A program made the position numbers and the translations under genes. Positions 1-64,000 of a stretch of DNA of 64,000 nucleotides are shown piece after piece. Each line of letters opens with the position of its first letter. Positions within the stretch are counted from its first letter, which is position 1. The notes beneath the pieces were generated by a model. The model ran no database searches. It worked only from the letters and a program-made list of their open reading frames with translations, and was not told the DNA's origin. This stretch comes from Phycisphaerales bacterium (GTDB taxonomy: Bacteria > Planctomycetota > Phycisphaerae > UBA1845). Location of the stretch: positions 62,001 through 126,000 of the forward strand of contig JADZBE010000034.1 in NCBI GenBank assembly GCA_020852275.1, in the 5' to 3' direction.

Positions 1-485
1 CGCCGGGATCCGGCTTGGGGTAGTACGGGAGGCAGGGATGTTCGTGCTCCTGCTGTCGCCACTGGGGCACGGCCCGAGCATCGCGGCGGCGGGCGAACGT
101 GGTGCGCACCTGATCCAGCGTGTACCCGCGCATGGGCAGCGACACGCGGACCGCCATCTCCACGGCCACCGCGAGCGCCAGCCAGATGCCGAGGGCGAAG
201 CAGAGCCTGCGGCCTCGGGGCCATCGCACGGGCGTTGAGGCAGTCTCAAATGGAGGAAATGGTCGGGTCAGGAGCAGCGCATCCATGCGAAATTGCAGCC
301 TCGGCACAGAAAGAATCGAGTGCTTGATCGGCGTGACGGCGCGCGGGCATTAGCAAGCCGGAGGGGGTCCAGCGCGCAATCTTGTTCATTCGCGCCGCCG
401 CGCGTCGAGGGTGGCGGGAAGTCGGACAGCAATCGCGCCGGATCGGCAACTTCTGCCGGCGCCCAAGCCTTCGCCGGCGCCTGAC

Positions 486-648
486 AGTCCGTGGTGGTAC
501 TCGAAACCGGGCTTGGGGACCGTTCCCCCCGCGCCGGCGGGGCTGCAGTCCGCTCCAGAAATCCGCTGGTTTCGCGCTTTGTCCGAAGGTACGGTCCGGG
601 TTCCCGCCTGCGCGGGAATGACGAGTGCCGCCATTCACCACGGTCCGC
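486..648. repeat. Diverged relative of the 22933-23097 element
   Basis: Shared order of motifs: GTGGTG..CGAAACC, CCCCGCGCCGGCGGGG.CAGTCCGCTC, TTCCCGCC-GCGGGAA, TTCACCACGG; ends are imperfect inverted repeats. Confidence 0.5.
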
Positions 649-1808
649 TAGGCCTTCGCCAGCGCCTGTTCAACATCAGCGATCAGATCGTCCGCATGCT
701 CGATGCCCACGGAAAGACGCACCAATCCGTCGGTGATGCCGCGGCCTTCGCGGATCTCCTTGGGGATCGAGCCGTGGGTCATGGAGGCCGGGTGGCAGCA
801 GAGAGACTCGACGCCTCCAAGCGACTCGGCCAGGGAGAAAACGCGCAGGCTTGAGCAGAATCGCTTCGTCGCCTCCCAGCCTTCCTTGAGTACGATCGTC
901 ACCATGCCGCCGCCGCCGCACATCTGCCGCTTCGCCACTGCGTGATCGGGGTGGCTTTCAAGAAACGGATACAGTACGCGGGAGAGCTTCTTGTGGTTGC
1001 GGAAATGCTCCGCCAGTTTTAGTGCGTTGGCGCAGTGGCGCTCCATGCGGAGGGCGAGGGTCTTCAGGCCCCGCTGCTGAAGGAAGCAATCAAAAGGCCC
1101 CGGCACGCCGCCCAGCGAATTCTGAAGAAACGCGATCCGCTCCTGCAGCGACTTGTCGCGCATGACGATCGCGCCGCCGACGACGTCGCTGTGGCCGCCG
1201 ATGTACTTCGTTGTCGAGTGCAGCACGTAGTCCGCGCCGAGCGAAATGGGAAGTTGCAGGACGGGCGTGGCGAAGGTGTTGTCCACGCAGACCCGCGCGC
1301 CGGCGTCATGAGCGACCTTGGAGATCGCGGCGATGTCCAGCACGCGCAGCAGCGGGTTCGTCGGCGACTCCAGCCACACGAGCCGGGTCTGCCCGTCGAT
1401 CAGTTTGGCGAAGGCCGCCGGAGACGTGTCCTCGGTGAAGACGGGCACGACGCCGAACGTCTCGAAGACGCGCTTCATCAAGCGAAACGTGCCGCCGTAC
1501 ACGTCCGCGTAGGCCAACACCTTTTCACCGGGCTTGAGCGTCGCCAGCAGGGCCGTCGTGCCCGCGCAGCCGGAGGAAAAGCACGCGCACGCCGCTCCGC
1601 CTTCCAGCGAGCACAGCGCGTCCTCCAGCATGACGCGCGAAGGATTCCGTGTGCGCGAGTAGTCGTAACCCTTATGCTCGCCCGGAGAGGATTGGGTGTA
1701 CGTGCTCGTGGCGTAGATGGGCGGGACGGTGGCGCCGGTGGTGGGGTCCGGCTCCTGCCCGACGTGAATGGCGCGGGTGGCGAAGTGCATGGCATCGAAA
1801 CGGGTCAC
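648..1808 (-). CDS. metB: PLP-dependent trans-sulfuration enzyme (cystathionine gamma-synthase/gamma-lyase family)
   Basis: Protein has MHFATRAIHVGQEPDPTTGATVPPIYATSTY, YSRTRNPSR and the PLP-lysine region SLGADYVLHSTTKYIGGHSD. GTG start at 1808 has an upstream GGAG. Confidence 0.88.
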   Translation of the reverse strand: MTRFDAMHFATRAIHVGQEPDPTTGATVPPIYATSTYTQSSPGEHKGYDYSRTRNPSRVMLEDALCSLEGGAACACFSSGCAGTTALLATLKPGEKVLAYADVYGGTFRLMKRVFETFGVVPVFTEDTSPAAFAKLIDGQTRLVWLESPTNPLLRVLDIAAISKVAHDAGARVCVDNTFATPVLQLPISLGADYVLHSTTKYIGGHSDVVGGAIVMRDKSLQERIAFLQNSLGGVPGPFDCFLQQRGLKTLALRMERHCANALKLAEHFRNHKKLSRVLYPFLESHPDHAVAKRQMCGGGGMVTIVLKEGWEATKRFCSSLRVFSLAESLGGVESLCCHPASMTHGSIPKEIREGRGITDGLVRLSVGIEHADDLIADVEQALAKA

Positions 1809-2160
1809 GAGATTCTCCTTGGAACGAGTGGCGGTGCAGCGCAGCGGCGCGACGTGCACCGTCCTGCCTGCCGCGTGCCGGCCACGCCGGCGGCGCTTGG
1901 GGATTCTACGGATGTGCTGGAACCTCATCCACTTGTCTGAACACGCGCAGGGCGGGCGATGTCCGTCGAGTTTCCGTGCCCGTGAGGGGAGGACCCGTCG
2001 GGTAGCGCCGCAGCATCCCGAGGGCTGCGCGGGGGGCATTCACGTGGATCCCTTCCGGGGTCAAATCAAGCTTCAGGCGGCTTGCTTGGAGGGCGGGCAG
2101 CTCCTATGCTTGCATGGAGGGCTCGCGCTAGCGAAGTGGACCCGATTGGAGCAAGGCGAC

Positions 2161-2877
2161 GTGGACTGTTATCAAACGCCGGACAGGCCGTGGACAGGTT
2201 CCAGAAAGCGTTGCTCCGCACGCGAGGGCGAGAGGGTCAGGTTCGCGCGGGCCCTTCGGTTTGTCATTCCAACGGCGCTGCTGCTGGCGACCGGATGCAA
2301 TCTCCTGCTCCCCGCGGCGTTTGTCGGCGACCATCGCAAGAAGGTGCTGGCCGAATTCGACAAGCTTCCGCGGACGCGCACGGCCGTGCTGGTCTGGGCA
2401 CGGGCGGAGACGCGCTTCGACTATCCGCAGATTCAGTTCGAGCTGTCGAGCTACATCACGGAGATGCTCGGCGCGAAGCTCAACGAGGGCGAGTCGCGGC
2501 TGGACCTCGTCGATCCGCGCGACCTTGCTGATTTCCTGCAGCGCGAACCGTCCGCCGCCAATTCACCCGGCAAGGTCGGCAAGCAGTTCAACGCAGACTA
2601 CGTCGTGTTCGTCGAGCTGAGCCGGTTTCAGATCCGCGACGCGGACTCGCCCCAGCTCTTGCGCCCCCGCGTCGAGGCGGGCGTGTCCGTGCACGACATG
2701 CGCGCCGACCCGGACCGCACGTCGCGCTATGAGTTGACGCCGGTGACGACGAGCTACGACGAAGGGCGCCCGGTCCTCCTGACGGGGACCAACGCGCAGG
2801 GCGTCCGCGTGGAAACGTACCGCATCTTCGCCGAGCAGGTGGCCAGGAAGTTCTATGACCACACGGTCGAGCTGTAG
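2161..2877 (+). CDS. Putative lipoprotein, unknown function
   Basis: Hydrophobic signal with lipobox-like LLLATGC. The start is uncertain because the ORF is open further upstream. Confidence 0.55.
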   Translation: MDCYQTPDRPWTGSRKRCSAREGERVRFARALRFVIPTALLLATGCNLLLPAAFVGDHRKKVLAEFDKLPRTRTAVLVWARAETRFDYPQIQFELSSYITEMLGAKLNEGESRLDLVDPRDLADFLQREPSAANSPGKVGKQFNADYVVFVELSRFQIRDADSPQLLRPRVEAGVSVHDMRADPDRTSRYELTPVTTSYDEGRPVLLTGTNAQGVRVETYRIFAEQVARKFYDHTVEL

Positions 2878-2998
2878 TCCGACACGCGGCGCCGCCGACG
2901 GCAAGCTCATCAGCGGTTCGCCGGGGGAAAACACCTCGGTGCGTCTGGAAGCGGTTGCCGTAACGCGAGGAATCCCCGGTGCGCGAGCAGCGCTCTCG

Positions 2999-3691
2999 AT
3001 GCCAGTCCGCCCGGTCAGACGAAGCCGCGCCCCGCGCCGCGCCCGGCTGCCGCTCCTCATCCCCCTGATCCTGGCTCTGCTGACCGGCTGCGGCTACTCC
3101 GGCGGCAAGCTCCTTTTCGCCTCGGGGCTGTTTGCCAACAAGAAGGTCAAACCCGACTTCGTGCTCACGACGGGACCGATCCTGGTGCTGGTGGATGATC
3201 CCAAGGAAGTTGTGGACTGGCCGATCTTCAAACGCCTGCTGATGGATGACGTGTCGCAGGAGCTTCTGCGACACAAGGCCGCTGAGAAGATCATCCCGCC
3301 GGAGACGTTGCAGTCCGTGCAGCAGACGGAGGCGGATTTCGCGCGCCGCGGCTGCCGGGAAATCGGCGAGTTGTGCGGCGCCGATCAGGTGCTGTGGATC
3401 GAGGTCCAGGACTTCCTCGCCAAGCAGGATGTCGAGGACGTCGCCGAGGCCGCCTACGCGCTCGTGACGGTGCGCGTGATCGACGTTCACGCGGAGAACA
3501 AGTGGCGCGTGCGGGTCTGGCCCGACAATCCACAGGGTCAGGTGATCAGCGCCAAGCTCACCGCGTCGACCGTGCAGCGCGCGGGTGAGCGCGACGCGAT
3601 CGCCAAGGATATTTCGGTGTCCCTGTCGCGGAAGATCGCGCGGCATTTCTACGAGTACCGCCCGGCCGATTTCGAGGGTGAGGATGAATGA
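2999..3691 (+). CDS. Putative lipoprotein, unknown function
   Basis: ATG, basic n-region, LILALLTGC lipobox. Overlaps the next gene by 4 bp. Confidence 0.65.
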   Translation: MPVRPVRRSRAPRRARLPLLIPLILALLTGCGYSGGKLLFASGLFANKKVKPDFVLTTGPILVLVDDPKEVVDWPIFKRLLMDDVSQELLRHKAAEKIIPPETLQSVQQTEADFARRGCREIGELCGADQVLWIEVQDFLAKQDVEDVAEAAYALVTVRVIDVHAENKWRVRVWPDNPQGQVISAKLTASTVQRAGERDAIAKDISVSLSRKIARHFYEYRPADFEGEDE

Positions 3692-4818
3692 CGCGCCTGT
3701 GTCACCTGGTGGATGACGGGTGCGGCTGGGACGGGCGGATCGCGCTGGGCGCGCTGCTTGAGCGCGTTCCCTCCGCGCGGTGGAGCCAGGGCGTCGGCGT
3801 CGTCTCCCGGGACGCCAGTTGCCCGGCAGCGGTGGGGGAGGGGGTCGATGCGACGCGCTTCGGCGGTCTGTTCAACAGTCCCGTCCTGACCGCCCCGCGC
3901 GTGTCTCGCTGGCTCGGCGATCAGTCGGCAGAGCTGATCCACGCATGGGGCGCACGGGCGCTGCACACGGCGGGCCTGGTGGCGGAGGGTCACCCGCTCG
4001 TCTGGAGCTGTTTCGATCCGGCGCTGGACGCGCGAAGCGTCAAGGCGCTAAGGCTCTTCTGCCGGCGCGGTCCGACGGGCGTGGTGTGCGGCGGCGAGCG
4101 CGTCCGACGGAGGCTTGTGGAACAGGGCGTTCCGGCCGAAACCTGCGTGGTCATCCGCCCGCCCGTGGACTTTGCACGCATCAACTCGCTGCGGCGGGGG
4201 CGCGATGAACTGCGGGCACGGCTCGGTCTGCAGCGCGAGGACCGCGTCGTCTTGATACCCGGGCTCAAAGCGGATCAGACCCTGTGCGACGGCGTCTGGG
4301 CGCTTCTCGTGCACGGGCTGATCGATCATCGCCTGCGCGGCGTCGTGCTCACCGAGGGACCGGACCATCCAATGCTCCGCCATCTGGTCGAAACTTCCTA
4401 CCGGCCGGAAACCATCGTGTTCGCGCCGTCCGAGGTTCCCTCCGAGGCGATCTTGTGCGCCGCCGACGTGCTTTTCCTTCCCGACGACGGAGACTTTTCG
4501 ACGGCGTGCGTGGCGTGGGCCATGGCCGCCGGGGTGCTCGTCGTCGCCGCCGCCGGGTATTGCATCGCCGAGATCATCGCTCACAAGCACAACGGGCTGC
4601 TGTACAAGCGGAACGCCGAGGCCGGTGTGATCGTCGCAATTGCGGAATGCCTGAATGAGACCGTGTCCGTCCCGCGCATCCTCGAGATCGCACGGGGGCA
4701 GGCCTACGAAGTCTTCGGGCTGAAGAGCTTCGTCGATCTTCACCTTCGCCTCTACGACAACCTGCGGGCGGGCCGGGCGATCGCCGACGGAATCGCCGAC
4801 ACGGCCGTGGTTGCGTAA
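3688..4818 (+). CDS. Glycosyltransferase-like protein (GT4/GT-B fold)
   Basis: PPVDFARINSLRRGRDELRARLGL, ADVLFLPDDGDFSTACVAWAMAAG and AEIIAHKHNGLLYKR resemble GT-B C-terminal motifs. Confidence 0.7.
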   Translation: MTRLCHLVDDGCGWDGRIALGALLERVPSARWSQGVGVVSRDASCPAAVGEGVDATRFGGLFNSPVLTAPRVSRWLGDQSAELIHAWGARALHTAGLVAEGHPLVWSCFDPALDARSVKALRLFCRRGPTGVVCGGERVRRRLVEQGVPAETCVVIRPPVDFARINSLRRGRDELRARLGLQREDRVVLIPGLKADQTLCDGVWALLVHGLIDHRLRGVVLTEGPDHPMLRHLVETSYRPETIVFAPSEVPSEAILCAADVLFLPDDGDFSTACVAWAMAAGVLVVAAAGYCIAEIIAHKHNGLLYKRNAEAGVIVAIAECLNETVSVPRILEIARGQAYEVFGLKSFVDLHLRLYDNLRAGRAIADGIADTAVVA

Positions 4819-4935
4819 CGGCCCGTGGCGAGGAAGAAGCGAACGGTCAACAGATCTTGGCAGCACGCGGAACCGTGCGGTGGAATTGTGACCCCCGCGC
4901 AGGCGGGGGTCCAGGGCGCATCGGCAGACCGCTGG

Positions 4936-4986
4936 ATTCCCGCCTGCGCGGGAATGAGGGGATTGGATTCCCGCCTTCGCGGGAAT
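4936..4986. repeat. Two tandem dRS3-like palindromes
   Basis: ATTCCCGCCTGCGCGGGAAT (4936-4955) and ATTCCCGCCTTCGCGGGAAT (4967-4986). Confidence 0.8.
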
Positions 4987-5273
4987 GACAAGCTTCACCG
5001 TCCCACCGGGTCCGCTGCCTCGGACTCGTGCCACCCATCGGCGAGCTGGATAATGCTCAAGGATTCACCCCATTCGACCGATATTGGCATAGACGGATGC
5101 CGTCGGCATGAAGGGGCGCATCTTGGCGCGATCATCGCCCTGTTCGTTTCGACAAGGGGTTGCACCGCCCTGCCCATCGGTCATCGACAACCGGCTCTCG
5201 AAAGCTCGGCGACCGCTGACCGCACGCCAGAGCCGGTGAAGAGGCTTGTTTTCTCATTCCAGGGGAGACGATC

Positions 5274-5465
5274 ATGAAGACGCGCAGCAAGTTCAAGTCA
5301 CTGGTGATGTCGGCCGGATTCGGCTGGGTTGCCACGGGCGGGTGCCTGCCGGACAACTTCTACTCCGATCTGTGGGCCGGACTCATCAGCAGCGCCGTGC
5401 TCACCACGGCCGACACGGTGATCATCAGCCAGCTCGTGGAGACCGTGGACGGCGACGCGGGGTAG
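5274..5465 (+). CDS. Small hypothetical protein
   Basis: 63-aa ORF with AGGGGAGACGATC upstream of the ATG. Weak evidence. Confidence 0.45.
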   Translation: MKTRSKFKSLVMSAGFGWVATGGCLPDNFYSDLWAGLISSAVLTTADTVIISQLVETVDGDAG

Positions 5466-5517
5466 TCGGACGGCGCGGCGCGGAGTCCTGCGCGCACATC
5501 GCGAAGGGAGACCCACG

Positions 5518-6567
5518 ATGCGAAAGTGGATGATCGGATCAGGGTTCGCCCCCGGGATCGCGCTGGTCGTCGCCATGATGGGGGCGCCGTCGCGCGTCAT
5601 CGCAGACGACTGGGGCATGAGCCTTGCGCCCCGCGGCGGCGACGCCGTTGAAGCTTCGCAGGATGCCGGCGGCGCCGCCGCCGCAACGCAACCGCCGACC
5701 AGCGAGACGGTCGTGGAAGAGAAAACGACGGTGACGACCACGGCGGAGCCGGCCTCTCCGCTGTCGTTCGGACTGACGTACGCGATCTACACCGATTACA
5801 TCTTCCGCGGCGCGAATTTCTCCGAGTATCCGGGAGAGGGACGCGAGAAGCTCAACCATCAGTTGAGCCTGGACGTGGGCGTGGACGTGGGCCTGCTCTT
5901 CGGCGAGGGGTCGGGCACGTGGGGCACGTTCAGCTTCAACACGTGGTTTGAATGGTTCGCGGCCCAGAAGCGCCTCGACCCGATCCAAGGCGGGCATAAC
6001 CTGCAAGAAGTGGACTACAACCTCAGTTGGTCCTACGAGGTGGCCTCCCTGGCGACGACTTTCAGCCTCGGCTACTCGTTCTGGACGTTCCCGAACGCCA
6101 AGTCCGTCAATTCAATGGAATGGAACGCCGGGCTTGAGCACAACGACGCGTGGATGTGGAAGTGGCTGTGGGCGGACAATGAAGACGGCGTGCTCAATCC
6201 GTTCTTCAAGTTCTATCACGACGTGGATCAGCTCGCCGGCGCAAGCTGGATGGAGTGCGGATTCAGCCACGACTTCGCCGTGTGCGAGAATGTGACCGTC
6301 AGCCCCGGCATCACCTTCGCCATCGACCACCGCTACCTCGACCGCATGGTGGCCACGGGCTTCACCGGCTCGACGCGGCTCGCCTACATCCAATACGGAC
6401 TCAACATCGGGTATGATTTGTCCAGCGCGCTGAGCCTGCCGGAAAACCTCGGCTCCGTCGTATTGTCCGGCTTCCTGTACTTCAACGATGCGGTCGGGCA
6501 TCCGGAGAACAGCCAGACGATCCAGGACGAGTTCTTCGGCGGCATGTCCCTCGGCTGGTCGTTCTGA
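5518..6567 (+). CDS. Secreted/outer-membrane beta-barrel-like protein
   Basis: N-terminal signal; aromatic alternating strands (LSFGLTYAIYTDYIFRGANFSEY) and C-terminal MSLGWSF. RBS-like GAAGGGAGA. Confidence 0.6.
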   Translation: MRKWMIGSGFAPGIALVVAMMGAPSRVIADDWGMSLAPRGGDAVEASQDAGGAAAATQPPTSETVVEEKTTVTTTAEPASPLSFGLTYAIYTDYIFRGANFSEYPGEGREKLNHQLSLDVGVDVGLLFGEGSGTWGTFSFNTWFEWFAAQKRLDPIQGGHNLQEVDYNLSWSYEVASLATTFSLGYSFWTFPNAKSVNSMEWNAGLEHNDAWMWKWLWADNEDGVLNPFFKFYHDVDQLAGASWMECGFSHDFAVCENVTVSPGITFAIDHRYLDRMVATGFTGSTRLAYIQYGLNIGYDLSSALSLPENLGSVVLSGFLYFNDAVGHPENSQTIQDEFFGGMSLGWSF

Positions 6568-6698
6568 GCAAGCGACCGGCTTGCGCGACATGCGTGTCGT
6601 GCCGGTTGGCGACCTTTTGACGCAAACCGGGCTGCGACCGGCGGTCTGCCGCCCCCGCGAAACTACATCCGGGCATCGCCGCAGCGCGGATTTCGCGC

Positions 6699-6893
6699 TC
6701 ATGAACGGTCGTACTCCCGGCCACCTTTGGACGTTCGGTGACTCGTCAGTCCCTCCGCGTGGTCATCCGTCCGCTCCGCGGAACACGTCAGCGCCATGGA
6801 CTCGGTCTTTGCCGCCGACTGGCAGCCCGACTCCATCAACGCCACCACGCCCACCAGCATCCCCATCATCAGGCTCATTGCCCGCTTCATCAC
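6699..6893 (-). CDS. Possible small lipoprotein
   Basis: MMKRAMSLMMGMLVGVVALMESGCQSAA signal/lipobox-like start. Short, so low confidence. Confidence 0.3.
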   Translation of the reverse strand: MMKRAMSLMMGMLVGVVALMESGCQSAAKTESMALTCSAERTDDHAEGLTSHRTSKGGREYDRS

Positions 6894-7052
6894 GCCATCT
6901 CCACAATAAATGCAAACGTCCCCATGCGTTGCCCTTTGGATGCCCGGCGTCGGGAGATCCTCCCCCGAGGCGTGTCGCCGCGGCGCAGGTCAGAGCGCCC
7001 GTCGCGCCTTATCGACCCGCGGTCGGCGGTGTCCGATAAGCCATGAAGCACC

Positions 7053-8627
7053 ATGACAAGTTCCGCCACACCGCTTCGATTGAGTCTGGAGAGGTTCCCT
7101 GCCCAACGCTGTGATGCCCGCGCCACAACGGCGGGTACGATCCACTGCGCGCTCGTGGCCGTTTTCCTGTTTGCCGCAGTGTTGCGGCTTGTTGGATTGG
7201 GGGAGGGGAGCCTGACACACGACGAGGCTTGGCGCGCGAATTTCGCCGACCACGGCGGCGTGGCCGAGCGGGCGCGCCTGCCGTTGCTGCAATGGGTGGT
7301 GCTTTGGGCGTTGCAAAGCGGCGTTGGCAGGAGCGAGACCGTGCTACGCCTGCCCAGCGCGCTGTGCGGACTGGCGGGTGTCGTGCTGATCTGGCGCGTG
7401 GCTCAACTGCGGCTGGGCAACGGCGCCGCGCTTGCGGCTGCTGCCTACGTCGCGTTCCACTACGAAGCCGTGACGTTCTCCCGCGTGATCAAGGAATTCG
7501 CGTGGGAGATGCCAATGGCGGTGGGACTTCTGGGCCTCGGCGCCTGGGCCTATGACAGGCCGACTTCGCGGCGCACGCGGATATTCCTTGCAGGGGTCCT
7601 GTGCGGACTGGCCGCAGGTTTTACGCCCATCTTCGTCGGGGGGGCGTGCCTCGCACTGCTGGCATTTCGGCGATGGCGCAGCAAGGACCGAGAAGCCTGT
7701 TCCCGGCGCGATCTGTGGATCGGCTGCGGTTTCGTCGCGATCGCAACCAGCGCCTGGTATCTCTGGCATCGCAGCTCGCCTCACTACGGCGCGGTGATCT
7801 ACCACCTGCAAACGGGGTACGACGTCTGGCCGAAGAGCTGGTCGCCCGGCGTCTTGGCGGCATGGGCGGCGCGATCAACATGGGAGCTGGCGCGGCTCGC
7901 GGCGGGCACGGCGGCGATGTGGGATCCGCTGGGCACGATCGTGACGACGCTCTTCGTGCTGACCGCTGCCGTGGGTGCATGGCACATGAAGCGGCGGTGG
8001 CGCGTCGGATGGCTGGTGATGCTCGTCGTCTGGGTCATGCTCGTGGCGGGCGGAATCAGCCGGCAGTGGCCCTACGGCTCGTTTCCCAGCAACCTGTTCA
8101 TGGTGGCGCTCCTCGCGCCGTGCGTCGGGGCCGGAGCGGCGCTGATGTGGCGGAAGATCGAAGCTTGGCCCGCTCGCGCGGCGATCGTGGTGCTGCTGTT
8201 CGCGCTGCCGGCGCTGCGATGCGCGAAAGTCGCGGCGGGCATGACGCCGCTGGGCGAGCATCTGCGACCCGTGATTCAAGAGATGCGTGCGAACCTCGAA
8301 CCGGGGGATACGCTCTTTGTCTATTACGCCACGGACGACGCGTTCGAGTTCTACTGGCCCCATCCGCCGGCGGGCACCCTCGTCGAGCCGCGCAGCGACC
8401 GCGGCCGGGGCGACCTGTTCGAGGCAAGTTTCACCGGACTGCTCTCGCGGCACGCGCGCGTCTGGCTGCTGATGACGCACGCCTACGGCGATGAGCGGTC
8501 GGAATGGTCCAGCCGTGCCGCCGCGCATGGCGACGTCGTGCATCACTTCTCGACCGGGACGGCGGACGCATGGTGCATCGCCGGCGCGGATCGCCTCAAC
8601 CCGTCCCCCGCACTGCCTCAGCCATAG
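7053..8627 (+). CDS. Membrane glycosyltransferase (GT39/ArnT-like)
   Basis: Multiple TM segments; LRLVGLGEGSLTHDEAWRANF acidic first-loop motif. Confidence 0.7.
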   Translation: MTSSATPLRLSLERFPAQRCDARATTAGTIHCALVAVFLFAAVLRLVGLGEGSLTHDEAWRANFADHGGVAERARLPLLQWVVLWALQSGVGRSETVLRLPSALCGLAGVVLIWRVAQLRLGNGAALAAAAYVAFHYEAVTFSRVIKEFAWEMPMAVGLLGLGAWAYDRPTSRRTRIFLAGVLCGLAAGFTPIFVGGACLALLAFRRWRSKDREACSRRDLWIGCGFVAIATSAWYLWHRSSPHYGAVIYHLQTGYDVWPKSWSPGVLAAWAARSTWELARLAAGTAAMWDPLGTIVTTLFVLTAAVGAWHMKRRWRVGWLVMLVVWVMLVAGGISRQWPYGSFPSNLFMVALLAPCVGAGAALMWRKIEAWPARAAIVVLLFALPALRCAKVAAGMTPLGEHLRPVIQEMRANLEPGDTLFVYYATDDAFEFYWPHPPAGTLVEPRSDRGRGDLFEASFTGLLSRHARVWLLMTHAYGDERSEWSSRAAAHGDVVHHFSTGTADAWCIAGADRLNPSPALPQP

Positions 8628-9894
8628 CGTCATCCACCGCGGCGAGCGTGCGATCGATCACGGCGCGATCATGTGCCGTCGAGACGAACCACGCCTCATA
8701 TCCGCTGGGCGGCAGATGCACGCCGCGATCGAGCATGGCGTGAAAAAACCGTGCAAACCGCGCGTGGTCCGTAGCGGCGGCTTCAGTGAAGTTGCGGACC
8801 CGTTCCAGGCCGAAAAACACCGTCAGCATCGAGCCGACGCGCTGCACGCATCCCCGGACCCGGAAGCGCGCCAACGCCTGCTGCAGGCCATCCGCCAAGC
8901 GGCTCGACGCAGCCTCAAGCTCCTCGTACTTGCCGGTCTTCAGCTCTCTCAGCGTGGCTAGACCCGCGGCCATGCCGAGCGGGTTGCCGGAGAGCGTGCC
9001 CGCTTGGTACACCGGACCCCCAGGGGCTACGAGGTTCATCAATTCCGCGCGGCCGGCATAGGCGGCCACCGGCAGCCCGCCGCCGATGATCTTGCCGAAC
9101 GTGATCAGGTCCGGTTCGACGCCGTACCGCGCGGTCGCCCCACCTTGGGCGACGCGGAACCCGGTCATCACCTCGTCGAAGATCAGCAGCACGCCGTGTG
9201 CCGAGCAGAGTCGCCTCAGGGTCGTAAGGAACTCCGGCTGGGGTGGCACGACGCCCATGTTCCCGGCCACCGGTTCGACCATCACCGCGGCGAGGCGGTC
9301 GTCGTGCGACTTGAAGACGTCGGCGATGGCCCCTTCATCGTTGTACGCCGCCGTCAGCGTGTCCCGGACGCTGCCGGGCGTCACTCCAGGCGAGTCGGGC
9401 AAACCCAGCGTCGCGGCGCCCGACCCGGCCCTCACGAGCATTGCGTCCGCGTGGCCGTGATATCCGCCGCTGAACTTGAGGATTGCCGCTCGACCCGTGG
9501 CCGCGCGTGCCAGACGTATGGCACTCATCACGGCCTCCGTCCCTGAGTTTACGAAGCGCACGCGCTGCGCAGCCGGGACGCGGGCGCGGATTTCCTCCGC
9601 CAGCTCGACCTCCCGCGGCGAGCACAGCCCGATGCTGGTCCCCTCGCCTGCCGCCCGCGCGATCGCCTCCGTCACGGCGGGATGCGCATGCCCGAGGATC
9701 ATCGCGCCCCAGGAACCGACGTAGTCGATGTACGCCCTTCCCTCCACGTCGAAGAGCATCGCGCCCTCGGCGCGCGCGATGATCCGTGGCTCGCCGCCCA
9801 CGCCTTTGAAGGCGCGCACGGGCGAGCTGACGCCTCCCGGCAGGATGCTGCACGCTCGTGTAAACCAGCCCTTCGACGTCATGAACTTCCTCAT
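8596..9894 (-). CDS. hemL: Glutamate-1-semialdehyde 2,1-aminomutase
   Basis: LPGGVSSPVRAFKGVGGEPRI, GSWGAMILGHAHPAV, FDEVMTGFRVAQGGA, ITFGKIIGGGLPVAAYAGR, QAGTLSGNPLGMAAG. Confidence 0.95.
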   Translation of the reverse strand: MRKFMTSKGWFTRACSILPGGVSSPVRAFKGVGGEPRIIARAEGAMLFDVEGRAYIDYVGSWGAMILGHAHPAVTEAIARAAGEGTSIGLCSPREVELAEEIRARVPAAQRVRFVNSGTEAVMSAIRLARAATGRAAILKFSGGYHGHADAMLVRAGSGAATLGLPDSPGVTPGSVRDTLTAAYNDEGAIADVFKSHDDRLAAVMVEPVAGNMGVVPPQPEFLTTLRRLCSAHGVLLIFDEVMTGFRVAQGGATARYGVEPDLITFGKIIGGGLPVAAYAGRAELMNLVAPGGPVYQAGTLSGNPLGMAAGLATLRELKTGKYEELEAASSRLADGLQQALARFRVRGCVQRVGSMLTVFFGLERVRNFTEAAATDHARFARFFHAMLDRGVHLPPSGYEAWFVSTAHDRAVIDRTLAAVDDAMAEAVRGTG

Positions 9895-9956
9895 GCCTCC
9901 ACCCGCTGGGGCGCACGCCCGCATCCGGTGGATTCGGTGCTCTCCGAAGGTGTCCC

Positions 9957-10532
9957 TCAGACCGGCGGGAACGCCTTGATCAGCTCCAGCATCGCCTTGA
10001 ATTTCGGCGCGTCGCAGCGGTGGCACAGCTCGAAGAGCACGCTTTCGACCGTTGTCACCCTTGCGCCGGCTTGCCTCATGCGCTGCAGCGCCATGTCATA
10101 GCTCCGCGTCCCGCGCGATCCCACGGCGTCCGCGCACACGAACACGTCATAATCCTGCACGCACAGATCCAGCGCCGTCTGCTGCACGCACACGTGCGCC
10201 TCGATGCCCGCAAGGATAATCTGCGGCTTGTCGAGCCGGTTGAGTTCCTCGCGGATCGGCTCGCAGCCGCAGGCGCTGAACGTCGGCTTTTCGTGCAAGG
10301 AGCACCGCGTCTTCGCGAGCGCGGCGAGGATTGACGCCTCCGTGCGACCCAGACCCTTGGGATACTGCTCGGTGACCAGCACGGGGAGGTCGAACAGCGC
10401 CGCGCCCTCCACCATGAGCCGCGACGAGGCGACGACGCGCTGCCGGTCGAGAATCATCGGCAGCAGCTTCTCCTGCGCGTCGATCAGCAGAAGCATGGCG
10501 CGATCGGGCTCGAGCGTGTCGGGTCGCAGCAT
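9957..10532 (-). CDS. Isochorismatase-family hydrolase
   Basis: AMLLLIDAQEKLLPMI, VLVTEQYPKGLG, ILAGIEAHVCVQQTALDL. Confidence 0.85.
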   Translation of the reverse strand: MLRPDTLEPDRAMLLLIDAQEKLLPMILDRQRVVASSRLMVEGAALFDLPVLVTEQYPKGLGRTEASILAALAKTRCSLHEKPTFSACGCEPIREELNRLDKPQIILAGIEAHVCVQQTALDLCVQDYDVFVCADAVGSRGTRSYDMALQRMRQAGARVTTVESVLFELCHRCDAPKFKAMLELIKAFPPV

Positions 10533-11358
10533 GAATGCTCCATCCTCCGCAAAGTGCTATCCGCGCGTACTCGCAACGGGCGCTTCGCGCGCCCTATCAA
10601 ACCGCGTTCCGCGCATCCTCGCGACGATCGCTTCGCGCGGGACGGTAACGCCGATCGGACTGTGACTCCAGCGCAGCGGGTGTCGCGGCCCCAGGTGGGT
10701 CTGGCCACGGATTCTGGCATTTCCGCTCGAGCCACGCCCGATTTCGATTTCGTCCAGTGAAGCTCGACCATTCTCCCAGGTCGAGTGGACTCGATCCCCG
10801 AAGCCGAGCCAGCTCGATTTCCGCAGCAGCGCAGGCCCGATTTCCGCAGCAGCGTCAGCCTGATCCCCGCAGGGGATCCACGTGGGTAGCCGTGGGCGCA
10901 GCCCGCGGAATCCCGAGCGTGAGGAGACGCAACCCCGAAAGGGGTTGTGCGTCTGCTGCGATTTTGGTGCGCGCACGGGAGCTGAGGGTGCGACCCCTCC
11001 CGGGGTCGAATCGCCGAACGCTCGATTCCCGCGGGCTGCACCCTCGGGCATTCACGTATTTCCCCTTCCGGGAATGAAACGGTCGACGCCTTCACGAATC
11101 GATCGGCGCCTGCACCGATGCGCTCGGGCGTGCCGATCGTAGGGGTGGCGCTTTCTCGAGGACACCCCCGTGGTTCGCATTTCACCGAAGCCCGATTCCA
11201 ATCGGTTCCTCTGACTGCTTGCTTGCATTCCTTCCATGGGCGGCCTGCCCAAAAGAACGGCCAGCCCCGGCGGACTGCGCCCGCAAGACATCCTGCGGGC
11301 GCGGCGGGTCCTGCGTTAGGCTCCGCTCGCAACGGGCGGGGATGCACCATCCGCAGAC

Positions 11359-13497
11359 TCAACGCGGAAGCGCGGTTTCGGCATCCGCAGCGTCGCCGCC
11401 AGGCGCCGCCTCCACGCGCGTGTATTCCGGAACCAGCCCCGCCAGCGCGTCGCGCAGCACAGCCTCCTCGGCCGTCTGTGCGTGTGTGAGCAGCGCGTCG
11501 ATCTTCCGTCGCACTTCCGTCCAGTCTTCCTCCCGGTGGCGCAGCACGCCGATCTGCGGATGCGCCGTCGGCAGCACGTGTTCCCCGTCGATCGACAGCT
11601 CCTCGAACAGTTTCTCGCCGGGGCGCAGCCCGACGTAGCGGATCTCGATGTCCGTCTCCGGCGCCATCCCGCTGAGGCGGATCATGTTCCGCGCGAGGTC
11701 CACGATCTTCACCGGCTCGCCCATGTCGAGCATGAAGATTTCGCCGCCGCCGCCCATCGCGCCGGCCTGAAGGACAAGCTGCGACGCCTCGGGGATGGTC
11801 ATGAAGTAGCGGCACATCTGCGGATGGGTGACGGTCACGGGTCCGCCGCGCGCGATCTGCTCGCGGAAGATGGGGACCACGCTGCCGTCGCTGCCGAGCA
11901 CGTTGCCGAAGCGCACGGTCACGAAGTGCGTCCCCCCCCCGCCGTTCATCCCCTGCACGCACAACTCCGCCACGCGCTTCGAGCAGCCCATCACGCTGGT
12001 CGGATTCACGGCCTTGTCCGTGGAAATCAGCACCATCTTCTCGACGCCCTGCGCCGCGCACGCCTGCGCCACGACGCGCGTCCCCCCGACGTTGTTCTTC
12101 ACGGCCTCGCCGACGTTAAGCTCCATCATGGGCACGTGCTTGTGCGCGGCGGCGTGGAAGACGAGCGCCGGGCGCTGATCGCGGAACACCTCCGCGACCC
12201 GCGCCGCGTCGGTCACGTCGGCGACGCACGGGAGGATCGTCACGCCGGGGAACTGCTCGCGCAGATGGCGGTCGATGTTGAACAGTGCGTTTTCCGCACG
12301 CTCCAGGAGGATGAGCCGCTGCGGACCGAACCGGCAGATCTGCCGGCAAAGCTCGGCGCCGATGCTCCCGCCCGCGCCGGTGACCGCGATGCGCCGCCCG
12401 CGAAGCTGCGCGCCGATTGCCTCCAGGTCGAGATGCACCGGCAGGCGGCCCAACAGGTCGTCGATCTCGATGTCGCGCAGGTGCGAAACCTGCACGCGCC
12501 CGTGAATGACGTCGGACAGCGCGGGCATCGCGCGAAACCGCAGCCCCGCGCCGTCGCACTGCTCCACCAGCTCCCGCACGCGGCGCGGCGACGCGCCCGA
12601 CAGCGCGATCCACACTTCCGCCGCCTCCGTCCGCGCGGCGATTTCCCGCAGCCGGTCCGTGCGCCCCAGCACGTCGATGCCGTGGATGCTGCCCGTCGGT
12701 CGGTCCGCGCGGTCGTCCAGAAGCCCGACGACGCGGTACGGTCCGGCGATCATCCGGCGCACCTCGCGCAGCAAGGACTCCGCCTCGTCGCCCGTGCCGA
12801 CGACCAGCACGCGCCTTACCTCGTCGCCGTCGCGCCGCCGGGGCGCCAGCTCTTCATAGTTGAAACGAACGATGACTTTCGCCGCGCACACGAACGCGAT
12901 CGAAAGACCGTAGTCCAGCAAGAACACCGACTGGTGCAGACGGGGAAAGGCATAGTCGATCAGCGGCCGGCCGTAACGAAAATGCCAGAAATTCTCCAGC
13001 GCGAAGTAGGACAGGATGAGCGCACAGGACGCGACCAGGGCGGAGAAGCTGATGCCGAACAGGTCGTGCAGCCCCACGTACCGCCACGAGCCGCGGAATT
13101 GCCGCGTCAGGCCGAACACCAGCAGCTTCAGCGGCAGTGCCAGCGCCAGCAGCGGCAGAAACAGATCGACAAACCAGCCCCATTCATCGCCAAAGGGGTC
13201 CGTCGCGCCGCGCGCGAACGCGTTGGAGAAGTTGTACGCCAGGGCGAACGCCGCCAGCAGGCTCGCGCCAAAGAGCGCGGCGTGGGCGAACACACAGATC
13301 GCCAGGCGATGGCGTGCGAGCAGGTCCGATCGTTGTGCCGTGCCGTGCGTGCCGTCCAATCCCGCCTCGCTTACCCGCCCCGCGCGTCGTCCGCCGGGCG
13401 CATCGCATCGCCAAAGGCGGAATACGGCGAGGCAGGATACCGCTGCCGTGTCCGATCGGTAAGGGCCGGTGCGTCGGCCGTCTCGCCGATGATCCAC
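11359..13497 (-). CDS. Membrane-bound NDP-sugar epimerase/dehydratase (CapD/WbpM/FlaA1-like polysaccharide biosynthesis protein)
   Basis: N-terminal TM helices, VLVVGTGDEAESLLREV, GRRIAVTGAGGSIGAELCRQI, HAAAHKHVPMMELNVGEAVKNNVGG, STDKAVNPTSVMGCSKRVAE. True start is probably downstream of 13497. Confidence 0.9.
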   Translation of the reverse strand: MDHRRDGRRTGPYRSDTAAVSCLAVFRLWRCDAPGGRRAGRVSEAGLDGTHGTAQRSDLLARHRLAICVFAHAALFGASLLAAFALAYNFSNAFARGATDPFGDEWGWFVDLFLPLLALALPLKLLVFGLTRQFRGSWRYVGLHDLFGISFSALVASCALILSYFALENFWHFRYGRPLIDYAFPRLHQSVFLLDYGLSIAFVCAAKVIVRFNYEELAPRRRDGDEVRRVLVVGTGDEAESLLREVRRMIAGPYRVVGLLDDRADRPTGSIHGIDVLGRTDRLREIAARTEAAEVWIALSGASPRRVRELVEQCDGAGLRFRAMPALSDVIHGRVQVSHLRDIEIDDLLGRLPVHLDLEAIGAQLRGRRIAVTGAGGSIGAELCRQICRFGPQRLILLERAENALFNIDRHLREQFPGVTILPCVADVTDAARVAEVFRDQRPALVFHAAAHKHVPMMELNVGEAVKNNVGGTRVVAQACAAQGVEKMVLISTDKAVNPTSVMGCSKRVAELCVQGMNGGGGTHFVTVRFGNVLGSDGSVVPIFREQIARGGPVTVTHPQMCRYFMTIPEASQLVLQAGAMGGGGEIFMLDMGEPVKIVDLARNMIRLSGMAPETDIEIRYVGLRPGEKLFEELSIDGEHVLPTAHPQIGVLRHREEDWTEVRRKIDALLTHAQTAEEAVLRDALAGLVPEYTRVEAAPGGDAADAETALPR

Positions 13498-13703
13498 AGG
13501 AACAGCGCGGACAGCGCTGGATCTTCAACCCCCGCGGCGAACCGGCCGGGCAGATTTTGGGGTGCCCCGTCAGCCGCCACGCCGCGCCACGCCGCGCCAC
13601 GCCGCGCCGCAGGTCCGCTGCCACGCGGGTCCGCTGCGCCGCTGTCACGCCTCACCGCGTCAGGCAGAGTTGTGTGGCGCCGCGCTCGCCGCCGGCGCAC
13701 GCT

Positions 13704-14972
13704 TCACTTCCCCCCTGACGTTTTCTTCTCCGCGGCGTCCTTCTGCTCGCGCCGGGGGATCGCCTGCAACCGCGCGTCCATGGCGTCGAAAAACTCCACC
13801 ACCGGTTGAAACGCCGCGTGTCCCTCCCGCTTCGCCGGCTCGATCTTGTCCAGCTCCGGCCTATGCGCCCGCACGTACCGATCCGCGCGCTCCGCCATTT
13901 CGTCGAGGATCGAATCCGCCGTCTTCACTTGCGCCGGATCAAGCTGGTACTTGCGCTCGAACTCGCGCACATAAACCACCCACGTGGTCGGATCATGCTT
14001 CAGCCATCGCCCCGCGTCCTTCGCCGCGTCCGATCCGGGCAGTGGCTTGGCGTCCTTGCCCGCGGAAGCCTCGCCGCGCGACCGCGCCGCCTTCATCACC
14101 TGGAGAAACTCGTCTCGCGTCAAGCCGTAGTCCTCGGGCTTGAACTTCCCCTCCGCCGCCAGCGTCCGCATCCGATCGCCATATCCCGTCAGCCGGTTAA
14201 GCGACGCGCGGTCCTTCTCATAGATGCGCTTCTGCTCCGGCGAAAGACCGGCCTCGAAGCCCGATGCGACCCGGTCCAGCGCCTCCATCGCGTCGCGGTG
14301 CAGCGCGTCGGTCTCGCGGACCCAGCCGGCCACCCGCCCCTGCAGCTCGCGCATGAAGGCCTCGTCGTCCGGCGCCTCGATCCGCAGCTCGACCTGCTCG
14401 CGCACCTGCTTGACGATGGTCGGCGAGTGCTTCACGAACAAGCCCGTCAGTTCAGTCATCATGGAAGACTGGACGCCGCTGACCTGCGCGTCCGAAAGCG
14501 TGTATCGATCCTTGAGGAGCTGACCGAAACGGTCGAAACGCTGCGTGATCTGCCACGGAGGAATCTTGGCCACCTCGCGCAGCGTCCGCAGCGCGAACTC
14601 GTCGGACTCGCCCCTCCAGCCGTTCTGGTCCCAGATGCGCACCATCGACCGGTCGATCCACGCGAACTGCTCCTCCCACGGACCGAACTTCTGAATCTCC
14701 TGCGCCGTCTGCAAGAGCCGCTGCCAGCCATTGGCAGGCTCCGCTGTGTCCTGCGCCAGTGCCTGCGGCGAGGTTGCAAGGAAGGCAAGGAGCCACGCCG
14801 GCATGAGCAAGGTAATCAGGAGTGAAGCCGCCCATCGTCGAGACCTCGCGCTCGGTCGTGTCAGGCTCCCGAACGTCGAGACGAAGCACCCGCCGCCACG
14901 CGCGCAAGCCCACGACCGAACGTGGCCCGCATGTGCGTTCACAAAGCGCGAAGCTGTTGGCGTACAGCGCAT
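13704..14972 (-). CDS. Secreted hypothetical protein
   Basis: Long ORF with TM/signal segment LLITLLMPAWLLAFLATSPQALAQ. The start is unresolved and the 5' end abuts the putative tracrRNA terminator. Confidence 0.6.
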   Translation of the reverse strand: MRCTPTASRFVNAHAGHVRSWACARGGGCFVSTFGSLTRPSARSRRWAASLLITLLMPAWLLAFLATSPQALAQDTAEPANGWQRLLQTAQEIQKFGPWEEQFAWIDRSMVRIWDQNGWRGESDEFALRTLREVAKIPPWQITQRFDRFGQLLKDRYTLSDAQVSGVQSSMMTELTGLFVKHSPTIVKQVREQVELRIEAPDDEAFMRELQGRVAGWVRETDALHRDAMEALDRVASGFEAGLSPEQKRIYEKDRASLNRLTGYGDRMRTLAAEGKFKPEDYGLTRDEFLQVMKAARSRGEASAGKDAKPLPGSDAAKDAGRWLKHDPTTWVVYVREFERKYQLDPAQVKTADSILDEMAERADRYVRAHRPELDKIEPAKREGHAAFQPVVEFFDAMDARLQAIPRREQKDAAEKKTSGGK

Positions 14973-14996
14973 AAATAAAGCCCCCACAGGGAGGGC
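14973..14996 (-). terminator. Putative Rho-independent terminator of tracrRNA
   Basis: Minus strand GCCCTCCCTGTGGGGGC followed by TTTATTT. Confidence 0.6.
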
Positions 14997-15107
14997 GGTG
15001 CGGGCAAACCCATGAGAGTCTACCCTGGGCGCTCGCCAGGAGCGTTGCCTTGCGCGGCCGTTTGACCGCTTACTGTGACTTGCGGAAAAACGTCGCTCAG
15101 ATACACT
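14973..15107 (-). ncRNA. Candidate tracrRNA (type II-C)
   Basis: Anti-repeat 15072-15107 is 30/36 identical to the array repeat. On the minus strand: TTGACA (15144-15139), 18 bp, TAAGGT (15120-15115), predicted start near 15107; nexus-like GCGGTC-AAAC-GGCCGC hairpin; CAACGCTC; CCTGG...CCAGG hairpin; CCCTCCC-TGT-GGGGG hairpin followed by TTTATTT. Confidence 0.85.
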
Positions 15108-15114
15108 AACGTGA

Positions 15115-15144
15115 ACCTTACGCTACCGCCCATCCCTTTGTCAA
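15115..15144 (-). promoter_or_regulatory. Putative sigma70-type promoter for tracrRNA
   Basis: Minus strand TTGACA-N18-TAAGGT, about 7 nt upstream of the first anti-repeat nucleotide. The -35 is exact; the -10 matches 3/6. Confidence 0.5.
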
Positions 15145-15155
15145 GAGGTGTGCCC

Positions 15156-18100
15156 ATGAAATCTTTGACGAACCGGAAGCCCTGTTCCCTGGGCTTGGAT
15201 GTCGGGGTTGCATCCATCGGTTGGGCGCTCGTCGCCCAGAATGAGCCCGATCGCCCCGCAGAGCTGATCGGCGCCGGCGTTCACGCCTTCGATGAGGGGG
15301 TCGAAGGCGACATCGAGTCCGGGAGGGATGAAGCCCGCGGGGCTGCTCGGCGCCTTGCCCGGCTGCCCCGCCGGATGTTTTGGCGCCGCCAGCGCCGCAG
15401 ATACAAGCTGCTCCGCCTGCTCCAGCGGGCAGGCTTGCTTCCGGAAGGGGCGATCGGCACGCCGCAGGCGATGCACGAGTATCTGCTCAAGATCGACGCC
15501 CGGCTCCGCGATCAGCACCCCGCCAAGGGCGACCGCATCGCCGCGCACCTGCTGCCCTACAGACTCCGCGTCCGGGCGCTCGATCACGCGCTGACTCCCA
15601 TGGAGCTGGGCCGAGCGCTCTACCACCTTGCCCAGCGCCGCGGGTTCCTCTCCAACCGCAAGTCTCTGACGAAGGACGAGGACGAGGGCGTCGTCAAGCA
15701 GGGCATCGCCGAGCTTCAGGCCAAGATGGACACCGCCGGAGCGCGAACCCTCGGGGAGTACCTCGCCGGGCTGGACCCCGAAACCGAGCGCATCCGCAAG
15801 CGCTGGACAGCGCGGCAGATGTACCTCGACGAGTTCAACCACATCTGGGAGGCCCAGGCGTCGCATCATCCGGCCATCCTGACGCCCACCTTCCGGAACG
15901 ATCTACACCGCGCCATCTTCTTTCAGCGCCCGCTCAAGTCGGCCGCGCACCTCATCGGTCGTTGCGAACTCGTACCCACGGCCCGCCGCGCCGCGACGGC
16001 GGACCGCCTCTTCCAGCGCTTCAGGATTCTTCAGACGGTCAATAACCTGGAGATCATTCCACCGAATGAAGCCTCTCGTCCGCTCGACGCCGCGCAGCGC
16101 GAAAAAGTCATCTCCGCGCTCATCCATGACGGCGACCTGACCTTTGCAAAGATCAAGGGCAAACAGGTTCTCGCCCTGCCGAAGGGATCCGAGCTGAAGC
16201 TCTGGAGTCAGGACGAGGAGAAGAAGCTCCCCGGGCATCGCACCGACGAGAAAATGCGCGCCGTCTTTGGCGACCGCTGGGACGACCTCCCGGAAGAGAA
16301 GCGGGAGGAAATCGTCCTCGAGATTCTCAGTTACGAAAAACCCGACGCCCTCGAACGTCGCGCGATCAAGGCTTGGGGACTTGATCCCGAAAAAGCAAGG
16401 GAACTCGCCGAATTGCGCCTCGAACAGGGCCACGCCGCACACAGCCGCAAGGCCTTGCGCATACTCATCGAGCGGATGTCGGACGGCACGCGCTATGGAA
16501 CAGCGCGGCGGGAGCTGTTCCCCGGGAGTTTCAAATCCTGCGAACCAATTGACCGGCTGCCTCCGCTGCGAAAAGCAATCGGCGAAATCCGCAACCCCGC
16601 CGTCGAGCGCACGCTCACCGAACTTCGCAAACTGGTCAACGAAATCGTCCGCGTCTTCGGCAAGCCTGAGATCATCCGCATCGAACTCGCCCGCGACCTC
16701 AAGCGCGCCCGCAAGGAACGCGAGCGCCTGTCAAAGGAGAACGCCGCGCGGGAGAAGCTCCGTCTGAAGGCCAAGGCGAGAATCCTCGCCGAAGCCGGCG
16801 TGCAGGAACCGCGCCGCTCGGATATCGAAAAGGCCCTGCTCTGGGAAGAATGCGAAGGAGAGTGCCCGTACACGGGTCAGTCCATCCCCTTCGCCTCCCT
16901 CTTCGGACCGGCGCCGCAGTTTGACGTCGAGCACATCCTTCCCTTCAGCCGCTCGCTCGACAACAGCTTCCTCAACAAGACCCTCTGCGCCGTCGCCGAA
17001 AACCGCGACCACAAGCGCAACCGCACGCCCTTTGAAGCCTACTCAACCGACATGAAGCGCTACGAGGACATCCTCGCCCGCGTCCAACGCTTCAAGGGCG
17101 ACGCCGCGGAGGTGAAGCTGCGACGCTTCGAAATGCAGCAAATCCCCGAGGACTTCGTCTCGCGCCAGCTCAACGACACGCGCCACGCCGCCGTCAAAGC
17201 CGCCGACTATCTCGCGCTCCTCTACGGCGGGCGCACAGACGCCAACGGCCGCCTCCGCGTACAGGTCTCCGCCGGCGGACTCACCGCGCACGTCCGCAAC
17301 GAACTCGGGCTGAACGGCATCCTCGACGACGGCGGACAGAAGACCCGCGAAGACCATCGCCACCATGCCGTCGACGCAATCGTCGTCGCCATGCTCGGAC
17401 CGAAGCAGGTGCATATCCTCCAGACGGCCGCGGAGCGCGCTTCCGCCGCAGGGCGAAGGCTGTTCGCGCCCGTCGAAGAACCTTGGATCGGCTTCCTCGA
17501 CGACGCGCGCAAAGCCATCCTCGCCATCAAGGTCTCCTGGCGACAGGACCGCAAGCTCGCCGGAGGCCTGCACGAGGAAACCAACTACAGCGCCAAGGAG
17601 CATCCGCACGCGGACAAGAAGGGGCAGCCGAAGCCGCATCGCCACGTGCGCAAACCTGTGGACACCATGTCGGAATCTCAGGTCGATGACATTGTGGACC
17701 CCGTCATCCGCGAGCGCGTCCGTGAGTGGATCGTCCGACGCGACGCCAAGGATGATTCCGTCAAGACGCCCTGCCCCGTGACTCACACTCACGATGGCCG
17801 CGAGATTCCCATCAAGACCGTCCGCATCCGCAAGAACGTCGGTGTCGAACCGGTCGGATTGGATCGAACGCCCGAAGGCCCGAAACACGGTGCACGCACG
17901 CGCTATGTCAAGCCCGGCGCCAACCACCACACCGTCATCGTCGCCACGATCAAGAGGGGCCACGATGGAAACGAGACCGAGACCCGCTGGGACGATTACC
18001 CCGTCACACGCCTCGAAGCCCACCGCCGAAAGGCCGGGGGACTGCCGATCATCCAGAAAGACTGGGGCGAGAACCGGATGGTCAAGTTCACGCTGACTAG

Positions 18101-18335
18101 AAACGAGTACCTGCTCATCAAGGACGCGGATGGCGGCGATAGGCTGATTCGCTGCATCAGCGTCTCCGACGGCGCGAACGAGTTCCGACTGCACTCTGAC
18201 GCGCGCTCCGCCACCGAAGCAAGAAAGCCCGGCAGCGGCGCGCGAATCGGCCTGAGTGGCGAGAATATGCGAAAACGCGGGGCGCGGAAGGTCCGCGTCA
18301 CCTATATCGGCGAGGTCATCCCCTGCCATGACTGA
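15156..18335 (+). CDS. cas9: CRISPR-associated endonuclease Cas9, type II-C, 1,059 aa from the first ATG
   Basis: RuvC-I SLGLDVGVASIGWALV; Arg-rich bridge helix RRMFWRRQRRRYKLLRLLQ; RuvC-II KPEIIRIELARDLKRARKERE; HNH CPYTGQ...FDVEHILPFSRSLDNSFLNKTL...ENRDHKRNRTPFE; RuvC-III HHAVDAIVVAML. Confidence 0.97.
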   Translation: MKSLTNRKPCSLGLDVGVASIGWALVAQNEPDRPAELIGAGVHAFDEGVEGDIESGRDEARGAARRLARLPRRMFWRRQRRRYKLLRLLQRAGLLPEGAIGTPQAMHEYLLKIDARLRDQHPAKGDRIAAHLLPYRLRVRALDHALTPMELGRALYHLAQRRGFLSNRKSLTKDEDEGVVKQGIAELQAKMDTAGARTLGEYLAGLDPETERIRKRWTARQMYLDEFNHIWEAQASHHPAILTPTFRNDLHRAIFFQRPLKSAAHLIGRCELVPTARRAATADRLFQRFRILQTVNNLEIIPPNEASRPLDAAQREKVISALIHDGDLTFAKIKGKQVLALPKGSELKLWSQDEEKKLPGHRTDEKMRAVFGDRWDDLPEEKREEIVLEILSYEKPDALERRAIKAWGLDPEKARELAELRLEQGHAAHSRKALRILIERMSDGTRYGTARRELFPGSFKSCEPIDRLPPLRKAIGEIRNPAVERTLTELRKLVNEIVRVFGKPEIIRIELARDLKRARKERERLSKENAAREKLRLKAKARILAEAGVQEPRRSDIEKALLWEECEGECPYTGQSIPFASLFGPAPQFDVEHILPFSRSLDNSFLNKTLCAVAENRDHKRNRTPFEAYSTDMKRYEDILARVQRFKGDAAEVKLRRFEMQQIPEDFVSRQLNDTRHAAVKAADYLALLYGGRTDANGRLRVQVSAGGLTAHVRNELGLNGILDDGGQKTREDHRHHAVDAIVVAMLGPKQVHILQTAAERASAAGRRLFAPVEEPWIGFLDDARKAILAIKVSWRQDRKLAGGLHEETNYSAKEHPHADKKGQPKPHRHVRKPVDTMSESQVDDIVDPVIRERVREWIVRRDAKDDSVKTPCPVTHTHDGREIPIKTVRIRKNVGVEPVGLDRTPEGPKHGARTRYVKPGANHHTVIVATIKRGHDGNETETRWDDYPVTRLEAHRRKAGGLPIIQKDWGENRMVKFTLTRNEYLLIKDADGGDRLIRCISVSDGANEFRLHSDARSATEARKPGSGARIGLSGENMRKRGARKVRVTYIGEVIPCHD

Positions 18336-19347
18336 GCGCATCATCGACCTCGCCGAGTCCGCTGCGTACCTGCACGTCCGCAACCGGCAACTGGTCATCG
18401 AGCGCCATCCGAGCCGCGGGCTTCAGTCCGCGCGAACCCACGATCCCGACGGCACTTCCGATTCCGCGGATGCACCGGTCACTCCGGCGGACTGGGGCGT
18501 GGAAGTCCCAACCCCCACCGAGCTCGCCGTCCCCCTCTGCGAAGTCGCCGCCCTCATCGTCGCTCACCCGCAGGTGCAGTGCTCGCAGCCCGTGCTCGCC
18601 GAACTCATGAATGCCGGCACCGCCTTCATCGTCTGCGACGCCCGCTCGCTCCCGGTCGGCATGATGCTCCCGCTGAGCGCCAATACGGTTCAGGCGCAGC
18701 GCCTCATCGCACAGGCTTCCGCGCCCCTCCCCCTCAAAAAACAGCTCTGGAAGCAGATCGTCCGCCGCAAGATCACCGCGCAGGCGGAACTGCTCACCGA
18801 GCTGCGCGGCGGCGACCACGGCCTTGCCGACCTTGCCCGCGACGTGCGCTCCGGCGACCCCGACAACCGCGAGTCCGTCGCCGCCCGGCGCTATTGGCCC
18901 GTCCTCTTCGACGATCCCAACTTCCACCGCCGCTTCGACGCCCGCGACGCCAACCGCCTGCTCAATTACGGGTACGCCGTCCTCCGCGCCGCCATGGCGC
19001 GGGCCATCTGCGGAGCGGGTCTGCACCCCACGCTCGGCCTGCACCATCATCAACGCGACAACCCCTTCTGCCTGGCCGACGACTTGATCGAGCCTTACCG
19101 CCCGCTCATCGACGCCGCCGTCGTCGAGCACGTCCGCGAGAACCGCGGGACGGAGCTGGACCGCATCGGCAAACAGTCGCTGCTCGAGGCCGTTCTTGCG
19201 CGGTACGACGCCGATGGCGAAGTCCGCACCCTGTTCGACTTGTGCGCCCGCACGGCCGTCTCGCTGGTCCAGACGCTCGAACGACAAACCGATCGTCTTG
19301 ATTATCCGAAGAAACTGGGTGAAGCGCCTTCAGCGCCGCGCCCGTAA
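18328..19347 (+). CDS. cas1: CRISPR-associated integrase Cas1 (type II), 339 aa
   Basis: 8-bp overlap with cas9 (ATGACTGA). LWKQIVRRKITAQAELL, YWPVLFDDPNFHRRFDARDANRLLNYGYAVLRAAMARAICGAGLHPTLGLHHHQRDNPFCLADDLIEPYRP. Confidence 0.96.
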   Translation: MTERIIDLAESAAYLHVRNRQLVIERHPSRGLQSARTHDPDGTSDSADAPVTPADWGVEVPTPTELAVPLCEVAALIVAHPQVQCSQPVLAELMNAGTAFIVCDARSLPVGMMLPLSANTVQAQRLIAQASAPLPLKKQLWKQIVRRKITAQAELLTELRGGDHGLADLARDVRSGDPDNRESVAARRYWPVLFDDPNFHRRFDARDANRLLNYGYAVLRAAMARAICGAGLHPTLGLHHHQRDNPFCLADDLIEPYRPLIDAAVVEHVRENRGTELDRIGKQSLLEAVLARYDADGEVRTLFDLCARTAVSLVQTLERQTDRLDYPKKLGEAPSAPRP

Positions 19348-19438
19348 CGAAGCGGTGTCGGCTGTCCTCTCCCCGAGAGGACACGCTCGCGGAAAATCGC
19401 CCGCGCCGCCATGACTACGAAAAAGGAAAATCGCCCTC

Positions 19439-19783
19439 GTGCCCTCGACCCAGGTCGCCCTTTCCGGATATCGCCCCGTGTGGCTGTTCGCCATGTTTGA
19501 TCTGCCCGTTAAGACCCCCGCCGATCGGAAGCGCTACGCGCGGTTCCGCAAGTTGCTGCTTAACGACGGGTTCTGTATGATGCAGTATTCCGTTTACGCG
19601 CGGTACTGCGCCAGCGAGGAGACCGCCGCCGTGCACCGGCAGCTTGTGCGCGAGGGCGTGCCGGACGAGGGGCAGGTTCGGCTGCTGGCCGTGACCGACC
19701 GGCAGTTCGGAAAGATGGAGAATTACATTGGAAAAAAGCGAAAGCCGGCGGAGGAGCCCCCCCGCCAGCTCATGCTTTTCTAG
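19439..19783 (+). CDS. cas2: CRISPR-associated endoribonuclease Cas2
   Basis: YRPVWLFAMFDLPVKTPADRKRYARFRKLLLNDGFCMMQYSVYARYC; located between cas1 and the array. GTG start. Confidence 0.95.
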   Translation: MPSTQVALSGYRPVWLFAMFDLPVKTPADRKRYARFRKLLLNDGFCMMQYSVYARYCASEETAAVHRQLVREGVPDEGQVRLLAVTDRQFGKMENYIGKKRKPAEEPPRQLMLF

Positions 19784-19832
19784 CGCCGTTGTCGCCCTAA
19801 GCCCTTGCCTGCCAACCGGTTACGCGACGACT

Positions 19833-21716
19833 AGTGTATCTGAGCGACGCTTCCCGGCAAGCCACAGCGTGGTTTCTGAGGATGTTCGGGGGTGCATAAG
19901 TGTATCTGAGCGACGCTTCCCGGCAAGCCACAGCGGCGACGACAGCACCCAGACGGCGGGCTAAGTGTATCTGAGCGACGCTTCCCGGCAAGCCACAGCA
20001 TGCTCATCATCCTTCATGGGCAAAGATTGTAGTGTATCTGAGCGACGCTTCCCGGCAAGCCACAGCTGGTCGGACGCGCGGTCGTGTCCATCTCCGAGTG
20101 TATCTGAGCGACGCTTCCCGGCAAGCCACAGCCGCCGGACGGGTTGCCGATAGGCTTCACGTAGTGTATCTGAGCGACGCTTCCCGGCAAGCCACAGCAC
20201 GGAATGGAACACGCCGAATGGCTCTTGAAAGTGTATCTGAGCGACGCTTCCCGGCAAGCCACAGCGGTAATGCGTAGTTGGTTTTCCCCGTCCCAAGTGT
20301 ATCTGAGCGACGCTTCCCGGCAAGCCACAGCTTATCGGCGTCGCTGCGCCGGGCCGGGCAGAGTGTATCTGAGCGACGCTTCCCGGCAAGCCACAGCTTA
20401 TCGCACTCGCCGGTGCGTGCCTGCTGGAGTGTATCTGAGCGACGCTTCCCGGCAAGCCACAGCCGCGCGGGAATCGAACCCGCGCCGCGACGTAGTGTAT
20501 CTGAGCGACGCTTCCCGGCAAGCCACAGCAGGGGTTCGAGGGCACGATTCAAGCCTTCTAGTGTATCTGAGCGACGCTTCCCGGCAAGCCACAGCACCGG
20601 GACACGGACACGAAATCAGCCAGCAAGTGTATCTGAGCGACGCTTCCCGGCAAGCCACAGCGCATACGTTCAAGGGCCCGGCAATTCGATGAGTGTATCT
20701 GAGCGACGCTTCCCGGCAAGCCACAGCTGAGGATCAGTACTATACGCCGGTGTCGGGAGTGTATCTGAGCGACGCTTCCCGGCAAGCCACAGCTTCGAGG
20801 GCAGCGGGGAATTGTACGCTTCGAGTGTATCTGAGCGACGCTTCCCGGCAAGCCACAGCGGCTCCGCTGTGCGGCGTCCTCACCACGCTAGTGTATCTGA
20901 GCGACGCTTCCCGGCAAGCCACAGCAGTGCGGTAACGCCTGAAATCCCCCTCGTAGTGTATCTGAGCGACGCTTCCCGGCAAGCCACAGCGGAGTGGAGG
21001 CTGTATCGTGATTCGCATCAAGTGTATCTGAGCGACGCTTCCCGGCAAGCCACAGCATGAAAAACTACGGCATCCTGCTGGGCATAGTGTATCTGAGCGA
21101 CGCTTCCCGGCAAGCCACAGCGGATTCAGGCCGGCACGATTGCCAAGGAAGAGTGTATCTGAGCGACGCTTCCCGGCAAGCCACAGCGTGAGCGGGGATG
21201 CTAGTTCGTTGTTGGCTAGTGTATCTGAGCGACGCTTCCCGGCAAGCCACAGCTTGAACGTTCCCGGCAATCGCATGATCCGCGAGTGTATCTGAGCGAC
21301 GCTTCCCGGCAAGCCACAGCCAAAGACGGCGTCGCCGATGTCAAGCCCGTAGTGTATCTGAGCGACGCTTCCCGGCAAGCCACAGCACGTTTGTGATGGC
21401 GGTGGGGTGGCGGTTGAGTGTATCTGAGCGACGCTTCCCGGCAAGCCACAGCGGTGCGTTGTTTGGTATTGTCGTGGGGGTGAGTGTATCTGAGCGACGC
21501 TTCCCGGCAAGCCACAGCGCTGTGCGGGCAGCCCATCCACCGTGATTGAGTGTGTCTGAGCGACGCTTCCCGGCAAGCCACAGCTTCCTCGACAAGAGCG
21601 ACCACAAGGCAAATAGTGTATCTGAGCGACGCTTCCCGGCAAGCCACAGCCAAAGCACACTGCTCGCAGAGCAGTGGCACAATGTATCGGAGCGACGCCC
21701 CCGCACTGTCACTCCT
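19833..21716 (-). CRISPR. CRISPR array: 28 full 36-bp repeats plus 1 degenerate terminal repeat, 28 spacers (29-31 nt)
   Basis: Plus-strand repeat AGTGTATCTGAGCGACGCTTCCCGGCAAGCCACAGC. Repeat starts: 19833, 19899, 19964, 20031, 20097, 20163, 20230, 20296, 20362, 20428, 20494, 20560, 20626, 20692, 20758, 20824, 20890, 20955, 21021, 21086, 21152, 21218, 21285, 21351, 21417, 21483, 21549 (one A-to-G change), 21615, and degenerate 21681. Minus strand assigned from the tracrRNA wobble pattern. Confidence 0.98.
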
Positions 21717-22266
21717 TTTCCTTGCCCGAATACGTGCCGTCGCGCGTGTTTACGCGGATGAGGTCGCCGGTTTTGATGAACAGCGGGACTTGGAGCTTCA
21801 GTCCGTTCTCCAGCTCGGCCTCCTTCTGCACGCTGGAGCCGACGCCGCTGTGCGAGGGGCCCGCGGTGAGCGCGACGTGCAGTTGCGCCGTGTCCGGCGC
21901 GTCGAAGCGCACGGGGCGACCCTCGACGAACATCACGCGGTAGGCCTCGCCTTCCAGCATGAACGGCGTGAACGAGCCGATGAGGGTCCCGGGCAGCTTG
22001 AGTTCCTCGAACGTCTCCGAGTCCATGAAGATGTAGTCGTCGCCGTGGTGGTAGAGGTATTGCACCTGGCGGTAGGTGTATTCCGCTTCGACGACGGGGG
22101 TCAGCTCGTCGAGCGTGCGATCGACCTGGCGCCCGTCGATCAGGTCGCGCAGCGCGACGTGGACGTTGGGCCGCCCTCGACCCGTGTGCCGTTCGTGAAA
22201 GTCGGAGACGATGAAGAGGTGGTTCTGGTGACGCAGGACCATGCCCCGCTTGAGCGGAGTGTTCAT
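21709..22266 (-). CDS. efp: Elongation factor P
   Basis: KRGMVLRHQNHLFIVSDFHERHTGRGRPNVHVALRDLIDG, QYLYHHGDDYIFMDSETFEEL, C-terminal VQVPLFIKTGDLIRVNTRDGTYSGK-type EF-P ending. Confidence 0.92.
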   Translation of the reverse strand: MNTPLKRGMVLRHQNHLFIVSDFHERHTGRGRPNVHVALRDLIDGRQVDRTLDELTPVVEAEYTYRQVQYLYHHGDDYIFMDSETFEELKLPGTLIGSFTPFMLEGEAYRVMFVEGRPVRFDAPDTAQLHVALTAGPSHSGVGSSVQKEAELENGLKLQVPLFIKTGDLIRVNTRDGTYSGKEKE

Positions 22267-22851
22267 TGCAGCGCCTCCTGATTTGACCTGCGGACGCGCG
22301 GAACGTTCAGCGCTATCATACCTTCGCGCTGCGGCCATGCCTACGAAGAGTCGTGTTTTTCAAGGACGCCGTCGCACAACGGAGCCGCGACCGTGAGACG
22401 CTTCGCGCAGGATAACCAAGCCTAGCCCATGAGGGATCAAGTGTTCTCCAACGAAACCGCGGGTTCTGACACAGCTTATATCCCTCTCTCCAAGGCCACC
22501 GCGTATCGCGACTCGAGATCCCCCGGGCGCGGCTCGCATCCCGCTCGGTGCGGGAAGGTTGGCAATTCGCGGGCCAGAACCGGGCTTGGGCCGGCGGTTG
22601 AGAGCTGGTGGTTGGGGCTGGCGGCTTGGGCTGGCGGCTTGGGGCAGGCGGATCAGCTCGTTTTCCCCGCGCAGGCGGGGATCCTGTTCGTCGCGGAACG
22701 ACAGGTTACCCGGACGTCCAACTCCTCGCGGGGCCACGGGCGAAGCGGGCATCCTGAACGTCAGGGAGCGGCAGGCGCACGCAGCCTGTGGTGACCGGGC
22801 TACAGACGGAGGTTCCGGCTTGTCGACTCAGAACGACGCCAAAGAAACACC

Positions 22852-22931
22852 AACTGGAAAGCCGGTGCCCCGACTGGAAAGCCGGTGCCCCAACTGGAAA
22901 GCCAGTGCCCCGACTGGAAAGCCGGTGCCCT
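22852..22931. repeat. 20-bp tandem repeat, 4 units
   Basis: (A/G)ACTGGAAAGCC(G/A)GTGCCC(C/T) repeated with a 20-bp period. Confidence 0.9.
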
Positions 22932-22932
22932 G

Positions 22933-23097
22933 GCAGCCCGTGGTGAAACCCGAAACCAGTCGTGGGACCCGTCACCCCCGCGCCGGCGGGGGGCCAGTCC
23001 GCTCAGGAAAACCGTGGGATTCTCATTTCCCCGTCGCCTGCCGGCTGGATTCCCGCCTTCGCGGGAAGGACGCGCGATGCCTTTCACCACGGGCTGC
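22933..23097. mobile_element. MITE-like element, 165 bp, perfect 16-bp terminal inverted repeats
   Basis: Left GCAGCCCGTGGTGAAA (22933-22948), right TTTCACCACGGGCTGC (23082-23097). Contains internal dRS3-like inverted repeats and no ORF. Confidence 0.7.
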
Positions 23098-23255
23098 TAA
23101 CTGGAAGGGGTCTTCGCGATCGACTGCTGGTTCCGAATCCCAGCGAGGCCTGATAGGCTCCCGCGTCCGTTTTGGACGACGGATCGGCAACTGATCAGCG
23201 TGCCGAATCCGCTACGGGGCGTCGGGCATCTTATCGAACTGGAGCATCCTCGGTC

Positions 23256-24473
23256 GTGAACGCTGAGCGAACAGAGCCGACGCGATGGGACGCCTTTGCG
23301 CTGGACGCCGTCTCGCTGGTCGCCAGCGCGGCCTTCGGGCAGCTCTTCGTGGCCTGGCCGTTCCTGGCGCAGCAGCATATGCAGGCGAAGCCCGCGCAGG
23401 TGGGGTTGATCGCCGCGCTCTATCAAGGGCCTTATGTGCTCGCCGTGCTGGCGGGGCGACCGCTGCTGGACCGCATCGATCCTCGCATCCAGGCCGCGCT
23501 GAGCAACCTGCTGCTGGCCGTTTCCGCGTGTGGAATGGTCTTTGCCGCCAGCCTCAACCAGCTCCTCGTGCTGGTGACGATCAGCGGACTTGCCACCTCA
23601 TGGCTTTGGCCTCCGGTGATGGGTCGCGTGTCGGCGGGTCTGGAGGCAGCGGCGCTGAACCGGCGTCTGGGCCGATTCAACGCGGCGTGGTCCACGGGCA
23701 TGGTGCTGGGACCGCTGGTCGGCGGTTACCTTTATGCATGGAACGTTTCCGCGCCGTTCTGGAGCGCGATGGTGTATCATATCGTGTCCGCCGCGCTGCT
23801 GATGACGTGTCGGCCCGCAGGCAAGTTGTCGTCCTCCGAGTCTCGACTGTCCCCGCCGCCGCAGGAAGGCGAGACTGCGCAGGTCGCCTGCTTCCGCCGG
23901 ATGGCGCGGGTCGCACTGGTCAGCGGATACGTCTCGCTGGGGCTGCTGCGGTTCCAGTTGCCCGTGCTGGCGGAGCAGGAACTGAAGATGAACTCCGCCC
24001 GTTTCGGCAAGATCGGCATGCTCCTGAGCCTGACGATGGCGCTGGGGTTCTGGGCGCTGGGGCGTCACCCGTGGTGGCATTTCCGTGCGCGGGGGCTGTG
24101 GGTGTTTCAGGCGGTGCTGGCGTGCTCGCTGCTGCTGGCGTATGCCGCGTCCGGCGCCTTCGCGTTGTTCCTGTGTGCGGGGATCACCGGCGTGGGCATC
24201 AGCTTCTTGTATGCGTCGCACCTGTATTACGGAGTCACCGGCGGCGCGCGGCGCTCGCGGCGCATGGCGATCCATGAAGTGCTCGTCTCCGCGGGGTTTC
24301 TCGTCGGCGCGTACGGGGGCGGACTGCTCGCGGGCGTCATCGGGCTCCGCGCTCCCTACCTCATCGGCTGCGGCGCCCTCCTGTGCGGCGTGGCGGCGGA
24401 GATGGCGATCTACCGTTGCGACACCCTGCGCGGCGGAGGCGGCGCCGAAGGCTCCCCCATGATCGCACCATGA
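23256..24473 (+). CDS. MFS-type membrane transporter
   Basis: About 12 hydrophobic segments; ARFGKIGMLLSLTMALGF and GRVSAGLEAAALNRRLGRFNAAWSTGMVLGPLVGGYLYAWN typical of MFS. Confidence 0.75.
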   Translation: MNAERTEPTRWDAFALDAVSLVASAAFGQLFVAWPFLAQQHMQAKPAQVGLIAALYQGPYVLAVLAGRPLLDRIDPRIQAALSNLLLAVSACGMVFAASLNQLLVLVTISGLATSWLWPPVMGRVSAGLEAAALNRRLGRFNAAWSTGMVLGPLVGGYLYAWNVSAPFWSAMVYHIVSAALLMTCRPAGKLSSSESRLSPPPQEGETAQVACFRRMARVALVSGYVSLGLLRFQLPVLAEQELKMNSARFGKIGMLLSLTMALGFWALGRHPWWHFRARGLWVFQAVLACSLLLAYAASGAFALFLCAGITGVGISFLYASHLYYGVTGGARRSRRMAIHEVLVSAGFLVGAYGGGLLAGVIGLRAPYLIGCGALLCGVAAEMAIYRCDTLRGGGGAEGSPMIAP

Positions 24474-24857
24474 TCCATCAAGGCGATTCGCTTACGGGGA
24501 AGATGCGCGGAGGGTGTGGGGAGCGCGGCGTGGCGGACCGCGGCGAAACCACGAGAATCCCCCAGCGGAGTGAACGCTTCTACGCGTGTAGTCATAAAGC
24601 TGAGTGGAATCGCAAGACGGAGAGGCTCCGGCGGTCTGCATGGGACATCGGCGGCGGGCCCTTGGTCGGGCTTGCCGAGTCTGGCGGCAAGCGTGATTTT
24701 ACAGCGGGCCTGACGCAAATCGACGTGCAATAATCACCTGGGACCGTGGTTCGTGTAGAAGATGTTGCGACGCCGCTGGGAGCGTGGCGGATATCGAGAC
24801 GGGGTATTCGCATGGTGAATCGCACGGAGGCGCGGGTCCATGGCGCCACGCCGCTGG

Positions 24858-24956
24858 ATTCCCGCCTGCGCCGGAATGACGGCGTATGTGCGGCTGCCGG
24901 CAGGCGGGGCGGTTCCTCGCTCCGCGGCGGGACTGGATTCCCGCCTGCGCGGGAAT
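24858..24956. repeat. Two dRS3-like palindromes
   Basis: ATTCCCGCCTGCGCCGGAAT (24858-24877) and ATTCCCGCCTGCGCGGGAAT (24937-24956). Confidence 0.8.
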
Positions 24957-25038
24957 GACGGGATTCTCGTGTCGCCGAGGACCGTCAACTGTTTGTGGTC
25001 ATGGGTCCGCCGGAGCTGGCCCTGCGGAGTACACCTGG

Positions 25039-26637
<1,599 letters not shown>

Positions 26638-26902
26638 GAAGGCAACGAGGTAGCGAGGCCACAAGGCAACATGGCAACGACGCGCGGAGGGCGGGCTATG
26701 CCCGCCTCACCCTCGCGTAGGGCGGGCTATGCCCGCCTCACCCTCGCGGAGGGCGGCAGGACTTGTCTGCCACGGGTTGGCGAGATCGCCGGAGCGTGGC
26801 ATCCGTGCGAGTTTGAACGCAGGCGGGCATAGCCCGCCCTACGGGCTGCAAGCGGTCATCCATGAGGGACTGACGACAAGACTGGAATCGAAGGGACCCG
26901 GC

Positions 26903-28246
26903 ATGAACACGGCCTTTACGAGACGCGAATTCGTGCGAGGCAGCTTGGGGCTGGTCGGAATGATCGGTACCGTTCCGGCGTTCCTGTCCAGGACGGCGCT
27001 GGCGCTGTCGCCGGACGGGCGGCAGCGCGACCATGAACGATCTCACCAGGAAAACCGCAAGAAGAAAGCGACCCCGCAGGCGGCGCGCCCGGGCGAGTTC
27101 GGTTCGCCGGACGAGCGGATTCTCGTCGTGCTGCAACTGGCGGGCGGCAACGACGGGCTGAACACCATCGTCCCCATCCGCGACGACCTCTACTACAAGG
27201 CGCGCAAGCGGCTGGCCGTCCCCGCGAAGAAGGCGTTGAAACTCACCGACGACTTCGGCCTCAACCCCGAGGCGCCCGGCCTGAAAGCGCTCTACGACGA
27301 CGGACTGCTCGGCGTGATTCACGGCGTCGGCTATCCGAACCCGAACCGCTCGCACTTCGTCAGCACCGACATCTGGGAGACCGGCGATCCCCAGCAGCAC
27401 ACGTTCACCGGCTGGGCGGGCCGGTACTTCGACAACTGCTGCAAGGGCGCGGACCCGGTTGACCCCAAACTCGGCATCGCCCTGACGCGCGAAGCTCCGC
27501 TCACCATGGTCGGATCACGGTTCACGCCCGTGACGTTTGTTTCCCCCGACCAGTTGCAGTGGCAGCCGCATCACAGCAACAAGGGCGCGAAGGACGCATT
27601 CAACACTCTCAACGGCGAGCCGCCCGCCCCCGCGATGCCGTCCGCGCACACGTCGCCGTCCGCGCCGCTGACCACGCTCGACTTTCTGCGCCGCGAGGCC
27701 TTCGACGCGCAGATGAACGTCGATGAGATCCGCCAGGCCGCGGGCAAAGGCGCCGCCGGTCCGCGCGCCGGCTTGCAGGCGCACCTGACGATGGTGGCGA
27801 ACATGATCGCCGCGGGACTGCCGACGCGCGTGTACTACGTGTCGCTGACCGGCTTCGACACGCATTCGGGACAAGAGGGTCGGCAGCCGGGTTTGCTGCG
27901 CCAGGTGGGCGAGGGGCTTGGCGCGTTCTTCAAGGCGCTCAAGGCGACGGGACAGTCGGATCGGGTGCTGGTCATGTCCTTCTCTGAGTTCGGCCGCCGC
28001 GTCGAGGAGAACGCCTCCGGCGGCACGGACCACGGCACGGCCGCTCCGATGTTCCTTGCAGGCACGGCGGTCAAGGCCGGCCTGCACGGTCGGCATCCGA
28101 GCCTGAAGGACTTGGATGCGGGCGACTTGAAGTACACGACGGATTTCCGCGCGGTGTATTCGACGGTGCTGGAGAAGTGGATGGGCGCTGACGCGAAGAA
28201 GCTGATGCCGGGGAGCTTTCCGCGGTTGGACGTGCTGCGCGTGTGA
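26903..28246 (+). CDS. DUF1501 family protein with Tat-like signal
   Basis: TRREFVRGSLGLVGM, VVLQLAGGNDGLNTIVPIRDDLYYKARK, TGFDTHSGQEGRQPGLL, FSEFGRRVEENASGGTDHGTAAPMFLAG. Confidence 0.93.
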   Translation: MNTAFTRREFVRGSLGLVGMIGTVPAFLSRTALALSPDGRQRDHERSHQENRKKKATPQAARPGEFGSPDERILVVLQLAGGNDGLNTIVPIRDDLYYKARKRLAVPAKKALKLTDDFGLNPEAPGLKALYDDGLLGVIHGVGYPNPNRSHFVSTDIWETGDPQQHTFTGWAGRYFDNCCKGADPVDPKLGIALTREAPLTMVGSRFTPVTFVSPDQLQWQPHHSNKGAKDAFNTLNGEPPAPAMPSAHTSPSAPLTTLDFLRREAFDAQMNVDEIRQAAGKGAAGPRAGLQAHLTMVANMIAAGLPTRVYYVSLTGFDTHSGQEGRQPGLLRQVGEGLGAFFKALKATGQSDRVLVMSFSEFGRRVEENASGGTDHGTAAPMFLAGTAVKAGLHGRHPSLKDLDAGDLKYTTDFRAVYSTVLEKWMGADAKKLMPGSFPRLDVLRV

Positions 28247-28522
28247 GGTTGCTGCGAAATCGCTGCAAGCGTGCGCCGAATTGCAGGCGTGCGCCGCTCT
28301 TCTCCCCCTCGCAGGAGAGGGCAGGGGGATGGCTTTCTTCCCCGCCCTCCTTGCGGGAGGGGAAGTGTCGGAGACTTGAGGGCGGCGAGAGTCTGAGGGC
28401 GCTTGGCGCCGGGGCGGATCATGCGCCCTCGATGGCGCTACGGGTTCGGAATGGGGGAGGGCATTCTGACGGGCGCGGTTCGGTTCATGACGCCGTCCTG
28501 AGCGTCAAGCTTCCTGGCGACC

Positions 28523-28801
28523 TCATGCCGTCGCCGGTTCAATGCGGGCGATCCGCGTGGCATCGTCCAGCACCAGCCACGTGATTTCGCCGTCGGCCTT
28601 CTTGAGCCGCAGCCGTTGGAGCCAGTAACGGTCCTGCTTGCCGCGGGCGTACCAGCTTCCGGTCGGGCGGGATTCCCATGCATCGACGATGCCGACGACC
28701 TCGGCGTGATATACGCCCTCGCGCTTGCGGACTTCCTGCGCGACTCGCACGGGGGTGCCGGCGGGAAACTGTTTCACGATTGAGTCAGGTGTGTTGGTCA
28801 T
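28523..28801 (-). CDS. Small hypothetical protein
   Basis: ATG at 28801 overlaps the stop of the upstream HAD gene (ATGA). Confidence 0.55.
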   Translation of the reverse strand: MTNTPDSIVKQFPAGTPVRVAQEVRKREGVYHAEVVGIVDAWESRPTGSWYARGKQDRYWLQRLRLKKADGEITWLVLDDATRIARIEPATA

Positions 28802-29523
28802 GTCCTGGTTCCGCGCGGCGCGCAGCACTCCGCCCGCATTTCACCCTCGACGCTCCGCGCGAATCCCGCAAGGTCGAAGAAGCTCGCGAGAGGTGCAGCC
28901 TGCGTCGCGTTCGTCTCGCCGCGGCGGTTGATCCACACGAAAGGGATGCCCAGTTGCCGCGTGGGCACGCCGTCATGATAGAGACTCTGCGCCAGGTGCA
29001 AACCCGCATCGCCCGTGAAGTTCCGCCCCGCCCGGAAATGGGCCTCGCCCGGCTTGTATGACTTCACGTCCGCCGCCGTGGCGAGGAAATCAAACGTGAC
29101 CGGAAACCGTTGCAGCGTGCGCGCCAGCAGGTCGCGATCGACGTTGGAGAGGATGCCCAGCCGAAAGCGGGTGGACAGCCGCGTCAGCGCGTCGCCCGTG
29201 TCCGCAAACGCCGGCCAGTCGCCCACGGAATCCGCCACGTCTTCGGACTGAGCCGACGTGCAGGCGACGCCCAGCGCCGAAGCCACTTCGCTCACGGCAA
29301 GCGCCACGACCCGGCGGTACGCCTGATAGGGACCGGCCTCGATGCGCGCCTCGGCGGCGAGGTACGCGTCGAACACGGCCTGCAGGCGCGCGCCATCGGT
29401 CATCCCCAGGATGTCTCGAAACGCGCGGCGCAGACCGGTTTCCCAGTCGATGAGCGTGCCGTAGCAGTCGAACGTCAGCGCCGTCGTGCGGCGCAGGACG
29501 GCTTGATAATCGGGCGTCGTCAT
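28798..29523 (-). CDS. Haloacid dehalogenase-type II/HAD hydrolase
   Basis: ALTFDCYGTLIDWETGLRRAF, LGILSNVDRDLL, KSYKPGEAHF. Confidence 0.85.
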   Translation of the reverse strand: MTTPDYQAVLRRTTALTFDCYGTLIDWETGLRRAFRDILGMTDGARLQAVFDAYLAAEARIEAGPYQAYRRVVALAVSEVASALGVACTSAQSEDVADSVGDWPAFADTGDALTRLSTRFRLGILSNVDRDLLARTLQRFPVTFDFLATAADVKSYKPGEAHFRAGRNFTGDAGLHLAQSLYHDGVPTRQLGIPFVWINRRGETNATQAAPLASFFDLAGFARSVEGEMRAECCAPRGTRT

Positions 29524-29576
29524 GCTTTCCCTTCGTGCATCCGCTTTGTCCCGTCGGTCGAGCAGCGTTACGCTGA

Positions 29577-31796
29577 TTGTGCGTGCAGGTCGAGCCGAAG
29601 ACAACTTCCGTGCCCGGGGCTTTGGAGCCCGCGGATCGCGGGTCCGGCGGTCCCGCCGGCGATGCGTCGCATGGGGCGCGGCGGATGGGCGAACATGGGG
29701 AGGCGCTCACCGCGTTGGAGCGGGCGTGGCGGCTCGAGCGGAATGCACGCACCGCACGCGAGTCCGCCCTCTCCTGGGGCCGACTGCTTTCCTTCTTCGC
29801 CCTGCTGACCGCGTGGTATCCGTTTCGGCACTCGGACCTGCAGGCCGCGGCGGCGGCCTCCATGTGCGCCCTCCTCTTCGCCGTTCTTGTCCGGCAGCAT
29901 CGTCGGGCGCGAGAGGCGCGGCGCTCGCTGGATCGCAAGCTCGCCCTCGCCGACGAAAGCCGGCTTCGGCTCGGCGGGCAACTCGCCGTGGTCCGCGGGC
30001 ACGCTGCGCCTCGGGACGCGGACCGGGACGCAGCGATCATTCACCTGCTGGAGGACGGTCCACGATGGAAGCTGACGGGGCAGGAGATTGACGACTTGGA
30101 TCTCTACGCGGAGCGCGGAGGCCTGTTCGGTTTGCTCAATCGCTCTTCCACCGCATACGGCGCGTCGCGCCTCGCGGATGCGCTGGAGCATCCGCTGCTC
30201 GACGCCGACGTGCTCCTGCGGCGGCAGCAGGCGGTTCGCCAGCTCGATGCGGAGGTAGAGGCGCGGATGCACGCCATGTCCGGCGCGGCCGCGCTGCGCG
30301 GGCAGGATCAGCGTTTAGTGCGGATGCGGCAGGCGGTTGCGCAGGCGACGCCGCTGCCGTGGGGCTGGGAGATTCACGCGATGCGCGCGTGGTCGCTGGT
30401 GTCGATCGCGCTGACGCTGGTGCTGACGTACCGCATGGGCATGGGTGACTATGCCTCGGGCGCGTGGATGCTCGCGCTCTTGGCCGCGAATACGCTGATG
30501 TTCAGAGCCTGCGCGAAGCCGCTGCACACGGCGACCGCGCCGTGGCGGGATATCAGCGACGCGGCGCGCGGCTACCTTTCCGCGGCGGTTCATGCGTGTG
30601 AAGCACTGCACGAGGAGGCGGGTCAGCCAACATCAGCATCAGATGAACCCGCCAGTGATGCTCAGGAACCGAGCCGCCCCGGTCAGAAGTCGATTCCCCA
30701 CACGGAACACCATCCCTCGCGGTTCGCTCCCGTACGGTCGCGGCTCGGACACACACCCGCTCCCTTACGGTCGCGGCTCAGAAGTCCAGCGATTCCTGAA
30801 GACCTCGCCGAGTTGCGCGGGGCGTTTCGGAACGTCGTCGCGCCCGACGCGCTCCCGCGCCTCTGCCGCAGCGTCGGATGGACGGACGTGGGCGGACCGA
30901 TGCATACGCTGTTCAACCACCTCTTCTTCTATGATCTGCACGTCGCCTCCGCGATCCTGCGCACCGCCGTCCCGCACAAGGACGCGCTGCTGAACGGCAT
31001 GGCGGCGCTGGCGGACCTTGAAGCCTTGTGCAGCCTCGCGTGCTTCGGCTGGGAACAACCCACGGCGTGCTACGCACGGTTCACGGCTGAGCCGCGGGTG
31101 CGCATCGAGAGCGGGCGCCACCCGTGCGTCGATCCGCGCCGCTGCGTGGCGAACTCTCTGCAACTCGAAGCGGAACCGCGCGTCTGGCTCATCACCGGCT
31201 CCAACATGTCCGGCAAGAGCACGTTCCTGCGGATGATCGGCGTGAACGCGCTGCTGTCGCAGATGGGCGCGCCGGCCTGCGCGGAGGAGCTGACTACGTG
31301 TCCGCTGCGGCTGATGACGGACCTGCGCGTGCGCGACAACCTGGCGCAGAACGAAAGCTACTTTCTCGCGGAGGTCCGTCACCTGCGGCGGATGGTGCTG
31401 CCTCCGCCGGGCGAGGCGCCGGTGCTGGGGCTGATCGACGAGCCGTTTCGCGGCACCAATTCCGATGAGCAGGGCGCGGCCACGCTGGCGGTCGTCGAGC
31501 ACCTCAAGCAGTCGCATCACCTCTTCGTCATCGCCACGCATGAACGCAAGGTCACGGAGCTTGCCGACGGAGCATGCGCCGTGAACCGGCATTTTCAGGA
31601 GAACCTCGACCCCTCGGGCATGGTGTTCGATTACGTGCTGCGCGACGGACCCGCGCGGACGCGCAACGCGCTGCGGCTGCTGGCAGAGGAGAAATATCCG
31701 CAGGCCGTGCTGGCGTCGGCGGAGAATTGGGTCACGCGTATTTCCGAATCGGGCGTCAACGGGCGCGCTTCGACCTCAGGAGCGTCTTATGAGTGA
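29577..31796 (+). CDS. Membrane-anchored MutS-like ATPase
   Basis: C-terminal Walker A TGSNMSGKSTFLRMIGVNALLSQMGAPA, Walker B APVLGLIDEPFRGTNSDEQGAA, ATHERKVTELAD; N-terminal hydrophobic helices. Start uncertain. Confidence 0.82.
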   Translation: MCVQVEPKTTSVPGALEPADRGSGGPAGDASHGARRMGEHGEALTALERAWRLERNARTARESALSWGRLLSFFALLTAWYPFRHSDLQAAAAASMCALLFAVLVRQHRRAREARRSLDRKLALADESRLRLGGQLAVVRGHAAPRDADRDAAIIHLLEDGPRWKLTGQEIDDLDLYAERGGLFGLLNRSSTAYGASRLADALEHPLLDADVLLRRQQAVRQLDAEVEARMHAMSGAAALRGQDQRLVRMRQAVAQATPLPWGWEIHAMRAWSLVSIALTLVLTYRMGMGDYASGAWMLALLAANTLMFRACAKPLHTATAPWRDISDAARGYLSAAVHACEALHEEAGQPTSASDEPASDAQEPSRPGQKSIPHTEHHPSRFAPVRSRLGHTPAPLRSRLRSPAIPEDLAELRGAFRNVVAPDALPRLCRSVGWTDVGGPMHTLFNHLFFYDLHVASAILRTAVPHKDALLNGMAALADLEALCSLACFGWEQPTACYARFTAEPRVRIESGRHPCVDPRRCVANSLQLEAEPRVWLITGSNMSGKSTFLRMIGVNALLSQMGAPACAEELTTCPLRLMTDLRVRDNLAQNESYFLAEVRHLRRMVLPPPGEAPVLGLIDEPFRGTNSDEQGAATLAVVEHLKQSHHLFVIATHERKVTELADGACAVNRHFQENLDPSGMVFDYVLRDGPARTRNALRLLAEEKYPQAVLASAENWVTRISESGVNGRASTSGASYE
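30726..30782 (+). repeat. Two copies of dispersed repeat GCTYCCNTACGGTCGCGGCTCNGA inside the MutS-like gene
   Basis: Copies 30726-30749 and 30759-30782; other copies at 48958-48980, 51687-51709, 53340-53363, 55171-55194, 56265-56287. Confidence 0.85.
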
Positions 31797-33444
31797 TCGC
31801 CCGCCCGGCCGCGCGCCGCGCGACACAGCCCTGCAACCGCCCGGCGATCGCGCGGCGCGGATCACGAGGCGCGAGGCGCTGGTGTTGTGCGTGTGCGCTG
31901 CGGTCATGCTCATGATGCGCGCCTGGGCGTTTGATCTGCCGCTTGAAACGGACGAGGCCAACTACGCCGTGATCGGTTCGCGCCTGCTGGCCGGCGACCG
32001 GTTGTACGTGGACGTGTGGGACCATCAGCCGCCGGGCGTGTTCATGCTCTTCGCGGCGGCGAGCGCGGCATTCGGCGACGGTCCGCTGGTGCTTCGCGGA
32101 TTGGCCTCGCTGTTCTCCCTCGGCTCGCTGGTGCTGATCTACCTGATATTACGGCGGGTTTCCGGTCCGACGGGCGCGGCGCTGGGCGCCGTTCTGTTCG
32201 CGCTCGTTTCGGCGGACCCGGGATCGGCGGGCGAGGGATGCAACCGTGAAATCTACATGAACACGCTGATCCTCGCGGCGTGGTGGATGGTGTGCCGCGA
32301 GGACGCGCCGAGCCGGTGGCGGCTGCTGCTGGGCGGACTGACGCTGGGCGTCGCGTCGCTGCTCAAGACGATCGTGGCCGTGCATTGGCTCGCGCTGGTC
32401 ATCTGGCTCCTGCTGCAGCGACGATCACGACCCGCCGCACAGGATCGGCCAGGCGCAGCGAACCTTCCGCGGCAATTCGCATGCTTTTCGCTGGCTCCGG
32501 CGCTCCTGTGGGCGGCGGTATTTTTCTACTTCTCAGCCACCGGTCGGGGGTCCCTTTTTACGGACGCCGTTTTCAGTTTCAACGTCGGCTACTCCGACAC
32601 GCCGGAAGCGTTCTTCATGCGCTTCCTGCGTTCATTCCAGCCGCTGCGCCATCCGTTCATCTTCGAGAGCGCCCGGGCGATCTGGGTTTGCGGCATTCTC
32701 GCCACGCTCGCCCTGACCGCCGCCGCGCTGCGGAAGCGCAGGCCTTTCAGGGATGCAATTCTCCTCCTGATCGTCGCCGGCTACTTGGCCCTTTGTCTCC
32801 CGGCGCAGTTTTGGCCTCATTACTACTACCTGATGTTGCCGCCTCTGGTGCTGGCGACGGCGCTGGTGCAAAGCGAACTGGCCGCGGCGCTGGCTCATCG
32901 GGATGTTCCCCCGTGGCTTCCGCGACTTCTGCTCGCGGCAGCGCCCGCCTGGCTGGGTTATACGCAGCAGCGCGATTACCTCAGCCGATCGCCGCTTCAG
33001 ATCACGGAGCGCCGCTACAACAGCCGCGACTTCTGGGCACAGGCGATGGGGCACAAGGTCGCGTCCGTGACCGAGCCGGGCGACACCATCTTTGTATACG
33101 GGCCTGACGCGGGCATATACTACTACTCCGGGCGGCGGTGCGCCTCGCGGTTCACGATGACGCTGGCGCTGCGACCGGAGTACCCGGATGCGCCGCTGCG
33201 GCGCGCGTGGTTGATGGAAGATCTGCAGCGCAGCAGGCCTCGGCTGCTGCTCGTCGAGCCGGAGGAGCCGTTCGACGCATGGATGAAGTTCGTGGCCGAC
33301 CACTACGAATACGTCGGCGCGGACTTCAAGGATCAGGACCGCGAGAGCGTGATCCTGTATGTATTTCAGGATCGGCAGCGCCCGGTCCCGCGGATCGAGT
33401 GGAGCTGGGACCGCGCGGAGCTTGATCCGCCGCAGGACCCGTAG
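31789..33444 (+). CDS. Membrane glycosyltransferase (GT39/GT83-like)
   Basis: LPLETDEANYAVIGSRLLAGDRLYVDVWDHQPPGVFML and many TM helices; ATG overlaps the upstream stop. Confidence 0.75.
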   Translation: MSDRPPGRAPRDTALQPPGDRAARITRREALVLCVCAAVMLMMRAWAFDLPLETDEANYAVIGSRLLAGDRLYVDVWDHQPPGVFMLFAAASAAFGDGPLVLRGLASLFSLGSLVLIYLILRRVSGPTGAALGAVLFALVSADPGSAGEGCNREIYMNTLILAAWWMVCREDAPSRWRLLLGGLTLGVASLLKTIVAVHWLALVIWLLLQRRSRPAAQDRPGAANLPRQFACFSLAPALLWAAVFFYFSATGRGSLFTDAVFSFNVGYSDTPEAFFMRFLRSFQPLRHPFIFESARAIWVCGILATLALTAAALRKRRPFRDAILLLIVAGYLALCLPAQFWPHYYYLMLPPLVLATALVQSELAAALAHRDVPPWLPRLLLAAAPAWLGYTQQRDYLSRSPLQITERRYNSRDFWAQAMGHKVASVTEPGDTIFVYGPDAGIYYYSGRRCASRFTMTLALRPEYPDAPLRRAWLMEDLQRSRPRLLLVEPEEPFDAWMKFVADHYEYVGADFKDQDRESVILYVFQDRQRPVPRIEWSWDRAELDPPQDP

Positions 33445-33559
33445 TGTGCGTGATCCAGGATACTCTCGGTTGGTGCACCTTCTTTCCAGCCGGTGATTCC
33501 CCGCGGCAACGAGTGCAGTCACAGGCTGGAAAGACTTTTCGCCAGACTCTCACTCAGGG

Positions 33560-35002
33560 TTGAAAGGACAGGGAAGCCGGCGCGTGAAACGACAGCGCGG
33601 GAGCAGGCAGTCCGGCAAGTCCAACCGATCGCGTGCGGCGCGAGGGCGGTCTGCTTCTCCGTCGCGAGCGCCCCAAATGCGCCGCGAGGCGCAGCGGCCC
33701 GCGTCCTGCCAGGGAGGCTCGGCTTTCACCTCGCGCACGACCCGCCCGGCGGTGGCACGCCCCACCCCTGTGCCGCAGCGGGTTCGCCATCGCGCGATGC
33801 AGGCGCTTGACGCCGCCGCGCCCGATCTCGGCATGTTTCTGACCGGCATGAGCGTCGCGCTGCTCGGCGCGGGCCTGCTCGGCGACCTTGCTCTCCACCA
33901 CAACCGGACTGAACCCGGTGGAGTCGCCATCCTGATCTCCCTGGCGCTGAGCCTGGTCGCGCTGCGCGCCACCGCGGTGAAGCTGTGGCGACTGCGCGCC
34001 GGCCTCGTCGGGGATGCGGCGCCGCCTCGCGGACCGGACTTTGGCGTCGCGGGTCTCCCCGTGCAACCCTCCTTCGCCTGGATGCAGGTGTCGCTGCTCG
34101 CCATGTTCTGCGGGCTGATCGCCGCATTCTCGCCGGTGCTGACCTCGGGCGCTTTGGACCTCAGGAGCGTGCTGGAAGCCGGGTTCTTCTGGACTCCCGG
34201 AAGCGCATTCGCCCGCGACATGGTCATGGCCCTCGTCGCTGCGCTTGCCCCCATGATGGCCCTCAGCGCGGTCGTCCTCTGCCTGCAGCGGCTGCGATCG
34301 GACGGAGGTTGGACGGCGGTCGCCGTCGCCTGGGCGTGCATCGGCGGCGGCGTGGCGGCGATGCTCGTGCGCTCCGGATCGTGGCTGTCCGCGCCGCCGG
34401 TGCTTCAGCGCGCCGGCGCGGTTCCGGCGCTGGCGCTGAGCTTTCTGGCCGTTCATGCATCTTCGCGTTTCCAGCGACGCGCCCTTCCTTCGACCCACAG
34501 CGCCGTGGCCCCTGCGTTGGCTTCATCGCGCCGCCCTTTCCTGGATGGCGCGGGGCTAATTGCAGCGCTGCTGGCGCTCACCGGCGCGCTCGCCGTGGCG
34601 CTGGCGCGGATCGACTCCGCGAGGGCGGCATCGCGCGAAGCGTTGCCGGAAGCGTCATCCCCCGGCGCCGCGGTCGCCTTGTTGATGTTCGGATGCGGCG
34701 CCCTGGCTCGTGGCCGGCTGCGGAGGATGCGCGCGAGCCGCCGCGCGGGCGCGACATGGCAGACGGCGATCACGGCCGGCGTATTGGGTTTGCTCCTCCT
34801 GGCCGCAAACCGCGCGAACCCCGCGGAAAGAGGAGCGTCCACGGTCATCCTTGGTGCGATCGGGCTGGTCTGCGGGGGGTCCTGGGCCGCGCTCCTCGAG
34901 CGGCGGCTTCTGCGCAGCACCGCGCCGGCGTCGGCCGGCTTCATCTACGCGGTCTTGTCACTGCTCTGCCTCGCGCTCGTGAAGCTGCTCCTGCCCGGGT
35001 GA
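33560..35002 (+). CDS. Polytopic membrane protein, unknown function
   Basis: Long ORF with about 10 hydrophobic segments; the N-terminal 80 aa are low complexity and probably upstream of the true start. Confidence 0.55.
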   Translation: MKGQGSRRVKRQRGSRQSGKSNRSRAARGRSASPSRAPQMRREAQRPASCQGGSAFTSRTTRPAVARPTPVPQRVRHRAMQALDAAAPDLGMFLTGMSVALLGAGLLGDLALHHNRTEPGGVAILISLALSLVALRATAVKLWRLRAGLVGDAAPPRGPDFGVAGLPVQPSFAWMQVSLLAMFCGLIAAFSPVLTSGALDLRSVLEAGFFWTPGSAFARDMVMALVAALAPMMALSAVVLCLQRLRSDGGWTAVAVAWACIGGGVAAMLVRSGSWLSAPPVLQRAGAVPALALSFLAVHASSRFQRRALPSTHSAVAPALASSRRPFLDGAGLIAALLALTGALAVALARIDSARAASREALPEASSPGAAVALLMFGCGALARGRLRRMRASRRAGATWQTAITAGVLGLLLLAANRANPAERGASTVILGAIGLVCGGSWAALLERRLLRSTAPASAGFIYAVLSLLCLALVKLLLPG

Positions 35003-35206
35003 TCTCACAACCCGCCTCTCCTTCAGAACGCGCGGAAACTGCCGCCCGCGCGAGGCAGGGACGAACGCGCGGCGACCCGGACATCGCGCGAGTGCCGATA
35101 ATCTGTCACCCCGATCGCTCCCCGCCGCCGATCCCTTCATTCAAGGCCGCGTTCGTCCGATATGCCATGTGCGTTATCGCCCCTTCGGGCGCGCGAGGAA
35201 CCGCAG

Positions 35207-35803
35207 ATGATCACAGACAGGCAGCCGGCTCGTGAAACCTTCGGCGCATCGCCGCAGGCCGATCCTGCGCCTCCGTGCGTGGTCCATTCCCAGCCGGCAG
35301 GTTCGCCCACCGTTCGCATCAAACGTACGGCGCATTCGCCGTCGTCGCGCAACACGGCGCGCGGACGCGCACGACCCGGGGGACTGAGCGTCGTCGAGGT
35401 GCTCATTGTCGTCTTCGCGCTGGCCATCACCGCCGCGCTCGTCGTGCCGCATTTCGCCGGTGCGTCCGACGATGCGAAGCGTCGAGCGCTTGAAAGCCAT
35501 CTGAAAACGATCCGGGCGCAACTGGAACTCTACAAAGTTCACCACGGAAGGTACCCGCCCGGGCTGAATCAGGCCCTCAAGGACCAGCTTTGCGCGTACA
35601 CGGACGCTCAACATGCCGCCTCGCCGACGCGCAACGAGCAGACGGGCGTTGTCTTCGGCCCGTACCTCTTCGCCTTTCCCAGCAACCCGTTCAACGGCGC
35701 ATCGGACGTGACCAGGACACCGGCCGCGCTCGACAAGGGCTGGTTCTACGATCCGGCGACCGGCGAGTTCAGAACCAACGACACCCTCCACGACAGCCTG
35801 TAG
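35207..35803 (+). CDS. Type II secretion/type IV pseudopilin (GspG-like)
   Basis: Prepilin-like GGLSVVEVLIVVFALAITAALVVPHF; LKTIRAQLELYKVHHGRYPPGL; C-terminal KGWFYDPATGEFRTND. Confidence 0.85.
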   Translation: MITDRQPARETFGASPQADPAPPCVVHSQPAGSPTVRIKRTAHSPSSRNTARGRARPGGLSVVEVLIVVFALAITAALVVPHFAGASDDAKRRALESHLKTIRAQLELYKVHHGRYPPGLNQALKDQLCAYTDAQHAASPTRNEQTGVVFGPYLFAFPSNPFNGASDVTRTPAALDKGWFYDPATGEFRTNDTLHDSL

Positions 35804-35812
35804 GAGACGCAC

Positions 35813-36127
35813 ATGAGCCAAACAGATTCGGGAATTGCACAGCGCCGCGGCGGCTCTCCCTGGCCGATGCGACTGCTCGTCGGCTTCCTCGCACTGACGT
35901 GCGTCCGCGTGTGGACCGGACCGATGCTCGGCGCCGCTCCCGCGCAGGCGCAGACCGCCCCGCCGCCGTTCGACGCCACCGCCCAGCGCAAGGAATCCGC
36001 CGACGAGCTGCGAAAGATGAACGCGACGCTGGAGGCGATTCTGGACACGCTGAAGAGGGGGACGCTCAACGTGAAAATGCAGGAGAGTACCTCCGGTGGT
36101 GCTGCCCCGGCGGCGAAGAAGAAGTAG
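35813..36127 (+). CDS. Small secreted/membrane hypothetical protein in the pilus cluster
   Basis: 104-aa ORF between the pseudopilin and pilM with a TM segment. Confidence 0.55.
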   Translation: MSQTDSGIAQRRGGSPWPMRLLVGFLALTCVRVWTGPMLGAAPAQAQTAPPPFDATAQRKESADELRKMNATLEAILDTLKRGTLNVKMQESTSGGAAPAAKKK

Positions 36128-37294
36128 ATGATGAGACGGTCTGATCGCCCAAAACTCGGTCCCATCGCCATCGACATGGGTTCGAGGCATCTGCGGATGC
36201 TCCAGCTCGCCGGCACGCCGGCCGGGCTGCGAGTCCATGCCGCCGCGGCCTTGCCAATGGGCGGACTCAAGGCAGGCGAACGCGACGCCGCGCCCGCGCT
36301 GTCCGCGAACGTGCCACTGATCGCCGACACGCTGCGCGAGAACGGCTTCGCGGGGCGGCGCGTCGTCTTCGCGCTGCGGCCCGGGCTCGTGCGAATCAAG
36401 AACTTCCGGCTCCCCCCCATGACGGACGAGGAGCTTGCGAAAGCCGTGCGGTTCGAGGCCGCTGAACGGTTCCAGACGCTGGACGACAGGCCGGAAATCC
36501 GCTTCCTCAGCGCCGGGCACGTGGACACCGCCGACGGCGAGATGCTCGAGCTGATCGTCATGGCCGCGCGCCACGACCTTCTCAAAGATCTTCTTGACGC
36601 CACGCTTCGGGCGCGGCTGGAGGTCGTAGGGGTCGAGCTGGGTCCGCTGGCGATGTTCCGGTCCTTCGAGCGTTTCCTGCAGCGCGACAGCGACGCCGAG
36701 CAGGTGAACGCCTTCGTGGACCTGGGCTTCCTCGGCACGCGCATCGTCCTGACGCGCGGGGCGGAGGTCATGCTGCTGAAGGGCGTGGACCTCGGCGCGC
36801 GAAACATGCTGGACGCCATCGCGGACCGCTGCGGCGTGGACGCGCTGCGGGCAGAAGAGCTTTACCTCGCAGCGGCCGCGACGGACGACCCCGGCAGGGC
36901 GAACCAGATGTCGGAAACGACGCCGCGCCAGGTGTACGAAGTCATCGAGCCGCTGGTTCAGCAGATCGGGCGCGAGGTCGCACTCTGCCTGAAGTACGCC
37001 TCGGTCACGTTCAAGGGCGCGCATTCCAGCACCGTCACCTGCGTCGGAGGACTGGCGGCGGACGACAAGATTCTCGGCTGGCTCTGCTCGATGCTGGGTC
37101 TGCCGGCCAAGGCGGGGCATCCGTTCCGCGGCATCGACCCTGCTCCCCACCAGCGAGGCAAGTCCGGTGGCGGACTCGCGGCGCCGGACCGGCGCGCCGC
37201 CAACGGCGCGTGGGCGACGGCGCTGGGGCTGGCGCTGCACGGGTTCCCGCTGGGACATTCCGTTGAGCAGGTCGTCGAGGAGGTTGCCGCATGA
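36128..37294 (+). CDS. pilM: Type IV pilus assembly protein PilM
   Basis: GPIAIDMGSRHLRMLQL, IKNFRLPPMTDEELAKAVRFEAAERF, VNAFVDLGFLGTRIVLTRG. Confidence 0.88.
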   Translation: MMRRSDRPKLGPIAIDMGSRHLRMLQLAGTPAGLRVHAAAALPMGGLKAGERDAAPALSANVPLIADTLRENGFAGRRVVFALRPGLVRIKNFRLPPMTDEELAKAVRFEAAERFQTLDDRPEIRFLSAGHVDTADGEMLELIVMAARHDLLKDLLDATLRARLEVVGVELGPLAMFRSFERFLQRDSDAEQVNAFVDLGFLGTRIVLTRGAEVMLLKGVDLGARNMLDAIADRCGVDALRAEELYLAAAATDDPGRANQMSETTPRQVYEVIEPLVQQIGREVALCLKYASVTFKGAHSSTVTCVGGLAADDKILGWLCSMLGLPAKAGHPFRGIDPAPHQRGKSGGGLAAPDRRAANGAWATALGLALHGFPLGHSVEQVVEEVAA

Positions 37295-37971
37295 GAACCA
37301 TCGACTTTACGCCGCCGTGGTATCGCCGCGCATGCGCCACCGTTTCCGCCCGCCATCGCGCGATGGTGCTCTGCGCCGGACTGGCCGCGGGAATGGTGAT
37401 GGTGGGCGGTTCCGGCGCTGCCCAGTTGCACTGGACGCGCGAGCAGTTGGCGCACATTTGGGAAACCTCTCAACAGCATCAGCCGCTCATCCAGCGCATC
37501 GAGGCGCTGCGCACGGAGCTTGCGGGAAGCCAGGAGCGGATCAGCCGCTGCGAGTCGCTTGCCGGCGGCGTGCCGAGCCACGCAATCCTCGCCGAACTCT
37601 CGCGCCTGGTGCCCGCCGGTACGGCGCTGACGCATGTCGAGCTGCGACAGCCGCCCTGCGCCATGCCGAAACCGATGTCTCCCTCAGCGGCGAACGACGG
37701 CGTCCTCGACGCGGAACCGGGCGATGAAACGCCGGACGACTTGACGCAGGACATGGATGCCGAGGTGGAGGCGCCCACGCCGGCATCCACCGGACGGCTG
37801 CGGGTTGAGGGCGTGACGTGCACCGCCGGCGACGTGGGACGCCTGGTGGACGGTCTGTCGCGCTCGCCGATCTGCGAGCACGTGAAGCTCGATCATTCAC
37901 GACCCGGCGCGGTGCAGGGTCGCTCCGTGGTGGCGTTTCGGATCTCGTGCGACGTGCCGCTGTTTGAGTGA
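37291..37971 (+). CDS. PilN-like assembly protein
   Basis: Short N-terminus, single TM, RIEALRTELAG..., ILAELSRLVPAGTALTHVEL; position after pilM. Confidence 0.7.
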   Translation: MRTIDFTPPWYRRACATVSARHRAMVLCAGLAAGMVMVGGSGAAQLHWTREQLAHIWETSQQHQPLIQRIEALRTELAGSQERISRCESLAGGVPSHAILAELSRLVPAGTALTHVELRQPPCAMPKPMSPSAANDGVLDAEPGDETPDDLTQDMDAEVEAPTPASTGRLRVEGVTCTAGDVGRLVDGLSRSPICEHVKLDHSRPGAVQGRSVVAFRISCDVPLFE

Positions 37972-37986
37972 TCCGCGAAGGATGAG

Positions 37987-38601
37987 ATGAGCTGGATTCG
38001 ATTTCAGAAACTGACGCTGGGGTGGGCGCTGCTGATGCTGGCGGCGTTCGTGTGGTTCGTCGTGCGCCCCCAGCAGCGGCGGCTCGCGGAACTGCAAGGC
38101 GCCGTGCGCAGCTCGCGCCTGGCCGCACTGTCAGGCGCGGATCTGACGCGCCTCTGCGCGGAGCTGGAATCTCAATCGAAGGGAATCAGGCCGCGACAGG
38201 ATGCGATGCGCCGCCGCGTTCCCGACGAGGACGCCATCGGCCCGCTGCTGGAACAGGTCATGGACTCCGCGGCGGCGAACCACTTGTCTGATCCGGCGGT
38301 GGATCCGCTGACACCGAGGGACGCGGCGGACGTGCGCGTCCTGCCGCTGCGGCTGAACTTCTCCTGCGGCTCCAGCGACTTGTTCGCCTTTTTGAAGCAA
38401 CTGGAAACCCTCGAGCGGGTCGTTCGTGTGCGCGAACTGGAAGCGCGCAGCGCGCTGGCGACGCACCTCGGGGACGCGTCCGAGGACGACGCGGAGATGG
38501 ACGCAACCGGGCAGGGGCCGACGTCGGATTTCGCGCTGGGCACGCTCCGCGTGTCCATGATGGTCGAAGTGTACCGAGGACTGCCGACGACGGAGCGCTA
38601 G
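37987..38601 (+). CDS. PilO-like assembly protein
   Basis: Single N-terminal TM and LRLNFSCGSSDLFAFLKQLETLERVVRVRELEAR; position after pilN-like gene. Confidence 0.7.
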   Translation: MSWIRFQKLTLGWALLMLAAFVWFVVRPQQRRLAELQGAVRSSRLAALSGADLTRLCAELESQSKGIRPRQDAMRRRVPDEDAIGPLLEQVMDSAAANHLSDPAVDPLTPRDAADVRVLPLRLNFSCGSSDLFAFLKQLETLERVVRVRELEARSALATHLGDASEDDAEMDATGQGPTSDFALGTLRVSMMVEVYRGLPTTER

Positions 38602-38602
38602 C

Positions 38603-39190
38603 GTGCCCGCGAACGCCGGTTCGATCGCAAGGTGGGTCAAGCCCTTCGCCGCTTCGCCGGCGAAGTCGGCCACGCTGGGCGCGCTCGCCGTGGTGCTGGT
38701 GGCCGTGGTGACCGTGCAGGTCATGCGCCGGCCCGCCGCGTCGCAGGCGAGCGAGACAGACGCGGCAGTGGACGACTGGGAGAATCCGCCGGCGTTTGAT
38801 GAACCGCAGGGGCAAGCCGCGACCGCGAGGCCGGTGCCGAAGCGCAGACCTGCGCCGCGCCTGCCGGACGAGATGGCGCGGGACGTGTTCGCCTGCGCGT
38901 GGTTGTCCGATCGTGGAAGGGAAGGCGGCGCGCCGGACGAGACCGAGCCGCAGGATCGCGCCGCGCGCGAGTTCGCCTCGGGCAGCACCCCGCCGGCGCA
39001 GGCCGCCGAACAGACGTGGACGCTGGAGGGGACGATCCTCTCCGCTGATCCGCGACAGTGCATGGCGATCATCGGCGGGCGGAACGTGCGCGTCGGCGAT
39101 CGACTGGACGATTATGAACTGGACCGCGTCGGTCCGCGCAGCGCGACCCTGCGGCGCGGGACCGCGACCGTGGTTTTGACGATGCCGTAA
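38603..39190 (+). CDS. GspC/PilP-like inner-membrane protein
   Basis: Single TM, Pro-rich linker, then WTLEGTILSADPRQCMAIIGGRNVRVGDRLDDYELDRVGPRSATLRRGTATVVL. Confidence 0.6.
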   Translation: MPANAGSIARWVKPFAASPAKSATLGALAVVLVAVVTVQVMRRPAASQASETDAAVDDWENPPAFDEPQGQAATARPVPKRRPAPRLPDEMARDVFACAWLSDRGREGGAPDETEPQDRAAREFASGSTPPAQAAEQTWTLEGTILSADPRQCMAIIGGRNVRVGDRLDDYELDRVGPRSATLRRGTATVVLTMP

Positions 39191-39214
39191 ACCGGCCCGC
39201 AAGGAGGCCTTGCA

Positions 39215-41053
39215 ATGCGAAACGGATGGCGCTGGAAGCTCATTCTCACGTGCGCCCTGCTGCCCGCGGTGGCAAGAGCACAGAGCGACGACCCGTTGGA
39301 TGCGCTGGCGCAGGCGGTGGGCGGCGCGCGCGAAGAGAACCAGGGCGAAGTGGAGGTCGAGGTCAGCGCGCGCGGCACGCTCGAGCTGCACACCGCCGAC
39401 GTCGCCCTGTCGACCGTGCTCCAGGCGCTGGCCCAGGGCGCGCACCGCAACATCATCGCCTCCCCCGCGGTCCAGGGCACCGTGACCGCCAGCCTCTACA
39501 ACGTGGACTTCGAGCAGGCGCTCGGCGCGATCCTCAAGCAGAACGGCGCGGGCTTCATCGTCGACGGCGACTTCATCTACGTGTACACCAACGAGGAGCT
39601 CGCCAAGATCCAGCAGGCGCCGCCGACCGGCCGCCTCATCCTGCTCAATTACATCACCGCCGCTGAAGCGCAGAACATCATCACCCCGCTCCTCTCCGAC
39701 ATCGGCAAGGTGACCGTCTCGCCCACCACCGCCACCGGTCTGTCCGGCAACGCCGAGGACGGCGGCGGCAAGGACCACGCCGGAAGCGATTACGTCTATG
39801 TGTTCGACCGGCCTGACCGGATCGAGGCGGCGGCGGCGGCCATTGCGGAGGTGGACGTGCGCCCGCGGCAGGTGCTCATCGAGGCCACGATCCTGCGCGC
39901 GTCGCTCAAGGACGACAATGCGCTGGGCATCGACTTCAACATCGTCGGCGGCGTGGACCTCGAGATGCTCGGCGCGACCTCGCAGGGAATCCACAACGTG
40001 ACCCTCGGCGAGCTGCCGCAGCCGCGATACGAAAAGTTCAATTCCAACCTCGGCACCGACTTCCGCGCCGACGTGCCGCCGGGAGGCCTGACGCTCGGCG
40101 TCATCAAGGATCACGTGGCCGTCTTCCTTCGCGCGCTGGAGGACGTGACCGACACGGCCGTCATCGCCAACCCCAAGATGCTCGTGCTCAACAAGCAGAA
40201 GGGACAGGTCATCGTGGGGCGGCGCGACGGCTACCTGACCACGACCTTCACGGATTCCGTCGCCACGCAGACCATCGAGTTCCTCGAAACCGGCACGCAG
40301 CTCATCTTCCGTCCTTTCGTCGGCGACGACGGCTTCGTCCGTGTCGAGGTTCACCCCGAGGACAGCACCGGCGGCGTCAATTCCCAGGGGCTTCCCTTCG
40401 AACAGACCACGGAGGTCACCAGCAACATCCTCGTGCGCGACGGGCACACGGTGCTGATCGGCGGACTCTTCCGCGAGCTGTCCACGGACAAGCGCTCACA
40501 GGTTCCCGGCGTGGGCAACATTCCCGCGTTGGGCGAGCTGTTCAAGAGCCGCCAGGACTCACTCGAACGCGAAGAGGTCATCATTCTCCTGACGGTGCAC
40601 GTCGTGAAGGACCACGCCTTGTATGAGGGCAAGAGCGCTGAGCAGTGGGAGAACATCGAGAACCTGCGCGTCGGGCTGCGCCAGGGCATGATGTGGCACG
40701 GACGCGAGCGCATGGCGCAGGACCAGTATCGCCGGGCGCTGGAGTGTTACGCCCACGGCGACAACGAGAAGGCGCTGTGGTGGGTGAACCTCGCCATTCA
40801 CAACTACAGCCGCATGACCGCGGCGCTCCAGCTTCGTGAGAAGATTCTCGGCGAACGCGCCTGGGACGAGGACAACGTCTCGACGCGGCATTTCCTGCAG
40901 CGGCTGATTCAGATCGAGGAGGGTAAGGTCGCCCCGCCGCACGGGCGCCCGGACCCGGAGTTTGAGGCTCCACCGGATCTTCACGGCGCGGAAGGCCTGG
41001 AGGACGACGACGATTCCACCGAAACGGATTCCCGGGAAGGAGTTTCGCCATGA
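39215..41053 (+). CDS. Secretin (GspD/PilQ family) with C-terminal extension
   Basis: RQVLIEATILRASLKDDNALGIDF, ILVRDGHTVLIGGLFRELSTDKRSQVPGVGNIPALGELFKSRQDSLEREEVIILLTVHVVKD; extra helical, acidic C-terminus. Confidence 0.93.
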   Translation: MRNGWRWKLILTCALLPAVARAQSDDPLDALAQAVGGAREENQGEVEVEVSARGTLELHTADVALSTVLQALAQGAHRNIIASPAVQGTVTASLYNVDFEQALGAILKQNGAGFIVDGDFIYVYTNEELAKIQQAPPTGRLILLNYITAAEAQNIITPLLSDIGKVTVSPTTATGLSGNAEDGGGKDHAGSDYVYVFDRPDRIEAAAAAIAEVDVRPRQVLIEATILRASLKDDNALGIDFNIVGGVDLEMLGATSQGIHNVTLGELPQPRYEKFNSNLGTDFRADVPPGGLTLGVIKDHVAVFLRALEDVTDTAVIANPKMLVLNKQKGQVIVGRRDGYLTTTFTDSVATQTIEFLETGTQLIFRPFVGDDGFVRVEVHPEDSTGGVNSQGLPFEQTTEVTSNILVRDGHTVLIGGLFRELSTDKRSQVPGVGNIPALGELFKSRQDSLEREEVIILLTVHVVKDHALYEGKSAEQWENIENLRVGLRQGMMWHGRERMAQDQYRRALECYAHGDNEKALWWVNLAIHNYSRMTAALQLREKILGERAWDEDNVSTRHFLQRLIQIEEGKVAPPHGRPDPEFEAPPDLHGAEGLEDDDDSTETDSREGVSP

Positions 41054-42225
41054 GACGATCCGCGGCTTGGATGATGCTGCTTGCCGGCGCGTGTGCCTTG
41101 GGCGGGTGCAAGTCGCCTTCCGCGCACGTGCGACGCGACGGGCAGGCGAACTGGGACGAAGTGCGGGCGCGCATCAAGTACCAGTTGGCGCGCGAGCAGT
41201 TCGAGTCGGGCCGGCCGGAGGAGACCGCGCGGACGGCTCTGGAGGCGCTGGCGCTCGACGATCGCTTCCTCGACGCCTACGTTTTGTTGTGCAGAGCGCA
41301 GATTGAGGCGGCGGACACGTCCTCCGCGCTGCGCACGCTGAGCGCAGCGCGCGCCGCGGGGCTGGACGCGCCGGTGTTGTCCTACCTCGAGGGCGTGGCC
41401 TGCGAGATGAGCGGCGACCCCGTCGCGGCGCTGGCGAGCTACCGGACGGCGCGGCAGGGACAGCCGAACAGCGCCGATTACCTCGTCGCCGAGGTCGAGC
41501 TGATGGTCGCGCAAGGCGCGCCCGACGCGGCGCTGCAGCTCGTCAAGGAGCACGCAAGACCCAACGAGAACGACGCCACGCTCGACGCCCTCGGGGCGCG
41601 GCTGGCCGTCCTCGTGGGCGATGACGACTACGCCGACCACTGCTATCGCGCGGCCGCCCGGAAATCGGCTCACCCGCTGCTGACCCTGGATTACGCCTTG
41701 TTCCTGATGGGTCGGGAGCGTTTTCTCGAAGCGCGGACGCAACTGGAGCCGCTGTCGGTCGATGCGACGTTGAAGGAACTCGGCGGTCCCGTGCATCGCG
41801 CGCTGGGTCGCTGTTACCTGGCGCTGAGTGATTCCGCCGCGGCGTTTCGACTGCTCCAACCCTATGTCGAACATGAGCCGACGGACCTCGAGGCGCAGCT
41901 CCTCTTTGCCACCGCCGCGCTGGCGGAAGAGCGCTATCAGGTCGCGCTGCGCCATTGCCGCGCCGTGCTGACGGCGCGGCCGCGGAACGGCGAAGCGCTG
42001 TTGATCGAGGCCATGACGCTTGCGCGGCAGGGTCAAATGGACGCGGCCAGGCGGTCGCTGGAAAGCATCGCGGCGGGGACGCCGGATCGCGCGACGGCGG
42101 ACGCCCTCCTGGCCGGCATGGACGCGAAGCGCGCCGCGATCGTAGAGGCGCCGCCGATCGACCCGAAGGCCAGCCGCGATTCGGCGGTGGGCGCGACCGC
42201 CGAGGTGGCGCGCACGGATGATTGA
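41050..42225 (+). CDS. TPR-repeat lipoprotein
   Basis: LLAGACALGGC lipobox and repeated TPR-like helices. Confidence 0.75.
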   Translation: MRRSAAWMMLLAGACALGGCKSPSAHVRRDGQANWDEVRARIKYQLAREQFESGRPEETARTALEALALDDRFLDAYVLLCRAQIEAADTSSALRTLSAARAAGLDAPVLSYLEGVACEMSGDPVAALASYRTARQGQPNSADYLVAEVELMVAQGAPDAALQLVKEHARPNENDATLDALGARLAVLVGDDDYADHCYRAAARKSAHPLLTLDYALFLMGRERFLEARTQLEPLSVDATLKELGGPVHRALGRCYLALSDSAAAFRLLQPYVEHEPTDLEAQLLFATAALAEERYQVALRHCRAVLTARPRNGEALLIEAMTLARQGQMDAARRSLESIAAGTPDRATADALLAGMDAKRAAIVEAPPIDPKASRDSAVGATAEVARTDD

Positions 42226-42230
42226 CGCTC

Positions 42231-42566
42231 ATGCCCATCACACAAACCCGACAGGGCGACGTGACGATCCTGCGCATTCAGGGCGAGCTGGCCGGTTCCG
42301 TCGTGGGCGAGTTCAGCAAACTGGTCGAGCCGGCGCTGGCGCGCGACCAGCGCGACTTCTGCATTGACTTCAGCCAGGCGCTCGGCGTGGACAGCCGGGG
42401 ACTGGAGGCGCTGACGGCGCTGAAGCGATCGTGCGAGGAGAGGCTCGGCAAGGTGAAAGTGTGCGGGCTGAATCCCGTGATTGAAACGGTGTTCGCCATT
42501 ACGCGACTAAACCTGACGTTTGAGTGCCTGCCCGACGCGGAGTCGGCCGTCGCCAGCTTCGGGTAG
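42231..42566 (+). CDS. STAS-domain protein (anti-anti-sigma-like)
   Basis: VTILRIQGELAGSVVGEFSKLVEPAL, FCIDFSQALGVDSRGLEALTALKRSCEERLGKVKVCGLNPVIETVF. Confidence 0.85.
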   Translation: MPITQTRQGDVTILRIQGELAGSVVGEFSKLVEPALARDQRDFCIDFSQALGVDSRGLEALTALKRSCEERLGKVKVCGLNPVIETVFAITRLNLTFECLPDAESAVASFG

Positions 42567-42930
42567 GGGTTGCCGAGGCCGCTCTAGCGCAGAGCGTAGG
42601 GCGGGCTATGCCCGCCGTCCGCTGCCCTTTCGGGCGGGCATAGGCAACGTGTTCCGCCTTCCCCACTTGGGAGGGAGGCGTTCGTGCCGGGCAGCGCGGC
42701 ATCGCCGGATCGACGCCCGACGCGGCATGGAGTTCGGCGGCGCGCAAGGCCATGCCCGGCGCGCACGGAAGTCGCGGTTCGCCTGGCGGACCGCGCTCGT
42801 GTCGTGGCTTGAGCATAAGAGGAGGCGGTCGTAGCCCGCCCTGCGCAAGACGTTGCCCACGGAGGGAATGGTGACGCACCGTCGGGCTTGTGCCGTCAGT
42901 GTCCGTAAGTCCGCGCAGGCGACAGAGTCG

Positions 42931-44646
42931 ATGATCAACGCGCACAACAAGACGCGACCGGTGGGCCTGATCCTCAAGGAGCGGGATCTGCTGACGGAGG
43001 ACCAGGTTCAGCAGGTGCTTCGTCGCCAGAAGGCCGTCTCCGGGAAGCGGCTTTTTGGCGAAGTCGTAGTCGAGCTGGGCTTCTGCACGGAGGAACAGGT
43101 TCTCGACGCGCTCGCCGACGCCTACGGCATCCCGTACGCGCGCATCAATTCCAGACTGCTGGACCCTTCGGCGGCGGCCACTTTGCCCCGGGATTTCTGC
43201 GAAAAGAACCTCGCGCTGCCGCTGTTCTGCGTGGACGGCGCCCTGGCCGTCGCACTCGCGGAGCCGTCGAATTTCTTTCTGATCGAGGATATTGCGCAGC
43301 GCACGAACCTGGAAGTGCACATCGTCGCCTGCCCGCGCAACGACTTGCGCGCTGCCATCGAGGCCGCCTTCAGCGAACGCCGCGAGGACGCCGCGGAACT
43401 GGACCACCTGCTCGCCGCGGCGAAAAAGGACGTGGAAAGCCTGCAGCAGGACGTGGACGCCGCGGTCGCCGACATCGACGACAACGCCGAAGACTCCCCC
43501 GTCATCAAGCTCGTCCACCACGTCATCACCGGCGCCGTCCGCGACCGCGCCAGCGACATCCACGTCGAGCCGGACGAGAACTCGCTCTGCGTCCGCTATC
43601 GCGTGGACGGTTCGCTCGTCGAGAAAATGCGCCCCGCCTTCGCCATGGCGGCGCCCATCGTCGCCCGCGTCAAGATCATGGCCGGCATGGACATCTCCGA
43701 GCGCCGCATGCCCCAGGACGGCGCCATCCGCGTCAGCGTGGACGGCCGCACGATCGACCTTCGCGTCTCCTCAATGCCCAACAAGTTCGGCGAAAAGGTC
43801 GTGCTCCGCATCGTGGACACGCAGAACATTCTGATCGGGCTGGACAAGCTGGGCATGGATGACGCGATGCGCGAGCGCTTCGAGGAAGTCGTCCTGCGCC
43901 CTCACGGCATCATCCTCGTGACCGGGCCGACGGGGTGCGGCAAGAGCACGACTCTGTACTCCATGCTCAGCCGCATCAGCAATCCTCAGGTGAACGTCTG
44001 CACCGTCGAGGACCCGATCGAAGTCAATCTCAAGGGCGTCAACCAGTTTCAGGTCAACGACCGCATCGGGCTGTCCTTCAGCGCCGTCCTCCGCTCGCTG
44101 CTGCGCCAGGACCCGGACGTCATCATGGTCGGCGAAATCCGCGATTCCGAAACCGGCAAGGTCGCCGTGCAGGCGGCGCTGACCGGTCACCTTGTCCTCT
44201 CGACGCTGCACACCAACGACGCGGTGTCGGCGGTGACGCGGCTGGTCAACCTGGACATCGAGCCGTTCCTCGTGGCGGCGTCGGTGGAGGGCGTGCTGGC
44301 GCAGCGCCTCGTGCGGCGCATCTGTCCGTCGTGCGAGTCGCGGAGGCCGCCGACGCCGCGCGAGAAGCAGGTCGCCGAGCGCTACGGGTTCGACGCAAGC
44401 GAGACTCCGACGAGCATCGGGTGTTCGCGGTGTCTGCAGACGGGCTTTCGCGGGCGGCTGGGCATTTATGAGCTTCTGGTGCTTGACGATCCGCTGCGCG
44501 ACGCCGTTTCATCCGGCGCGCCGCTGGGGCGCTTGCGCGAGCTGGCGCTGAAGACGGGAATGTCGAGGCTGATTCAGGACGGGATCCAGAAAACGCTCGC
44601 CGGTCTGACCACGCTGGAGGAGATCATCCAGACCACCGGCGTCTAG
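42931..44646 (+). CDS. Type II/IV secretion assembly ATPase (GspE/PilB)
   Basis: GPTGCGKSTTLYSML, MVGEIRDSETGKVAVQAALTGHLVLSTLHTNDA, RASDIHVEP and CxxC-containing C-terminus. Confidence 0.95.
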   Translation: MINAHNKTRPVGLILKERDLLTEDQVQQVLRRQKAVSGKRLFGEVVVELGFCTEEQVLDALADAYGIPYARINSRLLDPSAAATLPRDFCEKNLALPLFCVDGALAVALAEPSNFFLIEDIAQRTNLEVHIVACPRNDLRAAIEAAFSERREDAAELDHLLAAAKKDVESLQQDVDAAVADIDDNAEDSPVIKLVHHVITGAVRDRASDIHVEPDENSLCVRYRVDGSLVEKMRPAFAMAAPIVARVKIMAGMDISERRMPQDGAIRVSVDGRTIDLRVSSMPNKFGEKVVLRIVDTQNILIGLDKLGMDDAMRERFEEVVLRPHGIILVTGPTGCGKSTTLYSMLSRISNPQVNVCTVEDPIEVNLKGVNQFQVNDRIGLSFSAVLRSLLRQDPDVIMVGEIRDSETGKVAVQAALTGHLVLSTLHTNDAVSAVTRLVNLDIEPFLVAASVEGVLAQRLVRRICPSCESRRPPTPREKQVAERYGFDASETPTSIGCSRCLQTGFRGRLGIYELLVLDDPLRDAVSSGAPLGRLRELALKTGMSRLIQDGIQKTLAGLTTLEEIIQTTGV

Positions 44647-44663
44647 AAACGGGGAGAAGTGCC

Positions 44664-45860
44664 GTGCACCTGTCATCGAAATCATCCATGCTGGCGATGC
44701 TCCTGGAGCAGGCGCGCGCGATCGGCGCGTCGGACGTCCTCCTCGTCGCGGGCGCGGCGCCCTCGGCGTATGTCCACTCGCGGCTCAAGCCCCTGGCGAC
44801 CAAGCCGCTCACCGCCGAGCAGACCGCGGCGCTGCTGAAGGACATCATCAGTCCGGCGCAGCTTCAACACCTCACCCAGCAGCGCGACCTCGACCTCTCC
44901 GTCGCCTTAAGCAGCGTGGGGCGCTGGCGCGTCAACGTCCACTATCAGCGCGACTCGCTCGCGGCCGCTTTCCGCTTCATCCCGAGCGAGATTCCGTCGC
45001 TGGAATCCCTGAACCTTCCTCCCATTCTGCAGGTCTTCACACGGCTTCCGCGAGGGCTGGTGCTGGTCACTGGCGGAACGGGGCACGGCAAGAGCACGAC
45101 CCTCGCCGCCCTGGTGGAACGGATCAACCGCGACGCCGCCCTGCACGTCATCACCGTGGAAGATCCCATCGAATACGAGTTCACCGCGCGGCAGTCCATC
45201 ATCGAGCAGCGGGAGATCGGCATTGACTCGCCGTCGTTCGCCTCCGCGCTGCGCCACGTGCTGCGGCAGAAGCCGGACGTCATCGTCGTCGGCGAGATGC
45301 GCGACCTCGAGACGATCCGCATCGCTCTCACCGCCGCCGAGACCGGGCACCTCGTGCTGGCCACGCTCCACACCATCAGCGCCGCCCAGACCATCGAGCG
45401 CATCGTGGACGTCTTCGAGCCGGCGCAGCAGCCGCAGATTCGCACGCAGCTCTCCGGCGCGCTGCAGGCCGTAATCTGCCAGACGCTCCTTCCTCGAACG
45501 GACGTGGAGGGCGTCGCTCCTGCCGTGGAAATCCTCGTCAACACGCCCGCCATTGCCCGCGCCATCCGCGACGGCGAGACGCATCTGATCAACGGCATGA
45601 TCGAGACGGGCGCGGCCGTGGGCATGATGACGCTGGACGCCGCGATCCTGGAACTGGAGCGCAAAGGATGGATCGACGCGGAGCAGGGGCTGTCGCGGGC
45701 GCAGGACCCGCAGCGACTTCTGCGGATGCTCAACCGCGCCGGCGAAGGACCGGCAGAGCATTCGGAAAACGGCGAGCCCCGGCAGGCCGCGCCCGCTCTT
45801 GCCTTGGCCGGGAAGGGCAAGCCCGCAACGTCGGCCCAGGGAGCGAAACCGTGGGAGTAG
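44664..45860 (+). CDS. pilT: Type IV pilus retraction ATPase PilT-like
   Basis: VTGGTGHGKSTTLAALVERIN, VVGEMRDLETIRIALTAAETGHLVLATLHT, AAVGMMTLDAAI. Confidence 0.92.
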   Translation: MHLSSKSSMLAMLLEQARAIGASDVLLVAGAAPSAYVHSRLKPLATKPLTAEQTAALLKDIISPAQLQHLTQQRDLDLSVALSSVGRWRVNVHYQRDSLAAAFRFIPSEIPSLESLNLPPILQVFTRLPRGLVLVTGGTGHGKSTTLAALVERINRDAALHVITVEDPIEYEFTARQSIIEQREIGIDSPSFASALRHVLRQKPDVIVVGEMRDLETIRIALTAAETGHLVLATLHTISAAQTIERIVDVFEPAQQPQIRTQLSGALQAVICQTLLPRTDVEGVAPAVEILVNTPAIARAIRDGETHLINGMIETGAAVGMMTLDAAILELERKGWIDAEQGLSRAQDPQRLLRMLNRAGEGPAEHSENGEPRQAAPALALAGKGKPATSAQGAKPWE

Positions 45861-45931
45861 GCCGGAAAGGACGCCGGCTGCCGGGCGCGGGCGCGGAAAG
45901 TCCGGAGGCACTCCATCCAAGGTGAATCGCC

Positions 45932-47155
45932 ATGACGACGTATGAATACACCGCACGCAGCGGCGCCGGCGCGGCCTTGAAAAAGTGCATCGCCGCCGGC
46001 AGCGATGCCGAAGCCGCTCGCTTGCTCCGCGCCGAGGGCAAGTTCGTCATCGAGTTGGTTGCCCGCGCGGACGAGGATGCGGCGGCCTCGGGCGGCGCCC
46101 GCGCTCGTCGCAGGGGTGGGCGCGTTCGATCCGCCGACATCGAGCTGTTCGCCTCGCAGATGGCGATCATGCTGGAAACCGGCGTGGGCATCGGCGACGC
46201 GCTGGACACCGTCATCGACGACTGCGCGCCCGGCGGAGCACGGCAGGCGATCGAGGATGTCCGCCGACGCGTTGAAGGCGGCTCGATGCTCTCCGAGGCC
46301 TTCGCGCACAACCCGCGCGCGTTCGACCCGCTCTTCGTCAACCTCATCAAGGCCTCGGAGGCGTCGGGCCAACTGCCGCTGATGTTCGGACGCATCTCGG
46401 ATCACCTGCGCTCCAGCCGCGACATCCGCCGCCGCACCGTCGGCGCCATGATCTACCCCGGCATCCTCCTGTGCCTCTCGATCCTCGTCGTCGTCTTCAT
46501 GCTCGCGTTCCTGCTCCCGAAATTCACGGTCCTCTACAAGGGGAAGGAGGCGCTCCTGCCGAAGCCGACCAAGATCCTGATGGCCCTCAGCGACAGCATG
46601 GTTCACCACGCCGCGCTGTGGGCAATCGGCGCCGCGTTGCTTTCTTCGGCGCTGTTCCTCTCCTTCAAGAGCGAGCGCGGACGCCGGTTCTGGCACGGGC
46701 TGGTCCTCAAGCTGCCGATCCTGGGCGCCATGTACCGCAAGTCGATCCTGACGCGCAGCCTCAAGACCATGGGCACGCTGATCGAATCCGGCGTGTCGGG
46801 GCTTGAAATGATCTCCATCACGCGCGGCATCGCGCGGAACCACCATTTTGAGAAGCTCTGGGATGCGGTGGCGGAGCAGCTCCACCGCGGCCGCCAGCTC
46901 AGTGTCCCGCTCGCCGCCTCGCCGCTCGTTCCGCGATCCATCACGCAGATGATCCAGGCGGGCGAGAAATCCGGGCAACTCGGCAAGGTGCTCGAAAAGC
47001 TCGGCGGTTTCCTGCTGGACGACCTGCGCCAGACGATTGAACGCGCGACGCGCCTCGTGGAACCGGTGCTCATCATGATCATGGGCTCGATCATCGGCGC
47101 CATCGCCATCTCGCTGCTGCTGCCGATCTTCACGCTGTCGAGAGTCGTGCGATGA
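45932..47155 (+). CDS. Inner-membrane assembly protein GspF/PilC
   Basis: MTTYEYTARSGAGAALKKCIAAGSDAEAARLLRAEGKFV, RIADHLRSSRDIRRRTVGAMIYPGILL, LEPVLIMIMGSIIGAIAISLLLPIF. Confidence 0.95.
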   Translation: MTTYEYTARSGAGAALKKCIAAGSDAEAARLLRAEGKFVIELVARADEDAAASGGARARRRGGRVRSADIELFASQMAIMLETGVGIGDALDTVIDDCAPGGARQAIEDVRRRVEGGSMLSEAFAHNPRAFDPLFVNLIKASEASGQLPLMFGRISDHLRSSRDIRRRTVGAMIYPGILLCLSILVVVFMLAFLLPKFTVLYKGKEALLPKPTKILMALSDSMVHHAALWAIGAALLSSALFLSFKSERGRRFWHGLVLKLPILGAMYRKSILTRSLKTMGTLIESGVSGLEMISITRGIARNHHFEKLWDAVAEQLHRGRQLSVPLAASPLVPRSITQMIQAGEKSGQLGKVLEKLGGFLLDDLRQTIERATRLVEPVLIMIMGSIIGAIAISLLLPIFTLSRVVR

Positions 47156-49650
47156 ACCGCTGCAACGCTTCGCAAGCTGGACCCGTCACCGTCATCTGCA
47201 CGGTGCGCAACGACGCGCCGGGGCTGCGCATCATGCTCGAAAGCCTTTCCGCGCAGACGCGGACGCCCGATGAGATCATCATCGTGGACGGCGGATCTGA
47301 TCCCGACACCGTCCCCGAGTTGCAATCCATCGTCGCCGCCTGCCCGAATGCCCGACTGCTCATCGAGCCGGACGTCAACATCGCGCAGGGACGCAACATC
47401 GCCATCGGCGAGGCCAGGCACGGAATGATCGCCTGCATCGACGCCGGCTGCCGCGCGCGTCCGGACTGGCTTGCGCAACTCCTTGCGCCGTTCGCGGACG
47501 ATGCGGCGCGGATCGAGGTCGTCGGCGGCGCAACCGTCGCGGCCCCGCGGTTGCGATTTCAGCGGGTGGTCGCCGCGCTCACGCTGCCGGGGCATCTGCG
47601 ACCCGTCGATCCGGCGACATTCAACCCCAGTGCGCGCTCGCTGGCCTTTCGCCGAAGCGCGTGGCATCGCGCGAGCGGCTTCCCCGAATGGCTGATGACC
47701 GCCGAGGACACGCTGTTCGACCTGCGCCTGCGCGGCCTGCAACCGTCGGTGCGATACGCCTTCGCAGCCGACGCCATCGTCGAATGGGAGCCGCGTGCCA
47801 CCTGGCGAGCAACGTGGCGCCAGTTCTCCGGTTATGCGCGCGGGGAGGCGCACATCGGCCGCGGTCGCGAGGATCATCGCTACACCGGCACGCGCTACGC
47901 CGCGCTCGCCGCATGGGCCATCGCCGCAACGACCTTCGCAGTGCAGGGATGGAACGTCGGCGCCTGCTGCGCGGGCATGATGGCATTGCTTCTCCTGCTG
48001 CGACCGCATCTGCGTTCCGCACTGCTCGCCGCCGTGTCCACGACTGACAACGGTCTGCCGCGCGCCGGGCTCTTCCGAAGAATCCCGCGGATTGCATACG
48101 CCTGCGTCGTCTCGGAATTCATCGCCCTCGCCTGCTGGCGGGGACACCGGGCGGGGATGCGCGATCGCGCGCGCCTGCCGGAGCTGTTTGAGCGGGAACT
48201 GCGCGAATATCTGCAAGCGGCGGATTCGCCGATCGACTTGGCTTCCGTACCGCCGTGGAACGTCGAGCCGTCGCCGCCGCGCACGCTGATCGTCTCCTGG
48301 CATTGGCCTCCCGCCAACCGCGCCTCCGCCAACGTCTTGTCCAACCTGTTCCAGCACGCCCCGCCCGACCGGTTTCGCGTTCTGACGCGGCGGATGAACG
48401 GCTCGCAGGAGGAAGGCTCAACGAGCCCCGCGCTTCCGACCGAGCGCTTAGCCTGGCCCCTGCAGGATGACCGCCCGGTCCGATTCCGCACGTGGCTCGC
48501 CGAAGTGCGAACGCTGGCCGCCGCCGTGCGCGCCGCCTGGCGAATCCACCGTGATTGGGACGTGCAGTGTGTTGTGAGCGTTCACCCGACTCGTTACGGG
48601 CTGCTCGCCGGCCGGCTTGCGGCGAAGACTCTCGGTGTTCCGCACGTCGCCTACATGCACGATCTCCTGCGCGAAACGCTGATCACTTCTTCGAGGCTGA
48701 AGCGGGCGTTCTGGTCGGCGGTGGATACGTGGATTCTGCGCGCCAGCCGCCATGTTCTTGTGCCGACGCGGGAGCACGCGGACCACTACGCCGGGCGCGG
48801 CATCAAGAACACCTGGGTCCTGCCGCACACGGCGGCGTCTTTGCGCAATGACGCCGACGCCAAATCTGAGAATGCAAGCGACGAGCTTCAGCCCGCGCAA
48901 ATGCTCGTACAGGGCGGCGATCGTGCGGGAGGGGTCGCCCCTGAAAGCGCCAAGACCGCTTCCTTACGGGCGCGGCTCTGTAACGCGCCCTCTGCGGCAT
49001 GGTCGAACCACGGGACCCACCCGTTGCACCTTGTTTACAGCGGCGCCATCTACGAGCCGCATACGGACGCCGTGGAGGCGCTGATCCGGGCGGCGCGATC
49101 CCGCCCTCACGTCCGCCTGCGCTTCCTCTCCCAGCCTCAGCCGTTGCTGGTAGGCCAGGACGTCCAGTGGCTTTTGCCCGAGCGGATGCGCGAAGCCCTG
49201 CGCCTGGCGGACGCTTGTGTCGTCGCGCTGGGCTGGAAGACGCCCTACCCGGACGAAATCCGCATCTGCTTCCCTTCGAAGATTCTGGATTACCTGCAAG
49301 CCGGCAGGCCGATCCTCGCCATCGTCCCGCGCGGTTGCTTCGTCGATCGGCTCGTCCGCGAGACCGGCTGCGGAATCTGCGCCAACTCTCCGGATCCGCT
49401 CGACATCCAGCACGCCCTCCGCATGTTGATGGACGACCAGCGGAGGCTGGAATATGCGTGCAACGCGGCACGGGCTTTGGCTCGCTTCGAGCCGCGCTCC
49501 TGGATGCGACGCCTGGGCGCGCTGCTCGCCGGATGCAATCCATCGTCGGCGGAAGCGGCGACCACGTCCGTCGTCGCACGCAGCGACATCGCCTTCGAGC
49601 GGCCGGCGCGAACGGCCCACGGATCGCCCGTTGAGTCGATCACCGGCTGA
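47152..49650 (+). CDS. Two-domain glycosyltransferase (N-terminal GT2, C-terminal GT4-like)
   Basis: GT2: VTVICTVRNDAPGLRIMLESLSAQTRTPDEIIIVDGGSDPDTV. GT-B half: RTLIVSWHWPPANRASANVLSNLFQHAPPDRFRVLTRR and C-terminal FPSKILDYLQAGRPILAIVPRG. Confidence 0.85.
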   Translation: MNRCNASQAGPVTVICTVRNDAPGLRIMLESLSAQTRTPDEIIIVDGGSDPDTVPELQSIVAACPNARLLIEPDVNIAQGRNIAIGEARHGMIACIDAGCRARPDWLAQLLAPFADDAARIEVVGGATVAAPRLRFQRVVAALTLPGHLRPVDPATFNPSARSLAFRRSAWHRASGFPEWLMTAEDTLFDLRLRGLQPSVRYAFAADAIVEWEPRATWRATWRQFSGYARGEAHIGRGREDHRYTGTRYAALAAWAIAATTFAVQGWNVGACCAGMMALLLLLRPHLRSALLAAVSTTDNGLPRAGLFRRIPRIAYACVVSEFIALACWRGHRAGMRDRARLPELFERELREYLQAADSPIDLASVPPWNVEPSPPRTLIVSWHWPPANRASANVLSNLFQHAPPDRFRVLTRRMNGSQEEGSTSPALPTERLAWPLQDDRPVRFRTWLAEVRTLAAAVRAAWRIHRDWDVQCVVSVHPTRYGLLAGRLAAKTLGVPHVAYMHDLLRETLITSSRLKRAFWSAVDTWILRASRHVLVPTREHADHYAGRGIKNTWVLPHTAASLRNDADAKSENASDELQPAQMLVQGGDRAGGVAPESAKTASLRARLCNAPSAAWSNHGTHPLHLVYSGAIYEPHTDAVEALIRAARSRPHVRLRFLSQPQPLLVGQDVQWLLPERMREALRLADACVVALGWKTPYPDEIRICFPSKILDYLQAGRPILAIVPRGCFVDRLVRETGCGICANSPDPLDIQHALRMLMDDQRRLEYACNAARALARFEPRSWMRRLGALLAGCNPSSAEAATTSVVARSDIAFERPARTAHGSPVESITG

Positions 49651-49702
49651 CAACGCGGTATGCTCCACGCCCGAAACCGAGGCGTCTTCGGAGCGAACCG
49701 TC

Positions 49703-51187
49703 ATGCTGCGCGCGCACTATCCGTACTACCTCAACGGCAAGCCCGTCTTCGCCGCGGGCGGTTTACCCGGCGCCGACTTGCCCGACGCCACCTTGCCCGC
49801 CGCCGACCTGCCCGTCACCAACAAGTTCACCGGCCAAGTCGCGTGTCGCGTCGCGCTGGCCGGCGCGGCCGCGATCGACCGCGCCATCGCCGGCGCCGTG
49901 GAGGCGTTCGAGCAGACGCGCCGCCTTCCTGCTCATCGGCGTCAGGCCGTCCTCGATCACGTCGTCACGCGCGTGCGGGAGCGCCACGAGGAACTCAGCA
50001 CCGTGCTGGCCGTCGAAGCGGGCAAGCCGATCCGCGACGCCCGCGGCGAAGTGACCCGCCTGATCGACACGTTTCGCGTCGCCTCCGCGGAAGCGACGCG
50101 CCTCGGCGGCGAGTTCATGCCGCTGGACATCAGCCCGCGGTCGGAGGGCGTGACGTCGATCTGGCGGCGCGTGCCCGTCGGCGTGTGCAGCTTCATCACG
50201 CCGTTCAACTTTCCGCTCAACCTGGTCGCGCACAAGGTCGCGCCGGCCATCGCCTGCGGCTGCCCGTTTATCCTCAAGCCCGCCTCGCGCACGCCCGTCA
50301 GCGCCATCCTGCTGGCTGAGATCCTCGCCGAAACGGATTGGCCCGGCGGCGCGTTCTCCGTACTCCCGTGTACGCGCGACGGGGCGGATCTGTTTACCAC
50401 CGATCCGCGCATCAAGCTGCTGAGCTTCACCGGCTCGCCGCAGGTCGGCTGGGAATTGAAAGCCCGCGCGGGAAAAAAGAAGGTGGTCCTTGAGCTTGGC
50501 GGCAACGCCGCGTGCATCGTGGATGACGGCGTGGATCTCGAACATGCCGCGGACAGGCTCATCGTCGGCGCCTTCTACCAGTCCGGCCAAAGCTGCATCA
50601 GCGTGCAGCGCATCCTGGCGCACGAGAGGATTTACGACGCATTGAAGGCCCGCCTCGTGGAGCGCGCCGGGAGGCTGAAGATGGGCGACCCGCTGGACGA
50701 GGACACCTTTCTGGGACCGCTGATTGCCGAGGCCGACGCGCGGCGCATTGAATCGTGGATCAGCGAGGCCGTCGCCGGCGGGGCGCGCATCGTCTGCGGC
50801 GGTCGGCGGCAGGGCGTCTTCCACGAGGCCACGCTGCTGGAGAACGTCGATCCGTCCGCAAAGATCAGTTGCGTCGAAGCCTTCGGGCCCGTGGCCACGC
50901 TCGCGCCCTTCAGCGACTTCCGCCAGGCCGTGCGCAGCGTCAACGACAGCGTGTACGGTCTGCAGGCGGGCGTGTTCACGCGCGATCTGCACCGCGCCTT
51001 CCACGCCTTCGAGGAGCTTGACGTCGGCGGCGTCATCCTCAACGACGTGCCCAGCTTCCGCGTGGATTCGATGCCCTACGGCGGCGTAAAGGACTCTGGT
51101 TCAGGTCGCGAAGGCGTGCGCTTCGCCATCGAGGACATGACCGAAATCAAGCTGCTGGTGATGAACAGCCTCGCCTGCGGGACGTGA
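49703..51187 (+). CDS. Aldehyde dehydrogenase family protein
   Basis: ITPFNFPLNLVAHKVAPAIACGCPFILKPASRTP, KKVVLELGGNAACIVDDGVD, YQSGQSCISVQRI, EAFGPVATLAPF, PYGGVKDSGSGREG. Confidence 0.95.
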   Translation: MLRAHYPYYLNGKPVFAAGGLPGADLPDATLPAADLPVTNKFTGQVACRVALAGAAAIDRAIAGAVEAFEQTRRLPAHRRQAVLDHVVTRVRERHEELSTVLAVEAGKPIRDARGEVTRLIDTFRVASAEATRLGGEFMPLDISPRSEGVTSIWRRVPVGVCSFITPFNFPLNLVAHKVAPAIACGCPFILKPASRTPVSAILLAEILAETDWPGGAFSVLPCTRDGADLFTTDPRIKLLSFTGSPQVGWELKARAGKKKVVLELGGNAACIVDDGVDLEHAADRLIVGAFYQSGQSCISVQRILAHERIYDALKARLVERAGRLKMGDPLDEDTFLGPLIAEADARRIESWISEAVAGGARIVCGGRRQGVFHEATLLENVDPSAKISCVEAFGPVATLAPFSDFRQAVRSVNDSVYGLQAGVFTRDLHRAFHAFEELDVGGVILNDVPSFRVDSMPYGGVKDSGSGREGVRFAIEDMTEIKLLVMNSLACGT

Positions 51188-51755
51188 CCTCGTGGATATG
51201 AACTCGGGAAGCTGATTTTAGGGTCTGACCCCGACGGCGATGCGCTGCGGAGCGACGCCTGTTTTCGGTCAGCGACCCGGCGACATCAGTCCGCGCGTTC
51301 GCGTGCAAGGACGTCTCCCCAACTTCGCAATCGCCGCTGCACAGATGCAGAGCACGCCGCAGTCGACGCCATCGCCCCAACCACCGCGCTCCTCTTCCTC
51401 TTGCCTGGTTGCCTCTTGTCCTGTGGCCTCGTTGCCTTCCTTCCTGCGCACAGATCCTCTGCCCGCACAGTTGCTCGCTCCCTTCGACGCAGACCGGGTC
51501 CCCATGCCGCGCGTATTCCTCTTGTCTTTTGCAAAGCTTCGATTCGTTCACTGCTTCTTGGGGCGAGGGGCCGGGAAGAGTCATCCGCGGATTGCGCAGA
51601 TTGCGCAGATTTGAGATTGCGCGGATGAGGTGAGTCTGATGATTGAGGTGTGGGGTTGGACTCGCGGCTCGGATGCAGCGCGTTTCGCTTTCTTGCGGGC
51701 GCGGCTCTGCAAGGCGCGGCTCGGTAAGGCCCGCCTCGGCGCGCGGTTGTGCCCC

Positions 51756-52463
51756 TCAGCTTGCGGCCGCTCGCTTCTCTTTCATCGGCGGGGTCAGTAC
51801 TTCCGCGAGGTCGGCCCCCTCCAGCTCGCGGGTCAACTGCGTGATGAAGCGGTCGTAGGCTTCCACCCGTTGCGTGGCGAGCTGTTGGGTTTCCGGGAAG
51901 TAAAAGCTCTCGCGCCGCGCGGGCCACACGCCGTACTCCTTCCACACGCGCCAGCGGTCGATCAGGTCAACCGCGCCTTTGCCCGTCGAAACCGACTGGC
52001 GGATCGTCGGCAGCAGCGTGAGCAGTCCGAGCTGATGCAGGTTGTCCACGTCGCTGAGGACCTGCGCTTCGATGCGCCGGCACTCGCGCTGCCCGGCCTC
52101 GCGCACGATTTCGCACGCGGCATCGAGCGATTCCGCGTCGAGGATTCCCTTCAGGCGCGCGGCGAGAATCTCCGCGCTATGATCGCGCACCACGGCGTCG
52201 CCCGCCCGCGTGACGCAGTCGTTGTCACGGAAGCCGCGACCGCGGTGGAGGACGGCGAAGTACGCGTCGTGATACAGCGCCGCGGCGATGAGCGCTTCGG
52301 CGGAGGGGGATCGATCCGCGATCGCTGGCCAAGCGAGAAGTTGCTGCACGGCCCGCGCGACGGTCGAGCAGTGCTCCCACAAAAGCACGTCGCCCTGCTG
52401 ATCGGCGTTGGGAATGATGAGATCCCGCTCCGCCTGCTTCCAGATCGCCTCGATCGTCGTCAT
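51756..52463 (-). CDS. HD-domain phosphohydrolase-like protein
   Basis: LLWEHCSTVARAVQQL, AALYHDAYFAVLHRGRG; start taken as ATG at 52463 (MTTIEAIWKQAERD). Confidence 0.7.
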   Translation of the reverse strand: MTTIEAIWKQAERDLIIPNADQQGDVLLWEHCSTVARAVQQLLAWPAIADRSPSAEALIAAALYHDAYFAVLHRGRGFRDNDCVTRAGDAVVRDHSAEILAARLKGILDAESLDAACEIVREAGQRECRRIEAQVLSDVDNLHQLGLLTLLPTIRQSVSTGKGAVDLIDRWRVWKEYGVWPARRESFYFPETQQLATQRVEAYDRFITQLTRELEGADLAEVLTPPMKEKRAAAS

Positions 52464-53045
52464 CGGCTCCGCCTGTACGAGCGCCTTGAGACTCTGGTCA
52501 ACGAGTGCGAGCGGATGGGGAACGGGAAGGCGCGCGGGGCGCAGCAGGAGCTTTCGCCGCGTCAACGGTGCGCAGCGGGGCGCCTCCGCGACAGGCACAA
52601 CCCTGCGCGCGGTCAACCTCCGCGCGCACCCGCCGCATCACCCCGCTCGCGCCGCCGACGGCTGAGCCGCTCCTCCTCCCGAACCCGAACCGATCGCCGC
52701 GGTGTCAACAGCCCGTGTGGAGCACGGCCGCGTCCGTGCTTCCACGCTGCGACGACCCCCTGTAATCCGATACAGTAACCGTCCGCGCGGTCGGACTCAA
52801 GTGAAATCAGCACCGATCCACAACGTCGCGCAGGACAGCCGCATTTTGAGAATCCTCCGACCGGCGGGCGGCACGGTCTGGCGCCGTCGTCAGGAGGTGT
52901 CGAAATGCAGCCCAGAGCGACCCCGCGGCGTCCGCGGGCCTGCAGCAACGGACTTCCTCGTCGCGAGATGCGGCAATTCTCGCGCCATTCACCGCCGCCG
53001 GATAGATTCGCGACGCCGCCCCTGCGACAAAGGCGACGCCCGCGG

Positions 53046-56000
53046 TCACTTCGCCGCCAGCCAGTTCTTCGCCCAGCCCACATCCACGACGATCGGCACA
53101 TCGAGCGGAATCGCGCGGATCATCTTCTCGCGGATCATCCGGGCCTCGTGGTCCACCGTTGCCGCGGACACCTCGAACACCAGCTCGTCGTGAACCTGAA
53201 GCAGCATCCGAGCGGTCCATTTCAGACCCGGGGTTGCCGCTGCTGGGTTGCCCGGCTGCCTTGCTGCCTCGCTGCCTTGGTGCCTTGTTGCCTCGATGCT
53301 TATTTGCCTCGTTGCCCCGTTGCCGCGTTTGAGCGGTTCGCTTCCCGACGGGCGCGGCTCCGACCCGCGCGAGCGCATCAACTCCTGATGGATGTCCACC
53401 ATCGCGCGCTTGATGAGGTCCGCCGCGGAGCCTTGCACGACGGTGTTGACCGCGATGCGCTCGCCAAAGCTGACCTGCTGGCGGTTCTGCGACTGCAACT
53501 CGCGTATGGGGCGCCGCCTTCCCAGAATCGTCTCGACGTAGCCGTGACGCCGCGCGTGCGCCACGCACTGGTCGATGAAAGCGCGAATGCCCGGGTATCG
53601 CTCGAAGTAGCGGTCGATGAAACGCTTCGCCGCAGCCTGCGAAATCCCCAATCCCCGCGACAGACCGAACGCCCCCTGCCCGTAGATGATGCCGAAGTTG
53701 ACCGCCTTGGCGGCGCTGCGCTGCTCGGGCGTTACGGCCTCGAGCGGCACGTCGTTGACCTGCGACGCCACGAAGCGGTGAATGTCCTCTCCGTGCTCGA
53801 ACGCCTCCATCAACGCCACGTCCTTGCAGAAATGCGCCAGCAGCCGCAGCTCGATCTGTGAGTAGTCCGCCGCCAGCAGCACCGTGTCGGGCGAGCCGGC
53901 CACGAACGCCTCGCGTATCTGCTTGCCCAGCGGCGTGCGGATCGGGATGTTCTGCAAATTCGGATCACTGGAGGAAAGCCGTCCGGTGATCGCCCCCGTC
54001 TGGTGATACGAAGCGTGGATGCGCCCCGAGCGGCGGCTGACCATGCGCGGCAGCGTGTCCACGTACGTGCTCTTGAGCTTGAAAATCTCCCGGTACTGCA
54101 GCAGCAGCGGGGGCGCCGGGTGATCCGACTGCTCCACCAGCGCTTCGAGCGTGTCGGCGTCCGTGCTGCGCCCCGTTTTCGTCTTGCGAATCACCGGCAG
54201 CCGCAGCTCGTCGAACAGCACCTCGGCAAGCTGCTTCGTGGAGTCGATGTTGAACGGATGCCCGACGGCCTCGAACACCTCCTGCTTCAGCTCGTCGAGC
54301 TGCGCCTGCATCACGCCGCCGAGCCGTTCCAGCTTCGCCGCATCGATGGCCACGCCGTTGTGCTCCATCTCCGTCAGCACCTCGACCAGCGGCATCTCCG
54401 TCTCGTGAAAAAGCCGTTCCACGTGGCTGCCGCGCATCTGCCCATCAAAAAGCTCGTACAGCCGCCAGGTATAGTCGGCGTCCTCGGCCGCGTATTCACA
54501 CACGCGCCGCGTGTCCACGTGGTCCATCGAGATCTGGTTGCGGCCCGAGCCGATCAGGTCGGTGATGGGGATCATGCGATGCCCGAGCAGCCCCTGCGCC
54601 ATCGAGTCCAGCCCGTGTGACGAGCGCATCGGATCCAGAAGAAAACTTGCGACCATGGTGTCGAACATCTCGCCGCGCACTTCAATCCCCGCCTGCCGCA
54701 GCACAAGCATGTCGTATTTCATGTTTTGCCCGACCTTGCCGATCGCGGGGTCGGCGAAGACCGGGCGCAGGCGCGCGACGACGACGTCCTCAGGAATCGT
54801 CCGACCGGAGACGGAGCGGACGGCCACGTAGAACGCGCGACCCGCCTCGCATGAAAAGGACAGTCCGACGAGCTTGGCATGGACCGGATTCAGACCCGTC
54901 GTCTCCGTGTCGAAGGCGAAACGCGGTGATCGCTCCAGCAGCGCGACCAGAGCATCCAGTGCTTCGGGAGTGTCCACCAGGTCGTAGGTGAAGGTCTCCT
55001 GTGGCTGCGAGAGGTCGAAGAGCAGGCCTGCCTCAGCGCCGGGTTTCGAGGCCGCACCGGATGACCGGACGGATGGATCGCCCGCCGCTTGCTCCTCAGA
55101 AGGCTGGCCAGCGTCGGTGGGAGAGGACCCTCGGTCGCGCTTCGGGTTCTCAACGGCGTCGTGCGAGGCCGCTTCCTGACGGGCGCGGCTCTGAAAGGCG
55201 CGGCTCTGTTCGGTGGGGGAGGACCTTTGCTGGCGCTTCGGGTTCTGATTGGCCGCCTCCGTCCCCTGCGGTCGCGGCGACGCGCCTGCAGCGGCGACCT
55301 GCGTCCACTGCTGGCGCAGCGAGTTGAAGCCCAGTTCCTCGAAGATGGGCAGAGCGGCCGGGAAGTTGATCCGGTCCACGCGGCAACTTTCCAACTCGAA
55401 CTCGATCGGCACATCGCGCCGCAGCGTCACCAGCCGCCGGGTCCGCTCCAGCATCGGCGCAAACGCCTCCACGTTCTCGCGCATCTTCGGCGTCAGCTCG
55501 GCCGCGTGGCGCAACACCTCCTCCGCCGTGCCGTACTTCTCGATCAGCTTCACCGCCGTCTTCGGACCGATGCCCTTCACGCCCGGCACGTTGTCCGTCG
55601 TGTCCCCGCACAGCGTCTGAATCTCAATTGCCTGCTCCGGCGTGAAACCCTTCACTTCCTTGAGGCGCTCCGGGCCGACCACCTCGTCCTTCGTCGGATC
55701 CAGCAGGAATACGTTTGGACCCAGAAGCTGATCGAGGTCCTTGTCGCGGCTGACGAGGTAGCAGTTCAGCTCCGCGTTCGACCGCATCTTCTCCACGATC
55801 GTCGCCGCCACGTCGTCGGCCTCGAACCCCGGCAGGCGGAAGATCGGCAGCCCGATCCGCTCGATGATGGACACGATGCGGTCGGCCTGAAGGATGAAAT
55901 CCTCGGGCGTCGGGTCGCGGTGGGCCTTGTAGTTGGGGTCGATGTCGCGTCGAAAGACGGTCTCGTCCGACACGTCGAGCACGATCGCCAGGTAGTCCGG

Positions 56001-56159
56001 CCTGCGATCGCGGATCAACCCCAGCAGCATCTGGCAGAACACGTGCGTCGCCTTCGTCGGCTCGCCCGTCGGACTGGAGAGATCGCGGAAGGGCGCATAG
56101 AACGCCCGGAAGATCTGATAGTGGCCGTCGATCAGATAGAGGGATTTGGGCATTCGCAT
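53046..56159 (-). CDS. polA: DNA polymerase I (5'-3' exo, 3'-5' exo and polymerase domains)
   Basis: MPKSLYLIDGHYQIFRAFYAPF, RFAFDTETTGL, DPNLQNIPIRTPLGKQIREAFV, LLAADYSQIELRLLAHF, VNFGIIYGQGAFGLSRGL, MLLQVHDELVFEV. Confidence 0.97.
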   Translation of the reverse strand: MRMPKSLYLIDGHYQIFRAFYAPFRDLSSPTGEPTKATHVFCQMLLGLIRDRRPDYLAIVLDVSDETVFRRDIDPNYKAHRDPTPEDFILQADRIVSIIERIGLPIFRLPGFEADDVAATIVEKMRSNAELNCYLVSRDKDLDQLLGPNVFLLDPTKDEVVGPERLKEVKGFTPEQAIEIQTLCGDTTDNVPGVKGIGPKTAVKLIEKYGTAEEVLRHAAELTPKMRENVEAFAPMLERTRRLVTLRRDVPIEFELESCRVDRINFPAALPIFEELGFNSLRQQWTQVAAAGASPRPQGTEAANQNPKRQQRSSPTEQSRAFQSRARQEAASHDAVENPKRDRGSSPTDAGQPSEEQAAGDPSVRSSGAASKPGAEAGLLFDLSQPQETFTYDLVDTPEALDALVALLERSPRFAFDTETTGLNPVHAKLVGLSFSCEAGRAFYVAVRSVSGRTIPEDVVVARLRPVFADPAIGKVGQNMKYDMLVLRQAGIEVRGEMFDTMVASFLLDPMRSSHGLDSMAQGLLGHRMIPITDLIGSGRNQISMDHVDTRRVCEYAAEDADYTWRLYELFDGQMRGSHVERLFHETEMPLVEVLTEMEHNGVAIDAAKLERLGGVMQAQLDELKQEVFEAVGHPFNIDSTKQLAEVLFDELRLPVIRKTKTGRSTDADTLEALVEQSDHPAPPLLLQYREIFKLKSTYVDTLPRMVSRRSGRIHASYHQTGAITGRLSSSDPNLQNIPIRTPLGKQIREAFVAGSPDTVLLAADYSQIELRLLAHFCKDVALMEAFEHGEDIHRFVASQVNDVPLEAVTPEQRSAAKAVNFGIIYGQGAFGLSRGLGISQAAAKRFIDRYFERYPGIRAFIDQCVAHARRHGYVETILGRRRPIRELQSQNRQQVSFGERIAVNTVVQGSAADLIKRAMVDIHQELMRSRGSEPRPSGSEPLKRGNGATRQISIEATRHQGSEAARQPGNPAAATPGLKWTARMLLQVHDELVFEVSAATVDHEARMIREKMIRAIPLDVPIVVDVGWAKNWLAAK
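53234..53363 (-). repeat. Repeat-derived insertion within polA, upstream of polymerase motif C
   Basis: GGCAACGAGGCAA-type low-complexity DNA plus one copy of the dispersed GC-rich element, read in frame as RSRGSEPRPSGSEPLKRGNGATRQISIEATRHQGSEAARQPGNPAAATPG. Confidence 0.75.
55116..55246 (-). repeat. Repeat-derived interdomain linker in polA
   Basis: 35-bp direct repeats 55116-55150 and 55212-55246 flank a copy of the dispersed element (55171-55194). Confidence 0.75.
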
Positions 56160-56328
56160 GCACCGCTGCCTTCGAGCGGGGCCACGGACGTCCCGCGCAG
56201 CCGCGTGCTCCCGCCGCGGCCATTGTGCGGCGATACCCGCGCCCGCACAACCGCAGCAACGTTCGCTCCCTTACGGTCGCGGCTCTGTCTGACTGTGCCC
56301 TTGGGCCTGCGCTCCCGCGAAGCTCTCG

Positions 56329-57861
56329 CTACCGGCACGTCGCCTGCGCGCAGGGTTGCGCGCAACCCTCGATACAAACGGGTTCATCGGATTCCGGGCG
56401 CCACTTCGCTTTCGCCTGGCCGCGGCGGGTGACCTTCGCTGTGTGCGACTTGGGTCGGCCTTGCGCGTCGGGCTGGGTGAAGCGGATGGTTGAGCCTTCC
56501 GGCAGGGTGGTGGTGGCCGTGGCTTTGAGCTTGCCGTTGTTGGTGCATTTCAGGTCGAGCGCCGCGATGGCCGGGCAGAGGGATTCGTAGCACCCGATGT
56601 CCACCCGCGCGCCGAGGATTCGCGGGTTGCCGTCGAGGTCGGTGGGCTGCGTGACGACCGAGTCGTCGCCGGCATCGACGCACGGGGAGTCGTCGCGCAG
56701 GCGCAGGTTCTCCTTGTCGGCGTCCACGAACAACGGATCATCGCCAAAGTTCCCGACGCCGCCGAATTCTCCGCTCCAGCCCTCAACGCAAGAGTAGTTA
56801 ATGCTGCCTGCATCCAGATACAACTGGTATCGCTCCAAGGATGACCCGCGCTTGGCCGTGTTTCCCCACAGCAGGCAGTCGGTGATCACCGGCGTGGACT
56901 CATCGGAGTGGGTGATGATCCCGCCGACGAGGAAGCCCGATCGGTTCCGGAAGAGCGTGCAGTTCGTGAATCGCGCCGTGCCTGCATGGAGGTAAGCCAC
57001 GCCGGCGTAGTCTTTCGCCTTGTTATCTACAAAGAGACAATCTTTGAACGACGGATCACCGAATCCGTAGTAGGCCCCGCCAATGTCGTCGGCTGTATTG
57101 CGAAGGAACAAGCATGATACAAAGCTGGACTCGTGACTGGAGGTCCACGCATTAAAGGCTCCTCCTCTGCCTCGCGTATGGTTGTCATAGAACTCGCAGT
57201 CAAGCATCTGCGGGCTTCCGCTTGTCCAATTCGTAATCGCACAGTTTTCGTTGCTTCTAAATGTACACCGTTCAATCGTCGGGGAGGCATTCTCGTTCCA
57301 AAGGCCGCCGCCACCCGTCGCGTAGTTGTCTTCAATCACGCAGTCGACGAGCCGCAAGTCTGAGCCCACATTGTATATCCCTCCTCCTCGGCCCGCTTCC
57401 TCGTGGCGATCATTATAACTGTCGCGTATGACGATTCCGTCCAGAGTTACGGTCTGCGGCGCGCCTACCACTTGAATAACGCGAATAGAGTTGTCCAAGA
57501 CCGACTGCAAGTCGCCGATGTTCCCGCTCAGGACAGTCAGGTTCTCAAATGAGTTGCGTTGGTCACGGTCAAGCTCGTCGCCGACGAACCCACCATAAAT
57601 GGCCGTTCCGCCGTGGGGGTGGAAACTGATGTCTCGGTCACCCGTGGTCGTCGGGGTGTACATTCCCGCTGCAACCCAAAGTTCATCGCCTGGATTGGAT
57701 CGGGCGATGGCGACTTGCAGGTCACAGTGTGCGTTAGTCCAGTCAGTTCCGTTGTCCGTTCCGTTGGCGTTGACATTGACGTAAATCACTTCGGCTACAA
57801 GCCGAGAATCTAAAATCGAGAGCGGAATTGTGAGAAGAACGAGAATAGGTGCAATGCGCAT
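56329..57861 (-). CDS. Secreted right-handed beta-helix protein
   Basis: MRIAPILVLLTIPLSILDSRLVAEVIYVNVNANG signal; repeated GGG-xxx-NCxFxxN motifs. Confidence 0.82.
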   Translation of the reverse strand: MRIAPILVLLTIPLSILDSRLVAEVIYVNVNANGTDNGTDWTNAHCDLQVAIARSNPGDELWVAAGMYTPTTTGDRDISFHPHGGTAIYGGFVGDELDRDQRNSFENLTVLSGNIGDLQSVLDNSIRVIQVVGAPQTVTLDGIVIRDSYNDRHEEAGRGGGIYNVGSDLRLVDCVIEDNYATGGGGLWNENASPTIERCTFRSNENCAITNWTSGSPQMLDCEFYDNHTRGRGGAFNAWTSSHESSFVSCLFLRNTADDIGGAYYGFGDPSFKDCLFVDNKAKDYAGVAYLHAGTARFTNCTLFRNRSGFLVGGIITHSDESTPVITDCLLWGNTAKRGSSLERYQLYLDAGSINYSCVEGWSGEFGGVGNFGDDPLFVDADKENLRLRDDSPCVDAGDDSVVTQPTDLDGNPRILGARVDIGCYESLCPAIAALDLKCTNNGKLKATATTTLPEGSTIRFTQPDAQGRPKSHTAKVTRRGQAKAKWRPESDEPVCIEGCAQPCAQATCR

Positions 57862-57971
57862 AGATACCTCCCAGATGGAAAATGAATGGAATCGGCGGGT
57901 GAACCCGCGTGGAATGGGTGGAGGACCGCCGTTGACCAGATAAACGGCGGTCCTCCAAGGCTGCCAGCTCT

Positions 57972-59564
57972 CTACTCGCCGGATTGGGTTTCCCAATAAC
58001 CCATGTCAACGGTTACGACATCATCACCATCGCGATCTATTTTCCGGGTGCGCTTGCCAATGTCGTTGGATTCACTGATCGAGGAGTTGTTGCCCTTGTC
58101 AATAGAACGGGAACTACATACACCTCCACTGCAGTCCGATCCGTCGAGTATCAGGTTCGAATTGATGTTCTTGAAATTGGGGCTGACGGCCGTGTTGTGG
58201 TCGCCTTCATCCGTCCATGTCTCGAGGTCTTCGATGCATGCAAAGATGACGTCCGCCTGCACGTCGTCGTCAAAGTGGATCTGGTCGTCTTCGTTGTTGT
58301 GGTTGGTGGATTCATTGCCCCAGAGGATGCAGTTGGTCATGAGCACAAGCGATTCGGATTGCCAACTGGCCGTGTCCACGAAGATGCCGCCGCCCTTGTT
58401 GGATTCGCTGCACGTGTTCTTCGCCAGCGTCACATTGACCAGTTCCATCGGGCGCTGGCTCCAGATGCCTCCGCCCATGCCCGCGCTGTCGCCCGAGTCG
58501 CCGTCGCTGGCGATGTTCTCGTGGAATTGGCAATTAATCAGCACCGGCGCGGGACCGGTGGCCGTTGCCACCGCCAGGCCGCCGCCGAACGTGATGGCCG
58601 TGTTGTCAAGGAAATTGCACCCGGCAAGCACCACGGTGTTTGAGCCGCTACCGTGACCCGGCGTGATCCACAGGCCGCCGCCCCCGTGCTCCTGTCCGGA
58701 GGTGGTGTTGGTTCCCGTGCAGTCATTGTTCTTGAAAACGCAGTCGGTGATGGCGATGCGCGCATCGGCCACCATTCCGCCTCCGTTGGACACCGCGCTG
58801 TTGTTGTCGAACGTGCAGTTCACAAACGTCGCGTCGTCGCCAACTTCACTGGAATCGCCCTGCATGAATACCCCTCCGCCATAGTGATCCGCCGTATTGT
58901 TCTTGATCGTGCAGTTCGAAATGACCGGCTCCCCTTTCTCGATCCATATGCCGCCGCCATTGCGATCCGCTTCGTGGCTGACCGGTGGATCGGTCTCGTC
59001 GGGCCTGTCTGCCTCGCCGGCGATGATGGTAACGCCGTCGAGGATGGTGGTCGTGCCGACGCCCGAGTTGAATTTCACGACGTGCCAAGCCCGCACGATG
59101 GACGGAGAGACGACCACGACTCCAGTGAGGATGGTCTCGTAGTCCACGATGTCGCGCGCGTCGGGGTTCTGCCCCTGCAAACCCGCGTAGCCGCCGTAGA
59201 TCTCGACGCCGTCGGTGTCGATCAGAAACGTATCTTCTTCCTCGGTACCCGGGCTGTAGCTTCCCTGCGCCACTTTGATGACCCAATCGCCCGAGGCCGC
59301 GTCGACGGCCTCCGTCAGCGTCTTGTAGGCCGTGGCCCAACTGTTGCCGTTGCCGCTGCTCGAAATGCTGGCGTCGACGTACTTGACGGTGTCGGCATTA
59401 CCCACGGTCACCAACCCCAGCAGCAGGATCAGTGAGGCAGTTCCCCCCCCCCCCCCCCAACCGATGCCAGGTGCGACCTGTAACGATGTATAGTTCTTCT
59501 CGAAGCATGATGGATCCTCCTTGAAAATCACCGCCCAGCGCGCCGACCCTACGCGGGCCGTCAC
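57972..59564 (-). CDS. Secreted beta-helix protein, candidate phase-variable; the RBS-adjacent ATG at 59508 is out of frame in this sequence
   Basis: GGGIWIEKGEPVISNCTIKNNTADHYGGGVFMQG repeats; G16 tract (59443-59458) just before the hydrophobic TASLILLLGLVTVGNA signal segment. Confidence 0.8.
   Translation of the reverse strand: MTARVGSARWAVIFKEDPSCFEKNYTSLQVAPGIGWGGGGGTASLILLLGLVTVGNADTVKYVDASISSSGNGNSWATAYKTLTEAVDAASGDWVIKVAQGSYSPGTEEEDTFLIDTDGVEIYGGYAGLQGQNPDARDIVDYETILTGVVVVSPSIVRAWHVVKFNSGVGTTTILDGVTIIAGEADRPDETDPPVSHEADRNGGGIWIEKGEPVISNCTIKNNTADHYGGGVFMQGDSSEVGDDATFVNCTFDNNSAVSNGGGMVADARIAITDCVFKNNDCTGTNTTSGQEHGGGGLWITPGHGSGSNTVVLAGCNFLDNTAITFGGGLAVATATGPAPVLINCQFHENIASDGDSGDSAGMGGGIWSQRPMELVNVTLAKNTCSESNKGGGIFVDTASWQSESLVLMTNCILWGNESTNHNNEDDQIHFDDDVQADVIFACIEDLETWTDEGDHNTAVSPNFKNINSNLILDGSDCSGGVCSSRSIDKGNNSSISESNDIGKRTRKIDRDGDDVVTVDMGYWETQSGE
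59443..59458 (-). repeat. Homopolymer G16 on the coding strand
   Basis: 16 consecutive C on the + strand. Confidence 0.9.
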
Positions 59565-59918
59565 CGTGCACCACCGGGCCTATTCCTGATATCGGTGCGC
59601 GCGGCGAGAGCGGATCAATGTTTTCCAGCTTGACGGGCAGGCCGGCGAGCCGGTGGAATTGAACGGCGCGCGGTCAACGCCTAGACTTCCACGGGAGGCA
59701 TCCGCGGGCGAGTGTGGGGAGCGACAGGCGTCGGTTCGCTCGCGGCATGGGTCGGCCGGATGCATGTTTACGCGGAGTACCGCGAGAACATGCCACCCTC
59801 GCGAGAACAGGCCACTCTGTCCGGCTGGATGCGCCGCGGGAGCAGACTGCCCGCCGGGATGAATGTCGCTCTGCGGGACTGGACGTCGCCGATTTGCAAG
59901 GACGATGCACGACCGCTT

Positions 59919-60545
59919 ATGCCCGAAAAGATCGCACTCTACGGCGGGAGCTTCAACCCGATTCATCACGGGCATCTGATCGTCGCACGCCACATCGCCG
60001 AAGAGCTGCAGCTCGACCGCCTCATCTTCCTCCCCTCCGCGCAGCCGCCGCACAAGCCCACCGGCGCGCTGGCCGCAGCCGAGCACCGCTGCGCCATGGT
60101 CAAGCTGGCGATCGAGGGCGAGCACGCTTTTCAGTTCAGCGACCACGACCTGCGCGACGGACCCACCTACACCATCGACACCGTGGCGCACTTCCGCCAG
60201 GCGCTGGGCATGGACATCATCCTCTACTGGATCATCGGCTCGGACTCGCTCGTGGAGCTGACGACGTGGTACCGCGTGCGGGCGCTGGTGGACAGTTGCC
60301 GCATCGTCACCGCCGCCCGGCCCGGCTGGGAGCAGATCGACTGGAACCTGCTGCGCTCGCGGCTCAGCGAGGAGCAGATCGCCGTGCTTCAGTCCGGGGT
60401 GATGGACACGCCGCTGATGGACATCTCCGCCACGGACATCCGCCGCCGCGTCCGCTTGGGCAAGTCCATCCGCTACCTCGTCCCCGAGAAGATACGCAAC
60501 TACATCGACACCCACGGGCTGTACAAGACCGACGCCGGCGCGTAA
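59919..60545 (+). CDS. nadD: Nicotinate-nucleotide adenylyltransferase
   Basis: KIALYGGSFNPIHHGHLIVARHIAEEL, FLPSAQPPHKP, MDISATDIRRRVRLGKSIRYLVPEKIRNYI. Confidence 0.95.
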   Translation: MPEKIALYGGSFNPIHHGHLIVARHIAEELQLDRLIFLPSAQPPHKPTGALAAAEHRCAMVKLAIEGEHAFQFSDHDLRDGPTYTIDTVAHFRQALGMDIILYWIIGSDSLVELTTWYRVRALVDSCRIVTAARPGWEQIDWNLLRSRLSEEQIAVLQSGVMDTPLMDISATDIRRRVRLGKSIRYLVPEKIRNYIDTHGLYKTDAGA

Positions 60546-60625
60546 CGCCGCCCCAGTTCCGGGCGCGCAGCGACGATCCAACCCTGCGGGACTGCGGCGC
60601 TTGGACGCTGTCGGGTCGTGTCGCC

Positions 60626-60753
60626 GTGGAACGAAGGCACTGTGGAACGAAGCCACTGTGGAACGAAGGCACTGTGGCACGAAGCCACTGTGGAACGAAG
60701 GCACTGTGGAACGTAGACACTGTGGCACGAAGGCACTGTGGCACGAGGGCACT
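60626..60753. repeat. 16-bp tandem repeat, 8 units
   Basis: GTGG(A/C)ACGAAG(G/C)CACT with a 16-bp period, leading into GTGGCACCGGTTTCCAACCGGTGG. Confidence 0.9.
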
Positions 60754-60893
60754 GTGGCACCGGTTTCCAACCGGTGGCTGTAGCACAGGTTTCCAACCTG
60801 TGCCGGCTGCGGACCGACCATTCCCTTTGCAAGTGAGAAACTCGACGCACATCCATTCCCGATGCCACGCCTCCGATGCTACGATGCCTTTCG

Positions 60894-61520
60894 ATGTCAT
60901 CAAATCCCGCGCAACTCAACATCCGCGACCTTCCATTGCGCTGGCGCACGTCCGACGCATGGGGATCCCAGGTTCTCAAGCACCCGCTCGCGCTGCTCAA
61001 CGATCACGCCCATCTTGAAAAGAAAGCCGCGGCCAACGCGCTGGAGCTGTTGAACCGCTGGCCCGAGCCGTGTCCACCGGAGAACTGGGTGCAGGCGATG
61101 ACCGCCGTGGCGCGCGACGAAGTGGAGCACCTCGCGCTGGTGGTGCGACTGCTGGCCCGGCGCGGCGGGCGGCTGACGCGGACCCACGCCAACCCCTACG
61201 CCGCGGCGCTGCGCGATCTTGTTCGCCACGGCCGCGGACCGCTCGAGCTGATCGACCGCCTCCTCGTCAGCGCGCTGATCGAACTGCGGTCATGCGAGCG
61301 ATTCGAGATTCTCGCCCGGTGCTGCGACGACGCGCAGCTTGCCCGCGTCTATCGCGGCCTGTGGGCGTCGGAGGCCGGGCACTACCTCAGCTTCCTCGGA
61401 CTCGCCCGCGCGCTGCCTGACGCGACGCGCGTGGACGAGCGATGGGAGTGGATGCTGGACCGCGAGTCGCGGATCATCGCCTCCCAGCCGCCAGGCCCGC
61501 GGATGCACGGCGGCATCTAA
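60894..61520 (+). CDS. miaE: tRNA-(ms2io6A)-hydroxylase-like diiron protein
   Basis: LNDHAHLEKKAAANALELLNRW, AMTAVARDEVEHLALVVRLLARRGG, LWASEAGHYLSFLGLA. Confidence 0.85.
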   Translation: MSSNPAQLNIRDLPLRWRTSDAWGSQVLKHPLALLNDHAHLEKKAAANALELLNRWPEPCPPENWVQAMTAVARDEVEHLALVVRLLARRGGRLTRTHANPYAAALRDLVRHGRGPLELIDRLLVSALIELRSCERFEILARCCDDAQLARVYRGLWASEAGHYLSFLGLARALPDATRVDERWEWMLDRESRIIASQPPGPRMHGGI

Positions 61521-61699
61521 CCGGTGAGTGTGGCACCGGTTTCCAACCGGTGAGTGTAGCACAGGTTTCCTACCTGTGCGGTCTTGGAAAGACGCCGCGA
61601 GCTTTCAACCGTTCACGGGCAGGAAGACGCTTTACCGGAAAGCGCGAGGTTGGCGATCGCTGCGAGCAGGCCCATCGTGAGCCGCTCCCGCCTGAGTCG

Positions 61700-63850
61700 T
61701 CAGTCAAGTTGACACAGTGTCCGGTACAGGCGGCAGCGTTGGATCAGGTCGTCATGTTGACCGCTGTCCACGATGCATCCGGCATCGAGGACCACGATGC
61801 GGTCGGCGAAGCGAAACGTGCTGGGGCGGTGGGCGATCATCAGGGTTGTGCGATCGCGGGACAGCTCGCGGATGGCCTGGTGGATCTTCTCGTCGGATTC
61901 GGTGTCCACCTGGCTGGTGGCTTCGTCGAAGATGAGGATGGGCGCGTTGCGGAGGATGGCGCGGGCGATGACGAGGCGCTGGCGCTGCCCGCCGGAGAGC
62001 GCCATGCCGCCCTCGCCGACGCGCTCGTCGAAGCCGTTGCGGCGCGCGAGGATGAACTCCTCGGCGAAGGCGCGGCGGGCGGCGTCGCGGATCTGGTCCT
62101 CGGTCGCGTCGGGCGATCCGTAGGCGATGTTCTCGCGGATCGTCCCATCGAATACCACGGATTTCTGCGTCACCAGCGCGATCTGCCGGCGAAGGTCAGC
62201 AAGCCGCAGTTCCGCCAGCGGCTGGTCGTCGTACAGCACGTCGCCGCTTTGTGCGTCGTAGAATCGCAGCAGCAGGTTGACCAGCGTGGTCTTGCCCGAG
62301 CCGTTGGGACCGACGAGCGCGAGGCATTCGCCCCGCCGGAGGGTCAGCGTCAGGTCGTTCAGCGCGGGCGCGGGCGCGTGGGGGTAGGTGAAGGTCACAC
62401 CGCGAAACTCGATCGCGCGTTTCAGCGCCTCGGCGGGGCGATCGCCGCCGCGCTCCACCGCTTCCGGCGGGAGATCCAGCACCTTGAAAATCCGATCCGC
62501 GCCGGCCGATCCGCGCGAGATCCGCGTGTACACGTCCGCGACCTTGCGGATCGGGTCGAGCATCATTCCCAGCACCAGGGCGAGCTGCATGAACTCGGAG
62601 ACGTTGAGCTGCCGGTCCAACACGCGCGAGCCGAGCCAGAGGCTGACGATCGACACCCCCGTCACCGCGAGCACTTCCAGCGACGGCGGCAGGGCGGCCT
62701 GCATGCGCGCGATGCGCCGCTGCTGCGTGAACATCTTCGCATCGAGCGCATCCAGGCGGCGGCGCTCGAACTCTTCGGTCGTGTAGGCCTTGACGATGTC
62801 GATCGCTTGCAGCACCGTCGAAAGTCCGCCGATCATCACGCCGTACTGCGCCAGCAGCTTGCGATTGGCTTTGCGCACCTGCCGGCCGATCATGAGGAAC
62901 ACGCCCGCGGCGAGGGGGGCGATGACCATCACCATGAGCGTGAGGCGCGCGTCGAGGAAGATCGCCAGCGTGAGAATGAACCCGGCCTTGAGCGGCTCGG
63001 TGACGAGCTTGCCGAAGAGCGCGAGCAATCCGCGCTGAATCTCCTGGATGTCCTGCACAAACTGCGTGACGAGGTCCGACGTGCCGCGCTCGGTGAAGAA
63101 CGCCATCGGGAGCGTGAGCACCTTTTCATAAAGCTGGGCGCGCAGGCGGATCATGCCGCGCAGAACGGCCTGCGAGACGAGATACTCGGCGAGGAAGCGG
63201 AAGACGTTGGCGAGGATCGCCACCAGCGTGACAAGGACGAGGATGTACACCAGGACTCGGAGTTTGTCGTGTTCGAGGGTTTCACGGCTGACGAGCTGCG
63301 AGAGGCGGAACTTGGCGGCTTCCTTGAAGTCCAGCCCGCGCAGCGTCACGACGAAGCGCTTCAGGTTCGGACCGGCTTCGGCGCTGCTGGATGAAACGCC
63401 CACGGCGTCGAATTCGCGCGCGTCGCCTTCGTTCCCGCGTGCCACGCTGGCGAGCCATTCCGCCGCGGAAAGTCCGAGCGGCTGAATCAAGTCGCCTTCG
63501 CCGAGACCTTGATTGAACAGGACGTGGGTCGGAGATATGCGGCGGACGGCAAGGACGGCGCCCTCCGCGCGGCGCGCCAGTTCGACCTCGAAGCCCAGCC
63601 GCCGCGAGGCCACCGTGCGGTCGATCCAACCGTGCAGCCCTTCTTCGTCGAGGATCAGCTTGAGAACCGGCAGCGCGCCCGCCAAGCTGGCGGCGTGCAG
63701 CCCGGCGAACAGCAGCGCGCAGGCGAATCCCGTCAGGAGCAGGCGGCGAAACCGCCACGTGTAGCCGAGTGTGCGCATGAACTGCGCGGAAATCACCCTG
63801 GATTTCGGCGCCCGCTGATGGTCATCGGAGATGAGCTTCGTCAGGTCCAT
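61700..63850 (-). CDS. ABC exporter (MsbA-like, fused TMD-NBD) with large extracytoplasmic insertion
   Basis: LVGPNGSGKTTLVNLLLRF, ALSGGQRQRLVIARAILRNAPILIFDEATSQVDTESD; PDZ-like segment between TM1 and TM2. Confidence 0.92.
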   Translation of the reverse strand: MDLTKLISDDHQRAPKSRVISAQFMRTLGYTWRFRRLLLTGFACALLFAGLHAASLAGALPVLKLILDEEGLHGWIDRTVASRRLGFEVELARRAEGAVLAVRRISPTHVLFNQGLGEGDLIQPLGLSAAEWLASVARGNEGDAREFDAVGVSSSSAEAGPNLKRFVVTLRGLDFKEAAKFRLSQLVSRETLEHDKLRVLVYILVLVTLVAILANVFRFLAEYLVSQAVLRGMIRLRAQLYEKVLTLPMAFFTERGTSDLVTQFVQDIQEIQRGLLALFGKLVTEPLKAGFILTLAIFLDARLTLMVMVIAPLAAGVFLMIGRQVRKANRKLLAQYGVMIGGLSTVLQAIDIVKAYTTEEFERRRLDALDAKMFTQQRRIARMQAALPPSLEVLAVTGVSIVSLWLGSRVLDRQLNVSEFMQLALVLGMMLDPIRKVADVYTRISRGSAGADRIFKVLDLPPEAVERGGDRPAEALKRAIEFRGVTFTYPHAPAPALNDLTLTLRRGECLALVGPNGSGKTTLVNLLLRFYDAQSGDVLYDDQPLAELRLADLRRQIALVTQKSVVFDGTIRENIAYGSPDATEDQIRDAARRAFAEEFILARRNGFDERVGEGGMALSGGQRQRLVIARAILRNAPILIFDEATSQVDTESDEKIHQAIRELSRDRTTLMIAHRPSTFRFADRIVVLDAGCIVDSGQHDDLIQRCRLYRTLCQLD

Positions 63851-64000
63851 CGGTCAGTCCGGGTATCGCTCATTCGCGTCCGGCGTGAGGCGTTGACTCC
63901 TCCCTTGCTCACGGCGGAAGGTTCGGCGAGTCGAGGCGTTACGCTCCTCCCGCTCCAGGGGACGGCGAAGCGGACGCCGGGTGTGCCTGCTGATAGAGTT

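What the first reader, a model, noticed from the sequence alone, without database searches (positions are those of the whole stretch)
14973..15107. tracrRNA encoded divergently from cas9; six repeat/anti-repeat differences reveal strand
The + strand 15072-15107 is ACTGTGACTTGCGGAAAAACGTCGCTCAGATACACT; the minus-strand array repeat is GCTGTGGCTTGCCGGGAAGCGTCGCTCAGATACACT (30/36 identical). Five differences are G in the repeat versus A here. If both RNAs come from the minus strand, these become G.U wobbles and only one C.C mismatch remains in a 36-nt duplex. In the opposite orientation they become five A.C mismatches plus a G.G. The same strand also has TTGACA-N18-TAAGGT ending about 7 nt before the anti-repeat, a GCGGUC-AAAC-GGCCGC nexus-like hairpin, CAACGCUC (also seen in Neisseria-type tracrRNA), a second hairpin, and a terminator hairpin with TTTATTT.
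Basis: partly seen in the sequence, partly recalled or inferred. Interest (0 to 1): 0.8.

Follow-up and report, generated by a model that had tools for sequence, protein, structure and literature searches.

The report
Ordinary type II-C Cas9 tracrRNA gene

Summary
The minus strand 15107→14973 carries a textbook tracrRNA gene: a 36-nt anti-repeat pairing over 35 of 36 positions with the array repeat (-60.1 kcal/mol; -48.7 in the opposite orientation), a TTGACA-N18-TAAGGT promoter 7 nt upstream, a nexus-like stem, further hairpins and a terminator. It lies head-to-head with a type II-C cas9-cas1-cas2 operon whose 28-repeat array is read against the cas genes. No other anti-repeat was found in the assembly. 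The tracrRNA promoter is conserved (62/69 loci, 9 expected from shuffles). A profile of only the tracrRNA body, trained without the window's genus, has one hit in 64 kb: this place and strand. All this matches published II-C architecture, so it is a new member of a known kind. Open points: whether the anti-repeat's other strand helps drive cas9, and why G·U pairs sit so regularly at crRNA positions 1 and 7. Expression is inferred.

The parts
14973..15107 (-). tracrRNA gene, about 135 nt, predicted 5' end near 15107 and 3' end at the T-run 14979-14973
   Evidence: anti-repeat, promoter, hairpins, terminator; body-only profile hit at 15077-15034 minus; conserved in relatives
15072..15107 (-). 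anti-repeat: pairs with the crRNA repeat over 36 nt (30 Watson-Crick, 5 G·U with G in the crRNA, one C·C)
   Evidence: only copy outside the array in the assembly
15139..15144 (-). -35 hexamer TTGACA of the tracrRNA promoter (next to the cas9 ribosome-binding site AAGAGGTG)
15115..15120 (-). -10 hexamer TAAGGT of the tracrRNA promoter, 18-nt spacer, 7 nt before the anti-repeat
15054..15069 (-). first stem after the anti-repeat (nexus-like), GCGGUC-AAAC-GGCCGC
   Evidence: paired in all 7 aligned sequences, A-U/U·G exchange at one pair
15027..15049 (-). second hairpin GG..CGCUC-CUGGC-GAGCG.CC containing most of the conserved CAACGCUC
   Evidence: pairs invariant in 7 sequences
15002..15025 (-). 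10-bp hairpin present only in the window's nearest relatives (Cas9 at least 65% identical)
   Evidence: absent in L051 and L053
14973..14996 (-). intrinsic terminator: 6-bp stem then TTTATTT
   Evidence: a terminator stem with a T-run follows in most relatives
15156..18335 (+). cas9, 1059 aa, type II-C
   Evidence: TIGR01865 E=4e-191; Cas9_a, HNH_4, RuvC_III in Pfam; conserved D15, H593, H736, D740
18328..19347 (+). cas1 (in-frame ATG at 18328 overlaps the cas9 stop)
   Evidence: TIGR03639 cas1_NMENI E=3e-71
19439..19783 (+). cas2
   Evidence: TIGR01573 E=9e-19
19833..21650 (-). CRISPR array, 28 repeats of 36 nt, spacers 29-31 nt, transcribed on the minus strand; each repeat ends TACACT with TTGCCG 16 nt upstream (possible repeat-internal promoter)
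21681..21716 (-). degenerate extra (oldest) repeat: keeps the -10 half, has lost the Cas9/tracrRNA-binding half; overlaps the 3' end of the EF-P-like gene

Best explanation
This is the tracrRNA gene of a type II-C CRISPR-Cas9 system. RNA polymerase starts at a sigma-70-type promoter squeezed between the anti-repeat and the cas9 start codon and transcribes leftwards, away from cas9. It makes an RNA of about 135 nt: a 36-nt anti-repeat, a nexus-like stem, two further hairpins and a terminator. Array RNAs come from the same strand, so each repeat pairs with the anti-repeat over the whole 36 nt. The perfect distal part would be cut by RNase III or left uncut; the wobble-containing proximal part stays in the Cas9 complex as the repeat:anti-repeat stem, and the hairpins dock on Cas9, which then cuts DNA matching the spacer. 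Shown here: sequence, pairing, strand bias, conservation, promoter and terminator motifs, linkage. Inferred from known II-C systems: transcription, processing, Cas9 binding, interference.
For: Unique anti-repeat in the assembly. Duplex energy -60.1 against -48.7 kcal/mol for the opposite strand. Directional wobbles 216:18 over 68 loci; without positions 1 and 7 still 116 against at most 18; 65 loci against 1. Promoter motif in 62/69 loci against 9.0 in shuffles, typically ending 6-7 nt before the anti-repeat. Profile of the body alone, without the window's genus, has one hit in the window, minus strand 15077-15034, E=0.005, and in 8 loci without an array it hits the minus strand just upstream of cas9. 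Stems 95.4% paired against at most 51% when slid. In 69 of the 91 array-bearing loci the best anti-repeat lies upstream of cas9 in the same orientation, and 8 more match there through the other half of the repeat. Neighbours are cas9-cas1-cas2-array without csn2 or cas4.
Against: No RNA data. The single-strand fold of the body is only moderately better than shuffles (z=-1.8). The -10 hexamer TAAGGT is weak and the sigma-70 scan does not pass it. No Rfam family matches. Helix covariation is modest (3 pairs changed on both sides), and a structural model of the body could not be built well because the automatic alignment was poor.
Confidence: 0.96

Rival explanations
1. Tracr and array RNAs both come from the plus strand: the tracrRNA would read rightwards into cas9.
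For: The anti-repeat is nearly as complementary in sequence, and the -48.7 kcal/mol duplex is still stable.
Against: Wobble direction 216:18 against it; the terminator, stems and conserved body lie on the minus strand; the plus strand runs straight into cas9; published II-C arrays run against cas (PMC6737040, PMC3936727).
Confidence: 0.02
2. The anti-repeat is a decayed, stray copy of an array repeat without function.
For: It is 83% identical to the repeat and lies near the array.
Against: Identical in species whose Cas9 differs by 16-20%; in relatives it follows changes of the repeat, keeping the distal 17 nt nearly perfectly complementary; promoter and body are conserved.
Confidence: 0.01
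3. The element is tracrRNA and also regulates cas9: the plus strand of the anti-repeat keeps the repeat-internal promoter (TTGCGG-N16-TACACT), which starts cas9 mRNA near 15114, so that the two overlapping promoters exclude each other. This is an addition to the best explanation, not an alternative to it.
For: Median distance from anti-repeat to cas9 is 51 nt, most of it taken by the tracrRNA promoter, leaving little room for a separate cas9 promoter; the TANANT hexamer is kept by pairing.
Against: The -35 is only 3/6; TTG at the right spacing survives in 13 of 25 near and 5 of 44 far relatives, so it is no general rule; no transcription data; a cas9 promoter inside or beyond the tracrRNA gene is as possible.
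Confidence: 0.2

Closest known systems
Neisseria meningitidis Nme1Cas9 tracrRNA/sgRNA (type II-C; sequence in PMC6594998)
   Same: The body begins AAUAAG/AGUAAG straight after the anti-repeat stem; CAACGCUC shared letter for letter; G·U as the first repeat:anti-repeat pair; a terminal hairpin. The Cas9 is most similar to 1082-1092-residue Cas9 entries such as 6kc8 among solved structures, which I know as Nme Cas9.
   Different: Here CGCUC of that motif can pair with GAGCG; a 10-bp extra hairpin follows; the duplex is unbroken over 36 nt except one C·C.
Type II tracrRNAs surveyed in uncultivated microbes (PMC10278012)
   Different: Those authors predicted both directions in some cases; here direction follows from wobble asymmetry across relatives.
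II-C array architecture with repeat-internal promoters and a mutated extra repeat (PMC12080349)
   Same: Repeats end in TANANT, the array runs against cas, the degenerate repeat is at the cas-distal end and has lost the first (Cas9-binding) half.
   Different: The extra repeat here overlaps the 3' end of an EF-P-like gene read towards the array.

Membership tests
tracrRNA (type II CRISPR-Cas) | anti-repeat complementary to the array repeat, outside the array | tested here: met
   35 of 36 positions pair, -60.1 kcal/mol; unique in the assembly
tracrRNA (type II CRISPR-Cas) | located near cas9/the array | tested here: met
   48 nt from the cas9 start; same place in relatives
tracrRNA (type II CRISPR-Cas) | own promoter and 3' terminator | tested here: met
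   motifs present and conserved in position; activity not shown
tracrRNA (type II CRISPR-Cas) | nexus-like stem and 3' hairpins after the anti-repeat | tested here: met
   sequence profile hit
tracrRNA (type II CRISPR-Cas) | expressed, co-processed with crRNA, bound by Cas9 | not testable with these tools
   needs RNA and protein experiments
type II-C CRISPR-Cas | cas9, cas1, cas2 only (no csn2, no cas4) | tested here: met
   three cas genes then the array, no room for another
type II-C CRISPR-Cas | Cas9 and Cas1 of the Neisseria kind | tested here: met
   cas1_NMENI 3e-71; closest solved chains 6kc8 and kin 1e-63; not Cas9d: NF049971 147.8 bits, cut-off 375
type II-C CRISPR-Cas | array transcribed against the cas genes, promoter in each repeat | tested here: inconclusive
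   strand strongly indicated; TANANT at repeat end in 60 of 63 distinct repeats, TTG 16-17 nt upstream in 46; no transcription data
Rfam RNA families | match to a curated covariance model | tested here: not met
   no match at gathering level in the window, none at E<=1 in 14700-15400

The most novel reading that the evidence does not exclude
The anti-repeat is a two-faced element: on one strand tracrRNA, on the other a repeat-derived promoter for cas9, overlapping the tracrRNA promoter so that RNA polymerase can make only one of the two at a time; the regular G(crRNA)·U(tracrRNA) pairs let the DNA drift from the repeat while keeping RNA pairing.
Probability: 0.15. Interest if true: 0.5.

Novelty: new member of a known kind. 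Interest (0 to 1): 0.2.

Why it matters
It gives a complete, strand-resolved guide-RNA set (repeat, tracrRNA ends, array direction) for a compact 1059-aa Cas9 from a planctomycete lineage, enough to design a dual guide for testing. It also gives a worked, large-sample case that G·U asymmetry between repeat and anti-repeat tells the transcribed strand from DNA alone, useful for arrays whose direction is undecided.

Tried and rejected
Rfam at gathering level and at E<=1: nothing. Cas9 as a single protein in genome contigs: no confirmed relative; the alignment query worked. A covariance model of the tracrRNA body from automatic alignments gave only 4 pairs, and a trimmed set was misregistered in the loop, so I used a sequence profile instead. 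The array against phage records: no match. Spacer 10 resembles a tRNA T-arm; no copy outside the array in the assembly with up to 3 mismatches, so no self-targeting seen. The repeat-derived cas9 promoter as a general rule: rejected, since the -35 TTG is lost in most distant relatives. A plus-strand tracrRNA: rejected. Paper search for wobble in II-C repeat/anti-repeat pairs: no hit in the held library, which is not proof that it is unreported.

Full report
What is there. The window holds cas9 (15156-18335, 1059 aa, TIGR01865 E=4e-191), cas1 (18328-19347, cas1_NMENI E=3e-71) and cas2 (19439-19783) on the plus strand, followed by an array of 28 repeats of 36 nt with spacers of 29-31 nt and one degenerate repeat at 21681-21716. 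No csn2 or cas4 lies between, so gene content is type II-C. Closest solved Cas9 chains are 6kc8 and kin (1e-63), which I know as Neisseria meningitidis Cas9. Named relatives of 80-84% Cas9 identity are Phycisphaerae MAGs.

The observation. The plus strand 15072-15107 matches the minus-strand repeat at 30/36 positions; nothing else in the locus outside the array exceeds 20/36, and in the whole assembly the element occurs only here and in the array. If both RNAs are read from the minus strand, 35 of 36 positions pair (30 Watson-Crick, 5 G·U), with one C·C; RNAduplex gives -60.1 kcal/mol against -48.7 for the other orientation and a mean of -18.0 for shuffled anti-repeats.

Test of the strand argument. 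I collected Cas9 loci from the order, the phylum and public genomes and virus contigs, found their arrays and anti-repeats, and aligned each pair with a strand-neutral score. In 69 of the 91 loci with a usable array the best anti-repeat is upstream of cas9 in the window's orientation, and in 8 more the other half of the repeat matches there in the same orientation. In 68 usable loci, the window included, substitutions that become G·U under minus/minus number 216, under plus/plus 18; the base composition of the repeats would give 58% against 42%. By locus it is 65 against 1 with 2 ties. Relatives share ancestry, so these counts are not independent events and the binomial P-values in that output should not be taken at face value, but even without the two commonest positions 116 remain against at most 18. 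Of the 216, 203 have G in the crRNA and U in the tracrRNA; position 1 (53/68) and position 7 (47/68) of the repeat stand out. Differences are concentrated in the half next to the guide (180 wobbles and 141 transversions in positions 1-18, 36 and 26 in 19-36), so the distal half is nearly perfect duplex, as an RNase III substrate should be (inference).

Promoter, body, terminator. Upstream of the anti-repeat, TTGACA-like and TATAAT-like hexamers 16-18 nt apart are found in 62 of 69 loci against a mean of 9.0 in shuffled upstream regions, mostly ending 6-7 nt before the anti-repeat. In the window the -35 touches the cas9 ribosome-binding site. A profile built from the body alone, leaving out nearly all of the anti-repeat and the window's genus, finds exactly one place in the window up to E=10: 15077-15034 on the minus strand, E=0.005; in loci without a detected array its 8 hits are all minus-strand and just upstream of cas9. 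The stems are 95.4% paired over 7 sequences, against 32-51% when the partner is slid; the first stem shows an A-U/U·G exchange. The 10-bp hairpin at 15025-15002 occurs only in the window and its four nearest relatives. Single-sequence folding is only mildly better than shuffles (z=-1.8).

Comparison with the known. Nme1Cas9 sgRNA as printed in PMC6594998 shares the UAAG start of the body, CAACGCUC and the G·U first pair. PMC3936727 and PMC6737040 report that II-C arrays run against the cas genes; PMC10278012 reports tracrRNAs most often upstream and reversed; PMC12080349 states that II-C repeats carry their own promoters, that spacers are added at the last repeat and that the extra repeat is often mutated in its first 15 nt. 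The window fits all of these: distinct repeats of relatives end in TANANT (60 of 63) with TTG 16-17 nt upstream in 46, and among 26 complete arrays the cas-distal end repeat is the more degenerate in 8 and the cas-proximal in 1. It is therefore a new member of a known kind, with expression and processing inferred.

What stays open. What drives cas9 is unclear: the gap between anti-repeat and cas9 is mostly filled by the tracrRNA promoter (median 51 nt). The plus strand of the anti-repeat keeps TTGCGG-N16-TACACT, which could serve, but the -35 part is not conserved in distant relatives, so I give this 0.2. Why G·U pairs recur at positions 1 and 7 is not explained; C-to-U drift tolerated by pairing is the plain account, recognition by Cas9 the other.

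Noticed in passing
21681-21716 and 21709-22338: The degenerate extra repeat keeps the -10 half but its Cas9-binding half is replaced and overlaps the 3' end of an EF-P-like gene (PF01132, minus strand) that is read towards the array.
   Followed up: partly
21651-21680: The oldest spacer contains a perfect 8-bp hairpin (CACTGCTC GCA GAGCAGTG), which could disable that guide or act as an insulating hairpin.
   Followed up: no
array spacer 10, about 20464-20493: Spacer CGCGCGGGAATCGAACCCGCGCCGCGACGT resembles a tRNA T-arm; no second copy in the assembly with up to 3 mismatches.
   Followed up: partly
15002-15025: A 10-bp hairpin between the second hairpin and the terminator in the window and four near relatives only.
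   Followed up: partly
13704-14825, minus strand: ORF co-oriented with the tracrRNA, starting about 150 nt beyond its terminator, with a signal-peptide-like start and no Pfam match.
   Followed up: no
L211, L212, L213, L214: Contigs listed as viral carry type II-C-like cas9 loci; in L211 and L212 the anti-repeat is also upstream of cas9. They may be host DNA in the viral collection.
   Followed up: no
L053: Cas9 reading frame with two internal stops while anti-repeat, promoter and array remain.
   Followed up: no
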